Positions 1 to 64,000 of a stretch of DNA of 64,000 nt are shown piece after piece (positions within the stretch are counted from its first letter, which is position 1; every line of letters begins with the position of its first letter). Made by a program: the position numbers and the translations under genes. The stretch is from Methanosphaerula palustris E1-9c. GTDB lineage: Archaea; Halobacteriota; Methanomicrobia; Methanomicrobiales; Methanospirillaceae. The stretch spans positions 2,707,242 to 2,771,241 of the forward strand of contig NC_011832.1 in the NCBI RefSeq assembly GCF_000021965.1. The letters are read 5' to 3'. The notes beneath the pieces were generated by a model. That model saw only the letters and a list, made by a program, of their open reading frames with translations, was not told the DNA's origin and did not search any database.

Positions 1-146
1 AGCAGGTGGCGATCGTCCACCTCAATGAGCAGCGAGGTTCGAAGGCGTTGCTCCCCGGTTCTGTATGCCTCCATGCACTGGGGACAGGCGCACCTGATCT
101 TTGGGGTGCCTATCGCATCCCCGGTACCGAGCAACCGAAGTTTCAT
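1..146 (-). CDS. MBL-fold metal-dependent hydrolase (N-terminal part)
   Basis: The reverse strand reads from an ATG at 146 to the window edge for 48 codons. The protein begins MKLRLLGTGDAIGTPKIRC and continues with a CxCPQC cysteine group. This matches the start of PhnP/RNase Z-like metallo-beta-lactamase-fold phosphodiesterases, where LGTG is the first strand and turn and the cysteines form a small zinc site. The metal-binding HxHxDH motif would lie outside the window, so the substrate cannot be judged. It begins one base after the stop of the AAA ATPase and is probably translated from the same mRNA. Confidence 0.7.
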   Translation of the reverse strand, partial: MKLRLLGTGDAIGTPKIRCACPQCMEAYRTGEQRLRTSLLIEVDDRHL

Positions 147-147
147 C

Positions 148-1425
148 CTACACCCAGCAACAGTCCTTGATGGTGTTCCGCTTCTCGACCATCTCGACAC
201 CCTTCTCGATGTCGTCCTGGGAGATCATATGCTGACCCCGCATCAGTGCCGAGATCATCCCTTCCTTGACGATCATCCGGAGATCGGCCCCTGAGAACTT
301 GGCAGTCTCCTCTGCCAGCTGGTCCAGGTTCAGGGACGAGTCCAGGGTTGCCGTCAGTTTGGAGAGGATCGTTCTGCGCATTCCGGTATCCGGGAGGGCG
401 AACTCGATCACCTCGTCGAACCTCCGCCAGGCCGCGTCATCGAGCAGACGCGGGTGATTGGTGGCCCCGATCAGTACCACGCCATTCTTAACCAGGTTCA
501 CCTGGTCGATGTTCTTTAAGAGGGCGTTCACGGCCCGCTTCATCGCGCCGTGATCGTCGTTGGTCCGGCTCTTCGCGATGAAGTCGAACTCGTCGATGAA
601 GAGGATCGACGGGGTCAGTTTTCTCGCGAGGTCGAAGATCCGGTCGATGTTCTTGGAGGTCTCGCCGAGGTACTGCGAGGTGATCATTGAGAGGCGGACC
701 TCAAGGATCGGCATGTGCAGCACATGCGACATCGAGAGCGCCAGCGAGGTCTTACCAGTACCGGGTGGGCCGACGAAGAGGAACTTGCCCACCTCATGGA
801 TATCATGAGCCCGGAGGAAGTCCAGGTTGGCCATCGCCGTGTTGATCTTTCTGATGCTGTCCTCCTGCTCAGGGGAGAGGACCAGGTCCTCAAGCCGCTG
901 GGTCACCTCTTCAGGGGCTGACACAATGATCAGGTCCAGCGCCCCCCGGATCTTCTCGTCATCGGCGATGATCGCGGAGATCTTCTTCTCCAAGTAGGCC
1001 CGAGTATCCTCGTACGGAATATTGGCGGCCTTGGCCTGCAGGTACGACACGTCGACCTGACGTTCCGTCTCATAGTACCAGGCGAGTGCAGGGTTCCGCT
1101 GGATCTGCGCGGTCCCTCCTTTCTTGACGAACCAGTCCGCCGCACCGGGCAGCGCGGTGATCCGCAGCCGCTGGCCGAACTCCTCGTAGGAGACGAACGG
1201 GTTCGCTTTCAGTTGTTCGGCGGCATCCGAGATCCCGAATACCTTTCTGATCATCCCTTCACTAACACTGACCGGCCGTTTCACCTCGGCAGACTTGCTG
1301 GTGACACCAAAGATCTCCCTGCAGACAGGAGTCAGATCGTTGATGTTGAGTCTCTGGTACTGGTTGTAGACCTCGGCTGTCAGGACAACCTCTGTCAGCT
1401 TCAGCATCTCATCGTCTCCGGACAT
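148..1425 (-). CDS. AAA family ATPase
   Basis: The 425-residue protein has a single AAA module in its C-terminal half. Visible elements are Walker A GPPGTGKTS, Walker B ILFIDEFDF, a sensor-1 segment GATNHP, and arginine-finger-like residues in AAWRRFDE. A C-terminal helical lid follows (FSGADLRMIVKEGM). The N-terminal 200 residues are an uncharacterised substrate or adaptor region. This layout is that of single-ring AAA remodelling ATPases related to proteasome-type and Cdc48-type modules in archaea. No transmembrane segment or protease domain is present, so it is cytosolic and its client is unknown. It is followed one base later by an MBL-fold gene. Confidence 0.85.
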   Translation of the reverse strand: MSGDDEMLKLTEVVLTAEVYNQYQRLNINDLTPVCREIFGVTSKSAEVKRPVSVSEGMIRKVFGISDAAEQLKANPFVSYEEFGQRLRITALPGAADWFVKKGGTAQIQRNPALAWYYETERQVDVSYLQAKAANIPYEDTRAYLEKKISAIIADDEKIRGALDLIIVSAPEEVTQRLEDLVLSPEQEDSIRKINTAMANLDFLRAHDIHEVGKFLFVGPPGTGKTSLALSMSHVLHMPILEVRLSMITSQYLGETSKNIDRIFDLARKLTPSILFIDEFDFIAKSRTNDDHGAMKRAVNALLKNIDQVNLVKNGVVLIGATNHPRLLDDAAWRRFDEVIEFALPDTGMRRTILSKLTATLDSSLNLDQLAEETAKFSGADLRMIVKEGMISALMRGQHMISQDDIEKGVEMVEKRNTIKDCCWV

Positions 1426-1473
1426 AGATCTTAACCGTATCTATTCGCCGGCCCCTGCGATAAGCATATCCAA

Positions 1474-2349
1474 TCATGCAGTGGTGACGAAGGAACCTTC
1501 TTCGGTCACGATCAGGGTGTGTTCATGCTGCGAGACCATCGAACCTGGCTGGTCATGGAGGACTGGATAGCCGTAGCAGACACCGGCCCGGATCAGCGCG
1601 TTCAGTGCCAGATCCCGCTTTTGATCGGTGATCCACCTGCGTGCAAACGGCATTCCGTTTCGATCGCTGATATCCTCCAGCACCCTCCTCGCCGCCGGCA
1701 TCCTGACCGGATGGTTCCCGATCTGCTGCAGGATCTCGATCCTCTGTTCATCGTTCACCCGGCCGCTCCCGGTGGTCGCGAACGGTTCGATGGCGATCAC
1801 CATTCCCTCAACCAGGGGGGTGCCCCCGATCAGCCTGATGTTCGGGATCGACGGCTGGGTGTGGATCTGGAACTGCCCAAGGCCGTGACCGGTCAGGTTC
1901 GCGATCGGTTTGAACCCTTTCGCCTCGATGGTCTGCTGGATGATCCCGCCGAGTTCGCCGGTGGTGACTCCGGGCCTTACCGCCCGGATCGCTTCGGCGA
2001 GGGCCTGCTCAGAGGCGCTGACCAGGTCGGCATGGTCGCCGAGGTTGACGGTGGTCGCAGTGTCCGCTATATACCCATCCAGGTGGACGCCGAGGTCGAT
2101 CTTGATCAGGTCACCTGCGGCAAAGACCCGTTCGTCCCCGGCATATGCAGTGTCATGAGCTGCGGCCTCGTTGAACGATACGTTCAGCGGGAAGGCGAGC
2201 CCGGCCCCCTCATCGACAACCATCTGTTCGATCCCTTCGACCACATCGAGCAGTGATGCCCCGACAGTCACCATCCCACGTCCCTTCTTTAAGATCGCAG
2301 AGGCCAGCGTTCCGGCCTCTGTATAATTATCACGTATCTCGTCCTTCAT
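1474..2349 (-). CDS. map: Methionine aminopeptidase, type II
   Basis: This cytosolic dinuclear metallopeptidase removes the initiator methionine from nascent proteins. The M24 pita-bread fold is recognisable by the metal ligands in IKIDLGVHLDGYIADTA, the conserved histidine in NLTGHGLGQ, and the glutamates in AIEPFATTG and EGSF. The insert before RRWITDQKRD is typical of archaeal/eukaryotic type II enzymes. I chose the ATG at 2349 over an in-frame start 21 bases upstream. It overlaps the TGA of the preceding M24 gene (ATGA) and has a GAGGAG ribosome site inside that gene. About 291 residues is normal for the archaeal family. Confidence 0.92.
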   Translation of the reverse strand: MKDEIRDNYTEAGTLASAILKKGRGMVTVGASLLDVVEGIEQMVVDEGAGLAFPLNVSFNEAAAHDTAYAGDERVFAAGDLIKIDLGVHLDGYIADTATTVNLGDHADLVSASEQALAEAIRAVRPGVTTGELGGIIQQTIEAKGFKPIANLTGHGLGQFQIHTQPSIPNIRLIGGTPLVEGMVIAIEPFATTGSGRVNDEQRIEILQQIGNHPVRMPAARRVLEDISDRNGMPFARRWITDQKRDLALNALIRAGVCYGYPVLHDQPGSMVSQHEHTLIVTEEGSFVTTA

Positions 2350-3473
2350 AGAATCATCTCCTCTTTGCACCGGGTCAGGTTCTCTGCGCAGTCGGGTCTG
2401 ACCACACAGAGATCCTCGAGCCGGACCCCGCCGATGCCAGGGAAGTAAAGCCCCGGCTCAACGGTCACGACCTCTCCTGCACCCAAGGGCCCCCCTGACG
2501 GACCGAGCGTCGGCAGTTCATGGACCGCCAGCCCGACCCCGTGGCCGAGGTTATGCGTGAACCCGGTCGTCCCGGTGGCATACCCCCGCTCGGCGAAGAG
2601 GTCGACGGCGACCCGGTGGACGGCGGCCCCTTCGGCCCCGGCCCTGATCGCACCGAGTCCCGCGGCCTTGGCGTCCCTGACGGCCGTATACATCTCCATG
2701 ATCGCCGGGTCGGCCTCCCCCTTCACATAGGTCCGGGTCATGTCAGCATAGTACCCGGTCGTGTCACTCTTCGGGAAGATGTCGATCACGATCGGCTCTC
2801 CGGCGAGGAGGGGGCCGGCCCCGGCGTGGTGCGGTAGGGCACTGTCCGGGCCGCAGGAGACGATCGTCTCGGCCCCGGTGCAGCCGTACTTCTGGAGTGC
2901 GGTATGGATCGCCTGCCTCACCAGTTCGGCGGTCAGGGGCTCGCCCCCTCTCTGCAGCACGCCCTTCTTCACCTTCGCCCGGCGGATCATTCTCCTGGCC
3001 GTCTTCATCGAGGCCTCGGTCGCCTGCTGCACCATCCTGATACAGGCGATCTCCTCCTCGCTCTTGACGGCTCGCATTCGTTCAACGGTCTGGTCGTCGA
3101 CGACAACCGTGCAGAGGCTGGAGAGGGGGGCGTACAGCCCGGCCGGGAAGGTCGGCGAGACGAGCAGGTTCCCGCCGGCGAGCCGGCTGATCATCGTCGC
3201 CATCGCCTTCCAGTGGTCGGGCTCCTCCTTTAAGATCTCCAGCAGGCCGGCCTCGGAGCGGGTGACCGGGAGGAAGGCTGACTCCTGCATCGCCCTCCCA
3301 TACTCCATCTGTGAGACGACGATCTGCCCCTGCTCCCCTCTTCGCTTCAGATAGACCACCGGATCGGTACAGGAGAATCTGGTCAGGTAGCGCATATCAG
3401 GGTCAAGGGAGGAGCCGTAGCCGACATAGGCTGCAGCTCCGCTCTGCTCTGTCATCATATCGAGCAGCTTCAT
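2346..3473 (-). CDS. M24 family Xaa-Pro aminopeptidase-like protein
   Basis: The 375-residue protein has a creatinase-type N-terminal domain (about 1-125) and a C-terminal M24 peptidase domain. Metal-binding positions are visible in IVIDIFPKSDTTGYYADMTRT, in the histidine of THNLGHGVGLAVHE, and in the glutamates of TVEPGLYFPG and RLEDLCVV. The residues for a dinuclear metal site are therefore present. A role as Xaa-Pro dipeptidase/aminopeptidase is the family expectation; substrate preference is not visible. It is translationally coupled by ATGA to methionine aminopeptidase, so two M24 enzymes form one operon. Confidence 0.88.
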   Translation of the reverse strand: MKLLDMMTEQSGAAAYVGYGSSLDPDMRYLTRFSCTDPVVYLKRRGEQGQIVVSQMEYGRAMQESAFLPVTRSEAGLLEILKEEPDHWKAMATMISRLAGGNLLVSPTFPAGLYAPLSSLCTVVVDDQTVERMRAVKSEEEIACIRMVQQATEASMKTARRMIRRAKVKKGVLQRGGEPLTAELVRQAIHTALQKYGCTGAETIVSCGPDSALPHHAGAGPLLAGEPIVIDIFPKSDTTGYYADMTRTYVKGEADPAIMEMYTAVRDAKAAGLGAIRAGAEGAAVHRVAVDLFAERGYATGTTGFTHNLGHGVGLAVHELPTLGPSGGPLGAGEVVTVEPGLYFPGIGGVRLEDLCVVRPDCAENLTRCKEEMIL

Positions 3474-3534
3474 TGGGTACTATGATTCGAGGTGAAACCA
3501 GAAGTACTTTTATCATAGACGTGCAGTATCAATA

Positions 3535-3762
3535 ATGGATGAGGCGACAAAAGGGCGGTTCAAGTGGAAGTTTTATAAACTGACGCTCGTCCTCAATGTG
3601 ATCGTTCTGCTGGTTGCGTTTGGAGTGATTGCACTCTTCAAGGCGCCGTTCGATCTGAATATTCCGTTCTCACTGGGGTTATTTATCGCAGCTGTAGCGC
3701 TCTCGGCGCTCTTCATGCGGATGTACCGGGTGGAGAAGGCCTGGCTCAACAGCCAGCCTTGA
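3535..3762 (+). CDS. Small two-helix membrane protein
   Basis: This 75-residue protein has two hydrophobic helices (about residues 17-36 and 42-61) with a short polar link and basic ends, so it probably sits in the membrane as a hairpin. A TATA-like element (near 3507-3513) lies about 27 bases before the ATG, which suggests a leaderless mRNA. It is followed after 12 bases by a small winged-helix protein and probably shares its transcript. I do not recognise the family. Confidence 0.65.
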   Translation: MDEATKGRFKWKFYKLTLVLNVIVLLVAFGVIALFKAPFDLNIPFSLGLFIAAVALSALFMRMYRVEKAWLNSQP

Positions 3763-3774
3763 CCTGAGGCCCTG

Positions 3775-4056
3775 ATGATCGACAAACTACGCGGCGAGAT
3801 CGAGCTCTTCGAGCGGCATATCGAGATCGCCCGAACGGTTCGGGATCACCAGCCGATTGGGATCACCAGGCTCGCCGAACTGCTTGATCTGCCAGTGCAC
3901 CGGGTCAGGTACTCGCTCCGGGTGCTCGAGCAGGATGGATACATTTCGGCATCCCCGGCAGGTGCTGTTGTAACACAGCGGACCGAGGCCCTGCTCGGGG
4001 CCCTGGATCAGAACCTGGACGACCTGATCGCGATCCTCTCCTCGATCAGACGCTGA
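3775..4056 (+). CDS. Small winged-helix transcription regulator
   Basis: The 93-residue protein has a winged-helix domain: ITRLAELLDLPVHRVRYSLR forms the helix-turn-helix, and LEQDGYISASPAGAVVT fits the wing. An N-terminal amphipathic helix and a C-terminal helix (ALDQNLDDLIAILSSI) could form the dimer interface. No effector domain is present. It lies 12 bases behind a small membrane protein, which may be its partner or target. The family looks like the short archaeal wHTH proteins with no assigned role. Confidence 0.7.
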   Translation: MIDKLRGEIELFERHIEIARTVRDHQPIGITRLAELLDLPVHRVRYSLRVLEQDGYISASPAGAVVTQRTEALLGALDQNLDDLIAILSSIRR

Positions 4057-4082
4057 CCCCGCGTCTTTCTCATTGGCTCGTC

Positions 4083-6323
4083 TCACTCTTCTACAGGGAC
4101 GTCACCGTTCGCTGCTGCCGGGATCAGGATCGTGAACGTGGTTCCCTCGCCCGGGGTCGAGACCACCAGGAGCAACCCGTTGTGCTGCCGGATGATCGAG
4201 AACGAGGTCGAAAGACCGAGGCCGCTCCCAGCTGTCTTGGTGGTGAAGAATGGATCAAAGATCCGCGAGACCTGTTCTGCAGGGATCCCTGGGCCGTCGT
4301 CTGTCAGGGCGATCTTCACATATCTGCCGGCGGCGAGGGGTACCACCTCGCCGCAGTCGTACTCACTGTTCTCTGCGGTTACCCTGAGTATCCCTCCGTC
4401 AGGCATCGCCTGTACCGCATTCAGGACGATATTGTTGATTACCTGGGAGATCTGGTTCTGATCCACCTCAGTGATCCAGAGATCGTCCGGGACTCTGCAG
4501 GAGCATTTGACCGGCGATCCCCTGCAGGTGAATTCTGCAGTGTCTTTGATCATCGGACCGAGGTGGACCCATCTCCGGATCGGAGCACCTCCCTTGGCAA
4601 AGGTCAGCAACTGACGGGTCAGGGCGGTGGCACGAAGGACCACCTGTTCCATCTCGGCCATTCGCTCATCGAGTGGCGAATCCTCATCGAGGTCCATCCT
4701 TGCCAGTTCGATGTTGCCGAGGATGGCTGAAAGGAGGTTATTGAAATCATGGGCGATTCCGCCGGCGAGGACCCCGATCGACTCAAGCCGCTCGATATTC
4801 AGCAGTTCCTCCTGCATCCCCATCATCTCCTCGCTCCGTTGATCCACCAGTTCCTCGAGATGATCGCGGTACTCCTTCAGTTCGATGAACGCCTGATTCT
4901 GGGCGGTCACGTCCCTGCCGACGAATTGGTACTCGGTCACCACTCCGGTTGCATCAAAGAGCCCTCTGACTGTCCAGGCCGCCCAGCGCGTGTCTCCCTT
5001 GATCTGAAACAGGATCTCAGTCTCTCCGACCGGTTCATCCGGGGTCAGGCCTTTTAGGAAGAGCACCACCCTCTCTTTCACCGGTTCCGGCATCATTGGA
5101 AAGAGAGTCCGGATCTTCTGGCCTTTTGCCTGGTCGGCAACGAAGTAGTCCTCAAAGGCCCTGTTCATGAAGGTGATTGTGAAGGTGACGTCGACCCTGC
5201 AGATCAGTTCGGTCTGATCCTCGATCACGCTCCGGTATCGCTCTTCGCTGGCCTCAGTCGCCGCCTGTGCCCGGTCGATCGTATCCAGCATCCGGTTGAT
5301 CGCAGTCCCGAGTACCGTCAGTTCGTCATCGCCCATCGTCCCCCTGATCTTTTCTATCCTCTTTCGCCTGCCGTCCCCCTGCTCTGCAGACAGAACTCCC
5401 GTGGTCAGGATGTTCAGGCGACTGATGAAGTTCTTCCTGATCAGATAGATGGTGAACAGGGCAAAGAGCACTCCAAACAGTCCGATGATCTTCAGATATC
5501 CATCGATGGTGGCTGACCCGGTCCTGGTGATGGTGCGGGTGTTGTCAACTGACAGGATGAACCCGTCGTTCCCATCCAGGCTCTTGATCAGTTGATATCC
5601 CCTGATAGTCAAGTCATCCACCGGTTCTGTCACCGGCTCCCCTCTGTTCAAAGGGTGAGTCATCCTGAGAAGACGGGGATCAGCCGCTGCCTGCTCAATG
5701 GTCAGGATCGAGACAGGGATCCCTGACCTCGAACAGATTCTGGCGAGCCAGCGCTGGTCGAGCGAACGGACCATCATCATCGTTCCGGCCGGAGGGCCCT
5801 GAAAGGTGCTCGTCAGGATCGGGGCGGCGGCGATCATCACTGGCCCGCCTGGCAGGAGCAACGTCCCATTGACTGACTGATGTCCCGTTCCAGAGAAGAG
5901 GGTCTGATGGTGGGTGGCGATCGAAGCGTTGAGCCCTTCCGGAAGGTCAGCGTATTCGTCGGTCGTCAGGTTGAATCCCTGTGCATAGACCAGGTTCCCA
6001 TCCCTGTCATAGATCAGCAGACCGTTCAGGTTCAGGTTGGAGAATGTCTCCTTCATCAGGTTGCTACTAGGGTAGGTCAGATCCTTTCCCCTGGCAAACT
6101 GATAGGTGTCGTCCCAGAACGCCCAGTCGACGAGATTTCTGTTCATCTCTTCAAGGTCGTTCTGCAGGGAGGAGACCCCACGGTCCATCTCGGTAATGGT
6201 ATCCCCCTGTTCAAGGGCGGTGTAACTGGGCCGCAGGATGATAATGGAGAAGAGGGTGAGTGCGAGCAGGGTGGTGACAAGCATCACGGTTCCGATCAGA
6301 ATGACCTTGGATTGGATCTTCAT
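4083..6323 (-). CDS. Membrane-bound PAS-containing sensor histidine kinase
   Basis: Domain order in the 746 residues: a TM helix near residues 7-29, an extracytoplasmic CHASE4-like sensor to about 270, a second TM helix, a HAMP linker, a PAS domain (about 360-480), then a kinase core. The phosphoacceptor histidine is in GIAHDFNNLL. The ATPase has N-box NNIVLNAVQAM, G1 LTDDGPGIP, F-box DPFFTTK and G2 GSGLGLS. No receiver domain is attached and no response regulator is adjacent, so the output is unknown. It is convergent with the wHTH gene and 26 bases from it. Confidence 0.9.
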   Translation of the reverse strand: MKIQSKVILIGTVMLVTTLLALTLFSIIILRPSYTALEQGDTITEMDRGVSSLQNDLEEMNRNLVDWAFWDDTYQFARGKDLTYPSSNLMKETFSNLNLNGLLIYDRDGNLVYAQGFNLTTDEYADLPEGLNASIATHHQTLFSGTGHQSVNGTLLLPGGPVMIAAAPILTSTFQGPPAGTMMMVRSLDQRWLARICSRSGIPVSILTIEQAAADPRLLRMTHPLNRGEPVTEPVDDLTIRGYQLIKSLDGNDGFILSVDNTRTITRTGSATIDGYLKIIGLFGVLFALFTIYLIRKNFISRLNILTTGVLSAEQGDGRRKRIEKIRGTMGDDELTVLGTAINRMLDTIDRAQAATEASEERYRSVIEDQTELICRVDVTFTITFMNRAFEDYFVADQAKGQKIRTLFPMMPEPVKERVVLFLKGLTPDEPVGETEILFQIKGDTRWAAWTVRGLFDATGVVTEYQFVGRDVTAQNQAFIELKEYRDHLEELVDQRSEEMMGMQEELLNIERLESIGVLAGGIAHDFNNLLSAILGNIELARMDLDEDSPLDERMAEMEQVVLRATALTRQLLTFAKGGAPIRRWVHLGPMIKDTAEFTCRGSPVKCSCRVPDDLWITEVDQNQISQVINNIVLNAVQAMPDGGILRVTAENSEYDCGEVVPLAAGRYVKIALTDDGPGIPAEQVSRIFDPFFTTKTAGSGLGLSTSFSIIRQHNGLLLVVSTPGEGTTFTILIPAAANGDVPVEE

Positions 6324-6546
6324 CTGCTGCTCCCGGCTACCCGGACGCCACTTCGGGGCAGGGTCTTTCTTCGGTTCTCTTCAGGCGTTCTTCCCTGCGC
6401 AGCACGAGGTTCAGATCACTCCGATGATAGTTATGAAAATTTTTGTCTCCAGAAGATATAATAGAGAGGTTAGGCACCGGACAAAAGGCGACAGTTACCT
6501 TTAATAACGCCGGGGGGCAACTCATTAAAGCACACAATGTGCTCCT

Positions 6547-6619
6547 GCCGCCATAACTCAGTTGGTAGAGTGGCTGGCTGTTAACCAGCATGCCACAGGT
6601 TCGAGTCCTGTTGGCGGCG
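6547..6619 (+). tRNA. tRNA-Asn (GTT)
   Basis: A full cloverleaf folds in 73 bases. Acceptor strands GCCGCCA and TGGCGGC pair, the D arm is ACTCAGTTGGTAGAG, the anticodon loop CTGTTAA carries GTT, and the T arm is ACAGGTTCGAGTCCTGT. The discriminator base is G and no CCA is encoded, as in archaea. A TATA-like stretch occurs upstream near 6500. Confidence 0.95.
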
Positions 6620-6635
6620 TCTTTCTTTTATCCTT

Positions 6636-6710
6636 GGGCCCGTAGCTTAGTCCGGTCAGAGCGCCCGGCTCATAACCGGGCGGTCATGCGTTCGAATCGC
6701 ATCGGGCCCA
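6636..6710 (+). tRNA. tRNA with CAT anticodon (Ile2 or elongator Met)
   Basis: The acceptor stem GGGCCCG/CGGGCCC is perfect, the anticodon stem CCCGG/CCGGG encloses CTCATAA, and the T arm is GCGTTCGAATCGC. The discriminator base is A. A CAT anticodon can be elongator Met, initiator Met or Ile2, whose C34 is agmatidinylated by TiaS. The GGGCCC acceptor resembles archaeal Ile tRNAs more than initiators, so Ile2 is favoured, but sequence alone does not settle it. It starts 16 bases after tRNA-Asn. Confidence 0.9.
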
Positions 6711-6776
6711 CTACTCTGCCAATGATCTGCGAACAGTTCAGAAGGTATCTATACTGGACTACCGTATGTGCACACT

Positions 6777-7808
6777 ATGGCCTGTCCTGTCTGTGGGGGG
6801 GAATGCATCCGCGATGCTCCAGCCCTGCTGGCCGGCCTCGCTGATCGGTTCTCCCCCTGTCAAGACTGTACCGGCCGACTGCTCGACAAGCGCCGACCCC
6901 CAGCAGATCTCTCGTATCTCCTCCCCTGCACCTGCGGGAGACGGTTCATCGATGAAGTCTTTGCCCACATCTATGCGGTGATGGTCGAGGAAGGAAACCT
7001 CCCCCGCACCGCACCGCTGCTGGCTGTGGGGGTGCCGCTGCTCGACCCGGCGACAGTGCTCCGGCGAGCTCCGTTTCTTCCTGCCCGTTCTCTGATCCTC
7101 CTCTCCCAGCATGTGACCGATCATTCGGCAGAACGGCTGGTCAGGGAGGTGCCTGAGGTGAAGGGGGTGATCCTGGACCGACAGGTGGTCCCGGGAGCCG
7201 TCGATCCCACCCTCGATCTGCCGGCCGACCACCATCGCCTGCTCGCCGGCTGTGATGTTGGGGCCTCGGTTGTTCCAACTCCTGCAGGGCCCCTGGTCCT
7301 CTATCGACAGCATTCGTTGATGCACATCGAGGTGCCGCGCCCAGGGAGCCCGAAGGTCCGGGCTGTCGCCTCCCGGTGCCGGACGGGAGACGACCGCCTC
7401 TTCGTCGATGCCTGCTGTGGCCCGGGAACCCTCGGGCTGGCCGCGGCCCTGTTCGGGGCGCCGGCAGTGGTGATGAACGATGCCTGGTATGCCGCTGCCT
7501 TCTGGGCAGGGTCCAACCTCCAGGTGAACCGGGCGATGCTCGGTCTCTCCTCGGTCAGCAGTGAGGTCGATCTCGCAGAACTGGCGGAGACACCGATCCG
7601 TCGAGATCCTCTGCTGGTGGCCGAGGGGACCGGGGATCTTCACCAGGTCAGCGTCTACCAGGGGGACCTGCTCAGGCTGCACCAGGTGATCGGTCCACGC
7701 CCGGTCCTGGCGGTGCTGGACCTGTTCCATAAGGAGGATCTGTATCAGACCCGTCAGATCCTCTCTGAATGGAACGCGCATGTCAGGGGAGAGATATTTA
7801 TCCCCTGA
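6777..7808 (+). CDS. Methyltransferase-like protein with N-terminal zinc-binding cysteines
   Basis: The N-terminal 60 residues contain paired cysteines (CPVCGGEC, CQDC, CTCG), suggesting a zinc knuckle. The C-terminal part holds a Rossmann glycine motif, FVDACCGPGTLGLAAALFGA, followed by an acidic strand-end region. That is the layout of SAM-dependent methyltransferases related to tRNA or small-molecule enzymes. No NPPY/DPPY catalytic motif is evident, so the substrate and even the activity are uncertain. A GTG at 6768 is possible; I chose the ATG at 6777 because the protein then begins with the conserved-looking MACPVCGG. Confidence 0.6.
   Translation: MACPVCGGECIRDAPALLAGLADRFSPCQDCTGRLLDKRRPPADLSYLLPCTCGRRFIDEVFAHIYAVMVEEGNLPRTAPLLAVGVPLLDPATVLRRAPFLPARSLILLSQHVTDHSAERLVREVPEVKGVILDRQVVPGAVDPTLDLPADHHRLLAGCDVGASVVPTPAGPLVLYRQHSLMHIEVPRPGSPKVRAVASRCRTGDDRLFVDACCGPGTLGLAAALFGAPAVVMNDAWYAAAFWAGSNLQVNRAMLGLSSVSSEVDLAELAETPIRRDPLLVAEGTGDLHQVSVYQGDLLRLHQVIGPRPVLAVLDLFHKEDLYQTRQILSEWNAHVRGEIFIP
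7795..7802 (+). promoter_or_regulatory. TATA box of the SRP RNA gene
   Basis: ATATTTAT lies about 25 bases before the predicted 5' end of the SRP RNA and overlaps the last codons of the upstream gene. Spacing fits an archaeal TATA element. Confidence 0.6.
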
Positions 7809-7823
7809 CGAGACAATCAATGT

Positions 7824-8132
7824 TGGGAACTAGCCCGGGTGGCTCGGCGTCACCTGTTATCCGAAACCGCCGCCATGCGGAGGGCGAAGTTTGAGGAAGG
7901 CTTTAACGATCTGACTGAGTCTGGTGTATCCCAACGTTGATACCTTGTCCTGCGAGGTCGGCGGACAGGATTCAATACTCCGGAGGGAGTTGCGACCTGT
8001 TGCTGCGGACACCGGTCCAGGCCCGGAAGGGAGCAGACTTACTGTAGACGTTTGGCGCCCGCGGGAGTGCGGGGTGGAGGAGGGGTCTCTAGCAAGGTCA
8101 GGCACGTACTGTCGACCGATAACGCGTTCCCA
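7824..8132 (+). ncRNA. Signal recognition particle 7S RNA
   Basis: The 5' end TGGGAAC (7824-7830) pairs with GTTCCCA (8126-8132), forming the helix 1 characteristic of archaeal SRP RNA. The Alu-domain sequence follows directly, with its helix 3/4 GG/CC loops. Near 8010-8035 lies the conserved helix 8 SRP54-binding segment, read as GGTCCAGGCCCGGAAGGGAG with the adjacent GCAGACT. The length of about 309 bases is right for archaea. A run of five T after the 3' end probably terminates transcription, 13 bases before the malate dehydrogenase start. Confidence 0.95.
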
Positions 8133-8145
8133 TTTTTGAGGTATA

Positions 8146-9102
8146 ATGTCCAGAGTTGCTATCATCGGAGCTACCGGCAGTGTGGGTTGTTTCGCCGCCC
8201 ATCCGATATCAGAGATTCCCTATGTGAAGGAGATCCTGCTGGTCGGCAGACCGGGACGTGAGAACCTGCTCGAAGGGATCACCCGTGATTTCAAGGACTC
8301 GTATGCTGCCAGAGGCACCGACGTGGCCCTCGAATGGACCACAGATCTGAAAGATCTGGCGGGCTCCGATGTGATCGTTTACACTGCTGGTGTGGCCCGC
8401 AAATCCGGCGAGGATCGGATGGACCTGGCGGTGAAGAACGCCGGTATCGTCGCAGAGGCGGCGACCACGATCGGTGAAATCGCACCGTCTGCGCATCTCT
8501 TCATGATCACGAACCCAGTGGACGTGATGACGGCTGTAGCACTCAAATATTCGGGTATGAAACAGAAACAGGTCTTCGGACTCGGTACCCACCTGGACTC
8601 GATGCGGCTGAAGTCGCTGATCGCGGCGTACTTCAAGGTGCATGTCAGCGAGGTGCATACCCGTATCATCGGGGAGCATGGCGCATCGATGGTTCCGCTC
8701 TGGTCGGCCACGACGCTCGGGGGGATCAGAATTTGCAATCTACCCACGTTCTCGGACCTTCCCGTCGACAGGATGATCGAATCGGTCATTCAGGGGGGGG
8801 AGATGATCATCAAGTACAAGGGTTCGACCGTCTATGGTCCGGGCGAGGCGATCGCCACGCTTGTACGGACAGTGCTCGGCAATGAGAATCGTATTCTGAC
8901 CGTTTCGACCTATCTGAAGAGTGAGGTGCACAACATTGGAAAGGGGGTCTGTATCGGGGTTCCTGCGCTGGTGAACCGGTCCGGCGTTACGCCGATCCCT
9001 ATCACGATCGAGCCGGACGAAGTGAAAGCATTCCAGACATCGGTCGAGAAGATCCGGATGAATACCGATCTGATCTTTGATCGGCTTGAAAAAGAAGAAT
9101 AA
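8146..9102 (+). CDS. mdh: Malate dehydrogenase (LDH/MDH family)
   Basis: This cytosolic enzyme interconverts malate and oxaloacetate, feeding the partial reductive TCA route of methanogens. The 318 residues carry the N-terminal nucleotide-binding motif IIGATGSVG, the substrate-loop arginine region VARKSGEDRMDL, ITNPVDVMT, and the catalytic histidine in TRIIGEHGASMVP. Arginine in the loop fits malate rather than lactate, but archaeal MDH/LDH specificity and NAD versus NADP use cannot be read reliably. A GAGGT ribosome site sits just before the ATG. Confidence 0.88.
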   Translation: MSRVAIIGATGSVGCFAAHPISEIPYVKEILLVGRPGRENLLEGITRDFKDSYAARGTDVALEWTTDLKDLAGSDVIVYTAGVARKSGEDRMDLAVKNAGIVAEAATTIGEIAPSAHLFMITNPVDVMTAVALKYSGMKQKQVFGLGTHLDSMRLKSLIAAYFKVHVSEVHTRIIGEHGASMVPLWSATTLGGIRICNLPTFSDLPVDRMIESVIQGGEMIIKYKGSTVYGPGEAIATLVRTVLGNENRILTVSTYLKSEVHNIGKGVCIGVPALVNRSGVTPIPITIEPDEVKAFQTSVEKIRMNTDLIFDRLEKEE

Positions 9103-9113
9103 AATTTTCTGTT

Positions 9114-9371
9114 TTACGTCAGCGTCAGTTCGGCGATCTCAGCACGCTCGACACCCTCAATCGATGAGAGCGCCTCTTCGAGTGCATCGGTCTCGCCACC
9201 CTGATCAGAGACGACTGCCATGACCTTAAGCGCTTTTAACCCAAAGCCGATCGGCTCTTCCTGGATATCCTGGATCGAAGGGACCTTGGCACGCATCGCG
9301 GCCTTCAGTGCTTCAAGATCAACATCCGGAGACTCCGGCATCACCTTGAGGATCAGTGCTACACTGCCCAT
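9114..9371 (-). CDS. ef1b: Translation elongation factor aEF-1beta
   Basis: The 85-residue protein is the archaeal nucleotide-exchange factor that reloads elongation factor 1-alpha with GTP. It matches the compact alpha/beta sandwich of the family: a MGSVALILKVMPESPDVDLE start, central PIGFGLKALKVMAVV and a terminal VERAEIAELTLT strand. Length is normal. It is 3 bases downstream of a zinc-ribbon gene, an archaeal gene pair that is commonly co-transcribed. Confidence 0.95.
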   Translation of the reverse strand: MGSVALILKVMPESPDVDLEALKAAMRAKVPSIQDIQEEPIGFGLKALKVMAVVSDQGGETDALEEALSSIEGVERAEIAELTLT

Positions 9372-9374
9372 CGC

Positions 9375-9536
9375 TCAGGGCCCCTGGAATCCACACTGAG
9401 GGCACATGTATGGGATTGACTGCTCCCTGCACCGCTCGCACCGCTTGATCTCATATTCGCACTGGGGACATCCAAAACTGGTGCCGCCCACCTCAGCCAG
9501 AGGCGCATTGCACGATGTACATTTCTTTATTGCCAT
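9375..9536 (-). CDS. Small zinc-ribbon protein upstream of aEF-1beta
   Basis: From the ATG at 9536 the protein is 53 residues with four CxxC-type pairs: CTSC, CPQC, CERC and CPQC, ending CGFQGP. This is the two-zinc microprotein that accompanies aEF-1beta in many archaea. The longer open frame up to 9614 is rejected because its first 26 residues overlap the upstream kinase gene and lack family similarity. A ribosome or nucleic-acid role is assumed for the family but not shown. Confidence 0.88.
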   Translation of the reverse strand: MAIKKCTSCNAPLAEVGGTSFGCPQCEYEIKRCERCREQSIPYMCPQCGFQGP

Positions 9537-9577
9537 AACGTTCCTCGAAATCTGCAGTACTATCTGATCTGAGACAA

Positions 9578-10183
9578 TTAAATACTTGTTTCTGGGGACC
9601 TGATCGCAGTGCACGGGATCTGCACCCCCCCCAGGTACTCAGTAACCCGTCCGGCGACCCGTCCGTTCACGATGGTCGTCGGGATCCTATGGGAGAGGAC
9701 GAACGAAATCAGGCAGGGATCGACCTCCTTGCAGCAGTCCGGCTGCTCGATCAGGTCCACCGCCCTCCCCCCAATAGTCAGGCGATCGACCGACTTGATC
9801 AGGAGCAGGTCCAGGTGGAGTTTATCGGCCACCCAGGCCGCGATCGTGTCGGAGGTGACCTCCCAGGTGTGCGGCAGCGGGTCCTCCTCTCTGAGCAGCC
9901 GGTATGGGAGAAGGACGCTGATTCCTCTGTCCATGGACAGTCGGTCGGTGGGCTCCATCCCCTGCGAGGCGAGGTACCACCCGAACTGCTCCATGCCGGC
10001 GATCGCCATCCAATGGGCCTCATCCCCATCCAGTGACAGGGCTCTGACTTGGTCGGCGAAGGGTCCGCCCCCCGGCACCAGCAGCAGCGACCGCTCTGAT
10101 CGCTGCAATTCCTTCACCAGCCGGGGAACCTGGTCGAGCAGTGATCCCCCGAGCTTCACGACCAGTGCGCTCTGCATGCTCAT
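9578..10183 (-). CDS. Amino acid kinase family protein, MfnE candidate
   Basis: This aspartate/glutamate/uridylate kinase-fold protein has phosphate-binding VVKLGGSLLD at the N terminus and a second glycine loop LLLVPGGGPFADQV. A C-terminal nucleotide segment is visible around SDTIAAWVADKLHLDLLLIKSVD. About 200 residues with no ACT or PUA domain fits the methanogen kinase MfnE of methanofuran biosynthesis, which phosphorylates the aminomethylfuran phosphate. That assignment is an inference from family shape. Starts at 10183 or 10177 are more plausible than 10270, which adds 29 unmatched residues. Confidence 0.65.
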   Translation of the reverse strand: MSMQSALVVKLGGSLLDQVPRLVKELQRSERSLLLVPGGGPFADQVRALSLDGDEAHWMAIAGMEQFGWYLASQGMEPTDRLSMDRGISVLLPYRLLREEDPLPHTWEVTSDTIAAWVADKLHLDLLLIKSVDRLTIGGRAVDLIEQPDCCKEVDPCLISFVLSHRIPTTIVNGRVAGRVTEYLGGVQIPCTAIRSPETSI

Positions 10184-10416
10184 CGTATACAGGTGGGGAG
10201 TCTCACCCGAATATAGGATCACCCTTCTTCTGACGACGATTGACCCTATCCGTGGCAGTTGATATCGCATGGAGAAGAATTTTGTTCACCGAGAATGGAA
10301 CTGGACAATTGTGTCGATGACCATTCCAATTTAACTGAAGGGAACAGAATGATCATTCAACATGGCCTGCCAGATTCTGCAATTCTGAGATATCAGGCTA
10401 CAATTCGAGGTAAAAT

Positions 10417-12609
10417 ATGAATTCGTCACCTATAGTCGATAGTATTCTGTCCGCACGGTACCTGAGAGCCGGGGAGAAGTCCTTCGAGGACATCTGCCAC
10501 CGGGTGGCCGCCGCCCTTGCCGCGGACGAGGCCGAGGCCGCCCGCTTCTATGAAGCGATGGCCTCTCTCCGGTTCCTCCCCAACTCCCCCACTCTGATGA
10601 ACGCCGGCACTGAGATTGGGCAGCTCTCCGCCTGTTTCACCCTGCCGGTCCCCGATTCGATCGGCGGGATCTTCGATGCGATGAAGCAGGGGGCGATCAT
10701 CCACAAGACCGGCGGCGGAACCGGGTACAATTTCTCCAACATCCGGCCTGAAGGGTCCCCGGTGCAGTCGACGGAGGGAGTCGCCTCGGGACCGATCTCC
10801 TTTATGCGGGTCTTCAACGCTGCCACCGAGGTGATCAAGCAGGGTGGACGCCGGCGCGGGGCGAACATGGGGATCCTGAACGTCCAGCATCCCGACATCC
10901 TGGCGTTCATCAATGCCAAGACCCGGGAGGGGGAGATCGCCAACTTCAACATCTCGGTGATGGTCGACGACGCGTTCATGCACCTCGTCTCGGAGAAGAC
11001 CTTCGACAAGGTCTGGCTGGTCCACCCTCACACCGGCGAAGCGATCACCGTCGGCCAGATCTGGTCGGGGATCGTGGACGGGATCTGGAAGAACGGGGAG
11101 CCAGGCATCCTCTTCTATGACGAGATCAACCGGCACAACCCGACCCCGCAGCTCGGGATGATCGACACCACCAACCCGTGCGGCGAGCAGCCGCTCCTCC
11201 CGTACGAGAGCTGCGTGCTCGGCAGCATCAACCTCGCCGCCTGCGTGAAGGGGCACGTCCTGGACGAGGACCTCCTCAAGGAGACGGTCCGGACCGGTGT
11301 CCGCCTCCTCGACATCGTCATCGACAAGAACGTCTACCCAATCGAGGAGATCGCCGAGGCAACCCGGACGACCCGGAAGATCGGGCTCGGGCTGATGGGG
11401 GTCCACGACGCCCTCCTGATGGTCCGTCTCCCGTACGATTCTCCGGAGGCCCGGGTCTGGTGCGAGCATGTGATGAAGGTGGTCAGCGAGACAGCTGTCG
11501 ACGAGTCGCGGGTGCTTGCTGAACTCCTCGGCCCGTTCCCGGCCCTCCAGGGATCCGTCTGGACAGAATTCCAGGTCAGGAATGCTGCGATGACCACCAT
11601 CGCCCCGACCGGCACGATCTCCCTGTTAGCCGGGTGCTCGAGCGGCATCGAGCCGATCTTCTCGTTTGCCTACACCCGAAAGAACACGGTGGGGAAGACC
11701 TTTCTCGTCGTCAACCCGGTCTTCAAAGAGGCCCTTGAGGAGACTCTTGCGCTGCAGGGGTACAGTGGGGACGACCAGACCCATCGGGTCGATGAGGTGA
11801 TCGCCCATGTCCATGAGACCGGGACGGTACAGGACCTCGTCTGGCTTCCGGTGGCGTTCCGGAGGCTCTGCAAGACCGCCCTCGACATCCCCTGGCGGGA
11901 CCATGTCGAGATGCAGGCCGCGTTCCAGCGGGAGGTGCATGCCTCCATCAGTAAGACGATCAACATGCCGAAATCTGCCACCCGGGATGACTGCGCCGAG
12001 GCGCTGCTGCTCGCCTGGCGGCTCGGGCTGAAGGGGATCACGATCTACCGGACGAACAGCCGGGAGGACGTGGTGCTCACTCTCAAGGAGGCCGCCCCGT
12101 CTCCTTCCCCGGTCGCCGTCCAGACATTGTGCCCTGCCCCGACCGTCTCAATCAGCCGCCCGAAGGAACTCTCCGGGAGGACCTACCTCTGCCAATCTGG
12201 CTGCTGCTCCCTGTACGTCACCGTGAATCTCCTCAACCAGAAACCGATCGAGGTCTTCATCAGGACCGTCGGAAGCGGGTGCGAGGCGAACAGCAATGCC
12301 CTCGGCCGCGCGATCAGCACCGGTCTCCAGAATGGGGTTCCGTATCATAAGTTCGTCAAACAGTTCGCGAAGGTGAACTGTGTCTCTGCGATTCGGAACC
12401 CGTCCTCCGAGGGCTTCTCCTGTGCCGACGTGGTTGGGCGGTGCATCGAGCTCTCCGCCACCAACCAGAGCATCACGACCCTGAACAACTGGCAGATCCG
12501 CAAGACCGATCAGAAACGGCTCTGCCCGGAGTGCCAGGAGCCACTCGATTTCGGGGAAGGGTGTAACAAGGGGACCTGCAAGAACTGCGGCTGGAGCGGC
12601 TGCAGTTAA
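10417..12609 (+). CDS. nrdJ: Adenosylcobalamin-dependent (class II) ribonucleotide reductase
   Basis: The enzyme makes deoxyribonucleotides without oxygen, using B12 to generate the thiyl radical. The 730 residues include LSACFTLPVPDS with the first redox cysteine, TGGGTGYNFSNIRPEGS, and the active-site loop NPCGEQPLLPYESC with the radical cysteine and its Asn and Glu partners. The phosphate-binding APTGTISLLAGCSSGIEP is also clear. A TSCPD-type domain follows (about 570-680), then a four-cysteine ribbon CPECQEPLDFGEGCNKGTCKNCGWSGC shortened here to its cysteine pattern: CPEC, GTCKNCGWSGC. No intein and no N-terminal ATP cone are visible. B12 dependence links it to the cobalt transporter genes at 37.5 kb. 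Confidence 0.95.
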   Translation: MNSSPIVDSILSARYLRAGEKSFEDICHRVAAALAADEAEAARFYEAMASLRFLPNSPTLMNAGTEIGQLSACFTLPVPDSIGGIFDAMKQGAIIHKTGGGTGYNFSNIRPEGSPVQSTEGVASGPISFMRVFNAATEVIKQGGRRRGANMGILNVQHPDILAFINAKTREGEIANFNISVMVDDAFMHLVSEKTFDKVWLVHPHTGEAITVGQIWSGIVDGIWKNGEPGILFYDEINRHNPTPQLGMIDTTNPCGEQPLLPYESCVLGSINLAACVKGHVLDEDLLKETVRTGVRLLDIVIDKNVYPIEEIAEATRTTRKIGLGLMGVHDALLMVRLPYDSPEARVWCEHVMKVVSETAVDESRVLAELLGPFPALQGSVWTEFQVRNAAMTTIAPTGTISLLAGCSSGIEPIFSFAYTRKNTVGKTFLVVNPVFKEALEETLALQGYSGDDQTHRVDEVIAHVHETGTVQDLVWLPVAFRRLCKTALDIPWRDHVEMQAAFQREVHASISKTINMPKSATRDDCAEALLLAWRLGLKGITIYRTNSREDVVLTLKEAAPSPSPVAVQTLCPAPTVSISRPKELSGRTYLCQSGCCSLYVTVNLLNQKPIEVFIRTVGSGCEANSNALGRAISTGLQNGVPYHKFVKQFAKVNCVSAIRNPSSEGFSCADVVGRCIELSATNQSITTLNNWQIRKTDQKRLCPECQEPLDFGEGCNKGTCKNCGWSGCS

Positions 12610-12700
12610 TCCCGGGCGTCCGGGAGCACCTCTTTTTTTGTCCCACGGTCGGATCAAAACCGTCTGATTTTTAAAGACGGTCACTGTATAATCGATTCAT

Positions 12701-14383
12701 ATGCAGCGATGGGCCCTGGTGGTTCTGACCCTCCTGCTCTGCCTGTGGCTGTCCAGTGTGGCAGCCATTCAGATCGTGGAGTTCTGCCCGGACACCTACA
12801 CCAAGAACGAGCCCGACGAGTACCTGGTGCTGGCAGGGACCGGGCCGCTCGCCGACCTGATCATCAGCGATAGTGTGGGTTCGCTCCGGTTTCCGCCCAG
12901 TGCCGTCCTCGACTCCAGGGCCGTGATCGCACGGAACGGGACAGCGTACCGGCAGACCTTCGGGGTGTCGCCTGAGTACGAGATGATGGATTCCTCTCCT
13001 GCGATCAAGAACATGGTCAGGAAGGGCGATCTCCGGCTCGGGAACGAGCATGACCAGCTGATCCTGACCGATCATGGCACAGTGATCCAGACGATCACCT
13101 GGCCAGGGGACGTGGCCCCCAAACAGGGGCAGATCCATATCTATGCGGACGGGGCCTGGGATCGGCGGATGCTGATGATCGGGCAATCACAACTGGCCCC
13201 TGCCACCTACGACAATGTGACTCTGACCGCCTTCGTCTCCCCTGACTCCTCGGCCGGAGTCTTTTATGACGCGGTGAACAGCGCCCGGCAGTCGATCGAC
13301 CTGAACGTCTATGAACTGACCGACCCGGCGATCGGGGCGGCGCTGATCGAAGCAGTCGGCCGGGGGGTCTCGGTCAGGGTACTGCTCGAAGGGGGACCGG
13401 TCGGCGGGATCTCTCCGGCAGAGAAGGGGGTGATCCGGTCGCTGCAGGAGCACCAGATCCCGGTGATGCTGCTTGGTGGCGTATCTGGGGTGCATGCCCG
13501 GTACCGGTACGACCATGCCAAGTATCTGGTGGTCGATGATTCGATCGTGCTGGTCACCAGCGAGAACTTCAAGCCCGGCGGGTTCCCTGAAGAGGGGACG
13601 TCGGGCAACCGGGGCTGGGGGGTCAGGGTCTCCGATCCCCGGGTGGCGGCCTACTTTGCCGGGGTCTTCTCACTCGACTGGTCCGGTGTCGACATCGCCC
13701 CGGCCCCGGCCGGCCCGGGGGGTGGTGAGGAGGAGGCGAGCGGAACATTTCAGGCCCGATCGCCGGCGGCCACCTTCTCAGACACCACCGTCACTCCGGT
13801 GCTGGCCCCCGACACCTCCTCGTTGATCACAGATCTGATCGCCGGCGCGACCCACTCGGTCAGGATCGAGCAAGCCTACATCAAGAACACCTCGGCAGGG
13901 ACGCCGAACTCTTTCCTCAAGGCGGCCATCGACGACGCCCGGCGCGGGGTGACGGTGCAGGTGATCCTGGACTCGGCCTGGTTCAATATCGATGATGACA
14001 AGGACAACGACGAGATGGTCGCCTACATCAATCAGGTCGCGGCTGCAGAACACCTGCCCCTTGAGGCCAGGCTGGCGGATCTCACCGCCCAGGACCTGGT
14101 GAAGATCCACAACAAGGGGGTGATCGTCGACGACCGGCAGGTACTGGTCTCCTCGATCAACTGGAACACCGTCTCTCCGAACGAGAACCGGGAGGCCGGG
14201 CTGATCATTGACAGTCCTGGGGTCGGAGCCTATTATGCGGCCGTCTTCGCCACCGACTGGGACGCACGGAGCGGCAGTTCGGGGGGAAAGATCGGAAGAA
14301 CGGTTTTTGATCCCCTCAAGGGGGGGATTGCGGCGGTGGTGCTGGTGATGATTGCGCTGGCAGTTCGCCGGCGCCGGGCGTGA
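12701..14383 (+). CDS. Secreted, membrane-anchored phospholipase D-like protein
   Basis: An N-terminal signal peptide (residues 1-22) and a C-terminal hydrophobic helix followed by RRRRA indicate a cell-surface protein anchored at its C terminus. Two PLD catalytic motifs are visible: HARYRYDHAKYLVVDD and VKIHNKGVIVDD, both HxK(x4)D, each followed by a conserved SxN segment. The first 150 residues form an all-beta domain resembling a lamin-tail domain. Two motifs in one chain give a complete active site. Substrate could be phospholipid or nucleic acid; nothing in the neighbourhood decides. The start is supported by the signal peptide. Confidence 0.85.
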   Translation: MQRWALVVLTLLLCLWLSSVAAIQIVEFCPDTYTKNEPDEYLVLAGTGPLADLIISDSVGSLRFPPSAVLDSRAVIARNGTAYRQTFGVSPEYEMMDSSPAIKNMVRKGDLRLGNEHDQLILTDHGTVIQTITWPGDVAPKQGQIHIYADGAWDRRMLMIGQSQLAPATYDNVTLTAFVSPDSSAGVFYDAVNSARQSIDLNVYELTDPAIGAALIEAVGRGVSVRVLLEGGPVGGISPAEKGVIRSLQEHQIPVMLLGGVSGVHARYRYDHAKYLVVDDSIVLVTSENFKPGGFPEEGTSGNRGWGVRVSDPRVAAYFAGVFSLDWSGVDIAPAPAGPGGGEEEASGTFQARSPAATFSDTTVTPVLAPDTSSLITDLIAGATHSVRIEQAYIKNTSAGTPNSFLKAAIDDARRGVTVQVILDSAWFNIDDDKDNDEMVAYINQVAAAEHLPLEARLADLTAQDLVKIHNKGVIVDDRQVLVSSINWNTVSPNENREAGLIIDSPGVGAYYAAVFATDWDARSGSSGGKIGRTVFDPLKGGIAAVVLVMIALAVRRRRA

Positions 14384-14393
14384 TCGGTCGTTC

Positions 14394-14738
14394 TTATTCG
14401 AGAGTTTGATCAGAAGAGTACAGGCATTTCCCGTCCTTGGAACATTTGCAGACATCACAGAGGGTGATGGCATCCTCCTCGCCCATGACGGCGAGGGCCC
14501 AGCGGTTGATCATCTGATCGAGTTCTCCGGAGAGATCGATCTCAGATCCGCCTCGTTTCTTTGAGATATACTGCGAGATTGCAGCCCTGCTGATGCCGAG
14601 CCGTCTGGCAACCTCGCTCTGAGGAACCCCCTGGCGGTGGACGAGACGATAGACCATCTCTGCCCGCATCGGCGGGACATAGCGATGGAGCATCGCGTCA
14701 CATCTCATGATATTGCATCCAGGGGGTTTTTCGTTCAT
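14394..14738 (-). CDS. Helix-turn-helix regulator with C-terminal cysteine cluster
   Basis: Residues about 30-60 form a helix-turn-helix (VPQSEVARRLGISRAAISQY). The C terminus has the cluster CDVCKCSKDGKC, four cysteines that could bind zinc or an iron-sulfur cluster, so the protein may sense redox state or metal; this is inference. Its ATG overlaps the stop of the upstream wHTH gene (ATGA), so the pair is translationally coupled. An internal ATG at residue 11 or 16 is a possible alternative start. A 23-bp palindrome precedes the pair. Confidence 0.75.
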   Translation of the reverse strand: MNEKPPGCNIMRCDAMLHRYVPPMRAEMVYRLVHRQGVPQSEVARRLGISRAAISQYISKKRGGSEIDLSGELDQMINRWALAVMGEEDAITLCDVCKCSKDGKCLYSSDQTLE

Positions 14739-14965
14739 GCAGTCACCGGTTGATTGACTCTACGCTGGTAGATGATCTGACGAGCATCTCGGAAGTTGAA
14801 CTTTTCAATGATCAACTGGTGTTCTTTGAGCTTTTTGAGAGCGTAGCGTACAGTACGCGGTGCTAGTTTGGAACTGCAGACGATCTGTTTATGTGTCATC
14901 GCACCGGTGTCCTCCAGAATATGGAGGACCGTTCTGGACGATGGTGGAAGGTCAGTCGTTTCCAT
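14735..14965 (-). CDS. Small winged-helix regulator (MarR/TrmB-like)
   Basis: The 76 residues are a single winged-helix domain: THKQIVCSSKLAPRTVRYALKKL forms the recognition unit, and IIEKFNFRDARQIIYQRR the wing. It is the first gene of a two-gene regulatory operon with the cysteine-cluster HTH protein. The ATG is only five bases from a perfect palindrome, which suggests autoregulation on a leaderless or very short-leader transcript. Confidence 0.8.
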   Translation of the reverse strand: METTDLPPSSRTVLHILEDTGAMTHKQIVCSSKLAPRTVRYALKKLKEHQLIIEKFNFRDARQIIYQRRVNQPVTA

Positions 14966-14969
14966 ACTT

Positions 14970-14992
14970 ATATGTTAACGCCGTTAACATAT
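14970..14992. promoter_or_regulatory. 23-bp palindromic operator between divergent genes
   Basis: Arms ATATGTTAAC and GTTAACATAT are exact reverse complements around a GCC spacer. The site ends five bases from the wHTH start and lies 42 bases before the OB-fold gene, so a dimer of the neighbouring regulator could control both directions. A TATA element (CTATATAGG, about 15005-15013) for the plus-strand gene lies just beyond it. Confidence 0.75.
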
Positions 14993-15033
14993 GAATCTGT
15001 CGCTGCTATATAGGAAAAGATCGAGATCAGAGT

Positions 15034-15423
15034 ATGTTCGTCTCACAGGAACGGCTGACCCTGCTGCTGTTGCTGGGCGTAATCGGGGCGGTGGTAGGGA
15101 TTAACCTGTTGATCACCGCCCTGGGGCCCGGGTACTTCGCGCACCCCTTCTCAAGCGAAGCGCACGAGGGGGACCAGGTCAGCCTCCAGGGGACGGTCAG
15201 TTCAGTTGCCTGGACTGGGACCGGCAGCAATCTCCTCCTCACGGTCAATGGGACCACTGTCTTTGTGCCAGCAGAGACGGCTGTAGCGATACAGGTGCAG
15301 AAAGGGGAGGAGGTCAGGATCATCGGGACCGTGCAGGTTTATCAGGGAAAGAAAGAGGTGATGGTCGAGGATTCTGAGGGGATCAGGATCCTCTCTGCTT
15401 CAACAGGTCAGGGACGGTATTGA
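15034..15423 (+). CDS. Membrane-anchored OB-fold protein
   Basis: The 129 residues have one N-terminal transmembrane helix (about 8-29), then a five-strand OB-fold domain. The domain reads from EGDQVSLQGTVSSV through EEVRIIGTVQVYQGKKEVMVED. This resembles the nucleic-acid-type OB domain found in archaeal membrane or exported proteins, but the ligand is unknown. A TATA box about 25 bases before the ATG suggests leaderless transcription. Its 3' end overlaps the end of the convergent sensor gene by 41 bases. Confidence 0.7.
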   Translation: MFVSQERLTLLLLLGVIGAVVGINLLITALGPGYFAHPFSSEAHEGDQVSLQGTVSSVAWTGTGSNLLLTVNGTTVFVPAETAVAIQVQKGEEVRIIGTVQVYQGKKEVMVEDSEGIRILSASTGQGRY

Positions 15424-17404
15424 ACCTGGTCAGGGCGGTCAGCGCATCCCAGGCCTCCTCTTCGTCAGGGGTCAATTCTCTCCCGGTCAGGCGCTGCAGT
15501 TCGGCGGCGATCTGCCGGCGTGCCTCTGCAGCCTGTCTCTCGCCAGTGATCTCGACCATCACCACTAGGAGGTCCCGCTCGGCTGTGACCGATGCCTGGC
15601 AGTATAGATCGTGATGACCGTTCTGTATCAGCAGCCGGCACTCGATCCCTCCCTCTCCTGATCCCTGGCCGATCCTGGCGTTCGCAAGGAAGGTCCTGGT
15701 CCTGCCCAGGTCCTCCGGCTGCAGGAGATCGAGGACCGAACCCCCAGTTCTGCCGGTGAGGGTGACGAAGGCCGGGTTTGCCTCCAGGATCTCGTTCTCC
15801 CGGTTCAGCACCACCGCCGGGAACGGTCCGTGGGTGAAGAGCGACTGAAAGTGTGTCAGTTCCCTCCTCTGTTCGTCGGTCTGTCGCCGCATGGAGAGCA
15901 CCCGGTCCAGCGCTGCCAGCAGTTCCCTGGCCGCGTCGGTGTCCCCATCGGTGTACGGCACCGGGCTGTTGGCGACCCCGGCGACGGCGATCAACTGGTC
16001 GTCCCTGACCAGCGGCACTCCGAGGTAGCGCTGCAGGGGGAGATGTCCTTTGGGGAGTTGCCCCTGGTAGGTGTTGACGATCACCGGCAGCCTGTCCCGG
16101 GCCGGGACTCCCCAGAGCCCCATGTCTGCTATTGTCCAAGTGAACTCGGCGTCATGGAGGGCGCACCCCTTCATCACCCCCTCGGACCAAGCCGCTATCG
16201 AGAGACAGGTGCCGGTCAGGTCTGGGAATGCGATGTATCCGATCGTCGAGCCTGTCCGGGCGATGAGCGCCGCGAGGGTCTCGCTGCAGAGTTCGCGGTC
16301 GATCTTCCCCTCACTCTGCACCAGTGAGGCGAACAGGTTGTCTCCGGCAGAGAGGCTCTGCTGCGCTCTCCCCTCCTCCCGAAGACCCGTGATCTCGGTG
16401 ATCGAGGCCACCCCGCCACTGATCGTCCAGTCCTCCTTCACCACCGGGGCGGCTCTGACCAGGTACATCGCTTCGCCGGCGGTCACCTCGGCCTCGGCCT
16501 CCCGACCGGTCAGCGCCGCCCGGAAAGGTGGTTCAAACGGGGCTGCGAGGGTGTGGGGAAGCCCTTCCCAGAGAGTCCTTCCGACTAGGTCTGCCGGCCC
16601 GACTAGTTCGGTGAGCGCTTTTCCACCGGCCGCGGTGATCCGCAGGTCCTCGTCGAAGAGGATCCCGGCGGTGGCCGGGAGGGCCGCGAGCAGGTGGCGC
16701 TCGTCCTCCTCCTTTCTGACCAGCCGGTCGAGGAAATTCCGCTCTGTTGTTCTGTCGGCGAGCCTGCAGATCGCCAGCCCTTCGGTGATCATGGCCAGGG
16801 AGTACCGGAGGTACAGTCGGCCTTCCTTACCGGCAAACCAGTCTTCCTCCTCATAGATCTGTTTCCTCTGCGGGAGGTCCCGAACCCTGGCGATCAGGTC
16901 CGGGTTTCCGTCACAGAACGACGTGAACGGTCGCTGGAGCAGATCTTCGAGGGGATAGCCGAGCAGAGCTCCGGCCGCCAGGTTGGCATCATGGAGAGCC
17001 CCGGTCTCGGGGTAGAAGAAGAGGATCGCCTCGCCTGAACGGTGGTAGACCGCCCGGTACCAGAGGCCGTAGGCCTCTGCTTCGTATGATGGGAAGGCAA
17101 CGGCTGCTGCGGCTACCACGATCATCACGGCCGCGACCCCGCCGCCGAGGATCGCCGGCAGGTTCGGACCGGAGAGGAGGAGCAGGAGGAGGTAGATGAT
17201 GGCGAATCCCCCGGCCACCGCTACTCCCCGCTTCTGGTACCGATAGGCGAGCAGCACCGCCGGCAGCAGGAGCAGGAACGGGTGGAGTGGAGGAAGGGCA
17301 CCGAAGATTGATGCGATCGTGATCAGCCAGGTGATCACGATGAGTGCGGCCAGAATGGCTGCGCCGGGATCGATCCCGCTGGAGAGGGATGTTTTAAAGG
17401 TCAT
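15383..17404 (-). CDS. Membrane PAS/GAF sensor protein without a visible kinase domain
   Basis: From the ATG at 17404 (preceded by GTGGAG) the protein is about 673 residues. Four hydrophobic helices occupy the first 110 residues. At least two PAS domains follow (LFFYPETGALHDANLAAGALLGYP; AVVLNRENEILEANPAFVTLTG), with a GAF-like region between them (about 350-510, CLSIAAWSEGVMKGC). No histidine kinase, GGDEF or methyl-accepting domain follows; the C terminus is a short helical segment rich in acidic residues. It may signal by protein contact or be a decayed kinase. The 21 codons before 17404 in the open frame are probably untranslated. Confidence 0.75.
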   Translation of the reverse strand: MTFKTSLSSGIDPGAAILAALIVITWLITIASIFGALPPLHPFLLLLPAVLLAYRYQKRGVAVAGGFAIIYLLLLLLSGPNLPAILGGGVAAVMIVVAAAAVAFPSYEAEAYGLWYRAVYHRSGEAILFFYPETGALHDANLAAGALLGYPLEDLLQRPFTSFCDGNPDLIARVRDLPQRKQIYEEEDWFAGKEGRLYLRYSLAMITEGLAICRLADRTTERNFLDRLVRKEEDERHLLAALPATAGILFDEDLRITAAGGKALTELVGPADLVGRTLWEGLPHTLAAPFEPPFRAALTGREAEAEVTAGEAMYLVRAAPVVKEDWTISGGVASITEITGLREEGRAQQSLSAGDNLFASLVQSEGKIDRELCSETLAALIARTGSTIGYIAFPDLTGTCLSIAAWSEGVMKGCALHDAEFTWTIADMGLWGVPARDRLPVIVNTYQGQLPKGHLPLQRYLGVPLVRDDQLIAVAGVANSPVPYTDGDTDAARELLAALDRVLSMRRQTDEQRRELTHFQSLFTHGPFPAVVLNRENEILEANPAFVTLTGRTGGSVLDLLQPEDLGRTRTFLANARIGQGSGEGGIECRLLIQNGHHDLYCQASVTAERDLLVVMVEITGERQAAEARRQIAAELQRLTGRELTPDEEEAWDALTALTRFNTVPDLLKQRGS

Positions 17405-17507
17405 GGTACTCCACTGTCCCAAATTGAGAGTTATTGACCAGTGTGGGGTGTAAACCCCTAAAAACACGCCGGTCCTCTCCCCGGCCTCTCACCAGCCGGC
17501 CCTCTCT

Positions 17508-17813
17508 TCAGCGCTTCTCGGTCGCGTCCTCCTTCATCAGGTACTTTACGATCATGAAGATCACCAGCGCGATGATGACGAACTCGAGCAGCACCCCAGC
17601 GAAGTCCCCAACCAGGAACTTCACCGGCCCCAGTTGGAGGACGGCCGTCTTCCAGTCCCCGTCCGGGAGGAGGGCCGCGATGATCGGCATGATCAGATCG
17701 TTGACCGCGGCGGTCACCACCTTGGTCGCCGTCACCCCCATGATGAACGCGACGGCCAGTCCGATCACCTGGTACTGCTTCAAGAACGCGACAAACTCTT
17801 CTGCAAGACTCAT
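17508..17813 (-). CDS. mscL: Large-conductance mechanosensitive channel MscL
   Basis: The 101-residue channel protein opens under membrane tension to release solutes during osmotic downshock. It has an N-terminal amphipathic helix (EEFVAFLKQYQVIGLAVAF), TM1 with VMGVTATKVV-like glycine/valine packing (FIMGVTATKVVTAAVNDLIMP), and TM2 (AGVLLEFVIIALVIFMIVKYLM). A short charged tail follows. The archaeal form is shorter than the bacterial one (about 136) because the periplasmic loop and tail are reduced. Confidence 0.93.
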   Translation of the reverse strand: MSLAEEFVAFLKQYQVIGLAVAFIMGVTATKVVTAAVNDLIMPIIAALLPDGDWKTAVLQLGPVKFLVGDFAGVLLEFVIIALVIFMIVKYLMKEDATEKR

Positions 17814-17972
17814 TCATGACACCTCGTCAGGACCATACCAGTTCAGAAGATAAGGCCGGATTAATAATGTTCGTCCGGGACGATGTGACCACGAGGGCGC
17901 TGGTGATATCTGGTAAAAAAGGGGACCCATATGGACCGGTCGCAGTCCTTATGATCCCTGGGTCGGCATTCG

Positions 17973-18773
17973 TCAGTAGAAATGGAAGAAGGTGTAGTTT
18001 CCTGACCCGCTGGTGGAGTGGATGATGACGGTATACCTGCCTGGCTTGAGTGTTGAGTAGGTCAGGATGTAGTTAAGGTTGTTTGCAGTAAAATACGGGG
18101 TCTTGGCCATGGTGATGATACTGCCGGTGGATGGATCGTAGACATAGATCTCGAAGGTGTTCGCAGTGCTGTACGCGAGGCCAAGAATGTCATACCTGTC
18201 GGTGCTCGTAACATCCAGATTGACGGTCTGCCATCCCCCTGAATCTATCGATCCGGTCTGATACGAGTATGTGGGAGCAGTGGTCGATGGTGTGGTGGTT
18301 TGGGTTCCGACCTTCACCTCGCCATTCACCGCGGTCGCCGTGCCGGTGAGGTCATTGCCCGACAGGTCGACGACGTTAACGACCTTGATTTCGATCGGGG
18401 AGTTGTCGGGGGTGAGGACCTTGAACTTGATATGGGCCAACGCCACATCGCCTGTTGCGATACCCTTGGTGTGATCACCCATATTGATAGTCACTATGTG
18501 GGAGCCGTACTCCTCCGCCAGATTGGTACTTCCTGTTGAGAAAGTGGTGCCCTCATACTGGAGAACTCCGTTGCTCCAGTTCAGGTCCAGCGCAATATCA
18601 CTGATGAGTGGGTTTGCGTTGTTGTCAACATAGAGCGTTGCATCCACGGTGTCACCCACCGCAGCATTTGAGATCTCCGGAATATGGAACTTTACCGTCC
18701 CCGATGCGCCTGCAGTCGAGACGCAGATGAGGGTGAGAAATATGAGTACTATGATCGTCTTCTGGAACTTCAT
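17973..18773 (-). CDS. Secreted protein with cohesin-like and pre-peptidase C-terminal domains
   Basis: From the ATG at 18773 the protein starts with a clear signal peptide (MKFQKTIIVLIFLTLICVST, cleavage near AGA-SG). Residues about 27-155 look like a cohesin/carbohydrate-binding beta sandwich (VGDTVDATLYVDNN, ISDIALDLNWSNGVLQYEG, IATGDVALAHIKFKVL). After a threonine/proline linker, the last 90 residues resemble a PPC domain (STANTFEIYVYDPSTGSI, LKPGRYTVIIHSTSGSGNYTF). The gene is lower in GC than its neighbours. A cohesin-type module is notable because three proteins elsewhere in the window end in dockerin modules. Confidence 0.75.
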   Translation of the reverse strand: MKFQKTIIVLIFLTLICVSTAGASGTVKFHIPEISNAAVGDTVDATLYVDNNANPLISDIALDLNWSNGVLQYEGTTFSTGSTNLAEEYGSHIVTINMGDHTKGIATGDVALAHIKFKVLTPDNSPIEIKVVNVVDLSGNDLTGTATAVNGEVKVGTQTTTPSTTAPTYSYQTGSIDSGGWQTVNLDVTSTDRYDILGLAYSTANTFEIYVYDPSTGSIITMAKTPYFTANNLNYILTYSTLKPGRYTVIIHSTSGSGNYTFFHFY

Positions 18774-19084
18774 GATAGGCACTATTTCGTTAAGAATATA
18801 ATACTTTCGACATTCAACAGTGAGCATATTTTCGTCAGAATATCAACCTAAATAAGTGAACGATCTTCTTCAGATAGGGGAAAAAAGTAACCAAAAATCA
18901 AAAATTCTCCAGGAACGGCCTTACTGCAGTAAGAGGGATACTTATCTCTTGATTCCGTGGCTCATACACTGGATCGCTACGTGACGATGCGTCACGGCAG
19001 GTATCGAATGGGTGGATGTCAGGGATATTCTGGTTCCTGGCCATGTCGACAGACCTTAATTCAGGCCCTGCCATACTCTATGCT
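18774..19084. promoter_or_regulatory. Intergenic region with two perfect palindromes
   Basis: No gene is seen here. The 311 bases separate divergent genes and contain CTTACTGCAGTAAG (18920-18933, a 14-bp perfect palindrome) and CGTGACG-ATG-CGTCACG (18980-18996). Both lie upstream of the DUF3467-aroD pair and could be protein-binding sites. Confidence 0.5.
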
Positions 19085-19378
19085 ATGAGTTCGCAGGAGA
19101 TCTCAGTGAACATGCCCCCGGACCTCGATCCGGTCTACAGCAATATGATCCAGATCGCCTTCAAGGAGGATGAATTCACGTTCCTCTTCCTCCATCAGAT
19201 CCCCGGCACCAACCAGGCCCGGGCGAAGGCGATCGTCACCATCTCTCCCCGGCATGCCAAGAGCCTGCTGGCCGTGCTCGGTAAGTCGATGCAGGAGTAC
19301 GAGGAGAAGTTCGGACAGATCGACCCGCCCAAGGACCAGAAGGGCGGCCCGGTCACGACACTGCGAGGATACTCGTAG
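19085..19378 (+). CDS. DUF3467 family protein
   Basis: From the ATG at 19085 the 97 residues match the DUF3467 pattern: PPDLDPVYSNMIQIAFKEDEFTFLFLHQIP, then ARAKAIVTISPRHAKSLLAVLGKSMQEYEEKFG. These lines are shown in part: key blocks are YSNMIQI, EFTFLF and SPRHAKSLL. The function of the family is unknown. An upstream in-frame ATG at 19016 adds 23 residues with no similarity. The stop is one base before the GTG start of aroD, so the two are co-translated. Confidence 0.8.
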   Translation: MSSQEISVNMPPDLDPVYSNMIQIAFKEDEFTFLFLHQIPGTNQARAKAIVTISPRHAKSLLAVLGKSMQEYEEKFGQIDPPKDQKGGPVTTLRGYS

Positions 19379-19379
19379 A

Positions 19380-20012
19380 GTGGCATCGATCGTTGTCTCG
19401 GTCACCAGGAAGGAAGATATGCCGCTGGCTGCGGCTTCAGGGGCCGACCTGATCGAGATCCGGCTGGACCTCTTCCCGACTGCCGACCTTGAGAACCTCC
19501 CCGCGCTGCTCAGGGAGGTGTCCCTCCCGCTGATCGTCACGGTCAGGAGCCGCGCCGAGGGCGGGCGGTTCACCGGCGGGCCGGAGGAATGGCGTGCCCT
19601 GGTCACCCCGTACCTGCCGGTGGCCCGGTACGTGGACATCGAACAGCGTTTCTCGTCCTGCGCCCCGGCGATCAGGGCGGCCGGTGTCAAGGTGATCGCC
19701 TCGTTCCATACGCCGACGATCCTGAAAGAAGATGAACTGGTCGCCATCGAGGCCCGGCTGCGAACCTTCGGCGATCTCCCGAAGATCGTCACGGGCGTCG
19801 GAACCCGGGATGATCTGCTGACCCTCCTCCAGTTCACCAGCAGCAGGACCGCTCCGATCTGCACCAGCATCATGGGGGAGCAGTGCCGGTTCGGGCGGGG
19901 GCTCCTCCCCCTCTTCAGTTCGATGCTGGTTTACTGTTATATCACGACCCCGGCCTCGGCCGGGCAGTACCCGGTCGGCGAGATGAGGACGATCCTCTCT
20001 CTCCTCACCTGA
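19380..20012 (+). CDS. aroD: 3-dehydroquinate dehydratase, type I
   Basis: The enzyme dehydrates 3-dehydroquinate to 3-dehydroshikimate through a Schiff base. The start is a GTG at 19380, giving 210 residues beginning with the first barrel strand ASIVVSVT. Visible motifs are DLIEIRLDLF, TVRSRAEGGRF, the catalytic histidine in VIASFHTP, and the Schiff-base lysine in DLPKIVTGV. The C-terminal SAGQYPVGEM matches the lid region. It is on the opposite strand to the rest of the aromatic operon and overlaps the end of aroC by eight bases. Confidence 0.9.
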   Translation: MASIVVSVTRKEDMPLAAASGADLIEIRLDLFPTADLENLPALLREVSLPLIVTVRSRAEGGRFTGGPEEWRALVTPYLPVARYVDIEQRFSSCAPAIRAAGVKVIASFHTPTILKEDELVAIEARLRTFGDLPKIVTGVGTRDDLLTLLQFTSSRTAPICTSIMGEQCRFGRGLLPLFSSMLVYCYITTPASAGQYPVGEMRTILSLLT

Positions 20013-21000
20013 CCAGGTACTTCTGCTGCTCGAGGAGGGCGTCGACGAGTACCAGGGCGAGCATCGCCTCGGCGACGACGACCGCCCTCGGGACGATCGA
20101 GGGGTCGTGCCGCCCCTGTATTTGTATTTCAACCGGCTTGCCGGCCCGGTCGATCGTCTGCTGTACTTTGCTGATCGAGGGGGTCGGCTTGACCGCGATC
20201 CGGACGGTGATCGGTTCGCCAGTGGAGATCCCGCCGAGGATCCCGCCGGCATGGTTGGAGCGGTAGCAGCTGTTCTCATCGATCTGGTCGTTGTTCTCAG
20301 AGCCACAGAGGGTAGCGGCGTTGAACCCCTCGCCGATCTCCACCCCCTTCACCGCCCCGATACCCATCATCGCGGCCGCGATACCGGCATCGAGCCGGCC
20401 GAAGATCGGGTCGCCGAGCCCTTTCGGGCAGCCGATGGCGGTGATCCCGATGATCCCGCCGACCGAGTCGCCGGCCGCCTTTGCCCTGAGGATCTCCTCT
20501 CTGATCTTCTCCTCGCCGGTCACCCCGTGGACCGAGAGGATCTCTCCTGCAATATGGACGCCGTAGCCGGCCAGCACCTTCACGGCCACTGCTCCGGCCG
20601 CCACCCGGGCGAGGGTCTCCCGCCCGGAGGACCGGCCGCCGCCCCGGTGGTCTCGGATCCCGTACTTCTCCTCATAGGCCCGGTCCGCGTGCCCGGGGCG
20701 GTAGACTGTTCTGAGCTGCTCGTAGTCCTTCGACTGCATCCCCTCGTTCCTGACCATCAGGGCGATAGGGGTGCCGGTGGTCTGCCCTTCAAAGACCCCG
20801 GAGAGGAGCTCGACCCGGTCCAGTTCGTACCGGGGCGACTCGAGCGGGCTCTTCCCCGGCCTCCTCCGGTCGAGCATCGGCTGGATCTCCGCCTCTGATA
20901 GGGAGAGCCGCGGCGGGCAGCCGTCGATCACCGCTCCGACGGCCGGGCCGTGGCTCTCCCCGAAGGTGGTGACCCGGAAGTTCCTGCCATGGGTGTTCAT
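20005..21000 (-). CDS. aroC: Chorismate synthase
   Basis: It catalyses the FMN-dependent conversion of EPSP to chorismate, the last common step of the pathway. The family signatures are MNTHGRNFRVTTFGESHGP, the DRRRPGKS loop, YRPGHAD, and the C-terminal GRHDPSIVPRAVVVAEAM. These include the two histidines involved in catalysis (GESHG and GHAD). At 331 residues it is slightly shorter than the 350-370 usual for the family, mostly at the C terminus. Its ATG overlaps the stop of the fused aroKE gene. Confidence 0.95.
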   Translation of the reverse strand: MNTHGRNFRVTTFGESHGPAVGAVIDGCPPRLSLSEAEIQPMLDRRRPGKSPLESPRYELDRVELLSGVFEGQTTGTPIALMVRNEGMQSKDYEQLRTVYRPGHADRAYEEKYGIRDHRGGGRSSGRETLARVAAGAVAVKVLAGYGVHIAGEILSVHGVTGEEKIREEILRAKAAGDSVGGIIGITAIGCPKGLGDPIFGRLDAGIAAAMMGIGAVKGVEIGEGFNAATLCGSENNDQIDENSCYRSNHAGGILGGISTGEPITVRIAVKPTPSISKVQQTIDRAGKPVEIQIQGRHDPSIVPRAVVVAEAMLALVLVDALLEQQKYLVR

Positions 21001-22370
21001 CCGATCACCCCCCTGACCAGGTCCGGACTGACCTGGATCCCGGTAAAGTGCTCAAACTGGGCGCAGGCCTGGTGGATGAACATCTCGGTCCCCGGGATGA
21101 CCCAGGCCCCGGCCGCCTCGGCCTCCCGCAGGAGGGGAGTCATCCTCGGGGTGTAGACCAGATCGAAGACGGTCATCCCCTCGTCCAGGTCCGCCCTGGT
21201 CAGCAGGGTCCCGGTATCGGGGTGCATCCCGACCGGCGTGGCATGGACAACAACCTCAGGATCGAGGTCCCCGAACCTGGAGAGCGGTGCGGTGCTGCAG
21301 TCGAACCGGGCTGCGAGCACTCTCCCCCGTTCCTCGGTCCGGTTCAGGATCGTCAGGTCCATCCCGAGGCTCTTCAGAGCGTACGCAGCTGCCGCCGCAG
21401 CCCCCCCGGCCCCGATCAGCACGGCTCGTTCTCCCCGGTGCTGCTGGAGAGGTTTCCTCACCCCGAGCCAGTCGGTATTGAACCCGGCGAGTTCATCCCC
21501 GCACCTGACCACGGTGTTGACGGCCCCGATCGCCGTTGCATCCGGGTCGATGGTATCGAGCAAGGGGATCACCTGCTCCTTGAACGGGATCGTCACCGAG
21601 AGGCCGCGGAGCCTGCCGGCCCGGAAGACGGCGATGATCTCTGCGATCGAAGGCCATTCGATCCGGGTGTAGCGGTAGTCCAGGCCGAACCGGGCGAAGA
21701 GAGCCGCGTACATCTGCGGACTGATCGAGTGGGAGGCCGGGAAGCCGGCGATCCCGCAGAGACCAGGTGCCGGATCGGTGTCCAGGTCTGCGGCGAGCGC
21801 CTCCCGTTCCCCGGCGGCCGGGTTAGCCTGGAGGAGGAACGAGAGCGCACTCGCCCGGGGCTCGGTCTTCCAGGTCCCGTTGAGCAGCGCCCGAATCTCC
21901 AGCGCCACCATCCCTGCCTTCTTGCCGGTGGTGTCGACAGAGAGGTCGGCCGCCGCCCGGTAGGGATCCCCTCTGACCGCGGCCACCGTCCGGATCTCAT
22001 CCATCAGCGGTTCCCCGGTCAGGGGCGGGCGGTCGGAGGTGATGGTCCGCCGGTACATCGTCTCCAGGTCTGCGGTCAGCAGCACCATCGTGGACTCGTG
22101 CCTGAGGGCGACCAGATTCTGCTGGTCGAGGAGAACCCCGCCGCCGGTGCTGATCACCGCCGGGCCGACCGGCAGTCCGGCGATCGCCTGGTGTTCACGC
22201 CTCCGAAACCCTTCCTCTCCTTCTGTGGCGAAGATCTTCGGGATCGCCATACCGGCCTCCTTCTCGATCAATCCATCGGAGTCGATCAGGGGGAGGTGGT
22301 AGAGAGCGGCGAGGGCTTCCCCAACCGCGGTCTTGCCGGTACCCCGGAGACCGGTCAACACGATCCTCAT
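20997..22370 (-). CDS. aroKE: Shikimate kinase - shikimate dehydrogenase fusion
   Basis: Residues about 1-165 are a bacterial-type P-loop shikimate kinase: Walker A GLRGTGKTAVG, the shikimate-binding aspartates in LIDSDGLIEKEAG, FRRREHQ and STGGGVLL. Residues about 175-457 are AroE: substrate motif GFPASHSISPQMY, catalytic lysine in TIPFKEQVIP, NADP motif GAGGAAAAAAYAL and VVHATPVGMHP. One chain therefore catalyses two consecutive steps, though in the reverse of gene order. Most archaea use an unrelated GHMP-type shikimate kinase, so the kinase half suggests acquisition from bacteria. It overlaps both neighbours by ATGA. Confidence 0.93.
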   Translation of the reverse strand: MRIVLTGLRGTGKTAVGEALAALYHLPLIDSDGLIEKEAGMAIPKIFATEGEEGFRRREHQAIAGLPVGPAVISTGGGVLLDQQNLVALRHESTMVLLTADLETMYRRTITSDRPPLTGEPLMDEIRTVAAVRGDPYRAAADLSVDTTGKKAGMVALEIRALLNGTWKTEPRASALSFLLQANPAAGEREALAADLDTDPAPGLCGIAGFPASHSISPQMYAALFARFGLDYRYTRIEWPSIAEIIAVFRAGRLRGLSVTIPFKEQVIPLLDTIDPDATAIGAVNTVVRCGDELAGFNTDWLGVRKPLQQHRGERAVLIGAGGAAAAAAYALKSLGMDLTILNRTEERGRVLAARFDCSTAPLSRFGDLDPEVVVHATPVGMHPDTGTLLTRADLDEGMTVFDLVYTPRMTPLLREAEAAGAWVIPGTEMFIHQACAQFEHFTGIQVSPDLVRGVIG

Positions 22371-23638
22371 AATAATCCTCCTGCGGCGAGTGCGTTCCAG
22401 AATTTCGGGAACGACTTGCCGACACAGGCGGGGTCTTCGATCGTGACATCACCAACGGCCAGCCCGAGGACGGCGAAGGCCATCGCTGTCCGGTGGTCGT
22501 CGTGCGGGTCGATCACCCCGCCATGAAGGGGTCCGGGATGAATGGTGATCGCGTCGGCGCTGATGTCGACGGTGCAGCCGAGGGCTCTGAGGGTCCCAGC
22601 GGTCACGGCCACCCGGTCGCTCTCCTTGTACTGGAGATGGCCGACCCCGGTGATGGTTGTCGGCGAGTCGGCCAGGGCGGCCACCACCGCGAGGGTCTGG
22701 ACCGTGTCAGGGGCTGTGGTCATATCGATGGAGATCCCGTGGAGGTTTTTGGTCCGCTCGATGGTGACGCCGTCGGTCTCCCTGGTGACCCGGCAGCCCA
22801 TCGCTTTGAGCGCTGCAACGAAGAGCCGGTCGCCCTGCACCGAGTCATGATTCAGATTTCTGACCGTCACCTTCCCGCCGAGGGTGGCGGCCAGGGCGAA
22901 GAAGTACGAGGCGGACGAGTAGTCTCCCTCCACCGTGTACTCCCGTCCGCGGTACCGGGCCGGCTGGACGGTAAAGTGGGTGTACCCCACCCGCCTGACC
23001 GGAACCCCGAACGCGGCCATCACCGCACCGGTGATCTCCAGGTACGATCGGGAGACCGGCTGCCGGGCGACCTTCAGGTCCACCGGACGGACAGCATATG
23101 GGGCAGCCAGCAGCAGCGACGAGATGAACTGGCTGCTGACCGAGCCGTCGAGGGTCGCTTCGCCGCCGACGAGCGGCCCCTGCACGACACAGGGCGGGTA
23201 ACCGTCTGCGGCCAGGTATCGGACCGAGCCGCCGAGGGTTCGGATCGCGTCGCCGAGTTCTCCGATCGGCCGCTGCTGCATCCGGGGGGAGCCGGTCAGC
23301 GTGACCCCGGCGGTGCTGGAGCAGAGGAGGGCGATCGAACTGAGCAGCCGGAGGCTCGTCCCCGAGTTCTTTAGGTCCAGGACGGTCCCCTCTGCGCAGT
23401 CGGGCCGGCCGTCGGTCCCCTGCACCCGGTAGCCTTCCGGTGTGTCGGTGATATCGGCACCGAGTGCCTGGAGTGCCCGGACTGTCAACAGGGTGTCCTC
23501 CGCGATCAGGGGGCCGCGGATCAGTGACTCCCCGTCAGCCAGGGCTGCGATGATCAGAGCCCGGTGGGTGAAGGACTTGGAGGGCGGAGCGGTGAAGGCC
23601 AGGTCCACCGGCCCGTGCTGCTGGAGTGTCTGATCCAT
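22367..23638 (-). CDS. aroA: 3-phosphoshikimate 1-carboxyvinyltransferase (EPSP synthase)
   Basis: It joins shikimate-3-phosphate and phosphoenolpyruvate to form EPSP. From the ATG at 23638 it is 423 residues. Signatures include the PEP-binding APPSKSFTHRALI, the NSGTSLRLLSS block, SSQFISSLLLAAPY, EGDYSSASYFFA and the C-terminal DPHDDHRTAMAFAVLGL. The longer frame to 23719 is rejected because the ATG at 23638 overlaps the pheA stop as ATGA, the pattern used throughout this operon. Confidence 0.94.
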   Translation of the reverse strand: MDQTLQQHGPVDLAFTAPPSKSFTHRALIIAALADGESLIRGPLIAEDTLLTVRALQALGADITDTPEGYRVQGTDGRPDCAEGTVLDLKNSGTSLRLLSSIALLCSSTAGVTLTGSPRMQQRPIGELGDAIRTLGGSVRYLAADGYPPCVVQGPLVGGEATLDGSVSSQFISSLLLAAPYAVRPVDLKVARQPVSRSYLEITGAVMAAFGVPVRRVGYTHFTVQPARYRGREYTVEGDYSSASYFFALAATLGGKVTVRNLNHDSVQGDRLFVAALKAMGCRVTRETDGVTIERTKNLHGISIDMTTAPDTVQTLAVVAALADSPTTITGVGHLQYKESDRVAVTAGTLRALGCTVDISADAITIHPGPLHGGVIDPHDDHRTAMAFAVLGLAVGDVTIEDPACVGKSFPKFWNALAAGGLL

Positions 23639-24444
23639 CAGTTCACCTCCAGCAGCGGGTAGCACCCGAACTCTTTGACCGAGGTCATCTGCTTCAGCTC
23701 CCGGATCGCGTCCTCCCACCCTGTGGAGAGGACCAGGTCGATGAAGAAGACGTAGGTGCCGATCCCCCGCTTGGAGGGCCTGGACTCGATCCGTGAGAGG
23801 GTGATCCCCCTGGCTGCAAAGACCCCGAGCAGGTCGTACAGGAGACCGGCCCGGTTCTCATGCGGGTCGACCAGAATACTGCACTTCTCAGCGCCCGCGA
23901 CAAGGCCGACCCGTCCCCCATCCCGCCGGCCGATCCTGACGAACCGGGTGGTGTTCGAGGTGCTGTTCTGAACCCCGGTCGCGACGATCGGCAGGTGGTA
24001 GAGGGCCGCGAGCTGCGGAGAGACGATCGCCCCGGTGCCCGGATGCTCCTGCATCGCGACGGCGCTGGCCGCGTTGCTGCTCGTCTGGACCACCGTCAGG
24101 TGCTCTGCTTCGATGAAGGTTGAGCACTGTTCATGGGTCTGCTGGTGGGCGTAGACGATCATCCCGGAGTGGAGGGGTTTTGTTGAAGCCAGGGAGTGAA
24201 CGATCAGCAGGTAGGCCTCGCCGGTGATCGCCACCTGGTGCTGCTGCAGCCCGTCCAGGGTCGGGCCGACCCCGCCGGCCTCGCTGTTCTCGATCGGAAC
24301 GACCCCGTCCCCCTCGCCGGCCTCGACGGCGGCGAAGATCCCGCCGATCGTCGGCATCAGCCGGACCTCCTCATCCTCTCCAGCGAGCCGGCGGGCTACA
24401 TGATCACTGAAGGTCCCCTCCGGACCGAGGGCGAGGAGGGTCAT
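23638..24444 (-). CDS. pheA: Prephenate dehydratase
   Basis: The enzyme converts prephenate to phenylpyruvate for phenylalanine synthesis. The 268 residues start MTLLALGPEGTFSDHVARRL. The catalytic TRF motif is in SNTTRFVRIGRR. A C-terminal ACT domain carries the phenylalanine-binding ESRPSKRGIGTYVFFID segment, so feedback inhibition is likely. No chorismate mutase is fused to it and none is visible in the operon. The ATG at 24444 overlaps the tyrA stop. Confidence 0.93.
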   Translation of the reverse strand: MTLLALGPEGTFSDHVARRLAGEDEEVRLMPTIGGIFAAVEAGEGDGVVPIENSEAGGVGPTLDGLQQHQVAITGEAYLLIVHSLASTKPLHSGMIVYAHQQTHEQCSTFIEAEHLTVVQTSSNAASAVAMQEHPGTGAIVSPQLAALYHLPIVATGVQNSTSNTTRFVRIGRRDGGRVGLVAGAEKCSILVDPHENRAGLLYDLLGVFAARGITLSRIESRPSKRGIGTYVFFIDLVLSTGWEDAIRELKQMTSVKEFGCYPLLEVN

Positions 24445-25292
24445 CGCTCCACCAGGCATCGGATAAGGTGGTCGGTCTCGAGGGTGGCCTGAGGACCGTA
24501 GACGCTGTACTTTTTGGCGTTCTCCAGGAAGAACCGGGAGAACCGGTCGGGATCTCCGCTCTCGACCGCGTCCGAAAGGCTCTGGACCGCCTGCTCGCAG
24601 TCGGCCAGTACCGGTCCGACAGCCGGATTCATCTGGAGCATGTCTCCGTAGAGGCCGTCGTCCTGCGAGAGGAGCCTCCCGATAAGCCCGAGTTGGATCC
24701 GGTAGATCGGGCTCGTATAGGTGAGCACCTCCTCGATCTCGATCTGCTGCCGCCGCATCGTGTCGGCCATGCAGAGGGTCAGAAAGTGGGTCAGCCCCTG
24801 GACAATCGCCATCATCCGGTCGTGATGTTCGGGTGTTGTAACGGTGATTCGGGCCCCATCTCCGGCGAAAACCCGAATCATCGGTCTGTACCGCTCCTCC
24901 GGGGCGGTGGCCGGGGTGACGACGATCGTCTGCCCCTGCAGGGTCTCGACGCCGGGGCCGAACATGGGGTGGAGACCGACAACGCTGGCCTTCGATTTGA
25001 TCATCGCCGCGACCGGCCCGGTCTTCAGCGAGGTCAGGTCGCAGAGGAGCTGGTCGGCCCGCAGCAGTGGCGCCACCTCCTCGATCACCCCGACCGTCGC
25101 CCGGATCGGCACGACGATCATCACGATATCGCAGGGATCGAGGAACCGATCGAGCGACTGATCGCTCTTTCGCCCCCTCACCGCGACCTCCCAGCCAGCC
25201 CGGCGGAAGACCGCTGCAAAGAAGGAGCCCATCTGGCCGGTCCCGCCAATGATTCCGACCGTCGTTCCCTTCTTCTCCCCTTCACTGCTCAC
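24441..25292 (-). CDS. tyrA: Prephenate dehydrogenase
   Basis: It oxidatively decarboxylates prephenate to 4-hydroxyphenylpyruvate for tyrosine synthesis. The 283 residues begin with a Rossmann motif (VGIIGGTGQMGSFFA) and continue with DIVMIVVPI and LHPMFGPGV, the conserved catalytic histidine region. An all-alpha dimerisation domain follows (GLTHFLTLCMADTM). No ACT or chorismate mutase domain is fused. The start overlaps the end of the dehydroquinate synthase II gene by 11 bases. Confidence 0.9.
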   Translation of the reverse strand: MSSEGEKKGTTVGIIGGTGQMGSFFAAVFRRAGWEVAVRGRKSDQSLDRFLDPCDIVMIVVPIRATVGVIEEVAPLLRADQLLCDLTSLKTGPVAAMIKSKASVVGLHPMFGPGVETLQGQTIVVTPATAPEERYRPMIRVFAGDGARITVTTPEHHDRMMAIVQGLTHFLTLCMADTMRRQQIEIEEVLTYTSPIYRIQLGLIGRLLSQDDGLYGDMLQMNPAVGPVLADCEQAVQSLSDAVESGDPDRFSRFFLENAKKYSVYGPQATLETDHLIRCLVER

Positions 25293-26268
25293 AGATCTGC
25301 TCCTTCACGGCGTACCCGAAGTGGCGGCCACCCTCGGCGACCATCCCGAGCACCTGGTCGCCGGGCTTGAGGTCGACGACCGACCGGGCCTTGCCATCCA
25401 GCCCGACGAGCCGGATCGTTTCGGCGTTCTGCAGCACCAGCCCGGCCTTCACCCCGCCGGCCTCCCCCTCGACAAGCAGCAGCGGCCGCTTCTCGATCTT
25501 CAGCCTTCCGATGATCACCTCCTCGGTACCGCCGTCGGCGGCCGTGACCGTCACCAGGTCGCCGGCCCGCAGGTCGGCCAGGTAGGCGGTCCTGTTCCCG
25601 GGGGTGAGCACGTAGGCGTGGACGGCGCCGGCGTTCACCCGGAACGGCCGCGGAGCCACGTACAGGTTCTCGATCGTCTCGGCATGGACCAGGAAGAAGG
25701 CGGACGAGGTGTTCCCGACCAGCATTCCCTCCCCGTCGGCGAGGATGGAGCAGGTGTCGATGCAGACGCGGTCGCCCATCCCGAGCTGCCGGACGACTGT
25801 CAGCGTGAACGGGACGAGCGGCACCTTCGCGCCGGCCCCCCGGACCATCGCCGCGACCGTCCGGATCACCTCAGGGTCGGTGGTCATCAGCACCACGCCG
25901 GCGACTCCCTGCTCCAGGATCGTCAGGGCCAGCCGGGCCTCCTCGACACTGCCGACCGCCGCAAAGATCCGGTCCGACTGGGCGACCAGGTTCTCGAGCG
26001 GAATGACAGTCCAGTCCCCGGTGGAGACGATGACCGGCCCGAGCTTCGCCTTCTCCAGGCACGCCTCCTCGCTCGCCTTGTCCACGATCGTCACCATCGA
26101 TACGTCCTTTCCGGGGATCAGATCCCCGTTGGGGGCGATCGTCGTCACCTTGGCCAACACGTTCACCTTCGCCGCATCGTCGACGACGATCGCATCGACC
26201 CCTGCCTCCAGGGCAACCGTCGCGAGGTCCTTGTTCCAGCAGGAGAGGTCGACCCAGCACTGTTTCAT
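25282..26268 (-). CDS. aroB': 3-dehydroquinate synthase II
   Basis: This archaeal enzyme oxidises and cyclises 2-amino-3,7-dideoxyheptulosonate to 3-dehydroquinate with NAD, replacing DAHP synthase plus AroB. The protein begins MKQCWVDLSCWNKDLATVAL and ends with the family tail GRHFGYAVKEQI. VGNTSSAFFLVHAETIENLYV, shown here by its core GNTSSAFF, is a strong signature. At 328 residues it is close to normal length. The open frame reaches far upstream, but the ATG at 26268 overlaps the preceding stop as ATGA and the extra N terminus is a shadow of aroA'. Confidence 0.95.
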   Translation of the reverse strand: MKQCWVDLSCWNKDLATVALEAGVDAIVVDDAAKVNVLAKVTTIAPNGDLIPGKDVSMVTIVDKASEEACLEKAKLGPVIVSTGDWTVIPLENLVAQSDRIFAAVGSVEEARLALTILEQGVAGVVLMTTDPEVIRTVAAMVRGAGAKVPLVPFTLTVVRQLGMGDRVCIDTCSILADGEGMLVGNTSSAFFLVHAETIENLYVAPRPFRVNAGAVHAYVLTPGNRTAYLADLRAGDLVTVTAADGGTEEVIIGRLKIEKRPLLLVEGEAGGVKAGLVLQNAETIRLVGLDGKARSVVDLKPGDQVLGMVAEGGRHFGYAVKEQICEQ

Positions 26269-27047
26269 GGCTGCTCCAGGGCTTCCTTCGGGGGAACCAG
26301 TTCGTGGACCACGCTGCAGACCGCATGGACGAACTCGCGGGGCTGCTCCCGCTGGAAGGCGTTCCGCCCGACGCAGACCCCGGCCCCGCCGGCCGCGACC
26401 GAATCCCGGATCGCCTCCAGGGTCTCGAGGTCGCCGGCCTTCTCCCCGCCGGCGATCAGCACCGGCACCGAGCAGGCCTTGACGATCCGTGCGAACGAGA
26501 CCGGGTCGCCGGTGTAGGTGGTCTTGATCAGATCGGCGCCGAGCTCCTCGGCCACCCGGACACAGTGACCGACGGCGGCCGGGCTGGAGCCATCGACCCC
26601 CTGGCCGCGGGCATAGATCATGATCAGCAGCGGCATCCCCCACCGGGTGCAGTCCCGGGAAATCTCCCCGGCTGCCTCGAGCATCTTCGACTCGTTCGGG
26701 GCCCCGAGGTTGATATGGATCGAGACCGCATCAGCCCCGAGGGCGATCGCCTCCTCGACGGTGCAGACCAGCACCTTGTCGTTCGGGTCCGGGTTCAGCG
26801 AGGTCGAGGCCGAGAGATGGACGATCAGTCCGATATCACGGCCATGCCGGCGGTGACCGGCCTTGACCATCCCCTTGTGGAGGATGATCGCATTGGCCCC
26901 GCCGTCGCTGATCCGCGAGATCGTCTCGCTCATGTTCAACAGTCCGTCGATCTGCCCCATCGTGAACCCGTGGTCCATCGGGATGATGACAGCCCGGCCG
27001 GTGTTCCGGTCGAGAATTCGTTCCATTCTGATCTCCTTTCCGATCAT
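26265..27047 (-). CDS. aroA': 2-amino-3,7-dideoxyheptulosonate synthase (AroA'), copy 1
   Basis: A class I aldolase-fold enzyme that makes the first intermediate of the archaeal shikimate route from aspartate semialdehyde and 6-deoxy-5-ketofructose phosphate. The barrel starts with IIPMDHGFTMG, and the Schiff-base lysine is in LIKTTYTGDP. Strand ends PVLIAGGEKAGDLE and GVCVGRNAFQ bind phosphate. It is 260 residues and coupled by ATGA to a paralogue upstream and to dehydroquinate synthase II downstream. Which of the two paralogues performs ADH synthesis, and which acts as the archaeal fructose-bisphosphate or ketofructose aldolase, is not decided by sequence inspection. Confidence 0.9.
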   Translation of the reverse strand: MIGKEIRMERILDRNTGRAVIIPMDHGFTMGQIDGLLNMSETISRISDGGANAIILHKGMVKAGHRRHGRDIGLIVHLSASTSLNPDPNDKVLVCTVEEAIALGADAVSIHINLGAPNESKMLEAAGEISRDCTRWGMPLLIMIYARGQGVDGSSPAAVGHCVRVAEELGADLIKTTYTGDPVSFARIVKACSVPVLIAGGEKAGDLETLEAIRDSVAAGGAGVCVGRNAFQREQPREFVHAVCSVVHELVPPKEALEQP

Positions 27048-27841
27048 AATCTTTCTCCGATAATCTCCATCGCTTCAGTGGCCGACCGCCCCTCGTGGAC
27101 GATCGCGGCCGCGGCCTGGACGAAGAGGGTCGGCGAGCGGTGCTGGAATGCATTCCGCCCGATCGAGATCCCCATCGCTCCTCCCTCCATCGCTCCCTCG
27201 ATCAACTGCAGAGTGCTCAGGTCGTCGCTCTTCGCTCCGCCGGCCACCACCACCGGCACCGGACACCCGCCGGTCACCTCTCTGAACGAGTCCGGGTCGC
27301 CGGTGTAGACGGTCTTGACGATATCGGCTCCCAGTTCGGCGGCCACCCGGGCTGCCAGCTTCACATGCTCGACAGCGTGTTCGTCGGTGATGTTTCTCCC
27401 CCGGGGGTACATCATCGCGAGGAGCGGCATCCCCCACTCCATGCACTCGATGGCGACCCTGCCGAGGTCCTCGAGCATCTTCGCCTCAGAGTTGGCTCCG
27501 ATGTTCACATGCATCGAGACGGCATCGGCCCCCATCTTCAACGCGTTGGTGACGGTGTTGACGAGCACCTTCTCGTTGGGGTCGGGGCTGATGCAGGTCG
27601 AGGCCGAGAGATGAAGGATCAGCCCAATATCCGGGCCGCTCATCCGGTGGCCGTAGAGGGCCAGGCCGATGTGGCCGAGGACGGCATTCGCTCCTCCGGT
27701 CGCCACCTGGTTCACGGCCAGGTCCAGGTCGGTGAGACCGGTGATCGGGCCGTTGCTGACGCCGTGGTCCATCGGGACGATGATCGTTCTTCTGGTCTGG
27801 CGGTTCATTATTCGTTCAAGACGGATCTGTTTACCTCTCAT
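27044..27841 (-). CDS. AroA'/archaeal class I aldolase family, copy 2
   Basis: A second aldolase-barrel protein in tandem with copy 1 and similar throughout: IIVPMDHGVSNGPITG, Schiff-base lysine in IVKTVYTGDP, VVVAGGAKSDDLS and GISIGRNAFQ. Methanogens need both an ADH synthase and an aldolase that makes 6-deoxy-5-ketofructose phosphate, and the pair may divide these tasks. It is the first gene of the eight-gene operon. I placed the start at the ATG at 27841, after a GAGGTG ribosome site; the first ATG at 27850 would include that site. Confidence 0.88.
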   Translation of the reverse strand: MRGKQIRLERIMNRQTRRTIIVPMDHGVSNGPITGLTDLDLAVNQVATGGANAVLGHIGLALYGHRMSGPDIGLILHLSASTCISPDPNEKVLVNTVTNALKMGADAVSMHVNIGANSEAKMLEDLGRVAIECMEWGMPLLAMMYPRGRNITDEHAVEHVKLAARVAAELGADIVKTVYTGDPDSFREVTGGCPVPVVVAGGAKSDDLSTLQLIEGAMEGGAMGISIGRNAFQHRSPTLFVQAAAAIVHEGRSATEAMEIIGERL

Positions 27842-28166
27842 AAAACACACCTCGCCCCCTGTGCAGCACGCTGAACAGGGGGTTCAAAACTGATAAAAGC
27901 GATAGAACGCGTCCGCTCTGAAGGAAAGCATACCAGAAAGACGGTCGATCGCGAATTGATGCTGGCAGGAGCTGTTAACGCCCTGACCTGTCTGGTGATT
28001 CTGTGCACGGCTATCTGAGATAAAAACAGTCACCGGCGAAAAAACATTCACCACACATGAATGTATCTTTCTGTACAGAATAAGAAAAACCTGCCGGTCA
28101 TCGGCCCGGTCTCCAATGGTATTATCAATCTTCTTCTCATTGGTACACCATTACAGGGGGGCTCTG
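27842..28166. promoter_or_regulatory. Divergent promoter region with leader hairpin of the aromatic operon
   Basis: No gene is seen. On the operon side, GGGGG-type arms ACAGGGGG (27875-27882) and CCCCCTGT (27855-27862) form a perfect 8-bp hairpin with a 12-base loop. It lies immediately upstream of the GAGGTG ribosome site of the first gene, so it would be in the 5' leader and could affect translation. The rest contains AT-rich stretches that may hold TATA boxes in both directions. Confidence 0.5.
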
Positions 28167-29207
28167 GTGCAGCAACGGGATCTGATTGAACAGTGGCTGA
28201 TTGTGCTGGTGATCGCAGGGATCGGGGTGCTGACCACGGTCGCATTCTTCCCGCTGCTCGGGATCGTCCTCTTCGCCCTCTCGATCGCCATGGTCTCGAT
28301 GCCGCTGCACCGGCGGTTCCAGCGGTTCATGCGCCCCTCGATCTCTGCCATGCTGGTCACGGTCTGCGTCGGGCTCGTGCTGACTGTATGTACGGTGGCC
28401 ACGGTGGCCGTGCTCGTCGAGAACAGCGACTTCATCCAGCTGGTGGTCCAGACGGTTCTGAACTGGGCGGTCTCCTCCCAGGGGGGTTCCATCTCCCTGG
28501 GGATCCCGATCGATGCGGCCCAGATCACCTCCGGGGTGAACGACCTGATTGCACAGTTCACCACCTCCCTCAAGTCCTGGATCGAGCAGATCCCGGACCT
28601 GTTGATGGACATCGTGATCTTCTTCCTGGCGCTGTACCTCTTCCTCGAACAGGGCGAGCGGCTCTGGCTTGAGATCTTAAAGAACATCCCGGCCCGGAGC
28701 CGGCGGGTCGCCTCCCGGTTTTCAGAGATGGCCGTCGACACGATGTACTCGGTCTACGTCGTCCACCTGGCGATCGCAGTCGTCACCTTCTTCCTCTCGA
28801 TCCCGTTCTTCATGGTGCTCGGCTACGGGCATGTCCTTTTCTTCGCGGTCCTCTGCGGGGTCTTCCAGCTCGTCCCGTTCCTCGGGCAGACGGTGATCCT
28901 CCTCTTTGTCGGGGGGTACGCGCTCGCCCTCGGGGACGTCCGCGGGATCCTGCTGGTGATCTTCATCGGCTACCCGATCGCGGCGGTTCCGGACGTAGTG
29001 ATGCGGCCGCTGCTGATGGGGCAGAAGATGCAGGTCCACCCCGCGATCCTGTTCATCGGGTTCTTCGGGGGGATCGCGGTGATGGGGGCGATCGGGTTCG
29101 TGCTCGGCCCGCTGCTGATGGCGCTGCTGGTCGCGGCCTACAAGATCGCGATCGAGGAGTTCGGGGCCGGCCGGGAGGGTGATAAGGATAATAACGATTC
29201 CGGGTGA
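28167..29207 (+). CDS. AI-2E family (PerM-like) membrane transporter
   Basis: A polytopic membrane protein with about eight hydrophobic segments in the AI-2E/PerM arrangement. There are paired helices at each end and a long amphipathic central segment (about 90-150) before the second half. The signature region FFAVLCGVFQLVPFLGQ and the GYPIAAVPDVVMRPLLMG loop are recognisable. Family members export small molecules or act as Na+/H+ antiporters; the cargo here is unknown. I prefer the GTG at 28167, which has a GGGGGG ribosome site, over the ATG at 28116, which has none. Confidence 0.82.
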   Translation: MQQRDLIEQWLIVLVIAGIGVLTTVAFFPLLGIVLFALSIAMVSMPLHRRFQRFMRPSISAMLVTVCVGLVLTVCTVATVAVLVENSDFIQLVVQTVLNWAVSSQGGSISLGIPIDAAQITSGVNDLIAQFTTSLKSWIEQIPDLLMDIVIFFLALYLFLEQGERLWLEILKNIPARSRRVASRFSEMAVDTMYSVYVVHLAIAVVTFFLSIPFFMVLGYGHVLFFAVLCGVFQLVPFLGQTVILLFVGGYALALGDVRGILLVIFIGYPIAAVPDVVMRPLLMGQKMQVHPAILFIGFFGGIAVMGAIGFVLGPLLMALLVAAYKIAIEEFGAGREGDKDNNDSG

Positions 29208-29225
29208 GTATATAGAGGACCAGTG

Positions 29226-29310
29226 GCGAGGGTAGTCAAGCCAGGTCAACGGCGCTGGATTTAGGGTCCAGTCTCGAAGGAGTTCAAGGGTTCGAATCCC
29301 TTCCCTCGCA
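29226..29310 (+). tRNA. tRNA-Leu (TAG)
   Basis: An 85-base type II tRNA. Acceptor GCGAGGG pairs with CCCTCGC, discriminator A. The anticodon stem CTGGA/TCCAG encloses TTTAGGG with TAG as anticodon. The long variable arm and T arm AGGGTTCGAATCCCT are clear. No CCA is encoded. It starts 18 bases after the transporter gene. Confidence 0.95.
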
Positions 29311-29396
29311 TTTTTCGTATAAATCGAACCATTCCCGGCCAATCGTGGGCGAGGGACGGGTCGGAGTCTGGTCATCGATATCTGTGTGAGAGGGCA

Positions 29397-29666
29397 CTCC
29401 TCACGATTCACGTCATTTTTTACAGAGACTGGTTCAACTGCCCGCACCACGAGCACAGGACACCGGGCATGCCAGACCGTCTTTTCGGCCACGCTCTCGA
29501 GGCGCAGGTACTTCTGGGCGAGGGGGCTGCCCTTCACGTTGCTGACGCTCAATGCGGTCACCTCCGCCTTGAAGGTCCTGGCCATCTCAAGCCCGTACCT
29601 GATGGCGGCCCTAGTGTTGTCACTCCCGTCTGTGGTGATCAGCATCTTCTTTCTATACGGTATCAT
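29397..29666 (-). pseudogene. Decayed universal stress protein
   Basis: The reading frame starts like a UspA protein (KMLITTDGSDNTRAAIRYGLEMARTFKAEVTALSV, shown by its core LITTDGSDNTRA) and ends with the typical last strand HARCPVLVVR. The middle is missing: about 60 residues that normally hold helix 2, strand 3 and the ATP-loop GxxGxS. The normal stop is also lost; the frame runs on antisense through tRNA-Leu and into the transporter gene. It is therefore an internally deleted remnant rather than a working nucleotide-binding Usp. Confidence 0.8.
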
Positions 29667-29982
29667 GATCTTCTCCTTCCACCTGGACCTGATCAGGAGA
29701 CTGTGCCCGCTCGGAAGAGTTCTGGCGTTTTAGGATACGATACGCTCTTGATCCCGGTTCATTTATCTGTGTGTCCCTTGATCGCTGGGTCAACGGTGCC
29801 ATGTCGCTCAACCTCCAGTACCAAATGGTCTATGCTGTCAGGCATGGATCGGATCGTTGGGAGAGCCGGCAGGTGTGGCAAGAGATCACACAGAGATATC
29901 CGCGATCCTCACAGACTCGTGTTCAGGAAGAGATCTCAAAAGAGTGGGTTTTCCGGGAATCTGGTAGCTCTTCCGTTCAGGC
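29667..29982. other. Intergenic region, no clear gene
   Basis: A 79-codon plus-strand frame (29771-30010) exists but has no recognisable similarity and overlaps the end of the TrmB gene. Nothing else is seen. Confidence 0.5.
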
Positions 29983-30747
29983 TCACCTCCGCGACCTGTC
30001 GACCGGTTGAATCTCCTGCACAATTTTTCGCGACAGATAACTGGCGTAGATATCAGGACAGATAAAAATTCCCGTCAATCTCCCGTTGTCTTCCAGAATC
30101 GAGAGAGACTCCCGGCGGTCAGCCATCAGCAACAATTGCATCGAGAGCCCGTTCTTCTCTCCCTCTTCATGGTGAAAGAGGGATGCCTCAATATCACTCC
30201 CTCCAGTGAAGCATTTTATCGGCGCGAACTGGGCAAGTTCCTTTCTTCCGACGACAAGGTATACCAAAACCCGTTTTGCCGCACGGGAAATATCACTGCC
30301 ATATCTGGTGATGAAGACTTCATCATTGCAGAGAAGGATAAGTTCTGATTTCGCCCGACGCAACATCATCCGAATTTGATTGTCCCGCGTCCACTCAGTA
30401 CTCAGTTTATATCCCTGCATGAGCGGTTCCGGTGTCTCGGTCTCCAAGGCTTTCAGACGCTGATACAATCCGTCAAGGGATTTCACGGATTCCTGTTTCA
30501 ACTGCTCGAACATCTGGAAAACATCAACCGGCGAGTACCGCACCGGCGACGTACCGGAAGAAACGATAAACCCTTTTTGGGCCAACGAGGTGAGGGTTTC
30601 GTAGATTCTGCCACGGGGAATCTTCGTCTGTTCGTGAATTTCACGGGCACTTGCCACCCGTAATGCAGACAGAATGACATACACCTTCGCCTCGTATTCA
30701 CTCATCCCGATCCCTTTCAGATGCAGAAGTAACGAATCATCGATCAT
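29983..30747 (-). CDS. TrmB family transcription regulator
   Basis: The N-terminal winged-helix domain reads KGIGMSEYEAKVYVILSAL, then the recognition region SAREIHEQTKIPRGRIYETL and the wing GFIVSSGTSPVRYSP. This is the TrmB pattern. The C-terminal part (about 115-255) is the PLD-like effector domain found in shorter TrmB proteins, with LILLCNDEVF and a final IFICPDIYASYL segment. It is divergent from an MFS transporter gene across a short promoter region with a palindrome, so it probably controls that transporter. The ATG at 30747 or 30774 may be the start. Confidence 0.87.
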   Translation of the reverse strand: MIDDSLLLHLKGIGMSEYEAKVYVILSALRVASAREIHEQTKIPRGRIYETLTSLAQKGFIVSSGTSPVRYSPVDVFQMFEQLKQESVKSLDGLYQRLKALETETPEPLMQGYKLSTEWTRDNQIRMMLRRAKSELILLCNDEVFITRYGSDISRAAKRVLVYLVVGRKELAQFAPIKCFTGGSDIEASLFHHEEGEKNGLSMQLLLMADRRESLSILEDNGRLTGIFICPDIYASYLSRKIVQEIQPVDRSRR

Positions 30748-30783
30748 ACGAGGAGCTACTCCATTCAGGAGCACTTTCTTAAT

Positions 30784-30793
30784 ATTACGTAAT
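30784..30793. promoter_or_regulatory. Palindrome in the TrmB/MFS promoter region
   Basis: ATTACGTAAT is a perfect 10-bp palindrome in the AT-rich gap between the divergent TrmB and MFS genes, 18 bases before the MFS start. It is a candidate TrmB operator; the TATA-like TTTATAG follows at about 30801. Confidence 0.5.
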
Positions 30794-30810
30794 TGACAAT
30801 TTTATAGGGC

Positions 30811-32055
30811 ATGGTTATCACACCCTTTAAACCCACGAAATTTCAACCAACGAGATGGACATTACTTTTTCTCCTGCTCTCGGCCATGATGATCCTCATG
30901 GGAGGAGCAGCTATCGCGCCGGCTCTGCCATTGATCAGCGCAGCATTTCCCGATACACCAGACTCCCTCATCTCCTTAATTGTTACACTCCCTTCGCTCG
31001 CAATTGCCATCTCCGGCATCTTCATCGGTGCTCTTTCGGATAAGATCGGCAAAATGAAGATCCTTGTTGCCTCTGTTGCTATCTTCACCATCGCAGGATG
31101 TTCCGGATATTTTCTCACCTCGATACATGCACTATTACTCAGTAGAATCATCCTTGGAATCGGGATTGCCGGTATCACCTGCACGACATCCTCTCTGATC
31201 CCCTGTTATTACGAGGGACCTACCCGTGCCAAAGTTCTCGGTTATCAGGCGGCTGCTATGGGGTTCGGGGTATTAATTCTTGAAATGAGTGGGGGACTTC
31301 TCGCCGGGATCTCCTGGCATGCAGCGTTCCTGATCTACCTGATCGGTGTTGTCATTCTCGCAGGTGTACTTCTCTCGATGAAAGAGCCCGTTCTTCCGAA
31401 GATTGAAAAGAATACGGTAGAAGCCAATGAGGAGTTCCCTCTCTCCCTCCTCCTCTTAACCTACATAACCCTGTTTATGGGAAGCATGCTCTTCTACCTC
31501 ATGCCTACGAAGTTCCCCTACTTTATTGCAAATCTTGATGCAGCACGGATCTTGGGCGAAAACACCGCACTTATCAGCGGTCTATTCCTTGGTATCATGG
31601 GTTGTGCCGCATCAATCATAGGTATCTTTTACGGGAGACTTGTCTGGAGATTCAACCAATACACGATCCTCGCCATCATATTCATCTGCTTTGGTATCGG
31701 GTACTGCAGTCTCGGGTTAGCCACGTCGCTTCCCGTTGTTGCTTTTTCAGTGATCTGTATCGGTCTGGGTAACGGTATTCTGATGCCGACGATCTTAACT
31801 TGGATCGCTACGATCACGCCAAAACAGTTCCTCGGCAGGGCAAGTGGCGGATTTTCGGTGGCCCTGAACATCGGCCAGTTCGCTTCCAGTCTTGTTGTCG
31901 TGCCGGTCATTGCCATTGCTGCGACAACCAGTACGATGTTCCTTGCATTCGGATCTCTGGCGTTTGTGATCGCCCTGCCATATCTTCTCGCGATGATGAA
32001 AGAACGGCATACCCTACCACAGGGAGTAGTCCGAAAAATGGAATCTGATCTATAA
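30811..32055 (+). CDS. Major facilitator superfamily transporter (DHA1-like)
   Basis: A 414-residue protein with 12 hydrophobic helices. The inter-helix 2-3 loop GALSDKIGKMKILV is the MFS motif A. The DHA1-type drug or metabolite efflux subfamily is suggested by ALPLISAAFPDTP after helix 1 and by the GIGIAGITCTTSSLIP motif-C-like helix 5. Substrate is unknown. GC content is lower than in the aromatic operon. The divergent TrmB gene is the likely regulator. Confidence 0.88.
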   Translation: MVITPFKPTKFQPTRWTLLFLLLSAMMILMGGAAIAPALPLISAAFPDTPDSLISLIVTLPSLAIAISGIFIGALSDKIGKMKILVASVAIFTIAGCSGYFLTSIHALLLSRIILGIGIAGITCTTSSLIPCYYEGPTRAKVLGYQAAAMGFGVLILEMSGGLLAGISWHAAFLIYLIGVVILAGVLLSMKEPVLPKIEKNTVEANEEFPLSLLLLTYITLFMGSMLFYLMPTKFPYFIANLDAARILGENTALISGLFLGIMGCAASIIGIFYGRLVWRFNQYTILAIIFICFGIGYCSLGLATSLPVVAFSVICIGLGNGILMPTILTWIATITPKQFLGRASGGFSVALNIGQFASSLVVVPVIAIAATTSTMFLAFGSLAFVIALPYLLAMMKERHTLPQGVVRKMESDL

Positions 32056-32103
32056 TGAAGAACTCTTGAGGGAAGGTTACTCCCCTAGCCAACGCTGATC
32101 AGT

Positions 32104-32141
32104 GAGGCTGTCCACCCCGGTCCGGTTCATGGGACAGCCTC
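32104..32141 (+). terminator. Perfect 10-bp hairpin downstream of the MFS gene
   Basis: GAGGCTGTCC (32104-32113) and GGACAGCCTC (32132-32141) are exact complements with an 18-base loop. It lies 49 bases after the MFS stop and is followed by T-rich sequence, so it may end that transcript. The arm also resembles inverted-repeat ends of some insertion sequences, so a solo transposon remnant is an alternative. Confidence 0.45.
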
Positions 32142-32349
32142 TGTTTGACGGACTTCTTTTGAAATATTCCACCCCATTCTTCCAGTTATTCGGCGTGTAT
32201 CATTCCCTCTCTTCTCGAAGGCCGGGATGATCTCCGGGCTGCGATCGCTTCCCCCGAGGCTCTGCTCCCCGGCACGTATCCGTTCCATTCTCACCTGCAC
32301 CGACGGATCCAGGCACAATGATTCTCCCGGAACGAGAGGAGAGGTTGTT

Positions 32350-33012
32350 ATGTGTGGCCGGAACTCTCTCGTATGGACGGACGACCGCAGCAACCGGTTC
32401 AGAGTCCCCCTGACGAACCGGGGCGGCCGGTCCCGTTTCAATGTCGCACCGTCCCAGACGATGCCGGTGATCGTGAATGACGGTCAGGTGTTGATGGTCA
32501 TGATGGCGTGGGGGCTTCTCCCGCACTGGGCGAACAGCCTGCAGGGATCGAATTGTCCCATCAACGCCCGGGCGGAGACGCTGGCCGAGAAGCCGCTCTT
32601 CCGCGGGCTGCTGAAGCAGCACCGGTGCCTGATCCCGGCGAGCGGGTTTTACGAGTGGAAGTGGGCCGGCTCTCGCAAGCAACCCTACTACTTCCGCCTG
32701 AACGAGTCGCCCCTCTTCGCCTTCACCGGCCTCTACGACGTCTGGCACGGGGCCGATGGGAATGCTTACCCGACCTACACGATCATCACGACGGAAGCCA
32801 ACGAACTCGTCAACCCGATCCACAACCGCATGCCGGTGATCCTCAGGCCTGAGGACGAGGGACGCTGGCTGACCTCCACGCCGCCAGCACCGGACGAGAT
32901 GACAGCGATCCTCGGGGCGTATCCCTCTGAAGCGATGGAGGCCGGCCCGGTCTCGCCCCGCGTGAACAACCCAACCGAGGACGACGAGGTGCTGATCGCC
33001 CGGGTCTTATGA
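32350..33012 (+). CDS. SRAP domain protein (YedK/HMCES-like)
   Basis: SOS-response-associated peptidase-fold proteins crosslink to abasic sites in single-stranded DNA through the N-terminal cysteine. The ATG at 32350 places Cys at position 2 (MCGRNSL), as required, and has a GAGGTTGTT ribosome site. Other active-site elements are RFNVAPSQTMPVI, NARAETLAEKP, the GFYEWKW glutamate, and the histidine in NPIHNRMPVIL. The full set of catalytic residues is present in 220 residues. It stands alone, without SOS genes. Confidence 0.92.
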   Translation: MCGRNSLVWTDDRSNRFRVPLTNRGGRSRFNVAPSQTMPVIVNDGQVLMVMMAWGLLPHWANSLQGSNCPINARAETLAEKPLFRGLLKQHRCLIPASGFYEWKWAGSRKQPYYFRLNESPLFAFTGLYDVWHGADGNAYPTYTIITTEANELVNPIHNRMPVILRPEDEGRWLTSTPPAPDEMTAILGAYPSEAMEAGPVSPRVNNPTEDDEVLIARVL

Positions 33013-33566
33013 GACGGTGATCTCGCGGTCATCCTGCTCGACCGCCATTCCACTCTCACCTGTCACGGAGATGTAGAGCCGGCACGAGAAATGGGAGGGA
33101 AACCCATGGTTCATATCACTATCCATCAGGAGACCAAGAATTTTTTGGGTAATCGGGGAAGAGATCTCGATGCTTTGACTATCCGGGCCATAATCGGTGT
33201 TCCACGATGCATCTCCGTCATCCTACCAGGTCCGGGAATAACGAGGGGGACAGTTGCTTTGTCGCAGAATACCCTGACAACATCTTTTTTGTCTGTTTAC
33301 TCTGTTTTATTATTGTGCCGTTGATACAGAGACCTTCCCTCCTCAGCTGGTTCGAATTTCGGCGATGGCTCGGATGATAATCTTCTCCTGCATGGTCGAA
33401 TGTCGACCATCAGTGGTGCATCTGCTGAGAGAGAGATCCAGCCGGTATGCCGGCCCTCCACCAGAGGGTGATCGATCTCTGAATACTCCATAGTCTCGGG
33501 GTCGATGCCAGTACCGGGGACTGAAGGTCTGTAAAAATGAATTGAAGGGGGTCTCCGAATCAATCC
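33013..33566. other. Intergenic region, no clear gene
   Basis: About 550 bases with only short frames lacking recognisable protein features. A small inverted repeat ATGGTCG/CGACCAT occurs near 33395-33414. Confidence 0.5.
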
Positions 33567-35147
33567 CTACATCTCGTTGAAGAGGATGACGATATCATTG
33601 AAGTCGATCGTTCCGTTGTGGTTGAAGTCGAACGCACTGATCGGTTCATTGTCGGCGATCCAGTCCATCTGGTTGAAGAAGAGGACCACGTCATTGAAGT
33701 CAAGGGCACCGTCGCCGTTCACGTCCTCATAGAGCCCGTCATTGTTGAGATCGTGTGGAGCGTCGACCGATGAGGGGAGGGGCAGGGGGGGGGTGGGCGC
33801 CGTCGTGGGGGCGGTTGTTGCCGGCACCGTCTGACTGTCGGTCGGTGAGACCGTGGTATTGTTTGTCACCGTGGTACTTGTTGTCACCGGAGTAGCGGTT
33901 GTTTCCGGGGTACTGGTCCCGATCGGGTCTGGCAACCCGGTTGTGAACTTCAGATAGTTCAGATTGAAGGACCCGCTGAAGTCGAGCTTCACGGTGTGGT
34001 TGCCACCTGGCAGGTAGACCGGCCGCTGTACCGTAGTATAGAGAGCAGAGGAGCCGGTGTCAGGCACCTGGATCGTTGTCACCTCTGACCCGTCGACCTC
34101 CATGTCGATGGTGGCCCCGGTGTTGGGGGAGGCGACCCTGAAATTGACGGTATAGAGCCCGGCCGAGGCGATCTTCACATTGTAGGTGAGCCACTCGCCT
34201 GACCTGATATCCCTGACCACAAACTGTTGCTCAGCTGAAGAGTACTCGATATCCACGTCATCACTCCGGTAGGCACCGCCGGAGTTTCCGGGGGTGGTGT
34301 CGTAGTAGGCGACGCCCTCGCCGCCCGGTGCATAGTCACATGCCTGGATCGAGCCAGGGATCTGCTGCGAGGTGTTCCACGGCGCCGTCGTTGGCTCTGG
34401 GGTCACCGTACTGTTGTTGAGCAGCGGCACCAGTGCGGCATACCAGCGGTCGGCAAGTTTCTTCTCACCAGAGGTCTGCGGATGGATCCCGTCGTACTGG
34501 TTGTCCTTAAATCCGTCATAGTTGGAGTACATGTCGACGACGATCACCGGCGACTGGGCGGTGTTCTTATCGGCCGCCAGCGCCGGAAGTGCATCGTTAA
34601 AGGCGATCAACTGGGAGTTCGAATTCCGGAACGCGTCGCTGGTCGGGATGATCTGCGCCATCAGGATCTCCACATTCGGGTTGGCCGCCCGGAGGGTATC
34701 GATGATCTGACCGACATTGCTGAGCCGCTCCGAGAGATCCACCTGATGGATGACGTCATTGGTCCCGATGTGGAGGAGCACGATGTCCGGGGTGTACTGG
34801 TTCAGCCATTTGGAGAGTTTACCCTGCGGGTCGTCGGAGGGGTCGCCGTTCAGTTCCATCCCGGTGGTATACCCCCCATGTCCGTCGTGGTCCTGGTCGA
34901 ACGAGAACGAACTGAAGGTGGGCTCGGTCGTGGAACCGACGAAGTCGACATCGTACCCGCCGGTCTTGAGGTAGTTCCAGAGCAGGTACCGGTAACTGGG
35001 GTATGGCGAGTCGGCAGTGGCTCCGCCCCGGGTGATCGAATCGCCGAGCGGCAGGATCTTCACGGTCGCCTCTGCAGGGATGACGAGCAGCGACCCGCCG
35101 AGGAGCATGGCCAGCACGATGGAACACCAGAGCATCTCACCTCTCAC
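33567..35147 (-). CDS. Secreted SGNH hydrolase with carbohydrate-binding module and dockerin
   Basis: After a signal peptide (about 1-27) comes an SGNH/GDSL esterase domain: block I LPLGDSITRG, block III LLHIGTNDVIH, block V DGIHPQTSGEK, giving Ser, Asn, Asp and His. A CBM6/malectin-like domain follows (about 270-400, ends LDFSGSFNLNYLKF). A Thr-rich linker leads to a C-terminal dockerin-like pair (DLNNDGLYEDVNGDG, DFNDVVLFFNQMDW, DFNHNGTIDFNDIVILFN). The calcium-loop pattern DxNxDG is visible. The protein is probably an exported carbohydrate esterase that attaches to a cohesin partner or the cell surface. Confidence 0.88.
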   Translation of the reverse strand: MRGEMLWCSIVLAMLLGGSLLVIPAEATVKILPLGDSITRGGATADSPYPSYRYLLWNYLKTGGYDVDFVGSTTEPTFSSFSFDQDHDGHGGYTTGMELNGDPSDDPQGKLSKWLNQYTPDIVLLHIGTNDVIHQVDLSERLSNVGQIIDTLRAANPNVEILMAQIIPTSDAFRNSNSQLIAFNDALPALAADKNTAQSPVIVVDMYSNYDGFKDNQYDGIHPQTSGEKKLADRWYAALVPLLNNSTVTPEPTTAPWNTSQQIPGSIQACDYAPGGEGVAYYDTTPGNSGGAYRSDDVDIEYSSAEQQFVVRDIRSGEWLTYNVKIASAGLYTVNFRVASPNTGATIDMEVDGSEVTTIQVPDTGSSALYTTVQRPVYLPGGNHTVKLDFSGSFNLNYLKFTTGLPDPIGTSTPETTATPVTTSTTVTNNTTVSPTDSQTVPATTAPTTAPTPPLPLPSSVDAPHDLNNDGLYEDVNGDGALDFNDVVLFFNQMDWIADNEPISAFDFNHNGTIDFNDIVILFNEM

Positions 35148-35903
35148 GGGTCATCGCCTCGTCCGCTGCGGCCGGGGCACGTGGCAGGGATACACCGGTA
35201 GAGGTATAAAATTATAAAATATCGTTCAAAATCACCTGATTATTAAATAGTTGAGGTGTTCTATTGTTGGCCTTCCTTACATTTTGATTTTCCCGTGGAT
35301 GGGATAGGGGATCATCAGAGCCGGCACCGGCCTCTTTCTCTGCTCTGTGCTGACCGAATGCCGGTTCGATTACGCTCCTGTCCTATAATTGTGTAGCGTT
35401 CTCCGCGAATGAAGCCCCTACATCGGTTACATTCAGAAGGGTTGATCCCAAACACTTCAATCATTAGGGAATATCACCCCATTCCAACTTCTCTTTTGGC
35501 GTTTTATTCCAAAAACCACTCGGGATTCCATTCTTTCACTTGTTTGAATAGTAGGGAATATGAAATTTAAAGATCTTCCCATAAATCTCGTGGATCAAGA
35601 AAAGAGAACGAAGACAGGAAACTATGCCCTAATCACTGCGGAGTTTGGGGTTGATATTTCTTCGGGCATTATTGTGCGATCGGCATGTGCCCCGATTGCT
35701 TTAAAAAAACCTGCATCCTTGGGATATTGCTGATAACTAAGAAGAAACTGCACGATATTTAATATCGTAGTTATTCGATAAAAATGTTAGAAAAAGATAT
35801 TTGATGGATCTGTCCTCACAATAAAAACCTAATTTTTTGAAAAAGGCACCGGAGATCATAGGACATCTTATTATCCGCCCGGAATAAAACACCTTGAGAG
35901 ACC
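35148..35903. other. AT-rich intergenic region
   Basis: Mostly without genes. A 57-codon frame at 35560-35733 (starts MKFKDLPINLVDQEKRTKTG) is the only candidate and I cannot relate it to a family. The left end holds a TATA-like ATTTTATA for the SGNH gene. The low GC suggests recently acquired or decaying DNA. Confidence 0.45.
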
Positions 35904-36106
35904 ATGCGGATCTTCATCAGTTATAGACGGAAGGATGCCCTCAAATTCGCCCGGAGCTTTGCTTCTTGGCTTCGCGATCAGGGCTGCGACCCATGGCTCG
36001 ATGTCGAGAACGGCATCGCTCCTTTCTCTCCCCTTGCAGTGTCCGTCCGGGAGGGTTCCTTCAGAAAGAGTGCTCTCTCTGCTCAGTTAACAACACGGAT
36101 GATGCC
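35904..36106 (+). pseudogene. Truncated TIR-like domain
   Basis: The frame begins MRIFISYRRKDALKFARSFA and continues SWLRDQGCDPWLDVENGIA, which are the first two strands and first helix of a bacterial-type TIR domain. The rest of the domain, including the catalytic glutamate region, is missing; the frame becomes unrelated sequence after about residue 42 and stops at 36110. The downstream TPR frame starts four bases before that stop. The original gene was probably a TIR-TPR protein, a layout known from NAD-depleting immune or signalling proteins, and is now broken. Confidence 0.7.
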
Positions 36107-37018
36107 ATGACGCTCGACAGGGAAAAAGAACGGATCTGCCAGGACCTCGGCAACAAGGCGTTGCTCCTCTTCGCTCGCGGGGACCTCGACGGTGCCATGG
36201 AACTTCACAAGGAGGAGGAACGGATCTGTCGAGACCTTGGAGATAAAGACGGCCTCCAACAATCGCTCGGCAACCAGGCAACCATCCTCTACGCCCGTGA
36301 CAACTTCAACGGCGCCATGAAACTTCGAAAGGAACAGGAACGGATCTGCCGCGAACTCGGCAACCCCGAGAGACTGCAGGTCTCTCTCGGCATCCAGGCA
36401 AACATCCTTGCAGACCGCGGGGACCTCGACGGTGCCATGGAACTTCATCGGGAAGAGGAACAGATCTGCCGCAAACTCGGAGACGTCGCCTCCTTACAGG
36501 TATCGCTCGGAAACCAGGCACTGATCCTGCAGGCCAGGGGCGACCTCGACGGCGCTATGAAACTCCACAGGGAAGAGGAGCAGATCTGTCGTGACCTCGG
36601 GGACAAAGACTGCCTGCAGCAATCGCTCGGCATCCAGGCGACCATCCTCTTCGCCCGCGGAGACCTCGACGATGCCATGGCACTACTCAGGGAGCAGGAA
36701 CGGATCTGCCGCGAACTCGGAAACACCGACGGCCTGCAGGTATCGCTCTACAACCAGGCGAACATCCTTCGGGCCCGCGGAGACCTCGATGGGGCCTTAG
36801 CATGTCTCAAGGAGCAGGAACGGATTCACCATGACCTCGGAAACTTTGAAGGGCTGGCGATCTCGCTCCTGAACCAGGCTGTCACCCTCGCACAGCAGGA
36901 TCGGCGCAAGGAGGCGTCCCGGATGGTCGACGAGGCGCTCGCCATCGCATCGAAGGGAGGCTGCTATACCTCCCTGGAGGTACAGATCCGAAAGATCAAG
37001 GAGAAGTACAGGTTCTGA
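36107..37018 (+). CDS. Tetratricopeptide-repeat protein (C-terminal part of a broken TIR-TPR gene)
   Basis: Seven consecutive repeats of 40 residues (120 bp at DNA level) follow the pattern ARGDLDGAMxLxxEEExICRxLGxxxxLQxSLxxQAxIL. This is a helix-turn-helix TPR of the long 40-42 residue type. The first repeat is shortened: about 12 residues are missing between QDLGN and KALLLFARGD. The last helix pair is diverged (QDRRKEASRMVDEALAIASK). Such TPR arrays bind proteins or sense ligands. Translation could start at the ATG at 36107, but it more likely represents the remaining part of the gene at 35904. Confidence 0.75.
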   Translation: MTLDREKERICQDLGNKALLLFARGDLDGAMELHKEEERICRDLGDKDGLQQSLGNQATILYARDNFNGAMKLRKEQERICRELGNPERLQVSLGIQANILADRGDLDGAMELHREEEQICRKLGDVASLQVSLGNQALILQARGDLDGAMKLHREEEQICRDLGDKDCLQQSLGIQATILFARGDLDDAMALLREQERICRELGNTDGLQVSLYNQANILRARGDLDGALACLKEQERIHHDLGNFEGLAISLLNQAVTLAQQDRRKEASRMVDEALAIASKGGCYTSLEVQIRKIKEKYRF

Positions 37019-37099
37019 TAGCAACTCTCATGGCAGTTCTGATTTGACGAAGGTTCCCGGCATATGCACAATGCCCGGTCGGGATTCATCATTCCGGAG

Positions 37100-37240
37100 A
37101 AGATCCAACCGCGGCCGGACCTACCGGATATCCGCCCGCTCCCTCACCAATTTTTCCAAACAGACCGAGCACCGGCCGACAGGGCCGGCACTCGGCAGGA
37201 TCTGGACGGCTGCCTGTTCACGAGCCGGGGACCGTTCGGG
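37100..37240 (-). pseudogene. Decayed copy of the 3' end of the zinc-ribbon gene at 38.6 kb
   Basis: The sequence aligns by eye with 38560-38775 on the same strand. Matching blocks include AGACCGAGCACCG and GGATCTGGACG with the following GCCTG(T/C)TCACGAGCC. Two internal segments of roughly 65 and 40 bases are missing. No intact frame remains. Together with the intact copy it brackets cbiM-cbiN. Confidence 0.65.
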
Positions 37241-37479
37241 ATCAGGATGAAAAAGCAGATAGGTCCTGCCTGAACCTGCGCGGTTCATTCATCCATATAT
37301 CTCTACCGGCTACGTCAAGACATAAACGTCCATGCCCCCAAGGAATATCGGTGCCTTCTCATTCCGGATCCAGTGCCTTACAGACCATTCCGATTCTGCT
37401 ACAAATTTTAAATAACAATCTTTTTTAACCATTTGATGTTACATAAAATAAAATTAGTATTACGGGATGAGGTGAAATT

Positions 37480-38124
37480 GTGCATATTCCTGACGCATTC
37501 ATACCGATCAACCAGGGCGTAGTCTATTGGATCATCGCCCTGGTCTTCGTTGCGCTGGCCCTCCGCTGGGCAAAGACTGAACTGACAGAAGAGAAGATAC
37601 CGCTGGTCGCCGTGCTGGCTGCCGGGATCTTCGCGATCATGGCCTTCAACCTCCCGGTCACGATGGGGACGAGCGGGCATCTACTCGGTGGAGCGCTCGC
37701 AGCCATCCTGCTCGGCTCCCCGTTCGCTGCGGTCTTCATCCTTTCGATGGTGCTGATCGTCCAGGGAGTGATCTTCGGTGACGGCGGGATCACCACGATG
37801 GGTGCGAACATCATCAACATGGGTGTGATCGGCGGATTCGTCGGATACTACTCGTTCCACGGGTTGATGGGAGTCACCAGGAATTTTAACCTTTCAGCCT
37901 TCATCGCAGCCTGGCTCGCCTGCTTCATCCCGGCGCTCGCCTGTGCACTCGAGATGTTCGTTGCTGGCACGTTCCCCCTGGTGCCGGGAATGATCGCGAT
38001 GGGTACCTATCATGCAGCGATCGGCCTCATCGAGGGAGCGATCACGGTTGTGGCCCTGCATCTCGTCATGAATGCCCGTCCCGATATTGTTGTAACACAA
38101 CAGGGGGTGCCGGTCCATGGATAA
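37480..38124 (+). CDS. cbiM: CbiM/NikM-type cobalt or nickel transporter S-component
   Basis: The substrate-binding membrane subunit of an energy-coupling-factor transporter. The mature N terminus MHIPDAFIP supplies the metal ligands, with His2 essential in the family. About six hydrophobic helices follow, with the signature GGALAAILLGSPFAAVF and GDGGITTMGANIINMG. The start is a GTG with GAGGTG upstream. It overlaps the next gene by eight bases. Cobalt is likely because the cell has a B12-dependent reductase, but Co and Ni cannot be told apart. Confidence 0.92.
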   Translation: MHIPDAFIPINQGVVYWIIALVFVALALRWAKTELTEEKIPLVAVLAAGIFAIMAFNLPVTMGTSGHLLGGALAAILLGSPFAAVFILSMVLIVQGVIFGDGGITTMGANIINMGVIGGFVGYYSFHGLMGVTRNFNLSAFIAAWLACFIPALACALEMFVAGTFPLVPGMIAMGTYHAAIGLIEGAITVVALHLVMNARPDIVVTQQGVPVHG

Positions 38125-38449
38125 CCGCACCTTTCTAATCGCAGGGATCATCGTGGCAGTGCTGATTGCAGTCGTCGCAGTCTTCTTCGCCTCAAGCGAT
38201 CCCGACGGGCTGGAGAGCACGGCCCTGATCATCCAGGGAGACAAGACCCTGACCAGTACCGCCCCTCCAACCGCCGAAGTGAAGGAAGATATTCCTGGCA
38301 GGTTCACCTATGAAGCCCCGATGAAGGACTACTCGCTCGGTGAGAGTCTCGGATCGGCCAGCGAGATCATCGCGATGGTTTCCGGTGTGCTCCTCTCCCT
38401 CGGGCTCGTCCTCGGGGCAACAAAGATACTTGCACATCCAAATAGATAG
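38117..38449 (+). CDS. cbiN: CbiN/PDGLE-domain subunit of the cobalt/nickel transporter
   Basis: A 110-residue protein with one transmembrane helix at each end and the diagnostic SSDPDGLE motif after the first. This is the small auxiliary subunit that acts with CbiM; M plus N units alone are known to give some basal uptake. The usual energising genes cbiQ and cbiO are not found next to it; a zinc-ribbon gene of unrelated type follows on the opposite strand. Either the ATPase module is encoded elsewhere or the operon was truncated. Confidence 0.88.
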   Translation: MDNRTFLIAGIIVAVLIAVVAVFFASSDPDGLESTALIIQGDKTLTSTAPPTAEVKEDIPGRFTYEAPMKDYSLGESLGSASEIIAMVSGVLLSLGLVLGATKILAHPNR

Positions 38450-38566
38450 ACGGCCTGACTTGTTGAAAACCTTCAACATTGACAATGATCGCAACTGATT
38501 GAACCACCTTCGAGAGGAGAGGGAGGATCGGTTTGATCGAGATCTCCTCCTCAATCGCAGCCGGCC

Positions 38567-39373
38567 CTATCGAATATCCACCTGCTCCCTTACCAACTTC
38601 TCATAACACACCGAACAGATCGCGGTCCCGCTGCCGGCTTGCAGATACCTCGCCGACTGAAGCCCGCAGACCGAGCACCGCCCGAACAGGCCGGGGTCGA
38701 CCGGCTCAACCTCGTCGAGCGGGATCGCACCCGACAGGATCTGGACGCCGGCCTGCTCACGAGCCCGGGCCTGGTTATAGCAGCTCCGACAGATATGCCG
38801 GCTCTTCTCCTTCGGACCCCGGGCCTGCCGGGCCTGGTAGCGTTCGGTGTAGTGCACCACCCGGCCGCCGCAGACCGGGCACGACTCGATCAGGGGACCG
38901 CCGGCGATCAGAGAGTAGTCACCCGGGTTCACCTGGACGAGGGGTAGCACCGGCACGGCGGCCGGCTGTGGAGTTGCATCCTGGGTGGGTGTCGAGGTCG
39001 AGGCTGGCCGATCGTCCTGGACGTTTTCAGCAGTTTCAGCAACTTTCAGCACGTTTTCAGCAACTGCTGAAAAAGAACCGCTGTTTTTCTGCTCTCCTTT
39101 AGTCGATTCGACGCCGTAGGGATTTATTTCATTTTCATTCTCAGCAAATGCCGAATAACGGGAGGGGGAGAGGGGAGGCGCCCCTTGATCAATCATGTTG
39201 CCCTGTTTTTCTCGATTTGCTGAAAACGTGTGATCCTTATTATTATTAATAGAAGATCCTTCTTCATTTCCGCTGTCAGGTTCAGGATTTGCCGCTGTCT
39301 CGTTTTCAGCAGTTGCTGAAAACGTGCTGAAAACGTGTAGGGTCTGGATCGGCCCCGTCACCACCGTCGCCAT
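38567..39373 (-). CDS. Zinc-ribbon protein with repetitive N-terminal region
   Basis: From the ATG at 39373 (about 268 residues). The N-terminal half is low complexity and repeats a FSAxAEN/AENE motif at least five times, encoded by the iteron-like DNA repeats. The C-terminal half has paired cysteines CPVCGG, CRSCYNQA, CSVCGL and CSVCYEKLV, two zinc ribbons. I do not recognise a named family; similar proteins occur in accessory islands of methanogens as far as I can judge. It is convergent with cbiN, and a decayed copy of its 3' end lies on the other side of cbiMN. Confidence 0.6.
   Translation of the reverse strand: MATVVTGPIQTLHVFSTFSATAENETAANPEPDSGNEEGSSINNNKDHTFSANREKQGNMIDQGAPPLSPSRYSAFAENENEINPYGVESTKGEQKNSGSFSAVAENVLKVAETAENVQDDRPASTSTPTQDATPQPAAVPVLPLVQVNPGDYSLIAGGPLIESCPVCGGRVVHYTERYQARQARGPKEKSRHICRSCYNQARAREQAGVQILSGAIPLDEVEPVDPGLFGRCSVCGLQSARYLQAGSGTAICSVCYEKLVREQVDIR
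39024..39333. repeat. Cluster of seven TTTTCAGCA / TGCTGAAAA iteron-like repeats
   Basis: Exact 9-mers occur at 39024, 39054 and 39303 (TTTTCAGCA) and at 39065, 39218, 39314 and 39325 (TGCTGAAAA). Two pairs form perfect palindromes, 39054-39073 and 39301-39324 (11-bp arms). They lie inside the coding region of the zinc-ribbon gene and just downstream of a replication-type protein fragment. Confidence 0.75.
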
Positions 39374-39386
39374 CGTCTGGCCGGAG

Positions 39387-40103
39387 CTAGACAAGGCTAC
39401 CCTTCGACCAGGAGGAATAGATCTCCCGGTTGAACGTGAAGGCCGTTTCTTTTCGGCGGATCGATGAGCCGCCATCCTGGCCGGCCGCGGAGGTGGTCCG
39501 GTCGTGGGTCCCCAGCGCCGGGCACTTCTCCAGCAACCCTGAATAATTCGCCCCGCGGGAGAAGTAGCCCACGAAGGTTCTGCGGATCGGCTGGTATGGG
39601 ATCTGCGTCAACCCTACGATCATCTGGAACGTGAACTCGGTGAGGCCGGCCCGGTCGATGATGTCGAGGATCTGCGATTCTCGTTTGGTCAGTTTTGCGT
39701 CCTGGCTGCCGGCTTCTCCGTTCAGGGCCGTGAAAATGTCGCCGGCCGTCTTGAAGTCGTCCGGCGTCGCATACAGGCGGGTCATCTCGTCGTCGATGGT
39801 GCGCCGGTCCCGCTGAAAGAAGCGGAGCATCGCGGCTGACCTGATCAGGTCCGCGAGCATATCCGGGTTTCTCCGGTTCCGGGCGGAAGAGAAACAGATC
39901 CGGTGAGCGAACCGGGAGAGGTTCACCTCTACCAGGCCGAGACCCTGCAGGATCTCCCACATCGCCCGACAGATAGCAACCTGTCGCTGTTCGCCGGCCG
40001 GCACACTTAATGGTAACGGTGGTTTCGCCCCGGACGGATCCCGGTATCTCCGGCCCGGTCCGGGTGTCACGATCCAGGGAGCCGGCCCCGGGCAGACGAT
40101 CAT
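39387..40103 (-). CDS. C-terminal fragment of a replication-type helicase/primase-like protein
   Basis: The recognisable part (from about 40000 to the stop) reads QVAICRAMWEILQGLGLVEV, then SAAMLRFFQRDRRTIDDEM, DFKTAGDIFTALN, and a winged-helix-like KLTKRESQILDIIDRAGLTE. Lines are broken here to keep motifs short. This resembles the C-terminal region of ATP-dependent replication proteins of archaeal mobile elements, but no Walker motifs remain, so the N-terminal ATPase is missing. The first about 35 residues of the open frame are antisense to the beta-helix fragment and probably not original. The family assignment is tentative. Confidence 0.45.
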   Translation of the reverse strand: MIVCPGPAPWIVTPGPGRRYRDPSGAKPPLPLSVPAGEQRQVAICRAMWEILQGLGLVEVNLSRFAHRICFSSARNRRNPDMLADLIRSAAMLRFFQRDRRTIDDEMTRLYATPDDFKTAGDIFTALNGEAGSQDAKLTKRESQILDIIDRAGLTEFTFQMIVGLTQIPYQPIRRTFVGYFSRGANYSGLLEKCPALGTHDRTTSAAGQDGGSSIRRKETAFTFNREIYSSWSKGSLV

Positions 40104-40599
40104 CGAGGCGGCCGGGTCGCCGTGCCAAATCGAGATCCCAGAGACCTCGCCGGGGGTGACGCTCGGTGGATTCAGCGGTGTCGGCTACGTCGGGATTCAG
40201 AACTACGCCAGTTCGTTCACCTGCGAGGATGTCGAGATCGCCCACACCCTCGACGGCCGGACCTACCTTCCGTTCGGGAAGGCAGGCGGGTGCACGGTCG
40301 CGTTTATGAACAGGGGGAGGGACGGCCAAGTCCAAAGCGATCTGGTGTACCGACGGTGCACCGCCCGGATGGCCTACCATCACGGCTTCTCCTGCTGCAA
40401 CACGACCGGCGTCGGCGCCCAGGGGTATTTCCAGGTTTTCAGGTACCTGGTGGAGTATACGAAGGTTCAGTCCCTCCAGGATCCTAAAAAATACACCTGT
40501 CTTGCAGCAGATGGCGTTGATGAGGACCCCTTGCTCAAAAACCTCAACCGTAGCCGATGTAGATGGGAAGAAGAATATTTAAACCACAACAGGGGATAA
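40003..40599 (+). pseudogene. Right-handed beta-helix protein fragment
   Basis: An open frame with no proper start reads GVTIQGAGPGQTIIEAAG, then GFSGVGYVGIQNYAS, CEDVEIAHTLDGRTYLPFG and a C-rich RMAYHHGFSCCNTTG block. The evenly spaced G-x-hydrophobic strands are typical of pectate-lyase-like parallel beta-helix surface proteins. It lacks a signal peptide and its C-terminal half. The similarity fades near 40460. It abuts the helicase fragment at about 40000, so two truncated genes were joined there. Confidence 0.55.
40575..40583 (+). promoter_or_regulatory. TATA box of the katG-ahb operon
   Basis: ATATTTAAA lies about 41-49 bases before the katG ATG, which would give a leader of about 20 bases. 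No other gene start lies between. Confidence 0.55.
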
Positions 40600-42828
<2,229 letters not shown>

Positions 42829-42842
42829 TATAACCATCTTCA

Positions 42843-43988
42843 ATGATAGAGAACCTCACGAAGGCGGATAAGGAACTCGGAGAGTGTGGCATAAGGACTG
42901 ACGTTGTCAAGGGTATACCTGGTGGGGCGCCGCCACGAATCATCTCGTGGAATATCACGCTCAGGTGCCCCCTGAAGTGTGCCCACTGTTACGTGGATGC
43001 AGGTGAAAAGGAAGCGGACAGAGTACTCTCCACGCAGGAGGCATTATCTGTCATCGACCAGATCCGGGCGATAGGGAAACCGGTCGTTGTGTTGAGCGGA
43101 GGCGAACCGCTTCTTCGTGAGGATATGTATGATATCGCACGGTACGGCACGGAGCAGGGACTCCGTATGGTCATGGGCACCAGCGGGTACCTCATCGATC
43201 AGGAAACCGCGGCAAAACTGAAGGAAGCAGGAATCCGGGCTGTGGCGATCAGCCTGGACTCGAAAGACCCTGCCACCCATGACGCGTTCCGGGGCCTTGA
43301 CGGCGTATGGGAGAAGGCCACGAAGGCGATCGGTCACTGCCATGATGCAGGGATCGCAGTCCAGATCAACATGTCAGTGATGCGATCTGCCATCAGCGAG
43401 GTGGAAGACCTCATCGGTCTTGGGACGTCTCTTGGTGTCCACGATTACCAGCTCTTCTTCCCCATCCCAACCGGCAGGGCACGGCAGATCGAGCCTCGCA
43501 GCCCGGAGGAATACGAGGAGATGATCCGTCGGATCCTCATCAGATACCGGGACTCCCGCATCAATATCCGGCCAACGTGTGCCCCCCAGTTCCGCAGGAT
43601 AGCAGATGAATGTGGTATTGCGAACCCTGCATGGGGACGCGGCTGTCTTGCCGGTATCACGTATTGCCGGATTTTTGCAAACGGGGATGTCACCCCGTGC
43701 CCGTACCTGCCGGTGAGTGCCGGCAATGTCCGGACCACGCCATTCTCTGAAATCTGGAACAACTCCCCACTCTTTGCCGCACTTCGCGATCCCTCACGAC
43801 TTACGGGAAAGTGCGGGAGGTGCAGTTTTAAGACAAGCTGCGGCGGGTGCAGGGCCCGGGCATACCGGCAGGAGGATGCAGCCTCTCCGCTCTGGTGCGA
43901 CGGCCTTGCAACTCCGGATATAGTGAATGGAGAGATTTGCGGAGAAGATCCATGGTGTCCGTATCAACCACCGGATGTGATCCCATGA
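42843..43988 (+). CDS. ahbD: AhbD-type heme synthase (radical SAM)
   Basis: The radical SAM enzyme decarboxylates iron-coproporphyrin III to heme b in the siroheme-dependent pathway. The SAM cluster motif is CPLKCAHCY (CxxxCxxC), followed by VVLSGGEPLLRED. The C-terminal auxiliary-cluster region has CLAGITYCRIFANGDVTPC, NVRTTPFSEIWNNSP and CGRCSFKTSCGGCRARAY. These match AhbD rather than AhbC, notably the TCAPQFRRI segment and the block around GCLAGITYC. Length 381 is normal. The next gene starts inside its stop codon. Confidence 0.85.
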   Translation: MIENLTKADKELGECGIRTDVVKGIPGGAPPRIISWNITLRCPLKCAHCYVDAGEKEADRVLSTQEALSVIDQIRAIGKPVVVLSGGEPLLREDMYDIARYGTEQGLRMVMGTSGYLIDQETAAKLKEAGIRAVAISLDSKDPATHDAFRGLDGVWEKATKAIGHCHDAGIAVQINMSVMRSAISEVEDLIGLGTSLGVHDYQLFFPIPTGRARQIEPRSPEEYEEMIRRILIRYRDSRINIRPTCAPQFRRIADECGIANPAWGRGCLAGITYCRIFANGDVTPCPYLPVSAGNVRTTPFSEIWNNSPLFAALRDPSRLTGKCGRCSFKTSCGGCRARAYRQEDAASPLWCDGLATPDIVNGEICGEDPWCPYQPPDVIP

Positions 43989-44497
43989 ACAAAACCGTTG
44001 TACCGGACCCGACCGACCTGGCCATACTCAATGCCCTTCAGGATGATCTCCCGCTCGTATCCCGGCCCTGGAGAGCGATCGCGGATCGTCTGAACATTAC
44101 GGAATCCGAGATGCTCGGACGGATGAAACGGTTGGATGGTTTGGGTATTATCCGGAGTATCTCCCCGGTGCTTGAATCCTGCGCTCTCGGCCTGCACGCT
44201 GCGACACTGGTTGCCCTCCATATGCCGGAGGAGAGACTGGAGGAGGTTGCAACCGTTATCAGCAGTTATCCAGAAGTGTCGCACAATTTCCAGCGGGATC
44301 ATTATTACTCCCTCTGGTTCACGATATCTGGAAAGAATGAGGAGGGCATCCGGAGAGTGCTTGATGAGATTCTGCAACAGACCGGGATTCCGGCATCGGA
44401 TATCCTTGACCTTCCGACGATAAAAAAGATAAAAATTGATGTGCGTTTCTCCTTTGTACCTGAACCGCACCAGGAGTGTAATTTTGGATCAGATTGA
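43985..44497 (+). CDS. ahbA: Siroheme decarboxylase subunit AhbA (Lrp/AsnC-like)
   Basis: A 170-residue protein with an AsnC-type winged helix (PWRAIADRLNITESEMLGRMKRLDGLGII) and a ferredoxin-like domain, the fold recruited in siroheme decarboxylase. The active-site-type segment SHNFQRDHYYSLWFTISG fits AhbA (Y/H near the W-F-T). With AhbB it converts siroheme to 12,18-didecarboxysiroheme. An Lrp-type regulator is the alternative reading, but the neighbourhood between ahbD and ahbC decides. The start ATG overlaps the ahbD stop (ATGA). Confidence 0.88.
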   Translation: MNKTVVPDPTDLAILNALQDDLPLVSRPWRAIADRLNITESEMLGRMKRLDGLGIIRSISPVLESCALGLHAATLVALHMPEERLEEVATVISSYPEVSHNFQRDHYYSLWFTISGKNEEGIRRVLDEILQQTGIPASDILDLPTIKKIKIDVRFSFVPEPHQECNFGSD

Positions 44498-44972
44498 TGT
44501 TTGCCTGCTCCGGGAACTTGAACGTGGTCTCCCGCTTGTTCCGGCTCCTTTTGAAGAGATAGGAAAAAGATTGAACCTCAGTGGGGCCGAAGTGGTGGAA
44601 CGGATCAGGCTTTTGAAGGAAGCAGGAATCATAAGAAAATTTCGGGCCCGCATTGACCAGCGGAAAGTGGGAATCTCCGCAAACGCTCTTGTGGCGTGGA
44701 AACTGTCAGGGTCCTGCGATGAGGACAGGGGAAAACTGCTGGCAACATTTCCTTTTGTTACCCATTGCTATGAACGCAGGCCGGTACCGGGACGGTGGGA
44801 GTACACCCATTATACCGTGCATCACGGGTACAGCCGAGACAAGGTACACAATGAGATCAGAACAATTGCAGAACAGATCGGCAGTCCGGATTACCGTGTC
44901 CTCTTCAGCACCCGCGAGTTTAAGCGCATGCCGAACGTGAGGATATGGGAGGACGGGGGAAGTCTCCCATGA
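44484..44972 (+). CDS. ahbB: Siroheme decarboxylase subunit AhbB (Lrp/AsnC-like)
   Basis: Paralogue of AhbA: helix-turn-helix PFEEIGKRLNLSGAEVVERIRLLKEAGIIR (shown here by its ends PFEEIGKRL and EAGIIR) and a ferredoxin-like domain. The segment THCYERRPVPGRWEYTHYTV is typical of AhbB. The best start is a TTG at 44484, eight bases after an AGGAG ribosome site inside ahbA; the similarity begins right there (LDQIDVCLLRELERGLPLVP). The annotated frame can be extended to 44436 but that adds residues read from ahbA. Overlap with ahbA is 14 bases. Confidence 0.86.
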   Translation: MDQIDVCLLRELERGLPLVPAPFEEIGKRLNLSGAEVVERIRLLKEAGIIRKFRARIDQRKVGISANALVAWKLSGSCDEDRGKLLATFPFVTHCYERRPVPGRWEYTHYTVHHGYSRDKVHNEIRTIAEQIGSPDYRVLFSTREFKRMPNVRIWEDGGSLP

Positions 44973-46168
44973 ATCGTATTACCCAGTGCATGCATGGTCG
45001 GGGAACGGTCAGCGATGTGATGCGGCACCGCCACAAACCACAGACCACGGTGCCCAGTACCTATCTTGCATTCTCCGGGATGTACCGACCGGTGATCTTC
45101 TGGAACCTTACGGATCGCTGCAACCTGAGCTGTAATCATTGTTACAACCAGTCTGGCCCGGAACGCACGACTGAAGGAGAACTTACGACCGCTGAAGCGC
45201 TGAAGGTCATCGATGATCTCGCGGATATGGGTGTCCCGCTCATCCTGTTCACTGGTGGGGAGCCCCTTATGCGGGCGGATATCTGGGATCTGGCACAGCA
45301 TGCCAGGAATCGTGGCCTTAAAATGGCCCTTAGTACCAATGGAACGCTGATCACTCCCGACATTGCCCGCAGGATTAAGGAGAGCGGGATTGAGTATGCC
45401 GGCATCTCGCTCGACGGGGCCAGGGCAGAGACTCATGACCGTTTCCGGAATTCACCCGGTGCATTTGAGCAGACACTCGCAGCGTTCGCTGCCTGTAAGG
45501 AGGCCGGGCTCCGGTGCGGGGTACGGGTCACGCTTACAAAGGAGAACTGCCGGGAACTTGAAGCGCTTGTCGATCTCGCCATCTCGCTGGGAGCTTCCCG
45601 TTTCTGCCTGTACTGGCTCGTTCCTACGGGTCGGGGAATCGATTCCTATACCCAGTTGCAGCTGGACCGGGACGAGGTGATCGAAGCCCTCAGCCTCCTC
45701 TACCTGAAAGCAAAAGAGACCGACCCCGCAACCATGGAGTTCCTCACGGTCGATGCCCCGCAGGACTGTATCCACCTGCTCGCTTCCATGGAGAAGGATC
45801 AGTCAGAGGATCTTGTTGATGCCCGCGAACTGCTGGAATCTTTAAAGGGCGGGTGCAGCGCCGGTACCCGCGTGGCAAATATTGATGCACAGGGAAACGT
45901 GTACCCCTGCCAGTTCGCCCGCTCACCGGAATTTCTCGTAGGGAGTGTCCGTAATCTGCCATTCAGCAGGATATGGGCTGACCCTGCCAATCCCGTTCTC
46001 GCTAGGTTCAGGGAAAAACAGGCTCGGTTCGGGGGTCGGTGCGAGACATGCAATTATCGGGATCTCTGCGGTGGCGGCTGCCGGGTCCGGGCTTATGCAG
46101 TGAACGAGAATTTTCTAGCAGAAGATCCCTTCTGTTTTGTCGAGAAGGTCTTCCCAAAACGACAATGA
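44969..46168 (+). CDS. ahbC: AhbC-type 12,18-didecarboxysiroheme deacetylase (radical SAM)
   Basis: A NirJ/AhbC-like radical SAM protein that removes the two acetate side chains to give iron-coproporphyrin III. Motifs: VIFWNLTDRCNLSCNHCYNQ with the CxxxCxxC cluster, LILFTGGEPLMRADI, SLDGARAETHDRFR. The C-terminal cysteines are in GGCSAGTRVANIDAQGNVYPC and CETCNYRDLCGGGCRVRAYA, each quoted in part. Its start at 44969 overlaps the ahbB stop as ATGA. It ends the katG-ahb operon; siroheme supply genes are not in the window. Confidence 0.86.
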   Translation: MNRITQCMHGRGTVSDVMRHRHKPQTTVPSTYLAFSGMYRPVIFWNLTDRCNLSCNHCYNQSGPERTTEGELTTAEALKVIDDLADMGVPLILFTGGEPLMRADIWDLAQHARNRGLKMALSTNGTLITPDIARRIKESGIEYAGISLDGARAETHDRFRNSPGAFEQTLAAFAACKEAGLRCGVRVTLTKENCRELEALVDLAISLGASRFCLYWLVPTGRGIDSYTQLQLDRDEVIEALSLLYLKAKETDPATMEFLTVDAPQDCIHLLASMEKDQSEDLVDARELLESLKGGCSAGTRVANIDAQGNVYPCQFARSPEFLVGSVRNLPFSRIWADPANPVLARFREKQARFGGRCETCNYRDLCGGGCRVRAYAVNENFLAEDPFCFVEKVFPKRQ

Positions 46169-46667
46169 GACCTGTGGCCACTGCCTCAATCGATGAAAAT
46201 CCTCACGTATCCATACCCATTTTTTTGATTTTCATGCTAGACTATTATCTCCAATTGTCCCCTAGAGTCTCCGTATGATCTTCATCGAAATTGATGACGA
46301 TCTCTGGAATTTATTCGTCCCTTACTTTCCCACTAAAGCCCCCAACAGGTCGTCCTGATCCCGTTCCGTACACACCTGCAGAACGAACCGTCGACGCGGT
46401 TGTCTTCGTTGTCCGGATCACGCTGGTCGCCGTCGACAATCGGATGGAGATAGCAGGAACAGATCATCACGCCTCATCGTCGGACACGAGCTGGCTGCCC
46501 AGACCTGCAACCGAACGGCTGGACTTCGTCGACACATCTGCACCAGGCGATCAGCCGGTACAGTCTCCCAGACAATGGCTGATGTCCGGCAGGGATGCAG
46601 GAAGGGGACCCGACGGGAATCTTTAACATAAGAACCAGCAATTCAAAGGTAGTTATGGTGGTTCCAA
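46169..46667. other. Intergenic region carrying copy 1 of a 180-bp repeat
   Basis: No credible gene. It contains a sequence (46353-46532) repeated at 52878-53063 and, near its right end, the promoter and GTGGTTCC leader of the NHL-PKD gene. Confidence 0.6.
46353..46532 (+). repeat. Direct repeat flanking the surface-protein segment, copy 1
   Basis: Aligns with 52878-53063 in the same orientation. A 34-base identical core lies at 46396-46429 (copy 2: 52925-52958), and the right edge matches at GCTGGACTTCGTCGAC. Both copies are outside recognisable genes. Confidence 0.75.
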
Positions 46668-49460
46668 ATGAGGTCGGCATTTTTTTTATTCCTATTCTGT
46701 GTCGTGCTGCTCCTCTGTAGCATCGTCCAGGTCGTCTCTGCCGAAGGGGGATATACCTACACCGCTCAATGGGGAAATGGAGGTCTGGGATACGGGCGGT
46801 TCTCCGATCCGGAGGGTGTCGCCGTGGATGGCACCGGAGCCGTATTCGTCGCCGACCGGTTGAGCAACCGGATCCTGAAATTCACGTCGACCGGCGAATT
46901 CATCACGCAATGGGGGAGTGAAGGTTCCGGAAACGGGCAGTTCGAGAATCCCGGTGGCATCGCCGTGGACAGCGCCGGCAATATCTACGTAACCGACACC
47001 TGGAACCACCGGGTCCAGAAGTTCACATCGACCGGCGAATTCATCACGAAATGGGGCGGTGAAGGCTCCGGCGACGGACAGTTCAGCTATCCCTATGGTA
47101 TCGCCGCGGACCGTGCCGGCAATGTCTACGTCACTGATACGTGGAACCATCGGATCCAGAAGTTCGATGCGACCGGCGCATTCATCACGAAATGGGGCAG
47201 TGACGGTTCCGGAGACGGGCTGTTCGAGAATCCCGGTGGTATCGCTGTGGACAGTGCGGGCGACGTCTACGTAACCGATTCGTGGAATCCCCGGGTTCAG
47301 AAGTTCAACTCGACCGGGACATTCATCACGAGATGGGGCAGCGAAGGTTCCGGAGACGGGCAGTTCGGCACATCATATGGTATCGCCGTGGACAGCGCCG
47401 GAAATGTCTACGTCGTCGATATAGGAACCCACCGAGTCCAGGAGTTCACGTCGACCGGCGAATTCATCACGAAATGGGGCGGTTATGGCTCGGGAGACGG
47501 GCAGCTCAGTTATCCGCGTGGAATCGCTCTGGACAGTGCCGGTAACGTCTACGTCGTCGACACCGGGAACAACCGGGTCCAGAAGTTCACATCGACCGGC
47601 ACATTCATCACGAAATGGGGCGGAGAAGGTTCAGGAGCCGGGGAGCTCAACCATCCCCATGGTGTTGCACTTGACGACGCCGGAAATGTCTATATCATCG
47701 ACACCTGGAACAACCGGGTCCAGATATTCACTTCGACCGGCGAATTCATCGCGAAATGGGGCAGCAAAGGCTCGGAAGATGGACAGTTCATCTATCCGTA
47801 CAGTATCGCCGTGGACAGTGCCGGCAACGTCTACGTCGTCGACACCGGGAACAACCGGGTCCAGAAGTTCACATCGACCGGCACATTCATCACACAATGG
47901 GGCGGTGAAGGTTTCGGAGACGGGCAGTTCAACTTTCCTGGCGGCATCACCGCGGATAGCGCTGGCAACGTCTACGTCGTCGACACGGAGAACGACCGGG
48001 TCCAGAAGTTCACATCGACCGGCGAATTCATCACGAAATGGGGCGGTGATGGTTCGGGAGTCGGGGAGTTCAACTACCCCTATGGTATCGCCGTGGACCG
48101 TGCCGGCAACGTCTACGTCGTCGACACCGGGAATAACCGAGTCCAGATATTCACTTCGACCGGCACATTCATCGCACAATGGGGCGGTTCGGGTTCCAGA
48201 GACGGGCAGTTCAACTATCCGGGCGGTATCGCCGTCGACAGCGCCGGCAACGTCTATGTTGTCGATGAATCGAACAACCGGTTCCAGAAGTTCACATCGA
48301 CCGGCGAATTCATCACAAAGTGGGGGAGTGAAGGTTTGGGAGACGGGGAGTTCACCTATCCCCGTGATGTTGCAGTGGACAGCGGCGGCAATGTCTATAT
48401 CGTCGACGAATCGAACTCGCGGATCCAGAAGTTCTCCTGGGTCGCTCAGATTATGCCGCTCATTCCCAGTTTCACGGCGGTTCCAACTGCAGGATCTGCA
48501 CCGTTGACGGTACAGTTTATCGACACCACAACCGGGGGGGCGACAGCCTGGTACTGGGACTATGGGGACGGGACGACCAGCACGGACGGAACGGTTCAGA
48601 ACCCATGTCATCAGTACAGTGCTCCTGGCACCTACTCGGTCATACTGACCGCCGACAGGACGACATCGGGGAGCAGATCGATAACAAAGAAGGGGTATAT
48701 AACGGTCACGGTCCCGCCGCTCGTTCCCAATTTCACGGCGGTTCCGACTGCAGGATCTGCACCGTTGACGGTACAGTTTATCGACACGACGACCGGGAGT
48801 CCAGTTCACTGGTACTGGGACTATGGGGACGGGACGACCAGCACGGACGGAACGGTTCAGAATCCACGCCATCAGTACAGTGCTCCTGGCACCTACTCGG
48901 TGACGCTGACCGCCGACAGGGTGCCGACAGGGAATAGATCGATAACAAAGAAGGAGTATATTACCGTCTCGGTACCACCGCTCGTTCCCAATTTCACGGC
49001 GACGCCGACCTCGGGGTCTGCACCGTTGACGGTACAGTTCAACGATACAACGACCGGGGGTGCGATTCACTGGTTCTGGGACTTCGGGGACGGGACGACC
49101 AGCACGGACATAACGGTTCGGAATCCTAGCCACCTGTACAGTGCTCCCGGCACCTACTCGGTCACGCTCTACGTCTTCAATGATACCGCCGGGTCACAAC
49201 GGATCATAAGGACCGGGTACCTCACGGTGACCAGCCCGATGAAACAGGTTCCGGGAGGATCCGCTATGCCGCACGACCTCAACAATGACGGGCTCTATGA
49301 GGATGTGAACGGCGACGGGGCCGTTGACTTCAGCGATGTGGTCCTCTTCTTCAACCAGATGGACTGGATCGCAGAGAATGAACCGGTCAGTGCATTCGAC
49401 TTCAACAGGAACGGGACGATCGATTTCAATGATGTCGTCATGCTGTTCAACACACTGTAG
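46668..49460 (+). CDS. Secreted NHL beta-propeller, PKD and dockerin protein
   Basis: The 930 residues begin with a signal peptide (about 1-25, cleavage near VSA-EGG). Twelve NHL repeats of 47 residues follow, pattern WGxxGxGDGQFxYPxGIAVDSAGNVYVxD...RVQKFTSTG, enough for two six-bladed propellers. Then come three PKD domains (WYWDYGDGTTSTDG repeated at about 85-residue steps) and a C-terminal dockerin-like module. The dockerin has DLNNDGLYEDVNGDG, DFSDVVLFFNQMDW and DFNRNGTIDFNDVVMLFN. The design is that of a large adhesin or S-layer-associated protein. The 141-bp DNA repeats are nearly identical, indicating recent internal expansion. Confidence 0.9.
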   Translation: MRSAFFLFLFCVVLLLCSIVQVVSAEGGYTYTAQWGNGGLGYGRFSDPEGVAVDGTGAVFVADRLSNRILKFTSTGEFITQWGSEGSGNGQFENPGGIAVDSAGNIYVTDTWNHRVQKFTSTGEFITKWGGEGSGDGQFSYPYGIAADRAGNVYVTDTWNHRIQKFDATGAFITKWGSDGSGDGLFENPGGIAVDSAGDVYVTDSWNPRVQKFNSTGTFITRWGSEGSGDGQFGTSYGIAVDSAGNVYVVDIGTHRVQEFTSTGEFITKWGGYGSGDGQLSYPRGIALDSAGNVYVVDTGNNRVQKFTSTGTFITKWGGEGSGAGELNHPHGVALDDAGNVYIIDTWNNRVQIFTSTGEFIAKWGSKGSEDGQFIYPYSIAVDSAGNVYVVDTGNNRVQKFTSTGTFITQWGGEGFGDGQFNFPGGITADSAGNVYVVDTENDRVQKFTSTGEFITKWGGDGSGVGEFNYPYGIAVDRAGNVYVVDTGNNRVQIFTSTGTFIAQWGGSGSRDGQFNYPGGIAVDSAGNVYVVDESNNRFQKFTSTGEFITKWGSEGLGDGEFTYPRDVAVDSGGNVYIVDESNSRIQKFSWVAQIMPLIPSFTAVPTAGSAPLTVQFIDTTTGGATAWYWDYGDGTTSTDGTVQNPCHQYSAPGTYSVILTADRTTSGSRSITKKGYITVTVPPLVPNFTAVPTAGSAPLTVQFIDTTTGSPVHWYWDYGDGTTSTDGTVQNPRHQYSAPGTYSVTLTADRVPTGNRSITKKEYITVSVPPLVPNFTATPTSGSAPLTVQFNDTTTGGAIHWFWDFGDGTTSTDITVRNPSHLYSAPGTYSVTLYVFNDTAGSQRIIRTGYLTVTSPMKQVPGGSAMPHDLNNDGLYEDVNGDGAVDFSDVVLFFNQMDWIAENEPVSAFDFNRNGTIDFNDVVMLFNTL

Positions 49461-49748
49461 GGATTACAACGAACCCCTGCAGTTACATTTTTCAGACCCC
49501 CGGCCCTGGTAGTCAAGCCGCTTCGCTTCACAGATTCCCGGATAGCAGCGTACCCTGAATCGCTATACTGGTGCCAGGCAAATGGGAACCGGAAGGCCGG
49601 CTACCTGCTGAAGAACGAACGGCCGAAGTCAGTCGTGCTCGCATCATGCCAGGGCGGAGGTAGGGCTGAGGGCCTGGTGATCGAAAACAGAATAGCAATT
49701 GTTAAATTTGAAATAATCAATTCTAATCTTATCGTGGTGGTATATTGC
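49461..49748. other. Intergenic region, duplicated 3' flank
   Basis: No gene. Part of it (about 49527-49560, TCCCGGAtAGCAGCGTACCC) resembles the sequence after the second NHL gene (about 50931-50960), so the duplication that made the two genes included flanking DNA. An AT-rich promoter precedes 49749. Confidence 0.5.
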
Positions 49749-50866
49749 ATGGAGTCTTCGTCAATTTTCTATTTAATCTGTGCCCTGCTGCTCCTGCTGG
49801 GCAGTTTCCCGGTCGTTTCGGCTGAAGAGGGAATGTGTATTCCACACAATGGGGTAGCATCGGTTGGGGCTATGGGCAGTTCGGGGATCCATGTGGTGTC
49901 GCTGTGGACAGCGCTGGAAACGTCTATGTGGTCGACACAGGGACCAACCGGGTCCAGAAGTTCACGTCGACCGGGACGTTCATCACACAATGGGGGAGTG
50001 CTGGTACTAGAAACAGACAATTTTTCGGGATAGGAGGTATCGCGGTCGACAGCGCCGGAAATGTCTACGTAACCGATGAGCATAACTCCCGGGTCCAGAA
50101 GTTCGATTCGACCGGTATTTTTATCACGAAATGGGGGAGTTATGGTCCAGGAGACGGGCAGTTCAAATCCCCCGAAGGGATCGCGGTCGACAACGCCGGA
50201 AATGTCTACGTCGTCGACACAGTGAACAACCAGATCCAGAAGTTCACGTCAGACGGTACTTTCATCACCAAGTGGGGGACGCGGGCCTCCGGGATCGCGG
50301 TCGACTCCGACGGCAACGTCTACGTCACTGACGCAACTTCCAACCAGGTCCAGAAGTTCACCTCGGACGGCACCCACCTCCTGAACTGGGGAACTTCCGG
50401 CTCCGAAAACGGGCAGTTCAGCTCCCCTGAAGGGATCGCAGTCGACAACGCCGGCAATGTCTACGTCAATGACGTCGGGAACCAACGGGTCCAGAAGTTC
50501 ACGCCGGACAGCACCTTTGTCACGAGCTGGGAGACGGGAGCCTCCGGGATCACGGTCGACTCTGACAGTTATGTCTACGTCGTCGACAGGGGTAATTGCC
50601 GGATCCAGAAGTTCGTTCCCGCTGGTTCGACACCGACCATCTCCCAAAAAAAAGAAGTCCCGGGCGGTGACGACACCCCGAATTCGACCAGCAACAGCAC
50701 GTGCGATGACGTGAACGGCGACGGTGTTCTCGATTTCAACGACGTGGTCCTCTTCTTCAACCAGATGGACTGGATCGCAGAGAACGAACCGGTCAGTGCA
50801 TTCGACTTCAACAAGAACAACCAGATCGATTTCAATGATGTGGTCGTCCTCTTCAACACACTGTAG
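49749..50866 (+). pseudogene. Second NHL propeller-dockerin protein, frameshifted after the signal peptide
   Basis: An ATG at 49749 starts a clean signal peptide (MESSSIFYLICALLLLLGSF, cleavage near VSA-EEG). The frame then leaves the protein: the propeller continues in another frame from about 49835 (YSTQWGSIGWGYGQFGDP) to the stop. The break lies between 49824 and 49838. Six NHL blades follow, two of them shortened by about 11 residues (WGTRASGIAVD, WETGASGITVD), then a dockerin-like module with DVNGDGVLDFNDVVLFFNQ. Six blades would make one propeller. Either the gene is inactive or one base is wrong or slipped. Confidence 0.82.
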
Positions 50867-51080
50867 GAATTGATACGAACTCCTGCATTTTTTTTTACCA
50901 ACCTTCAGCCAGGTGATCGTCTCTTTCAGGAATCCCGGAGATTAGCGTACCCTGAACCGATACCAGGCGCTGAAGAACAGGACGGCCGGACTTCGTCGAT
51001 GCCCCGGGCTATGTGGCCGTCTTGTCTCGAACGTCCATGACGGACTGGAGAGTACAGCTCAGAGAGCGTCGCGGTATCAA

Positions 51081-52661
51081 TCAGAGGGATATCCGGACAA
51101 ATGTCCCGTTCCGCCCGGGTAGATCGAACGGGGCGAACCATGCGCTGGTGACAGTCCCGGCATTGCCGACCGTGAAATTCACGACAGTGTTCGTCTCCTG
51201 ATTGAGGAAGGTGTCCCTATCATACGGGACAAGGAACATTGGATCCGTACTGTGGCCCGGGTACACCAAAAGTCCCGTTTCATTCGTATCGACACGGAGG
51301 GTGCCGTAATAGTCCTGTGAATAGGTACCGGTGTAGGTTACGAGGGGCCGGGCAGGCTCTGCATCTGCCGGGGCGGGCGAGGCCTGGGTATAGGGGTTCA
51401 GGGCCGACGCCCCCGGCTCCAGCGCCGAGTTGATCAGAGCTTCCGTCTCGTTATACCAGTCCTTTTTGACCGTCCCGGAGAAATACAGGTCATCCCATCC
51501 TTTCGTTACTGCTGTTTTGAGGGTATACCCCTCCGGGAATCCATTCGTAAGGATCACAATTCCCATCTTCTCTTCGGGATAGAGTGTAATATACGTAGAG
51601 ACGCCGCTCGAGAGATCGCCCCCGTGTTCAACCCGGACCCGCCCGTTTTCGGCAATGAAATCCCACCCTAAAGCGTATGCCATAATGCTGGTATTGGAAG
51701 AATTCATGATATTCTGCGGTTTGTGTGTCTCGTGGAGGGCCTCGGCCGCAATTACCTGCTTCCCGTCGATACTTCCTTCATTCAACTGGAGCCGGGCGTA
51801 CCGGGTCATGTCGTTGATGGTCGAGCTCACCCCTCCAGCAGGACTGTTCACTTCATCGTTCATGAGCGGCCCGGCCACGGCTGTCCCGTTTGTCATGGGA
51901 TAGGTATCCGCATGATCTCCTGCCAGGGCAAAGTCATCAAACCGGGCGCTCGTGTTATTCATCCCGGCAGGGACAAAGACCCGCTCAGCAACGAGATCTT
52001 CCCAGGGCATTCCAGCCCGCACTGCAGCCGCCTCTGCCGCCGACGTGATACCAATATTTGAGTATGCATAGGATGAGCGGAACTCGCCCGTAAGCGTGAG
52101 ATACCGGAGCCTGTTGAGGATCTCCGACCGGTTGTATGCGAACGCGGATTGGAGTTCATCACTGCCATATTGCGGAAGCCCGGTCCGCTGCGAGAGGAGA
52201 TCGCGGAAGGTGACATGTTCTGTCACCCACAGGTCAGCGAGCTGAAAGTCGGGGTTTATGGTCGCGACCTTGTCATCCCACGAGAGCTCGCCGTTTCCAA
52301 CCATGGATGCGATCGATGCCGAGGTGAAGGATTTAGAGATGGATGCAAGTTGGAACCGGGTGTCGGGCGTGACCGGCTCCTGTGTCGTTATGTTCTTCAC
52401 ACCAAAGCACCGCAGGTAGATGACGGTGTCGTTCTGAACCACGGCCACCGCCATCCCAGGAACACCACTTCTCCGGAAGGTCTGCTCAGCATAGGCATCG
52501 AACTGCGGGATGATGGTGGCGATCTCCTGTGTCCCATTACTTCCTGTCGACAGGTTCGTATTCTGGATTGCAACCGGCTGGCCTGAGGGCAATGTTAAGC
52601 AGCCAGAAACGAGGACTATGCAGAAGAATCCTGTGATGATGAGTAGTGTTGTGAGTTTCAG
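51081..52661 (-). CDS. Serine hydrolase of the beta-lactamase/class C family, probable lipoprotein
   Basis: A penicillin-binding-protein-fold serine hydrolase. Catalytic Ser-Lys are in LASISKSFT, the Tyr motif is SYAYSNIG, and the third motif is VEHGGD (HxG in place of KTG). A C-terminal beta domain follows (about 400-500). The first in-frame ATG/GTG/TTG is TTG 52592, yet the same frame continues upstream for 23 codons as KLTTLLIITGFFCIVLVSGC, a perfect lipoprotein signal with lipobox. I therefore place the start at the CTG at 52661, behind a TATA-like element near 52692. Substrate is unknown: a peptidase or esterase on surface peptides. Confidence 0.8.
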   Translation of the reverse strand: MKLTTLLIITGFFCIVLVSGCLTLPSGQPVAIQNTNLSTGSNGTQEIATIIPQFDAYAEQTFRRSGVPGMAVAVVQNDTVIYLRCFGVKNITTQEPVTPDTRFQLASISKSFTSASIASMVGNGELSWDDKVATINPDFQLADLWVTEHVTFRDLLSQRTGLPQYGSDELQSAFAYNRSEILNRLRYLTLTGEFRSSYAYSNIGITSAAEAAAVRAGMPWEDLVAERVFVPAGMNNTSARFDDFALAGDHADTYPMTNGTAVAGPLMNDEVNSPAGGVSSTINDMTRYARLQLNEGSIDGKQVIAAEALHETHKPQNIMNSSNTSIMAYALGWDFIAENGRVRVEHGGDLSSGVSTYITLYPEEKMGIVILTNGFPEGYTLKTAVTKGWDDLYFSGTVKKDWYNETEALINSALEPGASALNPYTQASPAPADAEPARPLVTYTGTYSQDYYGTLRVDTNETGLLVYPGHSTDPMFLVPYDRDTFLNQETNTVVNFTVGNAGTVTSAWFAPFDLPGRNGTFVRISL

Positions 52662-52766
52662 TGAAATAAGAACCAGCTCTCTTTCTCTTGATTATATGGT
52701 TTTTTTCCAGCATATCATTATTGCGATTTGTGCTTGTTGCATAACTTAAATAGGGGGTTATTTCAC

Positions 52767-52788
52767 CTCATTACCCCAGGGTAATGAG
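52767..52788. promoter_or_regulatory. Perfect 22-bp palindrome followed by a T run
   Basis: CTCATTACCC and GGGTAATGAG are exact complements with a 2-base centre, followed by CATTTTTTT. It is too tight for an ideal RNA hairpin, so an operator about 70 bases behind the hydrolase promoter is as likely as a terminator. Confidence 0.5.
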
Positions 52789-52877
52789 CATTTTTTTGAG
52801 GTACGCAACAGGGCATGATCACCCGGCCGACAGAACAGTTCCATTGTAAAATTGTTTTTACTATTCTGGGACCTCAT

Positions 52878-53063
52878 CCTATATCCCGGTCCGACCGAAC
52901 GCACCTGCAGAAAGAACTGTCCAGGCGGTTGTCTTCGTTGTCCGGATCACGCTGGTCGTCACCGACAACCCGATAGAAACAGCAGGCCGGATCATTACGA
53001 CTCGTTGTCGAGTACAAGCCGTCGCGCCCATTCCTGCAACAAAAACAGCTGGACTTCGTCGAC
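52878..53063 (+). repeat. Direct repeat flanking the surface-protein segment, copy 2
   Basis: Same orientation as 46353-46532, with a 34-base identical core at 52925-52958. Between the copies lie the two NHL-dockerin genes and the serine hydrolase. Confidence 0.75.
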
Positions 53064-53613
53064 GGGCCGGTCCACGCGGCCTCTTTCATCCAGTCCGGTA
53101 TCGGCCGGCCCGGTTTCAGACGGTGATATATCCCTGACGATAGGGGATGAGGTGATTGAAACCTCTGAACTGATCCAGCAGCCGGCATCATAATTTAGTT
53201 AATTTCAACTCTGTTGAAACTCTCCAATGATACTCAAATATCCTTTTTCTCCACCAACATGGATTGTAAATTTATCTATTTTAAGAGTTTCAACAAAGCC
53301 AAAATACTGATAAATTTGTGAATCTTGTGAACCTTAACTATATCCAGTTATAATTATAAATATTTGTGAATAGGGCAATGATCTGGAGACTGCAGAAGGT
53401 CAGTTAACGATTATAAAAAATCCTTCGCAGGTATACTCGATACCATTGACACAAGGCCCTATCAGATCAGATAATACTATATCTCTACAGTATCCAAGGC
53501 ACGGTTGTCGTAATCGGGTACAGCAAAATGAACTGGAAGCATCCAAATCCACGATCTCACCAAGGGATTTTGAAGAAGAGGGCAGTACTCGCGCTTATCT
53601 GGAGGTAAGGAAT

Positions 53614-56034
53614 ATGGATCTTGAACAATGTACAAAAGATCTTGAAATAGCCAAGAAAATGGCAGGGCAGTTTGAGTTACTCTCTACAGGGATCAACCAG
53701 TTGCCGGTCCCGATTCACATCATCGATACCACGTACACAATCCTCTATACAAATGAGGCTGCTGCAGGTATCGTAGGCAAGAGAAGAGAAGAGGTCATCG
53801 GCAAGAAGTGCTTCGATCTGTACAGGTCCTCGGCCTGCAACACCCCCGAATGCCCGTGCAGGGTTGCAATGGAGAAAGGGATCCCTTATCACACCGAGAT
53901 CCCGCTGGGTGAGACTATAATCGACGGAACCGGATTGCCTTTGAAAGACAGTGCCGGCACAATAATTGGTGCGATCGAGTACTTCCCAGATGTAACCGAA
54001 CAGAAGAAAGCCGTCACCGATATTCTCTGGGTCGCCGAACAGGCAGAGAATGGGGTTCTCTCCGCACGGACCGACCCATCACAGCATACCGGGGACTTTC
54101 AGAAGATGGCAGTAGGTATCAATGGGATCCTCGATGCAGTCATCGGACCATTGAATATCGCTGCTGACTTTGTCGCCAAGATCAGCGCAGGGATGGCACC
54201 TGAAAAGATCACTGCGAATTATCAGGGTGACTTCAATGTTCTGATGCATAACCTGAATCAGCAGATCGATGTGATTGTGATGCGGAATACTGAACTTGAT
54301 ATGCTGATAGAGGCTGCAATCGAGGGTAAACTCACAACACGCGCCGATCCTTCCAAGTTCCAGGGCGGTAACAAAAAGATGATGGAGGGTGTCAATGCGA
54401 TGCTCGATGCCATCATCGCTCCGTTAAATGTTGCCATAGATTATTATAATAAAATCGGTATTGGCGACATTCCGGAGAAGAGAACCAACAAGGTGAACGG
54501 CGACATCATCGAGATGCAGAGGAGCATCAACAACTGTATCGACAACATCAATGCACTCGTCACTGATGCCAATATGCTCTCGGTAGCGGCAGTCGAAGGA
54601 AAACTCGCGACTAGGGCGGACGCAACCAAACACCAGGGTGACTACAGGAAGATCATCGAAGGGTTCAACCAGACCCTCGACGCTGTTATCACACCATTGA
54701 ATCTGGCTGCAGAATGCATTGATCGGATCAGTAAAGGTGATATCCCAGATAAGACAAATCGTCAGCTCAATGGTGACTTCAACACGCTTCACATCAACCT
54801 GAACAACCTCATCGACAATATCAATGCGCTCGTCACCGATGCTAATTTGCTCGCAGAGGCCGCCATAGAGGGAAAACTCGCCAACAGAGCGGATACAACC
54901 AGACACCTGGGCGATTACAAAAAGGTCATAGGGGGATTCAACAGAACGCTCGATTCTGTGACCGAGCCGGTCAATGAGGCGATGCGGGTCTCGAACGAGT
55001 TTGCCAAGTACAACTTCACCGCCAGGGTCGACAAGAACCTGAAGGTTGCCGGCGACTTCATCGCGTTCAAGGATGCCCTGGACGGGATCGGAATCTCCAT
55101 CTCCACAGCAATGAAGGGGATCAGCGTCCAGATGACCGACCTCGCAGCCTCGGCAGAGGAGGCGAACGCCAGCGTCGAGGAGGTGGTCTCCGGGGCACAG
55201 CAGGTCGCCGGCAGCACCGGCAAGGTCAGTTCCAACGCAGAGTTGGGAAACCATGGGCTCGAACAGGTGCTGAAGGCGATGGAGGATCTCTCTGCCGCAG
55301 TCGAGGAGGTGACCGCCAGCACCGAGTCCGTCGCCACCCTCGCCAATAATGCAAATACGATCTCCAAGGATGGAGCGGAACTCGCACGAAAGGCCGAGCA
55401 GGGGATGGTCGGGATCACCCGCTCTACCAATGAGGTCGACCAGATCATCGGCGAGATCAAGTCAGAAATGCAGATGATCGGCAAGATTGTCGGCCTGATC
55501 TCGGACCTGGCCAACCAGACGAACCTGCTCGCCCTGAACGCAGCCATCGAGGCCGCCCGGGCCGGCGATGCAGGACGTGGTTTTGCGGTGGTCGCAGCCG
55601 AGGTGAAGTCCCTGGCCCAGGAGTCCAGGACCTCGGCAGAGTCGATCGCCGATATGATCGGGGGACTTCAGCACAAGTCCGAACTGGCCGCAAAGGCGAC
55701 CGCGTCAGCGTCAAAGGAGGTCGGGGTGGGGTCGGCAGTTCTCTCCGAGACCCTGAACGTCTTCAACAGGATCGTTGCCGATGTCGAGAAGATCACCCGC
55801 TCGGTTGAAGAGGTCGCGAGCGCCTCCGAAGAGCAGGCTGCCACCGTCGAGGAGATCACGGCCAGTGTCCACGAGGTGAGTTCCCTGGTGGACGGGACAG
55901 CCAGTGAGGCGGGCGATGCGGCTGCAGCCAGCGAGGAGACATCAGCCGCGATCGATGAAGTCGGGAAGATCATCGAGAACGTGAATGTGATCGTCGATAA
56001 AGTCTCAAGAGAGATCAGTATATTCAGAGTCTGA
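53614..56034 (+). CDS. Soluble methyl-accepting chemotaxis protein with PAS and poly-HAMP domains
   Basis: A cytoplasmic chemoreceptor of about 806 residues with no transmembrane segment. After a short coiled start comes a PAS domain ([21 protein letters not shown], then CNTPECPC). Four or five HAMP-like units follow, recognisable by repeated GKLxxRADxxxxxGDYxKxxxGFNxTLDAVxxPL. The C-terminal signalling domain has the conserved hairpin tip ([20 protein letters not shown], then [15 protein letters not shown]). The start at 53614 has a GGAGGT ribosome site; the open frame to 53446 begins with a weak TTG. A cheW gene follows after 12 bases. Confidence 0.88.
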
Positions 56035-56046
56035 CGAGGAGGGTCC

Positions 56047-56601
56047 ATGACAGAATCCATACGTGAAGAACATCCTGAAGCCGGGATCGTGGGAGGGGCA
56101 CGGGAGGAAAGACTGCAGCAGGGCAGTATTGCAGAGAATGTACAGGTGGTGGAGTTTCTCCTCGGCAAGGAGCACTTCGCTATCGACCTCTTCGATGTCA
56201 GAGAGGTCGTCGAATACACCACCATCACAAAACTTCCAAACACTCCCTCCTATATCAGGGGGATCATCGATCTTCGAGGCGAGATCACCACGATCATCGA
56301 CCTGAAGGAGCAGATGAACATCCGAGCCGATATCGAGGTCAAAGACGATGACAGCCGAATCATCGTCCTCGATGACCGGATCACCAGATCAAAGATCGGG
56401 ATCATGGTCGATGACGTCTCATCAGTCTCCACCTTTTCACTGGCACAGGTCGACAAGACTGCGATCGCAGAGACCAGCGCAGACGCCCATATCATCGGCA
56501 TCATCAAGAAGAAGACAAAAATCAAAGAGAAGGATATAACAGAACTGATCATCTGGATCGATATCCGACACCTGCTCGGGACCATCAACCATACGGCCTG
56601 A
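56047..56601 (+). CDS. cheW: CheW chemotaxis coupling protein
   Basis: The 184-residue adaptor links chemoreceptors to the CheA kinase. The CheW fold is marked by VEFLLGKEHFAIDLFDVREVVE, quoted as its core EHFAIDLFDVREVV, and by PSYIRGIIDLRGEITTIIDL. A C-terminal strand VDDVSSVSTF completes the double barrel. It is probably cotranscribed with the chemoreceptor. No cheA, cheY, cheB or cheR is present in the window. Confidence 0.92.
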   Translation: MTESIREEHPEAGIVGGAREERLQQGSIAENVQVVEFLLGKEHFAIDLFDVREVVEYTTITKLPNTPSYIRGIIDLRGEITTIIDLKEQMNIRADIEVKDDDSRIIVLDDRITRSKIGIMVDDVSSVSTFSLAQVDKTAIAETSADAHIIGIIKKKTKIKEKDITELIIWIDIRHLLGTINHTA

Positions 56602-56962
56602 GCGTGAAATCCCTCCCCGATTATTTTAGAGCGACATGAAGAGATGAAAGAGTGTGACCTTCTAAAATGTGCGGCCATTCATAACTGCCGATGATACTCT
56701 TAAAGGTGGCCCTCGCCAGTGAAACGGTGGAAGAGGAGTTCCGGGCGCTCGATTTTGGGACGCTCGCCACCAGGAACGTGGTCGGCGATCTCGAATCCGG
56801 CGTGATGATCGGGGCGGCACGGACCATCCTCCTCATCTGAACGACACGCGATCTGCAGAGTTCAGAGCGATCGGATCGCTGACCAGTACGATATACTCGC
56901 AATACACATCAGGGGTTATAAAAAATCGGTTTCTTTGAACCCGCAGTTTAATTTTACTGATA
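56602..56962. other. Intergenic region with a 49-residue reading frame
   Basis: The only candidate gene is 56691-56840 (plus strand), starting MILLKVALASETVEEEFRAL and ending GAARTILLI. It has no visible ribosome site and I do not recognise it; it may be the remnant of a longer gene. A TATAAAAAA stretch occurs near 56914. Confidence 0.4.
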
Positions 56963-57337
56963 TCAGGGGTGCTTTCGCGCCCGTATCGGGCAGCCCGGCA
57001 TATCCTGTCCGCCGTGTTCAGAGACCCAGACCAGCATCGGGATCAGATGATCCCGCAGTTCCCAACCCTCCGGTGTGAGAGAATATTTCACCGTCGGCGG
57101 CGAAGTCCCCAGGACCTTCTTGCTCACCAGTCCAATCCGTTCAAGGTTTTTCAGCGTGTCCGAGAGCGGCTTCGGACTGATACAACCAAGCTCCCGCTTC
57201 AGTTCGTTGAACCCCTTCTCCCCTTCATTGCCGAGGATCGCGATGATCAGGAGCGCCCACTTCTTCGCTATCACATCGAGAATGCCAGATAACGGACAGA
57301 AACAAATATCCTCGGGTATGGCCGGCGGTTTCTTCAT
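56963..57337 (-). CDS. HxlR family transcription regulator
   Basis: A 124-residue winged-helix protein with the HxlR pattern: CPLSGILDVIAKKWALLIIAIL, then FNELKRELGCISPKPLSDTLK and the wing VKYSLTPEGWELRDHL. The cysteines in ICFCPLSG fit the redox- or metal-sensing cysteine found in this family, with another in the tail (MPGCPI). The gene diverges from a heavy-metal P-type ATPase only 97 bases away, so it probably controls that exporter. Confidence 0.87.
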   Translation of the reverse strand: MKKPPAIPEDICFCPLSGILDVIAKKWALLIIAILGNEGEKGFNELKRELGCISPKPLSDTLKNLERIGLVSKKVLGTSPPTVKYSLTPEGWELRDHLIPMLVWVSEHGGQDMPGCPIRARKHP

Positions 57338-57434
57338 GAATACTACCTACCTGTTCTGTTACTTTTCGGCTTATCAACTATTAAACGGATACTATCTACC
57401 AGAAAATTAACAATAACGATTTGGAGTTTATCTC

Positions 57435-59348
57435 ATGGGTCATTCATGTTCAAACAATTGCACTGATGATGATGGGGCGTATGATGGCGTTTGGTACGGT
57501 TTTCCCCCGCTCCGTAATGCGCTGATAGCCGCAGTAATAGCAGTATCAGGATTCATTCTCGGTCTTCTCGGGATTATTCCGGAACTGGTCGTAACCCTGT
57601 TCTTCGTTGTCGCCATCCTCCTCGGGGCTTACCACTGGGCCCGGGAAGGATTTGAAGATCTGTTCCACGAGCATGCGATCGGCATTGAAATGCTGATGAT
57701 CGCCGCCACACTGGGGTCGATCGTGCTCGAGCTCTGGGGAGAGGCCGTGACGCTGGTCGTTCTGTACGCTGCAGCCGAAGGCGTAGAACATATCACCTAC
57801 GCCCGGACGCGGGCATCGATACGGAAATTGCTTGATATTGCGCCGAAGGAAGCGGTCCTGATCAGGAGCGGGGACGAACAGGTGATCCCGGCCGAACAAC
57901 TCAAGGTCGGGGATATGTTCCTCGTGAAACCCGGGGCCGGCATCCCCACCGACGGCATCATCGTGAAAGGCCGGTCCAGTATCAACGAGGCCGCGGTCAC
58001 CGGTGAATCCATGCCTGTAGAAAAGCAGGAAGGTATGAAAGTCTTCGCTGCAACCTTCAATGTCGATGGTGCCCTGGAAGTACGGGCGACAGCCACATTC
58101 AGTGACAATACCCTCACCAGGATGATCCACATGGTCGAAGAGGCACAGGAGCAGAAGGGGAAGACCCAGGCCTTTATTGAGAGATTCGGGCGGAAATATA
58201 CGCCGGCGGTCTTCTTCGTATCGCTCATGCTCATTCTCATTCCGCCGTTTTTCGGCATCCCGTTCAACGAGCTTGCGATACGGGGCGTAGTGCTTCTCAT
58301 TGCAGCAGCACCGTGCGCACTCGTCATGTCCACACCGGTTGCTGTTGCAGCCGGTATCGGGTCGGCAGGAAAGCACGGCATTCTCATCAAAGGAGGTATC
58401 CACCTGGAGAATCTCGGGAAGACAAAGGCGGTTGCGTTCGACAAGACCGGGACCCTTACGACCGGGACTCCGGCAGTGACCGATATCATCCCACTGAATG
58501 GTGATGAGCATGATGTCCTCCGGATCGCCTATACGATCGAGCGTTGCTCTGATCACCCGCTCGCCCGGGCCATTGTGATGCGTGCTGAGGTCGCTGGCAT
58601 TCAGCCGCACGATGCAGTGGATCTATGCGCCCTTGCCGGCCAGGCTGCAACGGCAACCATCGACGGGACGGTTTATTATGTGGGCAAACCGGAATTTTTT
58701 ACCCGCGTGAATCCTGACGCAGAGACGCAGCAGGAGATCGGCCGGCTTCGCTCTGACGGAAAGACGGTCATGTTCGTAGGGACGCAGGAGAGGATTCTCG
58801 GTCTCGTCGCGGTCAGGGATCAGGTCCGGCCGAATGCAAAGGCCACGATCGACCAGCTCCATGCGATGGGTATAGCGACGATCATGCTGACCGGTGACAA
58901 CCGAATCACAGCCAATGCCGTAGCTGCCAATCTTGGAATAGATGACATCCGGACCGATCTGAAGCCGGAAGACAAGACTGCTGCAATCGAGTCGCTCAAG
59001 GAGAAATACGGATCGGTCGTCATGATCGGCGATGGCATCAACGATGCCCCGGCACTCGCCCAGGCAACCGTTGGTATCGCTATGGGTACGATCGGGACCG
59101 ATGCGGCAATCGAAGCGGCCGATGTGGCCCTGATGGCCGACGACCTGTCAAAAGTACCGGAAGCCATTGCGTTCGGGAAGAAAGCCCTTGCGGTCTCCAA
59201 TCAGAATATTGTCTTCTCGGTCGCGGTGCTCGCCATCCTTATCCCGGGCGCCCTTCTCGGGGTTCTCGGCGTAACGCTCGCGGTGATCTTCCATGAAGCG
59301 TCCGAACTCCTCGCGGTAGGAAACGGGCTGCGGGTTACAAAGCGGTGA
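57435..59348 (+). CDS. Heavy-metal translocating P1B-type ATPase (Zn/Cd/Co class)
   Basis: A metal exporter of 637 residues. The phosphorylation motif is AFDKTGTLTTG, the actuator loop VTGESMPVEK, the metal-site helix APCALVMSTP, the P1B histidine motif SDHPLA, and the hinge TGDNRITANAVA with GDGINDAPALAQA. The APC motif rather than CPC argues against a Cu pump, and the last helix FHEASELLAVGNG fits Zn/Cd/Pb/Co types. There is no N-terminal HMA domain; the short HSCSNNCTDDD tip may bind metal. Divergent HxlR gene upstream. Confidence 0.9.
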   Translation: MGHSCSNNCTDDDGAYDGVWYGFPPLRNALIAAVIAVSGFILGLLGIIPELVVTLFFVVAILLGAYHWAREGFEDLFHEHAIGIEMLMIAATLGSIVLELWGEAVTLVVLYAAAEGVEHITYARTRASIRKLLDIAPKEAVLIRSGDEQVIPAEQLKVGDMFLVKPGAGIPTDGIIVKGRSSINEAAVTGESMPVEKQEGMKVFAATFNVDGALEVRATATFSDNTLTRMIHMVEEAQEQKGKTQAFIERFGRKYTPAVFFVSLMLILIPPFFGIPFNELAIRGVVLLIAAAPCALVMSTPVAVAAGIGSAGKHGILIKGGIHLENLGKTKAVAFDKTGTLTTGTPAVTDIIPLNGDEHDVLRIAYTIERCSDHPLARAIVMRAEVAGIQPHDAVDLCALAGQAATATIDGTVYYVGKPEFFTRVNPDAETQQEIGRLRSDGKTVMFVGTQERILGLVAVRDQVRPNAKATIDQLHAMGIATIMLTGDNRITANAVAANLGIDDIRTDLKPEDKTAAIESLKEKYGSVVMIGDGINDAPALAQATVGIAMGTIGTDAAIEAADVALMADDLSKVPEAIAFGKKALAVSNQNIVFSVAVLAILIPGALLGVLGVTLAVIFHEASELLAVGNGLRVTKR

Positions 59349-59519
59349 TGGTCACTGCTCACAACCATCATGTTCAACCTTTTCTTCATATGGCAGAACA
59401 GGATCCAGGGAAGTATCCCTCGCGAATATCGAGATAAATAATCAATGGCACGTAACAGCGGCGAACTGAAATGAAGTACCCGTGGTATAACCATGATTTT
59501 TGCAGGGAAGGATGACGGT

Positions 59520-60364
59520 ATGATCAGCGAATTTATCATGAAGTATTACATCGATCCCATCCGGTACGGCCAGCCGTACACCCTGGTGGACACCCTGACC
59601 TATGCTGCGATTCTCATTATCGCGTTGTATCTGGTCTATCTCTGGCTGAACCGGGCCGGGATTCTGGTGGACAGGACATTTGTCCTTGCCACAGTACCGT
59701 TCATCGTTCTCGGGGGTCTCCTGCGGGTTGTCGAGGATACCGGATTCATCACGTCCGATATCCACTTCCTCCTCATCACGCCGCTGATATTTTTTGTACT
59801 GTTCTTCTTTACGGTCGCTGCGCTGCTCCTATCGCGGACTCTTGAACGTGCCGGGACCTCGCCTCATACTATATCGGGTACGCCGGTATTGGAACACTGG
59901 GTTGCTTCCTCACTGCCACATTCCTGGTATGGTACGGGCTTAGGTACTCACAGGTTGCGGTAAACATCCTTCTCATTATCCTCGCACTTGCCATCGTCGT
60001 CTCTGGCGCAGTCTGGGGATTCATGCGGTACGTGCTCAAATGGGAATATGCAAGCGATCCACTGTACTGTGTGCTGATCTTTGGCCAGCTGCTGGACGCA
60101 AGCGCTACGAGTTATGGCATCGACCTGCACCCCATGGCCTTTCGTGAATCGCAGGTTGTGGGAGGCGCCCTGATTGCATGGACCGGAACAGCATTTTCGA
60201 TGTTCCTTCTGAAATTTGCAGTTCTGTTTCCCGCAGTATACATCCTCCAGCACTATCGAAAGGAGGCCCCACCGATCCTCTGGCACCTAGTCCTGTTTAC
60301 CATGATCGTTGTGGGATTTGCGCCTGGTGTACGGGATATGGCCCGGATGGTATTTTTCGTATAG
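59520..60364 (+). pseudogene. DUF63 family membrane protein, frameshifted
   Basis: The first half (59520 to about 59855) encodes MISEFIMKYYIDPIRYGQPY and two to three hydrophobic helices. The same protein continues in another frame from about 59857: DLASYYIGYAGIGTLGCFL, then TFLVWYGLRYSQVAVNILLI, and runs without a stop to 60364 (GIDLHPMAFRESQVVGG, GFAPGVRDMARM). Together the pieces make a normal DUF63 archaeal membrane protein of about 280 residues. The break is in GCCGGGACCTC near 59850-59858 and needs a one-base correction. Confidence 0.85.
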
Positions 60365-60417
60365 AGCCAGACCGGGGGAGTGGAGTAGCGTACCATACGT
60401 GCTGTAATTTCAACAAA

Positions 60418-61701
60418 CCCCGTATCCGCGACAGATCATCTCTCCTCCATTGTCAAATACTTCCTGCCAATCACCCACTCTTCATTAATGTCCATAAAGA
60501 TCGCTCCTGCAAACCTGAGGAGCGAATCATCATTGGGGAACGCACCCACAACGCTGGTTCTCCATATCAGTTCCTTGTTGATCCTCTCCATGACATTCGT
60601 TGTTCGAATCCTTTTGTGGTGTTGTTTCGAGAATGCCATGTAGTTCAATAGTCCCGGTAGGAATCATTCGATGGTGTTGCCAGCTCTCTGATATCCTCAT
60701 GAATTCAGAGAATCAGCAACTTCCTGAAGTTTCTGTCCGGGTCCATATGCTTCCCTGAGTTGTTCAGCAACCTCCCGCTGATCTTTCTTCGGGATATTCC
60801 TCAAAACGGCTCTAGTTGTATGTACCTCATACATTTGCCACGATGCTCCCAGAAATGCCACAGACACTGCCGGTCTGGATTTCCTGATGACCATCAGAGA
60901 TGACCAGTTGTACGCCGTTCAATCCTCGTTCTTTCATCTCATCGAAGAGCCCTGACCAGAAGATTTCATTTTCGCATGCAGCGATCCTGGCCCCCAGGAT
61001 CTCTCGATATCCATCCTCCCGAACTCCACCTGTCACCAGAAGTGCCTTGGAGACATATCTGGGTCCATCTCGGACCTTAAAATACGATGCATCGACGTAA
61101 AGATATGAAATCGGTTGTTCAAACGGTCGATTGAGAAAAGCCTTCACCTGATCGTCAAGATCGTGTGCGATCCGTGAAACTGAGGATGGAGAGAGTTGTT
61201 CCACGCCCAGATGCGCGGCAATCTCCTGAACTTTCCTGGTTGAAACCCAGCGAAAATCATGGATTTTCTCGACTATCGTCCCTATAAATACGATCCGGCG
61301 ATAGCCTTCACCAAGTCCCCTCTCGACACGGACATATCGCCCGAAGATCTGCGTCTCGAAGGGTTTCTCCCGGAATTGGGGTTTTGTGAGTTTAACATCC
61401 CCATAGCGAGTCGTGAGAGATTGGGATCGAGAACCGTTTCGATGGCAGTTTCTCGTTGCAGTTCGTTCATAGAGATTGGCACCCACTTGTCGATAGGCTT
61501 CGATCTGCATCACCTGGTTCAAAAACAGACACAATGCCAAAGGCCACAAGCATACAAGATGAAAATGCCTGAGAGATTTTCATATAAAACCAGGTGATGA
61601 GACTGCGCATCCCTTCGTCTTTGTCAAAAAGATAATCTTCGATAAACGATAATGGTATCGGCACTGTTTCACCTTTCTCCAATTCTAGGTTGGATACAGG
61701 G
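60418..61701 (-). mobile_element. Degenerate IS256-like insertion sequence
   Basis: Contains a broken transposase and imperfect terminal repeats. The left end CCCCGTATCC (about 60418-60427) corresponds to the right end read inward as CCCTGTATCC (61692-61701). Nine of ten bases agree. Target-site duplications were not identified. Confidence 0.65.
60436..61682 (-). pseudogene. IS256 family transposase, broken
   Basis: Pieces in three or more frames together give a mutator-type transposase. The N terminus is DEGMRSLITWF (61682 onward). A foreign stretch of about 70 bases (around 61520-61590) interrupts it. The main block runs from NQVMQIEAYRQVGANLYERT to the catalytic YLYVDASY and VISDGHQ. A shifted frame continues AVSVAFLGASWQMYEVHTT, and the C terminus carries NVMERINKEL and RTSVVGAFPNDDSLLR. 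At least three disruptions mean no active protein. Confidence 0.88.
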
Positions 61702-61772
61702 CCTTTTTACTTTTACATCACTTTTGGCATGCTATCGTCAGGACATCATAAAATGATAATGATGTTAGAAGG

Positions 61773-62108
61773 TTAGCAATTATGCCACTTCTGGCTCCAT
61801 TCAGCCATCGAAAGTAAAACATCTGTGAGATCTTGACCTTTTTCTGTCAGGGAATATTCTATCTTTACCGGCGTGGTATTCTCCACATGTTTTTCAACAA
61901 TTTCATAGATTACAAGATCTTTAAGCTTTGAAGAAAGTGTTTTCGAGCTAATTGGTTTCATGGACTTCAATAATTCGTTAAATCTCATCGGACCCTTTGC
62001 GAGATATAATTGCCGTATCAATAAAAGACTCCACTTGTCCCCGATCAGGATAATTGTTCTTTCTATAGGACAGGGTATGCCCATTAAGTTTTCCGGAAAA
62101 TTGACCAT
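61773..62108 (-). CDS. HxlR family transcription regulator
   Basis: The 111-residue winged-helix protein has the family cysteine near the N terminus (MGIPCPIERT), then GDKWSLLLIRQLYLAKGPMRF, NELLKSMKPISSKTLSSKLK and the wing VKIEYSLTEKGQDL. GC content is lower than in most of the window. It is divergent from the cysteine-repeat peptide gene, 174 bases apart, and probably controls it. A TACTTAGTA palindrome (62184-62192) lies between them and is a possible operator. HxlR proteins often respond to electrophiles, oxidants or metals. Confidence 0.88.
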   Translation of the reverse strand: MVNFPENLMGIPCPIERTIILIGDKWSLLLIRQLYLAKGPMRFNELLKSMKPISSKTLSSKLKDLVIYEIVEKHVENTTPVKIEYSLTEKGQDLTDVLLSMAEWSQKWHNC

Positions 62109-62282
62109 GGTAGATTACCTCAAGGTTATCTGATACCGCTCGTGAAACTTTTGTTATTTATTCTTTCTTTTTCAAACTAGATGTACTTAGTAAAGCAGGT
62201 GAAATGTTGAATGCGGAATCCTGAAAATGTTTTGGTTTTTGCATCTCTACTTCCATTTACTCTAAGTACTGAGGTACAGATC

Positions 62283-62546
62283 ATGCAAAATCTCGGAAAA
62301 ATCAATGATTGGTCTCAAAAGAACTGTGGTTATTTTGCCAAGAGAAGTGCTCAGAGTTACATGAACGGCGTGCAGGGCGCATTGAATTCTCCCAGCCAAT
62401 GCGGATCCTCATGCGGGTCGGGTGAAGGGGGAAAATCTGTGCCTAAAAATTCCACCTGCGGATCTTCATGTGGTTCAGGAGGCGGGAACGAGTCAGTTCC
62501 TAGACTATCACCCTGTGGTTCTTCCTGCGGTGCAGGTGACCAGTAA
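62283..62546 (+). CDS. Putative RiPP precursor with three CGSSCG repeats
   Basis: From the ATG at 62283 (GAGGT upstream) the peptide is 87 residues. Residues 1-39 look like a leader (MQNLGKINDWSQKNCGYFAK, charged and helical). From residue 40 the sequence CGSSCGSG repeats three times with an exact 19-residue period: Cys at 40/44, 59/63 and 78/82. The spacers GG-K/E-SVP-K/R are also conserved. The DNA period is 57 bp. The C-x3-C-x3 spacing and the adjacent radical SAM/SPASM gene suggest thioether or other radical modification of the core. No family match was run; a metal-binding cysteine peptide is the alternative. Confidence 0.75.
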   Translation: MQNLGKINDWSQKNCGYFAKRSAQSYMNGVQGALNSPSQCGSSCGSGEGGKSVPKNSTCGSSCGSGGGNESVPRLSPCGSSCGAGDQ

Positions 62547-62614
62547 ACAATTACCGGCCAATAATTCCAGCTCTGGAACCGATGTAACAGAGCCCGGACC
62601 TTTCTTATTTGCAT

Positions 62615-63691
62615 ATGAGTCGTGCCAAGGTACGACTAAAAGAACAGATGAAAAAAACCATGGAACAATATTTTGCATTTCAATTGCATATCACTGACCG
62701 GTGCGATCAGTGTTGCCAGCATTGTTATATCTATTCAGAAAATAGTTCTGCCCCGGTCAGGGAACTGACATATGAGCAGATTGTAGACATCATAGATAAT
62801 TGTACGGATATGTGCCGGAAAATCCAGCGCATCCCGTATTATTATATAACGGGCGGAGATCCGATCTTACACAAAGACTTCTGGAAAGTCCTTGAACTGC
62901 TGAAATCGAAAAACATCCCATTCGGCATTCTAGGCAACCCATTTCATCTCAACGCAGAAATCTGTACAAAACTGAAACACCTTGGTTGTGAGCGATACCA
63001 GCTCTCCATTGACGGCCTCCGAAAGACACATGACGCAATCCGCAAACCCGGTTCTTTCGATACGACAATAGAAAAAATTGCGTATATCCGTGATGCTGGT
63101 ATCATCTGTGCTGTTATGACAACAGTCTCTCATTCAAATTTACTGGAGATACCTGGAATCATTGACCTTGTTGTGAAAAACCACGTTGATGTTTTTGCCT
63201 TTGCCCGGTATTGCCCGACCAGTTTTGAAAGATGCACCCATGTTTCACCGATGCAGTATAAGGCATTGTTGAAAAAATGCTGGGAAAAATTCGAGGAGTA
63301 CAAAGACAGAGGGACTACCTTTAATCTCAAGGATCACTTGTGGACGCTATATCTCTATGAAAAGGGTCTCTTCTCCATTCCCAAAGGACTTGACGCAACT
63401 ACCATCTATGATGGGTGCAACTGTGGTAACTGCCACCTGACAATCCTATCGAACGGAGAAATATACGCCTGCCGCAGATTTGAAAGCAATATCGGCAATA
63501 TTTTCAAAGACCGGTTATATGATGTGTTTTTCGGCAGCGAAATGGATAAAAAATACCGGGAATCCAAAAAGTTTGAAAAATGTTCAACCTGTGAACTTCT
63601 CCGTTTCTGCCGTGGCTGTCCTGCTGTCGCGTATGGATACACACATGATTTTTATGCAGCAGATCCGCAGTGCTGGAAAGGTGTGATATGA
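62615..63691 (+). CDS. Radical SAM/SPASM peptide maturase
   Basis: About 358 residues. The radical SAM cluster motif is CDQCCQHCY (CxxxCxxC, with one extra cysteine inside), followed by YYYITGGDPILHKDF and LSIDGLRKTHDAIR. The C-terminal SPASM-type region has nine cysteines including CNCGNCHLTILSNGEIYACRRF, quoted for its pattern as CNCGNC and YACRRF, then CSTCELLRFCRGCPA, enough for two auxiliary clusters. This layout is typical of enzymes that modify ribosomal peptides. It begins 68 bases after the CGSSCG peptide. TTG 62609 and ATGs at 62648 or 62660 are other possible starts. Confidence 0.85.
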   Translation: MSRAKVRLKEQMKKTMEQYFAFQLHITDRCDQCCQHCYIYSENSSAPVRELTYEQIVDIIDNCTDMCRKIQRIPYYYITGGDPILHKDFWKVLELLKSKNIPFGILGNPFHLNAEICTKLKHLGCERYQLSIDGLRKTHDAIRKPGSFDTTIEKIAYIRDAGIICAVMTTVSHSNLLEIPGIIDLVVKNHVDVFAFARYCPTSFERCTHVSPMQYKALLKKCWEKFEEYKDRGTTFNLKDHLWTLYLYEKGLFSIPKGLDATTIYDGCNCGNCHLTILSNGEIYACRRFESNIGNIFKDRLYDVFFGSEMDKKYRESKKFEKCSTCELLRFCRGCPAVAYGYTHDFYAADPQCWKGVI

Positions 63692-64000
63692 TGAAAGCGG
63701 TAGTTCTTACAAAAATGTGTAAAGCCGAAGACCTGTATATCAGTGAAATTCCCGTTCCTGCCGTGAAGCCAGGATGGGTACTGGTCAGGGTAAAGGCATT
63801 CGGCCTCAACCGTTCTGAATTGATGTTACGGAGCTATGAAGCGGATGCTCCGTATATCCGATTACCACGGATACCAGGCATAGAATGTGCCGGGGGAAAT
63901 TGCAGATCCTTCAGATAGTAATTTCAGAAAGGGACAGCACGTGATAGCACTCATGGGCGGCATGGGACGAAGCTTCGATGGAGGGTACGCCCAATATGCG
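63688..64000 (+). pseudogene. Zinc-type alcohol dehydrogenase/quinone oxidoreductase, frameshifted and cut by the window
   Basis: The start overlaps the maturase stop (ATGA). MKAVVLTKMCKAEDLYISEI and VKAFGLNRSELMLRSY are the N-terminal GroES-like domain of medium-chain dehydrogenases, and LPRIPGIECAG is the usual glycine segment. After a run of five G at 63892-63896 the frame hits a stop at 63918. If one G is removed the protein continues normally: GEIADPSDSNFRKGQHVIAL, then MGGMGRSFDGGYAQYA to the window end. So it is either a real frameshift or a homopolymer sequencing error. Confidence 0.8.

Follow-up and report, generated by a model that had tools for sequence, protein, structure and literature searches.

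The window analysed here is a stretch of 64,000 nt (positions 2,707,242-2,771,241 of NC_011832.1, a single contig of 2,922,917 bases) from Methanosphaerula palustris E1-9c. Its last part, 61773-64000, holds a cassette composed, in order, of a divergent HxlR-family regulator gene on the reverse strand, a gene for an 87-residue cysteine-repeat peptide, a radical SAM/SPASM maturase gene and an ADH/QOR-type oxidoreductase gene. The cassette is not complete within the window and continues to genome position 2,771,907 (L002:5908). An earlier note on this DNA had described a cysteine-containing HxlR gene divergent from the peptide gene and a radical SAM/SPASM gene downstream of it, and both were confirmed. 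The features are listed in Table 1.

Table 1. Genes and sequence features of the cassette, in window coordinates unless marked L002.
Feature	Position	Strand	Evidence or remark
HxlR/DUF24-family regulator, 111 aa, sensor-type Cys13 in C-P-I motif	61773..62108	-	PF01638 89 bits
Operator-like site 1, palindrome TACTTAGTA	62184..62192	.	TACT-N-AGTA; inverted arms GTACTTAG/CTAAGTAC
Operator-like site 2, palindrome TACTCTAAGTA, directly upstream of the peptide start	62258..62268	.	TACT-N-AGTA
ACGX-type precursor peptide, 87 aa	62283..62546	+	TIGR04341 15.8 bits (< cut-off 28); tblastn to family peptides
Leader motif AKRSAQSY, residues 19-26, conserved	62337..62360	+	Same motif in L033, L034, L038 and L040 peptides
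Repeat block 1, CGSSCG, Cys40 and Cys44	62400..62417	+	
Repeat block 2, CGSSCG, Cys59 and Cys63	62457..62474	+	
Repeat block 3, CGSSCG, Cys78 and Cys82, close to the C-terminus	62514..62531	+	
rSAM_ACGX radical SAM/SPASM maturase, 343 aa	62660..63691	+	TIGR04340 658 bits; alternative in-frame starts 62648, 62609
5' part of QOR-like MDR oxidoreductase	63688..63918	+	ADH_N PF08240; TIGR02824 below cut-off; ATGA overlap with maturase
G5 run (GGGGG) at which the frame shifts: true frameshift or sequencing error	63892..63896	+	Compared with intact L033, L034, L035 and L039 genes
Remainder of oxidoreductase, shifted frame	63897..64000, on to L002:5908	+	ORF L002:5129-5908, PF00107/PF13602

Precursor, maturase and oxidoreductase

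The three CGSSCG blocks at residues 40, 59 and 78, with the exact 19-residue spacing described earlier, are present in the 87-residue open reading frame. At a lag of 19 the window peptide showed 22 identities in 68 positions, a value reached by none of 20,000 shuffles. Homologues favour the start at 62283 over the upstream ATG at 62211. By tblastn, the window peptide matched the upstream peptides of L033, L034 and L041 with 41-45% identity and E-values down to 1.5e-17; it aligned full length with the L034 peptide (Sporomusa silvacetica), found in the same gene order, and whole-length alignments at 41-44% identity were obtained with the peptides of Sporomusa and of a soil Bacillota MAG. Against TIGR04341 (target_ACGX), the L034 and L033 peptides passed the cut-off (48.1 and 33.1 bits), whereas the window peptide did not. 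However, the peptides of L063, L105 and L042 also scored below this cut-off although they lie beside clear ACGX maturases; thus the cut-off is narrow and misses real members, rather than the window peptide being foreign, and its filing under ACGX rests on the maturase and on peptide homology. Judged by its sequence, the window peptide is a divergent ACGX peptide. A plasmid search with it gave no match, and no convincing second precursor was found in the same genome (next match, E 0.13).

The maturase scored 658.2 bits over residues 3-342 against NCBIfam model TIGR04340 (radical SAM/SPASM domain protein, ACGX system; cut-off 400), and of the RiPP types that had been offered for the locus, the family search bore out the ACGX-type repeat system. 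The next best model was SbtM (TIGR04082), with 180 bits over a shared 320 residues and a cut-off of 350 that was not reached. The mycofactocin maturase model TIGR03962 (74.2 bits, cut-off 265) and the thioether-maturase models StsB (65.5 of 625 bits), PapB (62.1 of 340) and SkfB (59 of 300) also remained below their cut-offs. The motifs CX3CX2C and TGGDP are present, and eight cysteines of the SPASM region (253, 255, 271, 308, 311, 317, 320 and 338) were invariant in an alignment of 30 relatives, a number that would be enough for two auxiliary clusters. The rSAM domain begins at residue 11 and an N-terminal RRE is absent, a lack still compatible with thioether chemistry. In an AlphaFold2 model (pLDDT 87), the nearest PDB folds were SkfB and SuiB, followed closely by CteB and anSME, at 14-20% identity; this similarity of a predicted structure fixes the fold and not the reaction. 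The maturase is likely to modify the cysteines of the precursor peptide.

Two further radical SAM/SPASM genes of the window (42843-43988 and 44945-46168) were considered as partners of the peptide and rejected, because their best matches, below the cut-offs, are the heme/heme d1 families NirJ2/AhbD and AhbC/NirJ and not peptide maturases. In the same region (40624-46168) they follow a catalase-peroxidase-like gene (KatG, by reading of the sequence), and two small NirD-like regulator ORFs lie between them, so the cluster is of heme-synthesis type and adjoins a heme enzyme.

The ATGA overlap between the maturase gene and a following dehydrogenase gene was found as had been reported, but that gene is not intact: two frames had been joined. 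The first frame ends at 63918; after the GGGGG run the gene goes on in another frame, where its remaining 259 codons are open. In L033-L035 and L039, the sequence corresponding to the G5 region reads through. The single-base shift in the G run may be an assembly or sequencing error or a real lesion; since the gene is frameshifted, the oxidoreductase step may be lost here, or the sequence may contain an error. The term 'zinc-type', applied to it earlier, stands as a Pfam domain label only, because by profile the protein comes closest to the PIG3 quinone-oxidoreductase subfamily (TIGR02824), with a score far below the model cut-off.

Relatives, repeat unit and origin

We compared the cassette with 80 related loci whose maturases are 57-73% identical; these loci were found through the maturase and come mostly from rumen MAGs, so their counts are not independent. 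An ACGX-like peptide accompanied the maturase in 66 of the 80, and in 10 of the 14 misses the sequence upstream is shorter than 650 bases. L077 and L090 show variant peptides. Because the maturase matches TIGR04340 and homologous peptides accompany it in these 66 loci, the window locus is a further ACGX cassette and an additional member of this named family; that it is an ACGX radical-SAM modified-peptide cassette is almost certain. The hosts include Bacteroidota, Bacillota, Methanobrevibacter, Methanosphaera, Thermoplasmatota, Elusimicrobiota and a Treponema. Members of the family are frequent in gut methanogens, Bacteroidales and Bacillota; the expectation that such systems are rare in methanogens was wrong for it, with 15 Methanobacteriota and 2 Thermoplasmatota among the 80 loci. 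Strong co-conservation of peptide and maturase was seen across related loci, but it has no support in Methanomicrobiales: among 393 genomes sampled from the phylum (33 of the same family and 50 more of the order), only this one passed TIGR04340, and the other Methanomicrobiales in the sample gave no match at the cut-off.

The repeat unit was analysed in 67 distinct peptides with 412 core cysteines. Gly follows the core Cys in 400 of the 412 cases and Ala precedes it in 358, while position +2 is mostly Ser or Ala. Eleven of the 67 peptides, including all Methanobrevibacter and Methanosphaera forms found, have no CxxxC (CGxxCG) block, and the commonest block periods are 17-19 residues. Given these counts, the conserved unit of the family, as read from the aligned peptides, is A-C-G-x and not the CxxxC pair, and neither the pair nor the 19-residue period is special. 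The earlier note had taken the period as unusual, where it follows the family rule, and had proposed pairs such as Cys40/44 as the modified unit, which the peptides without CxxxC and the near-universal Cys-Gly do not support. It had also suggested cleavage at SVPK/SVPR to give three products. These residues are not conserved across the family peptides, and the neighbourhoods of related loci contain no recurrent protease or exporter; since neither is conserved, the release of three products is unsupported. The search for the chemistry is thereby redirected from CxxxC crosslinks to single A-C-G-x units.

The cassette is of horizontal origin. In the maturase tree, the window protein is nested within Bacillota, where it joins Sporomusa, a soil MAG and Clostridium (support 98/87 and 97/96), on a long branch, and the cassette has a GC content of 44% between flanks of 53% and 61%. 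Because of this placement and GC content, acquisition from a Bacillota-like donor is the simplest reading of the sequences and is probable. The copies in Methanobacteriota and Thermoplasmatota are unconnected with the transfer into M. palustris. A Mutator-type transposase ORF (PF00872) with further fragments lies upstream of the cassette (window 60436-61549, reverse strand), and a DDE-type transposase ORF lies downstream (L002:6205-6860, reverse strand), which suggests an insertion bounded by mobile elements.

Regulator and companion genes

The NCBIfam models nearest to the HxlR protein are those of the redox regulators RrpB and RrpA, below cut-off. In related loci, the HxlR proteins of the cassettes retain a CP[VIM] motif where DUF24 regulators have their sensor cysteine. 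The family combines an HxlR-family regulator that has a conserved N-terminal cysteine with neighbouring oxidoreductases of detoxifying type. Furthermore, TACT-N-AGTA occurred in 11 of 25 intergenic regions between HxlR and peptide genes, compared with 1.8 expected, a post hoc comparison made with simple shuffles on related sequences. DUF24 regulators of Bacillus subtilis sense quinones, diamide and HOCl through an N-terminal cysteine, those with a sensor cysteine also sense aldehydes, HxlR itself senses formaldehyde, and genes under DUF24 control include those for nitroreductases and flavin reductases; YodC, a nitroreductase, and HypO, a reductase, are among the targets (PMC6943732, PMC7835342).

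Gene content was counted in the 38 complete loci (at least 1.5 kb of sequence upstream and at least 2.6 kb downstream). The peptide was present in 35, HxlR in 31, a QOR-like MDR gene in 22, a PNPOx-like FMN/ferredoxin protein in 19, a nitroreductase in 14 (one on the opposite strand) and a SirTM-like sirtuin in 10. The first gene downstream of the maturase, determined in 73 loci, was an MDR gene in 30, as in the window, a nitroreductase in 27 and PNPOx-like in about 10. Within 2.6 kb, densities per 100 kb were 17.9 for HxlR, 12.1 for QOR and 10.6 for nitroreductase, against 1.2, 0 and 0.4 at 3.4-6 kb, so that all three were roughly 10-fold or more rarer at the greater distance. Neither metal transport genes nor mycofactocin-like accessory genes recurred in the related neighbourhoods.

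Across the 80 loci, 41 had only a QOR gene and 33 only a co-oriented nitroreductase gene, while none had both and 6 had neither (Fisher 1e-16, a value that ignores relatedness). The tree needs 14 changes between QOR and nitroreductase, at least 7 of them forced by well-supported branches. That one NAD(P)H oxidoreductase has been exchanged for another with an unrelated fold suggests a role for this enzyme that is bound to the cassette. We rejected the broader idea that all oxidoreductase types are alternatives: QOR and PNPOx-like genes co-occur in 13 of the 38 complete loci, and only QOR and nitroreductase exclude each other.

Some loci carry additional genes or another gene order. Downstream in L033, L034, L035, L039 and L043 we found a SirTM-like sirtuin, a macrodomain protein (protein-ADP-ribose hydrolase) and DUF1848 in varying combinations, and these neighbours link ACGX to an ADP-ribosylation stress operon; SirTM and macrodomain genes have been linked elsewhere to the oxidative-stress response (PMC4518038). 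In some Bacteroidota loci the gene order is flexible: the nitroreductase gene lies upstream of the peptide gene in L072 and L083, a PNPOx-like gene separates peptide and maturase in L102, and the peptide is about 0.8 kb upstream in L104. In the Elusimicrobia loci L077 and L097, ACGX-type maturases occur with variant peptides (GCGCSSC and TGCN units), and the adjoining gene, in place of a redox gene, is apparently of the TupA-like ATP-grasp type (PF14305). It is possible that these two systems have functionally diverged.

Proposed function and likeness to known systems

We found no paper on ACGX, TIGR04340 or TIGR04341 in the open-access literature, and two RiPP-mining studies of rumen isolates and Bacteroidales do not describe ACGX; the family is known by name, not by function. 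The usual companion genes indicate protection from reactive, thiol-damaging chemicals and not a secreted antibiotic. We consider the best explanation of the locus, with a probability of roughly 0.5, to be an electrophile/disulfide-stress operon in which an intracellular modified Cys-Gly peptide works with the oxidoreductase, and we see about an even chance that the ACGX system serves electrophile or disulfide stress. In such an operon, the HxlR protein would sense reactive electrophiles or oxidants through its N-terminal cysteine and would control the divergent genes through the TACT-N-AGTA sites. The 87-residue precursor would be recognised through the AKRSAQSY leader, and the SPASM enzyme would modify the cysteine of the repeated (A/S)-C-G-x units, as the strict conservation of Cys-Gly suggests. 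The mature peptide would remain intracellular as a thiol/redox peptide together with the co-encoded NAD(P)H oxidoreductase, for which it might be a substrate or carrier, or by which it might be finished. Since HxlR regulators commonly sit beside nitroreductases at loci with no peptide, the stress genes may be neighbours for reasons of regulation and not functional partners.

A thioether RiPP of the sactipeptide or ranthipeptide kind, with cysteines crosslinked within each CxxxC block and separate bioactive peptides released, would account for a SPASM maturase beside a Cys-repeat precursor and for the fold likeness to the RiPP maturases SkfB and SuiB and the thioether enzyme CteB. We regard it as rather unlikely, given the 11 peptides without a CxxxC block, PapB, StsB and SkfB scores of 59-66 bits, far under the cut-offs, the absence of an N-terminal RRE and a recurrent neighbourhood that has neither exporter nor protease. 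The peptide could also be the precursor of a cofactor like mycofactocin or PQQ, an electron carrier for the adjacent QOR or nitroreductase. The exchange of that NAD(P)H/flavin oxidoreductase between two unrelated folds would fit, and mycofactocin, in which dedicated dehydrogenases accompany an rSAM peptide, sets a precedent (PMC3023750); however, the number and spacing of the ACGX repeats differ between peptides, whereas the C-terminus of the mycofactocin precursor is almost invariant, and no mycofactocin-like accessory genes recur, which makes this reading unlikely. By analogy with SbtM, whose model is named 'thio(seleno)oxazole modification' and ranks next after TIGR04340, the peptide might bind or buffer metal, or its Cys-Gly might be converted to a heterocycle. 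This is quite improbable: the SbtM score is about half the cut-off, the name is a database label for which we found no paper, and metal transport genes do not recur.

Compatible with any of these family functions is the reading that a mobile island brought the cassette into this genome, where it is now a decayed, non-functional remnant. The oxidoreductase frameshift and the transposase ORFs on both sides speak for decay; the peptide, maturase and HxlR genes are intact with conserved motifs, and one indel in a G run may reflect an error of sequencing, so that we doubt it. The electrophile/disulfide-stress reading may tentatively be widened to a widespread and so far unrecognised defence of bacteria and methanogens, in which a radical-SAM enzyme makes a Cys-Gly repeat peptide into an intracellular thiol or redox carrier. 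If this were true, the ACGX peptide would be a ribosomal counterpart of glutathione or mycothiol, serving interchangeable QOR-type and nitroreductase enzymes under an HxlR sensor. The comparative result weighs more than the locus itself: ACGX was previously only a name, and the shared neighbourhood of a sensor-Cys HxlR, QOR or nitroreductase, PNPOx-like ferredoxin protein and, in some loci, SirTM/macrodomain genes gives it a testable function in redox or electrophile stress.

Among known systems, the ACGX system (TIGR04340 with TIGR04341) agrees with the cassette in a maturase far above cut-off and an upstream repeat peptide with a shared leader and C-G-S units; in contrast to it, the window peptide has Q/T/P or S instead of Ala before the cysteine, and scores 15.8 against 28. 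SbtM/SbtA is the closest other maturase family, similar across the whole rSAM/SPASM part, but it stays below cut-off and about 200 N-terminal positions of the SbtM profile are absent from the window maturase. The ranthipeptide and sactipeptide maturases PapB, StsB, SkfB and CteB share the rSAM/SPASM architecture and Cys-containing substrates, whereas the cassette lacks an RRE, gives weak profile scores, has no export genes and belongs to a family in which CxxxC blocks are not invariant. Mycofactocin likewise links an rSAM peptide maturase to oxidoreductases, but with another precursor type, no common accessory genes and oxidoreductases of other families or subfamilies. The MarR/DUF24 electrophile-stress regulons of Bacillus subtilis (YodB-yodC/azoR1, HypR-hypO and HxlR-hxlAB) also place an N-terminal sensor-Cys regulator beside a nitroreductase or quinone-type oxidoreductase; ACGX adds to this arrangement a Cys-repeat peptide with a predicted radical-SAM modification, and it occurs in archaea and Bacteroidota as well.
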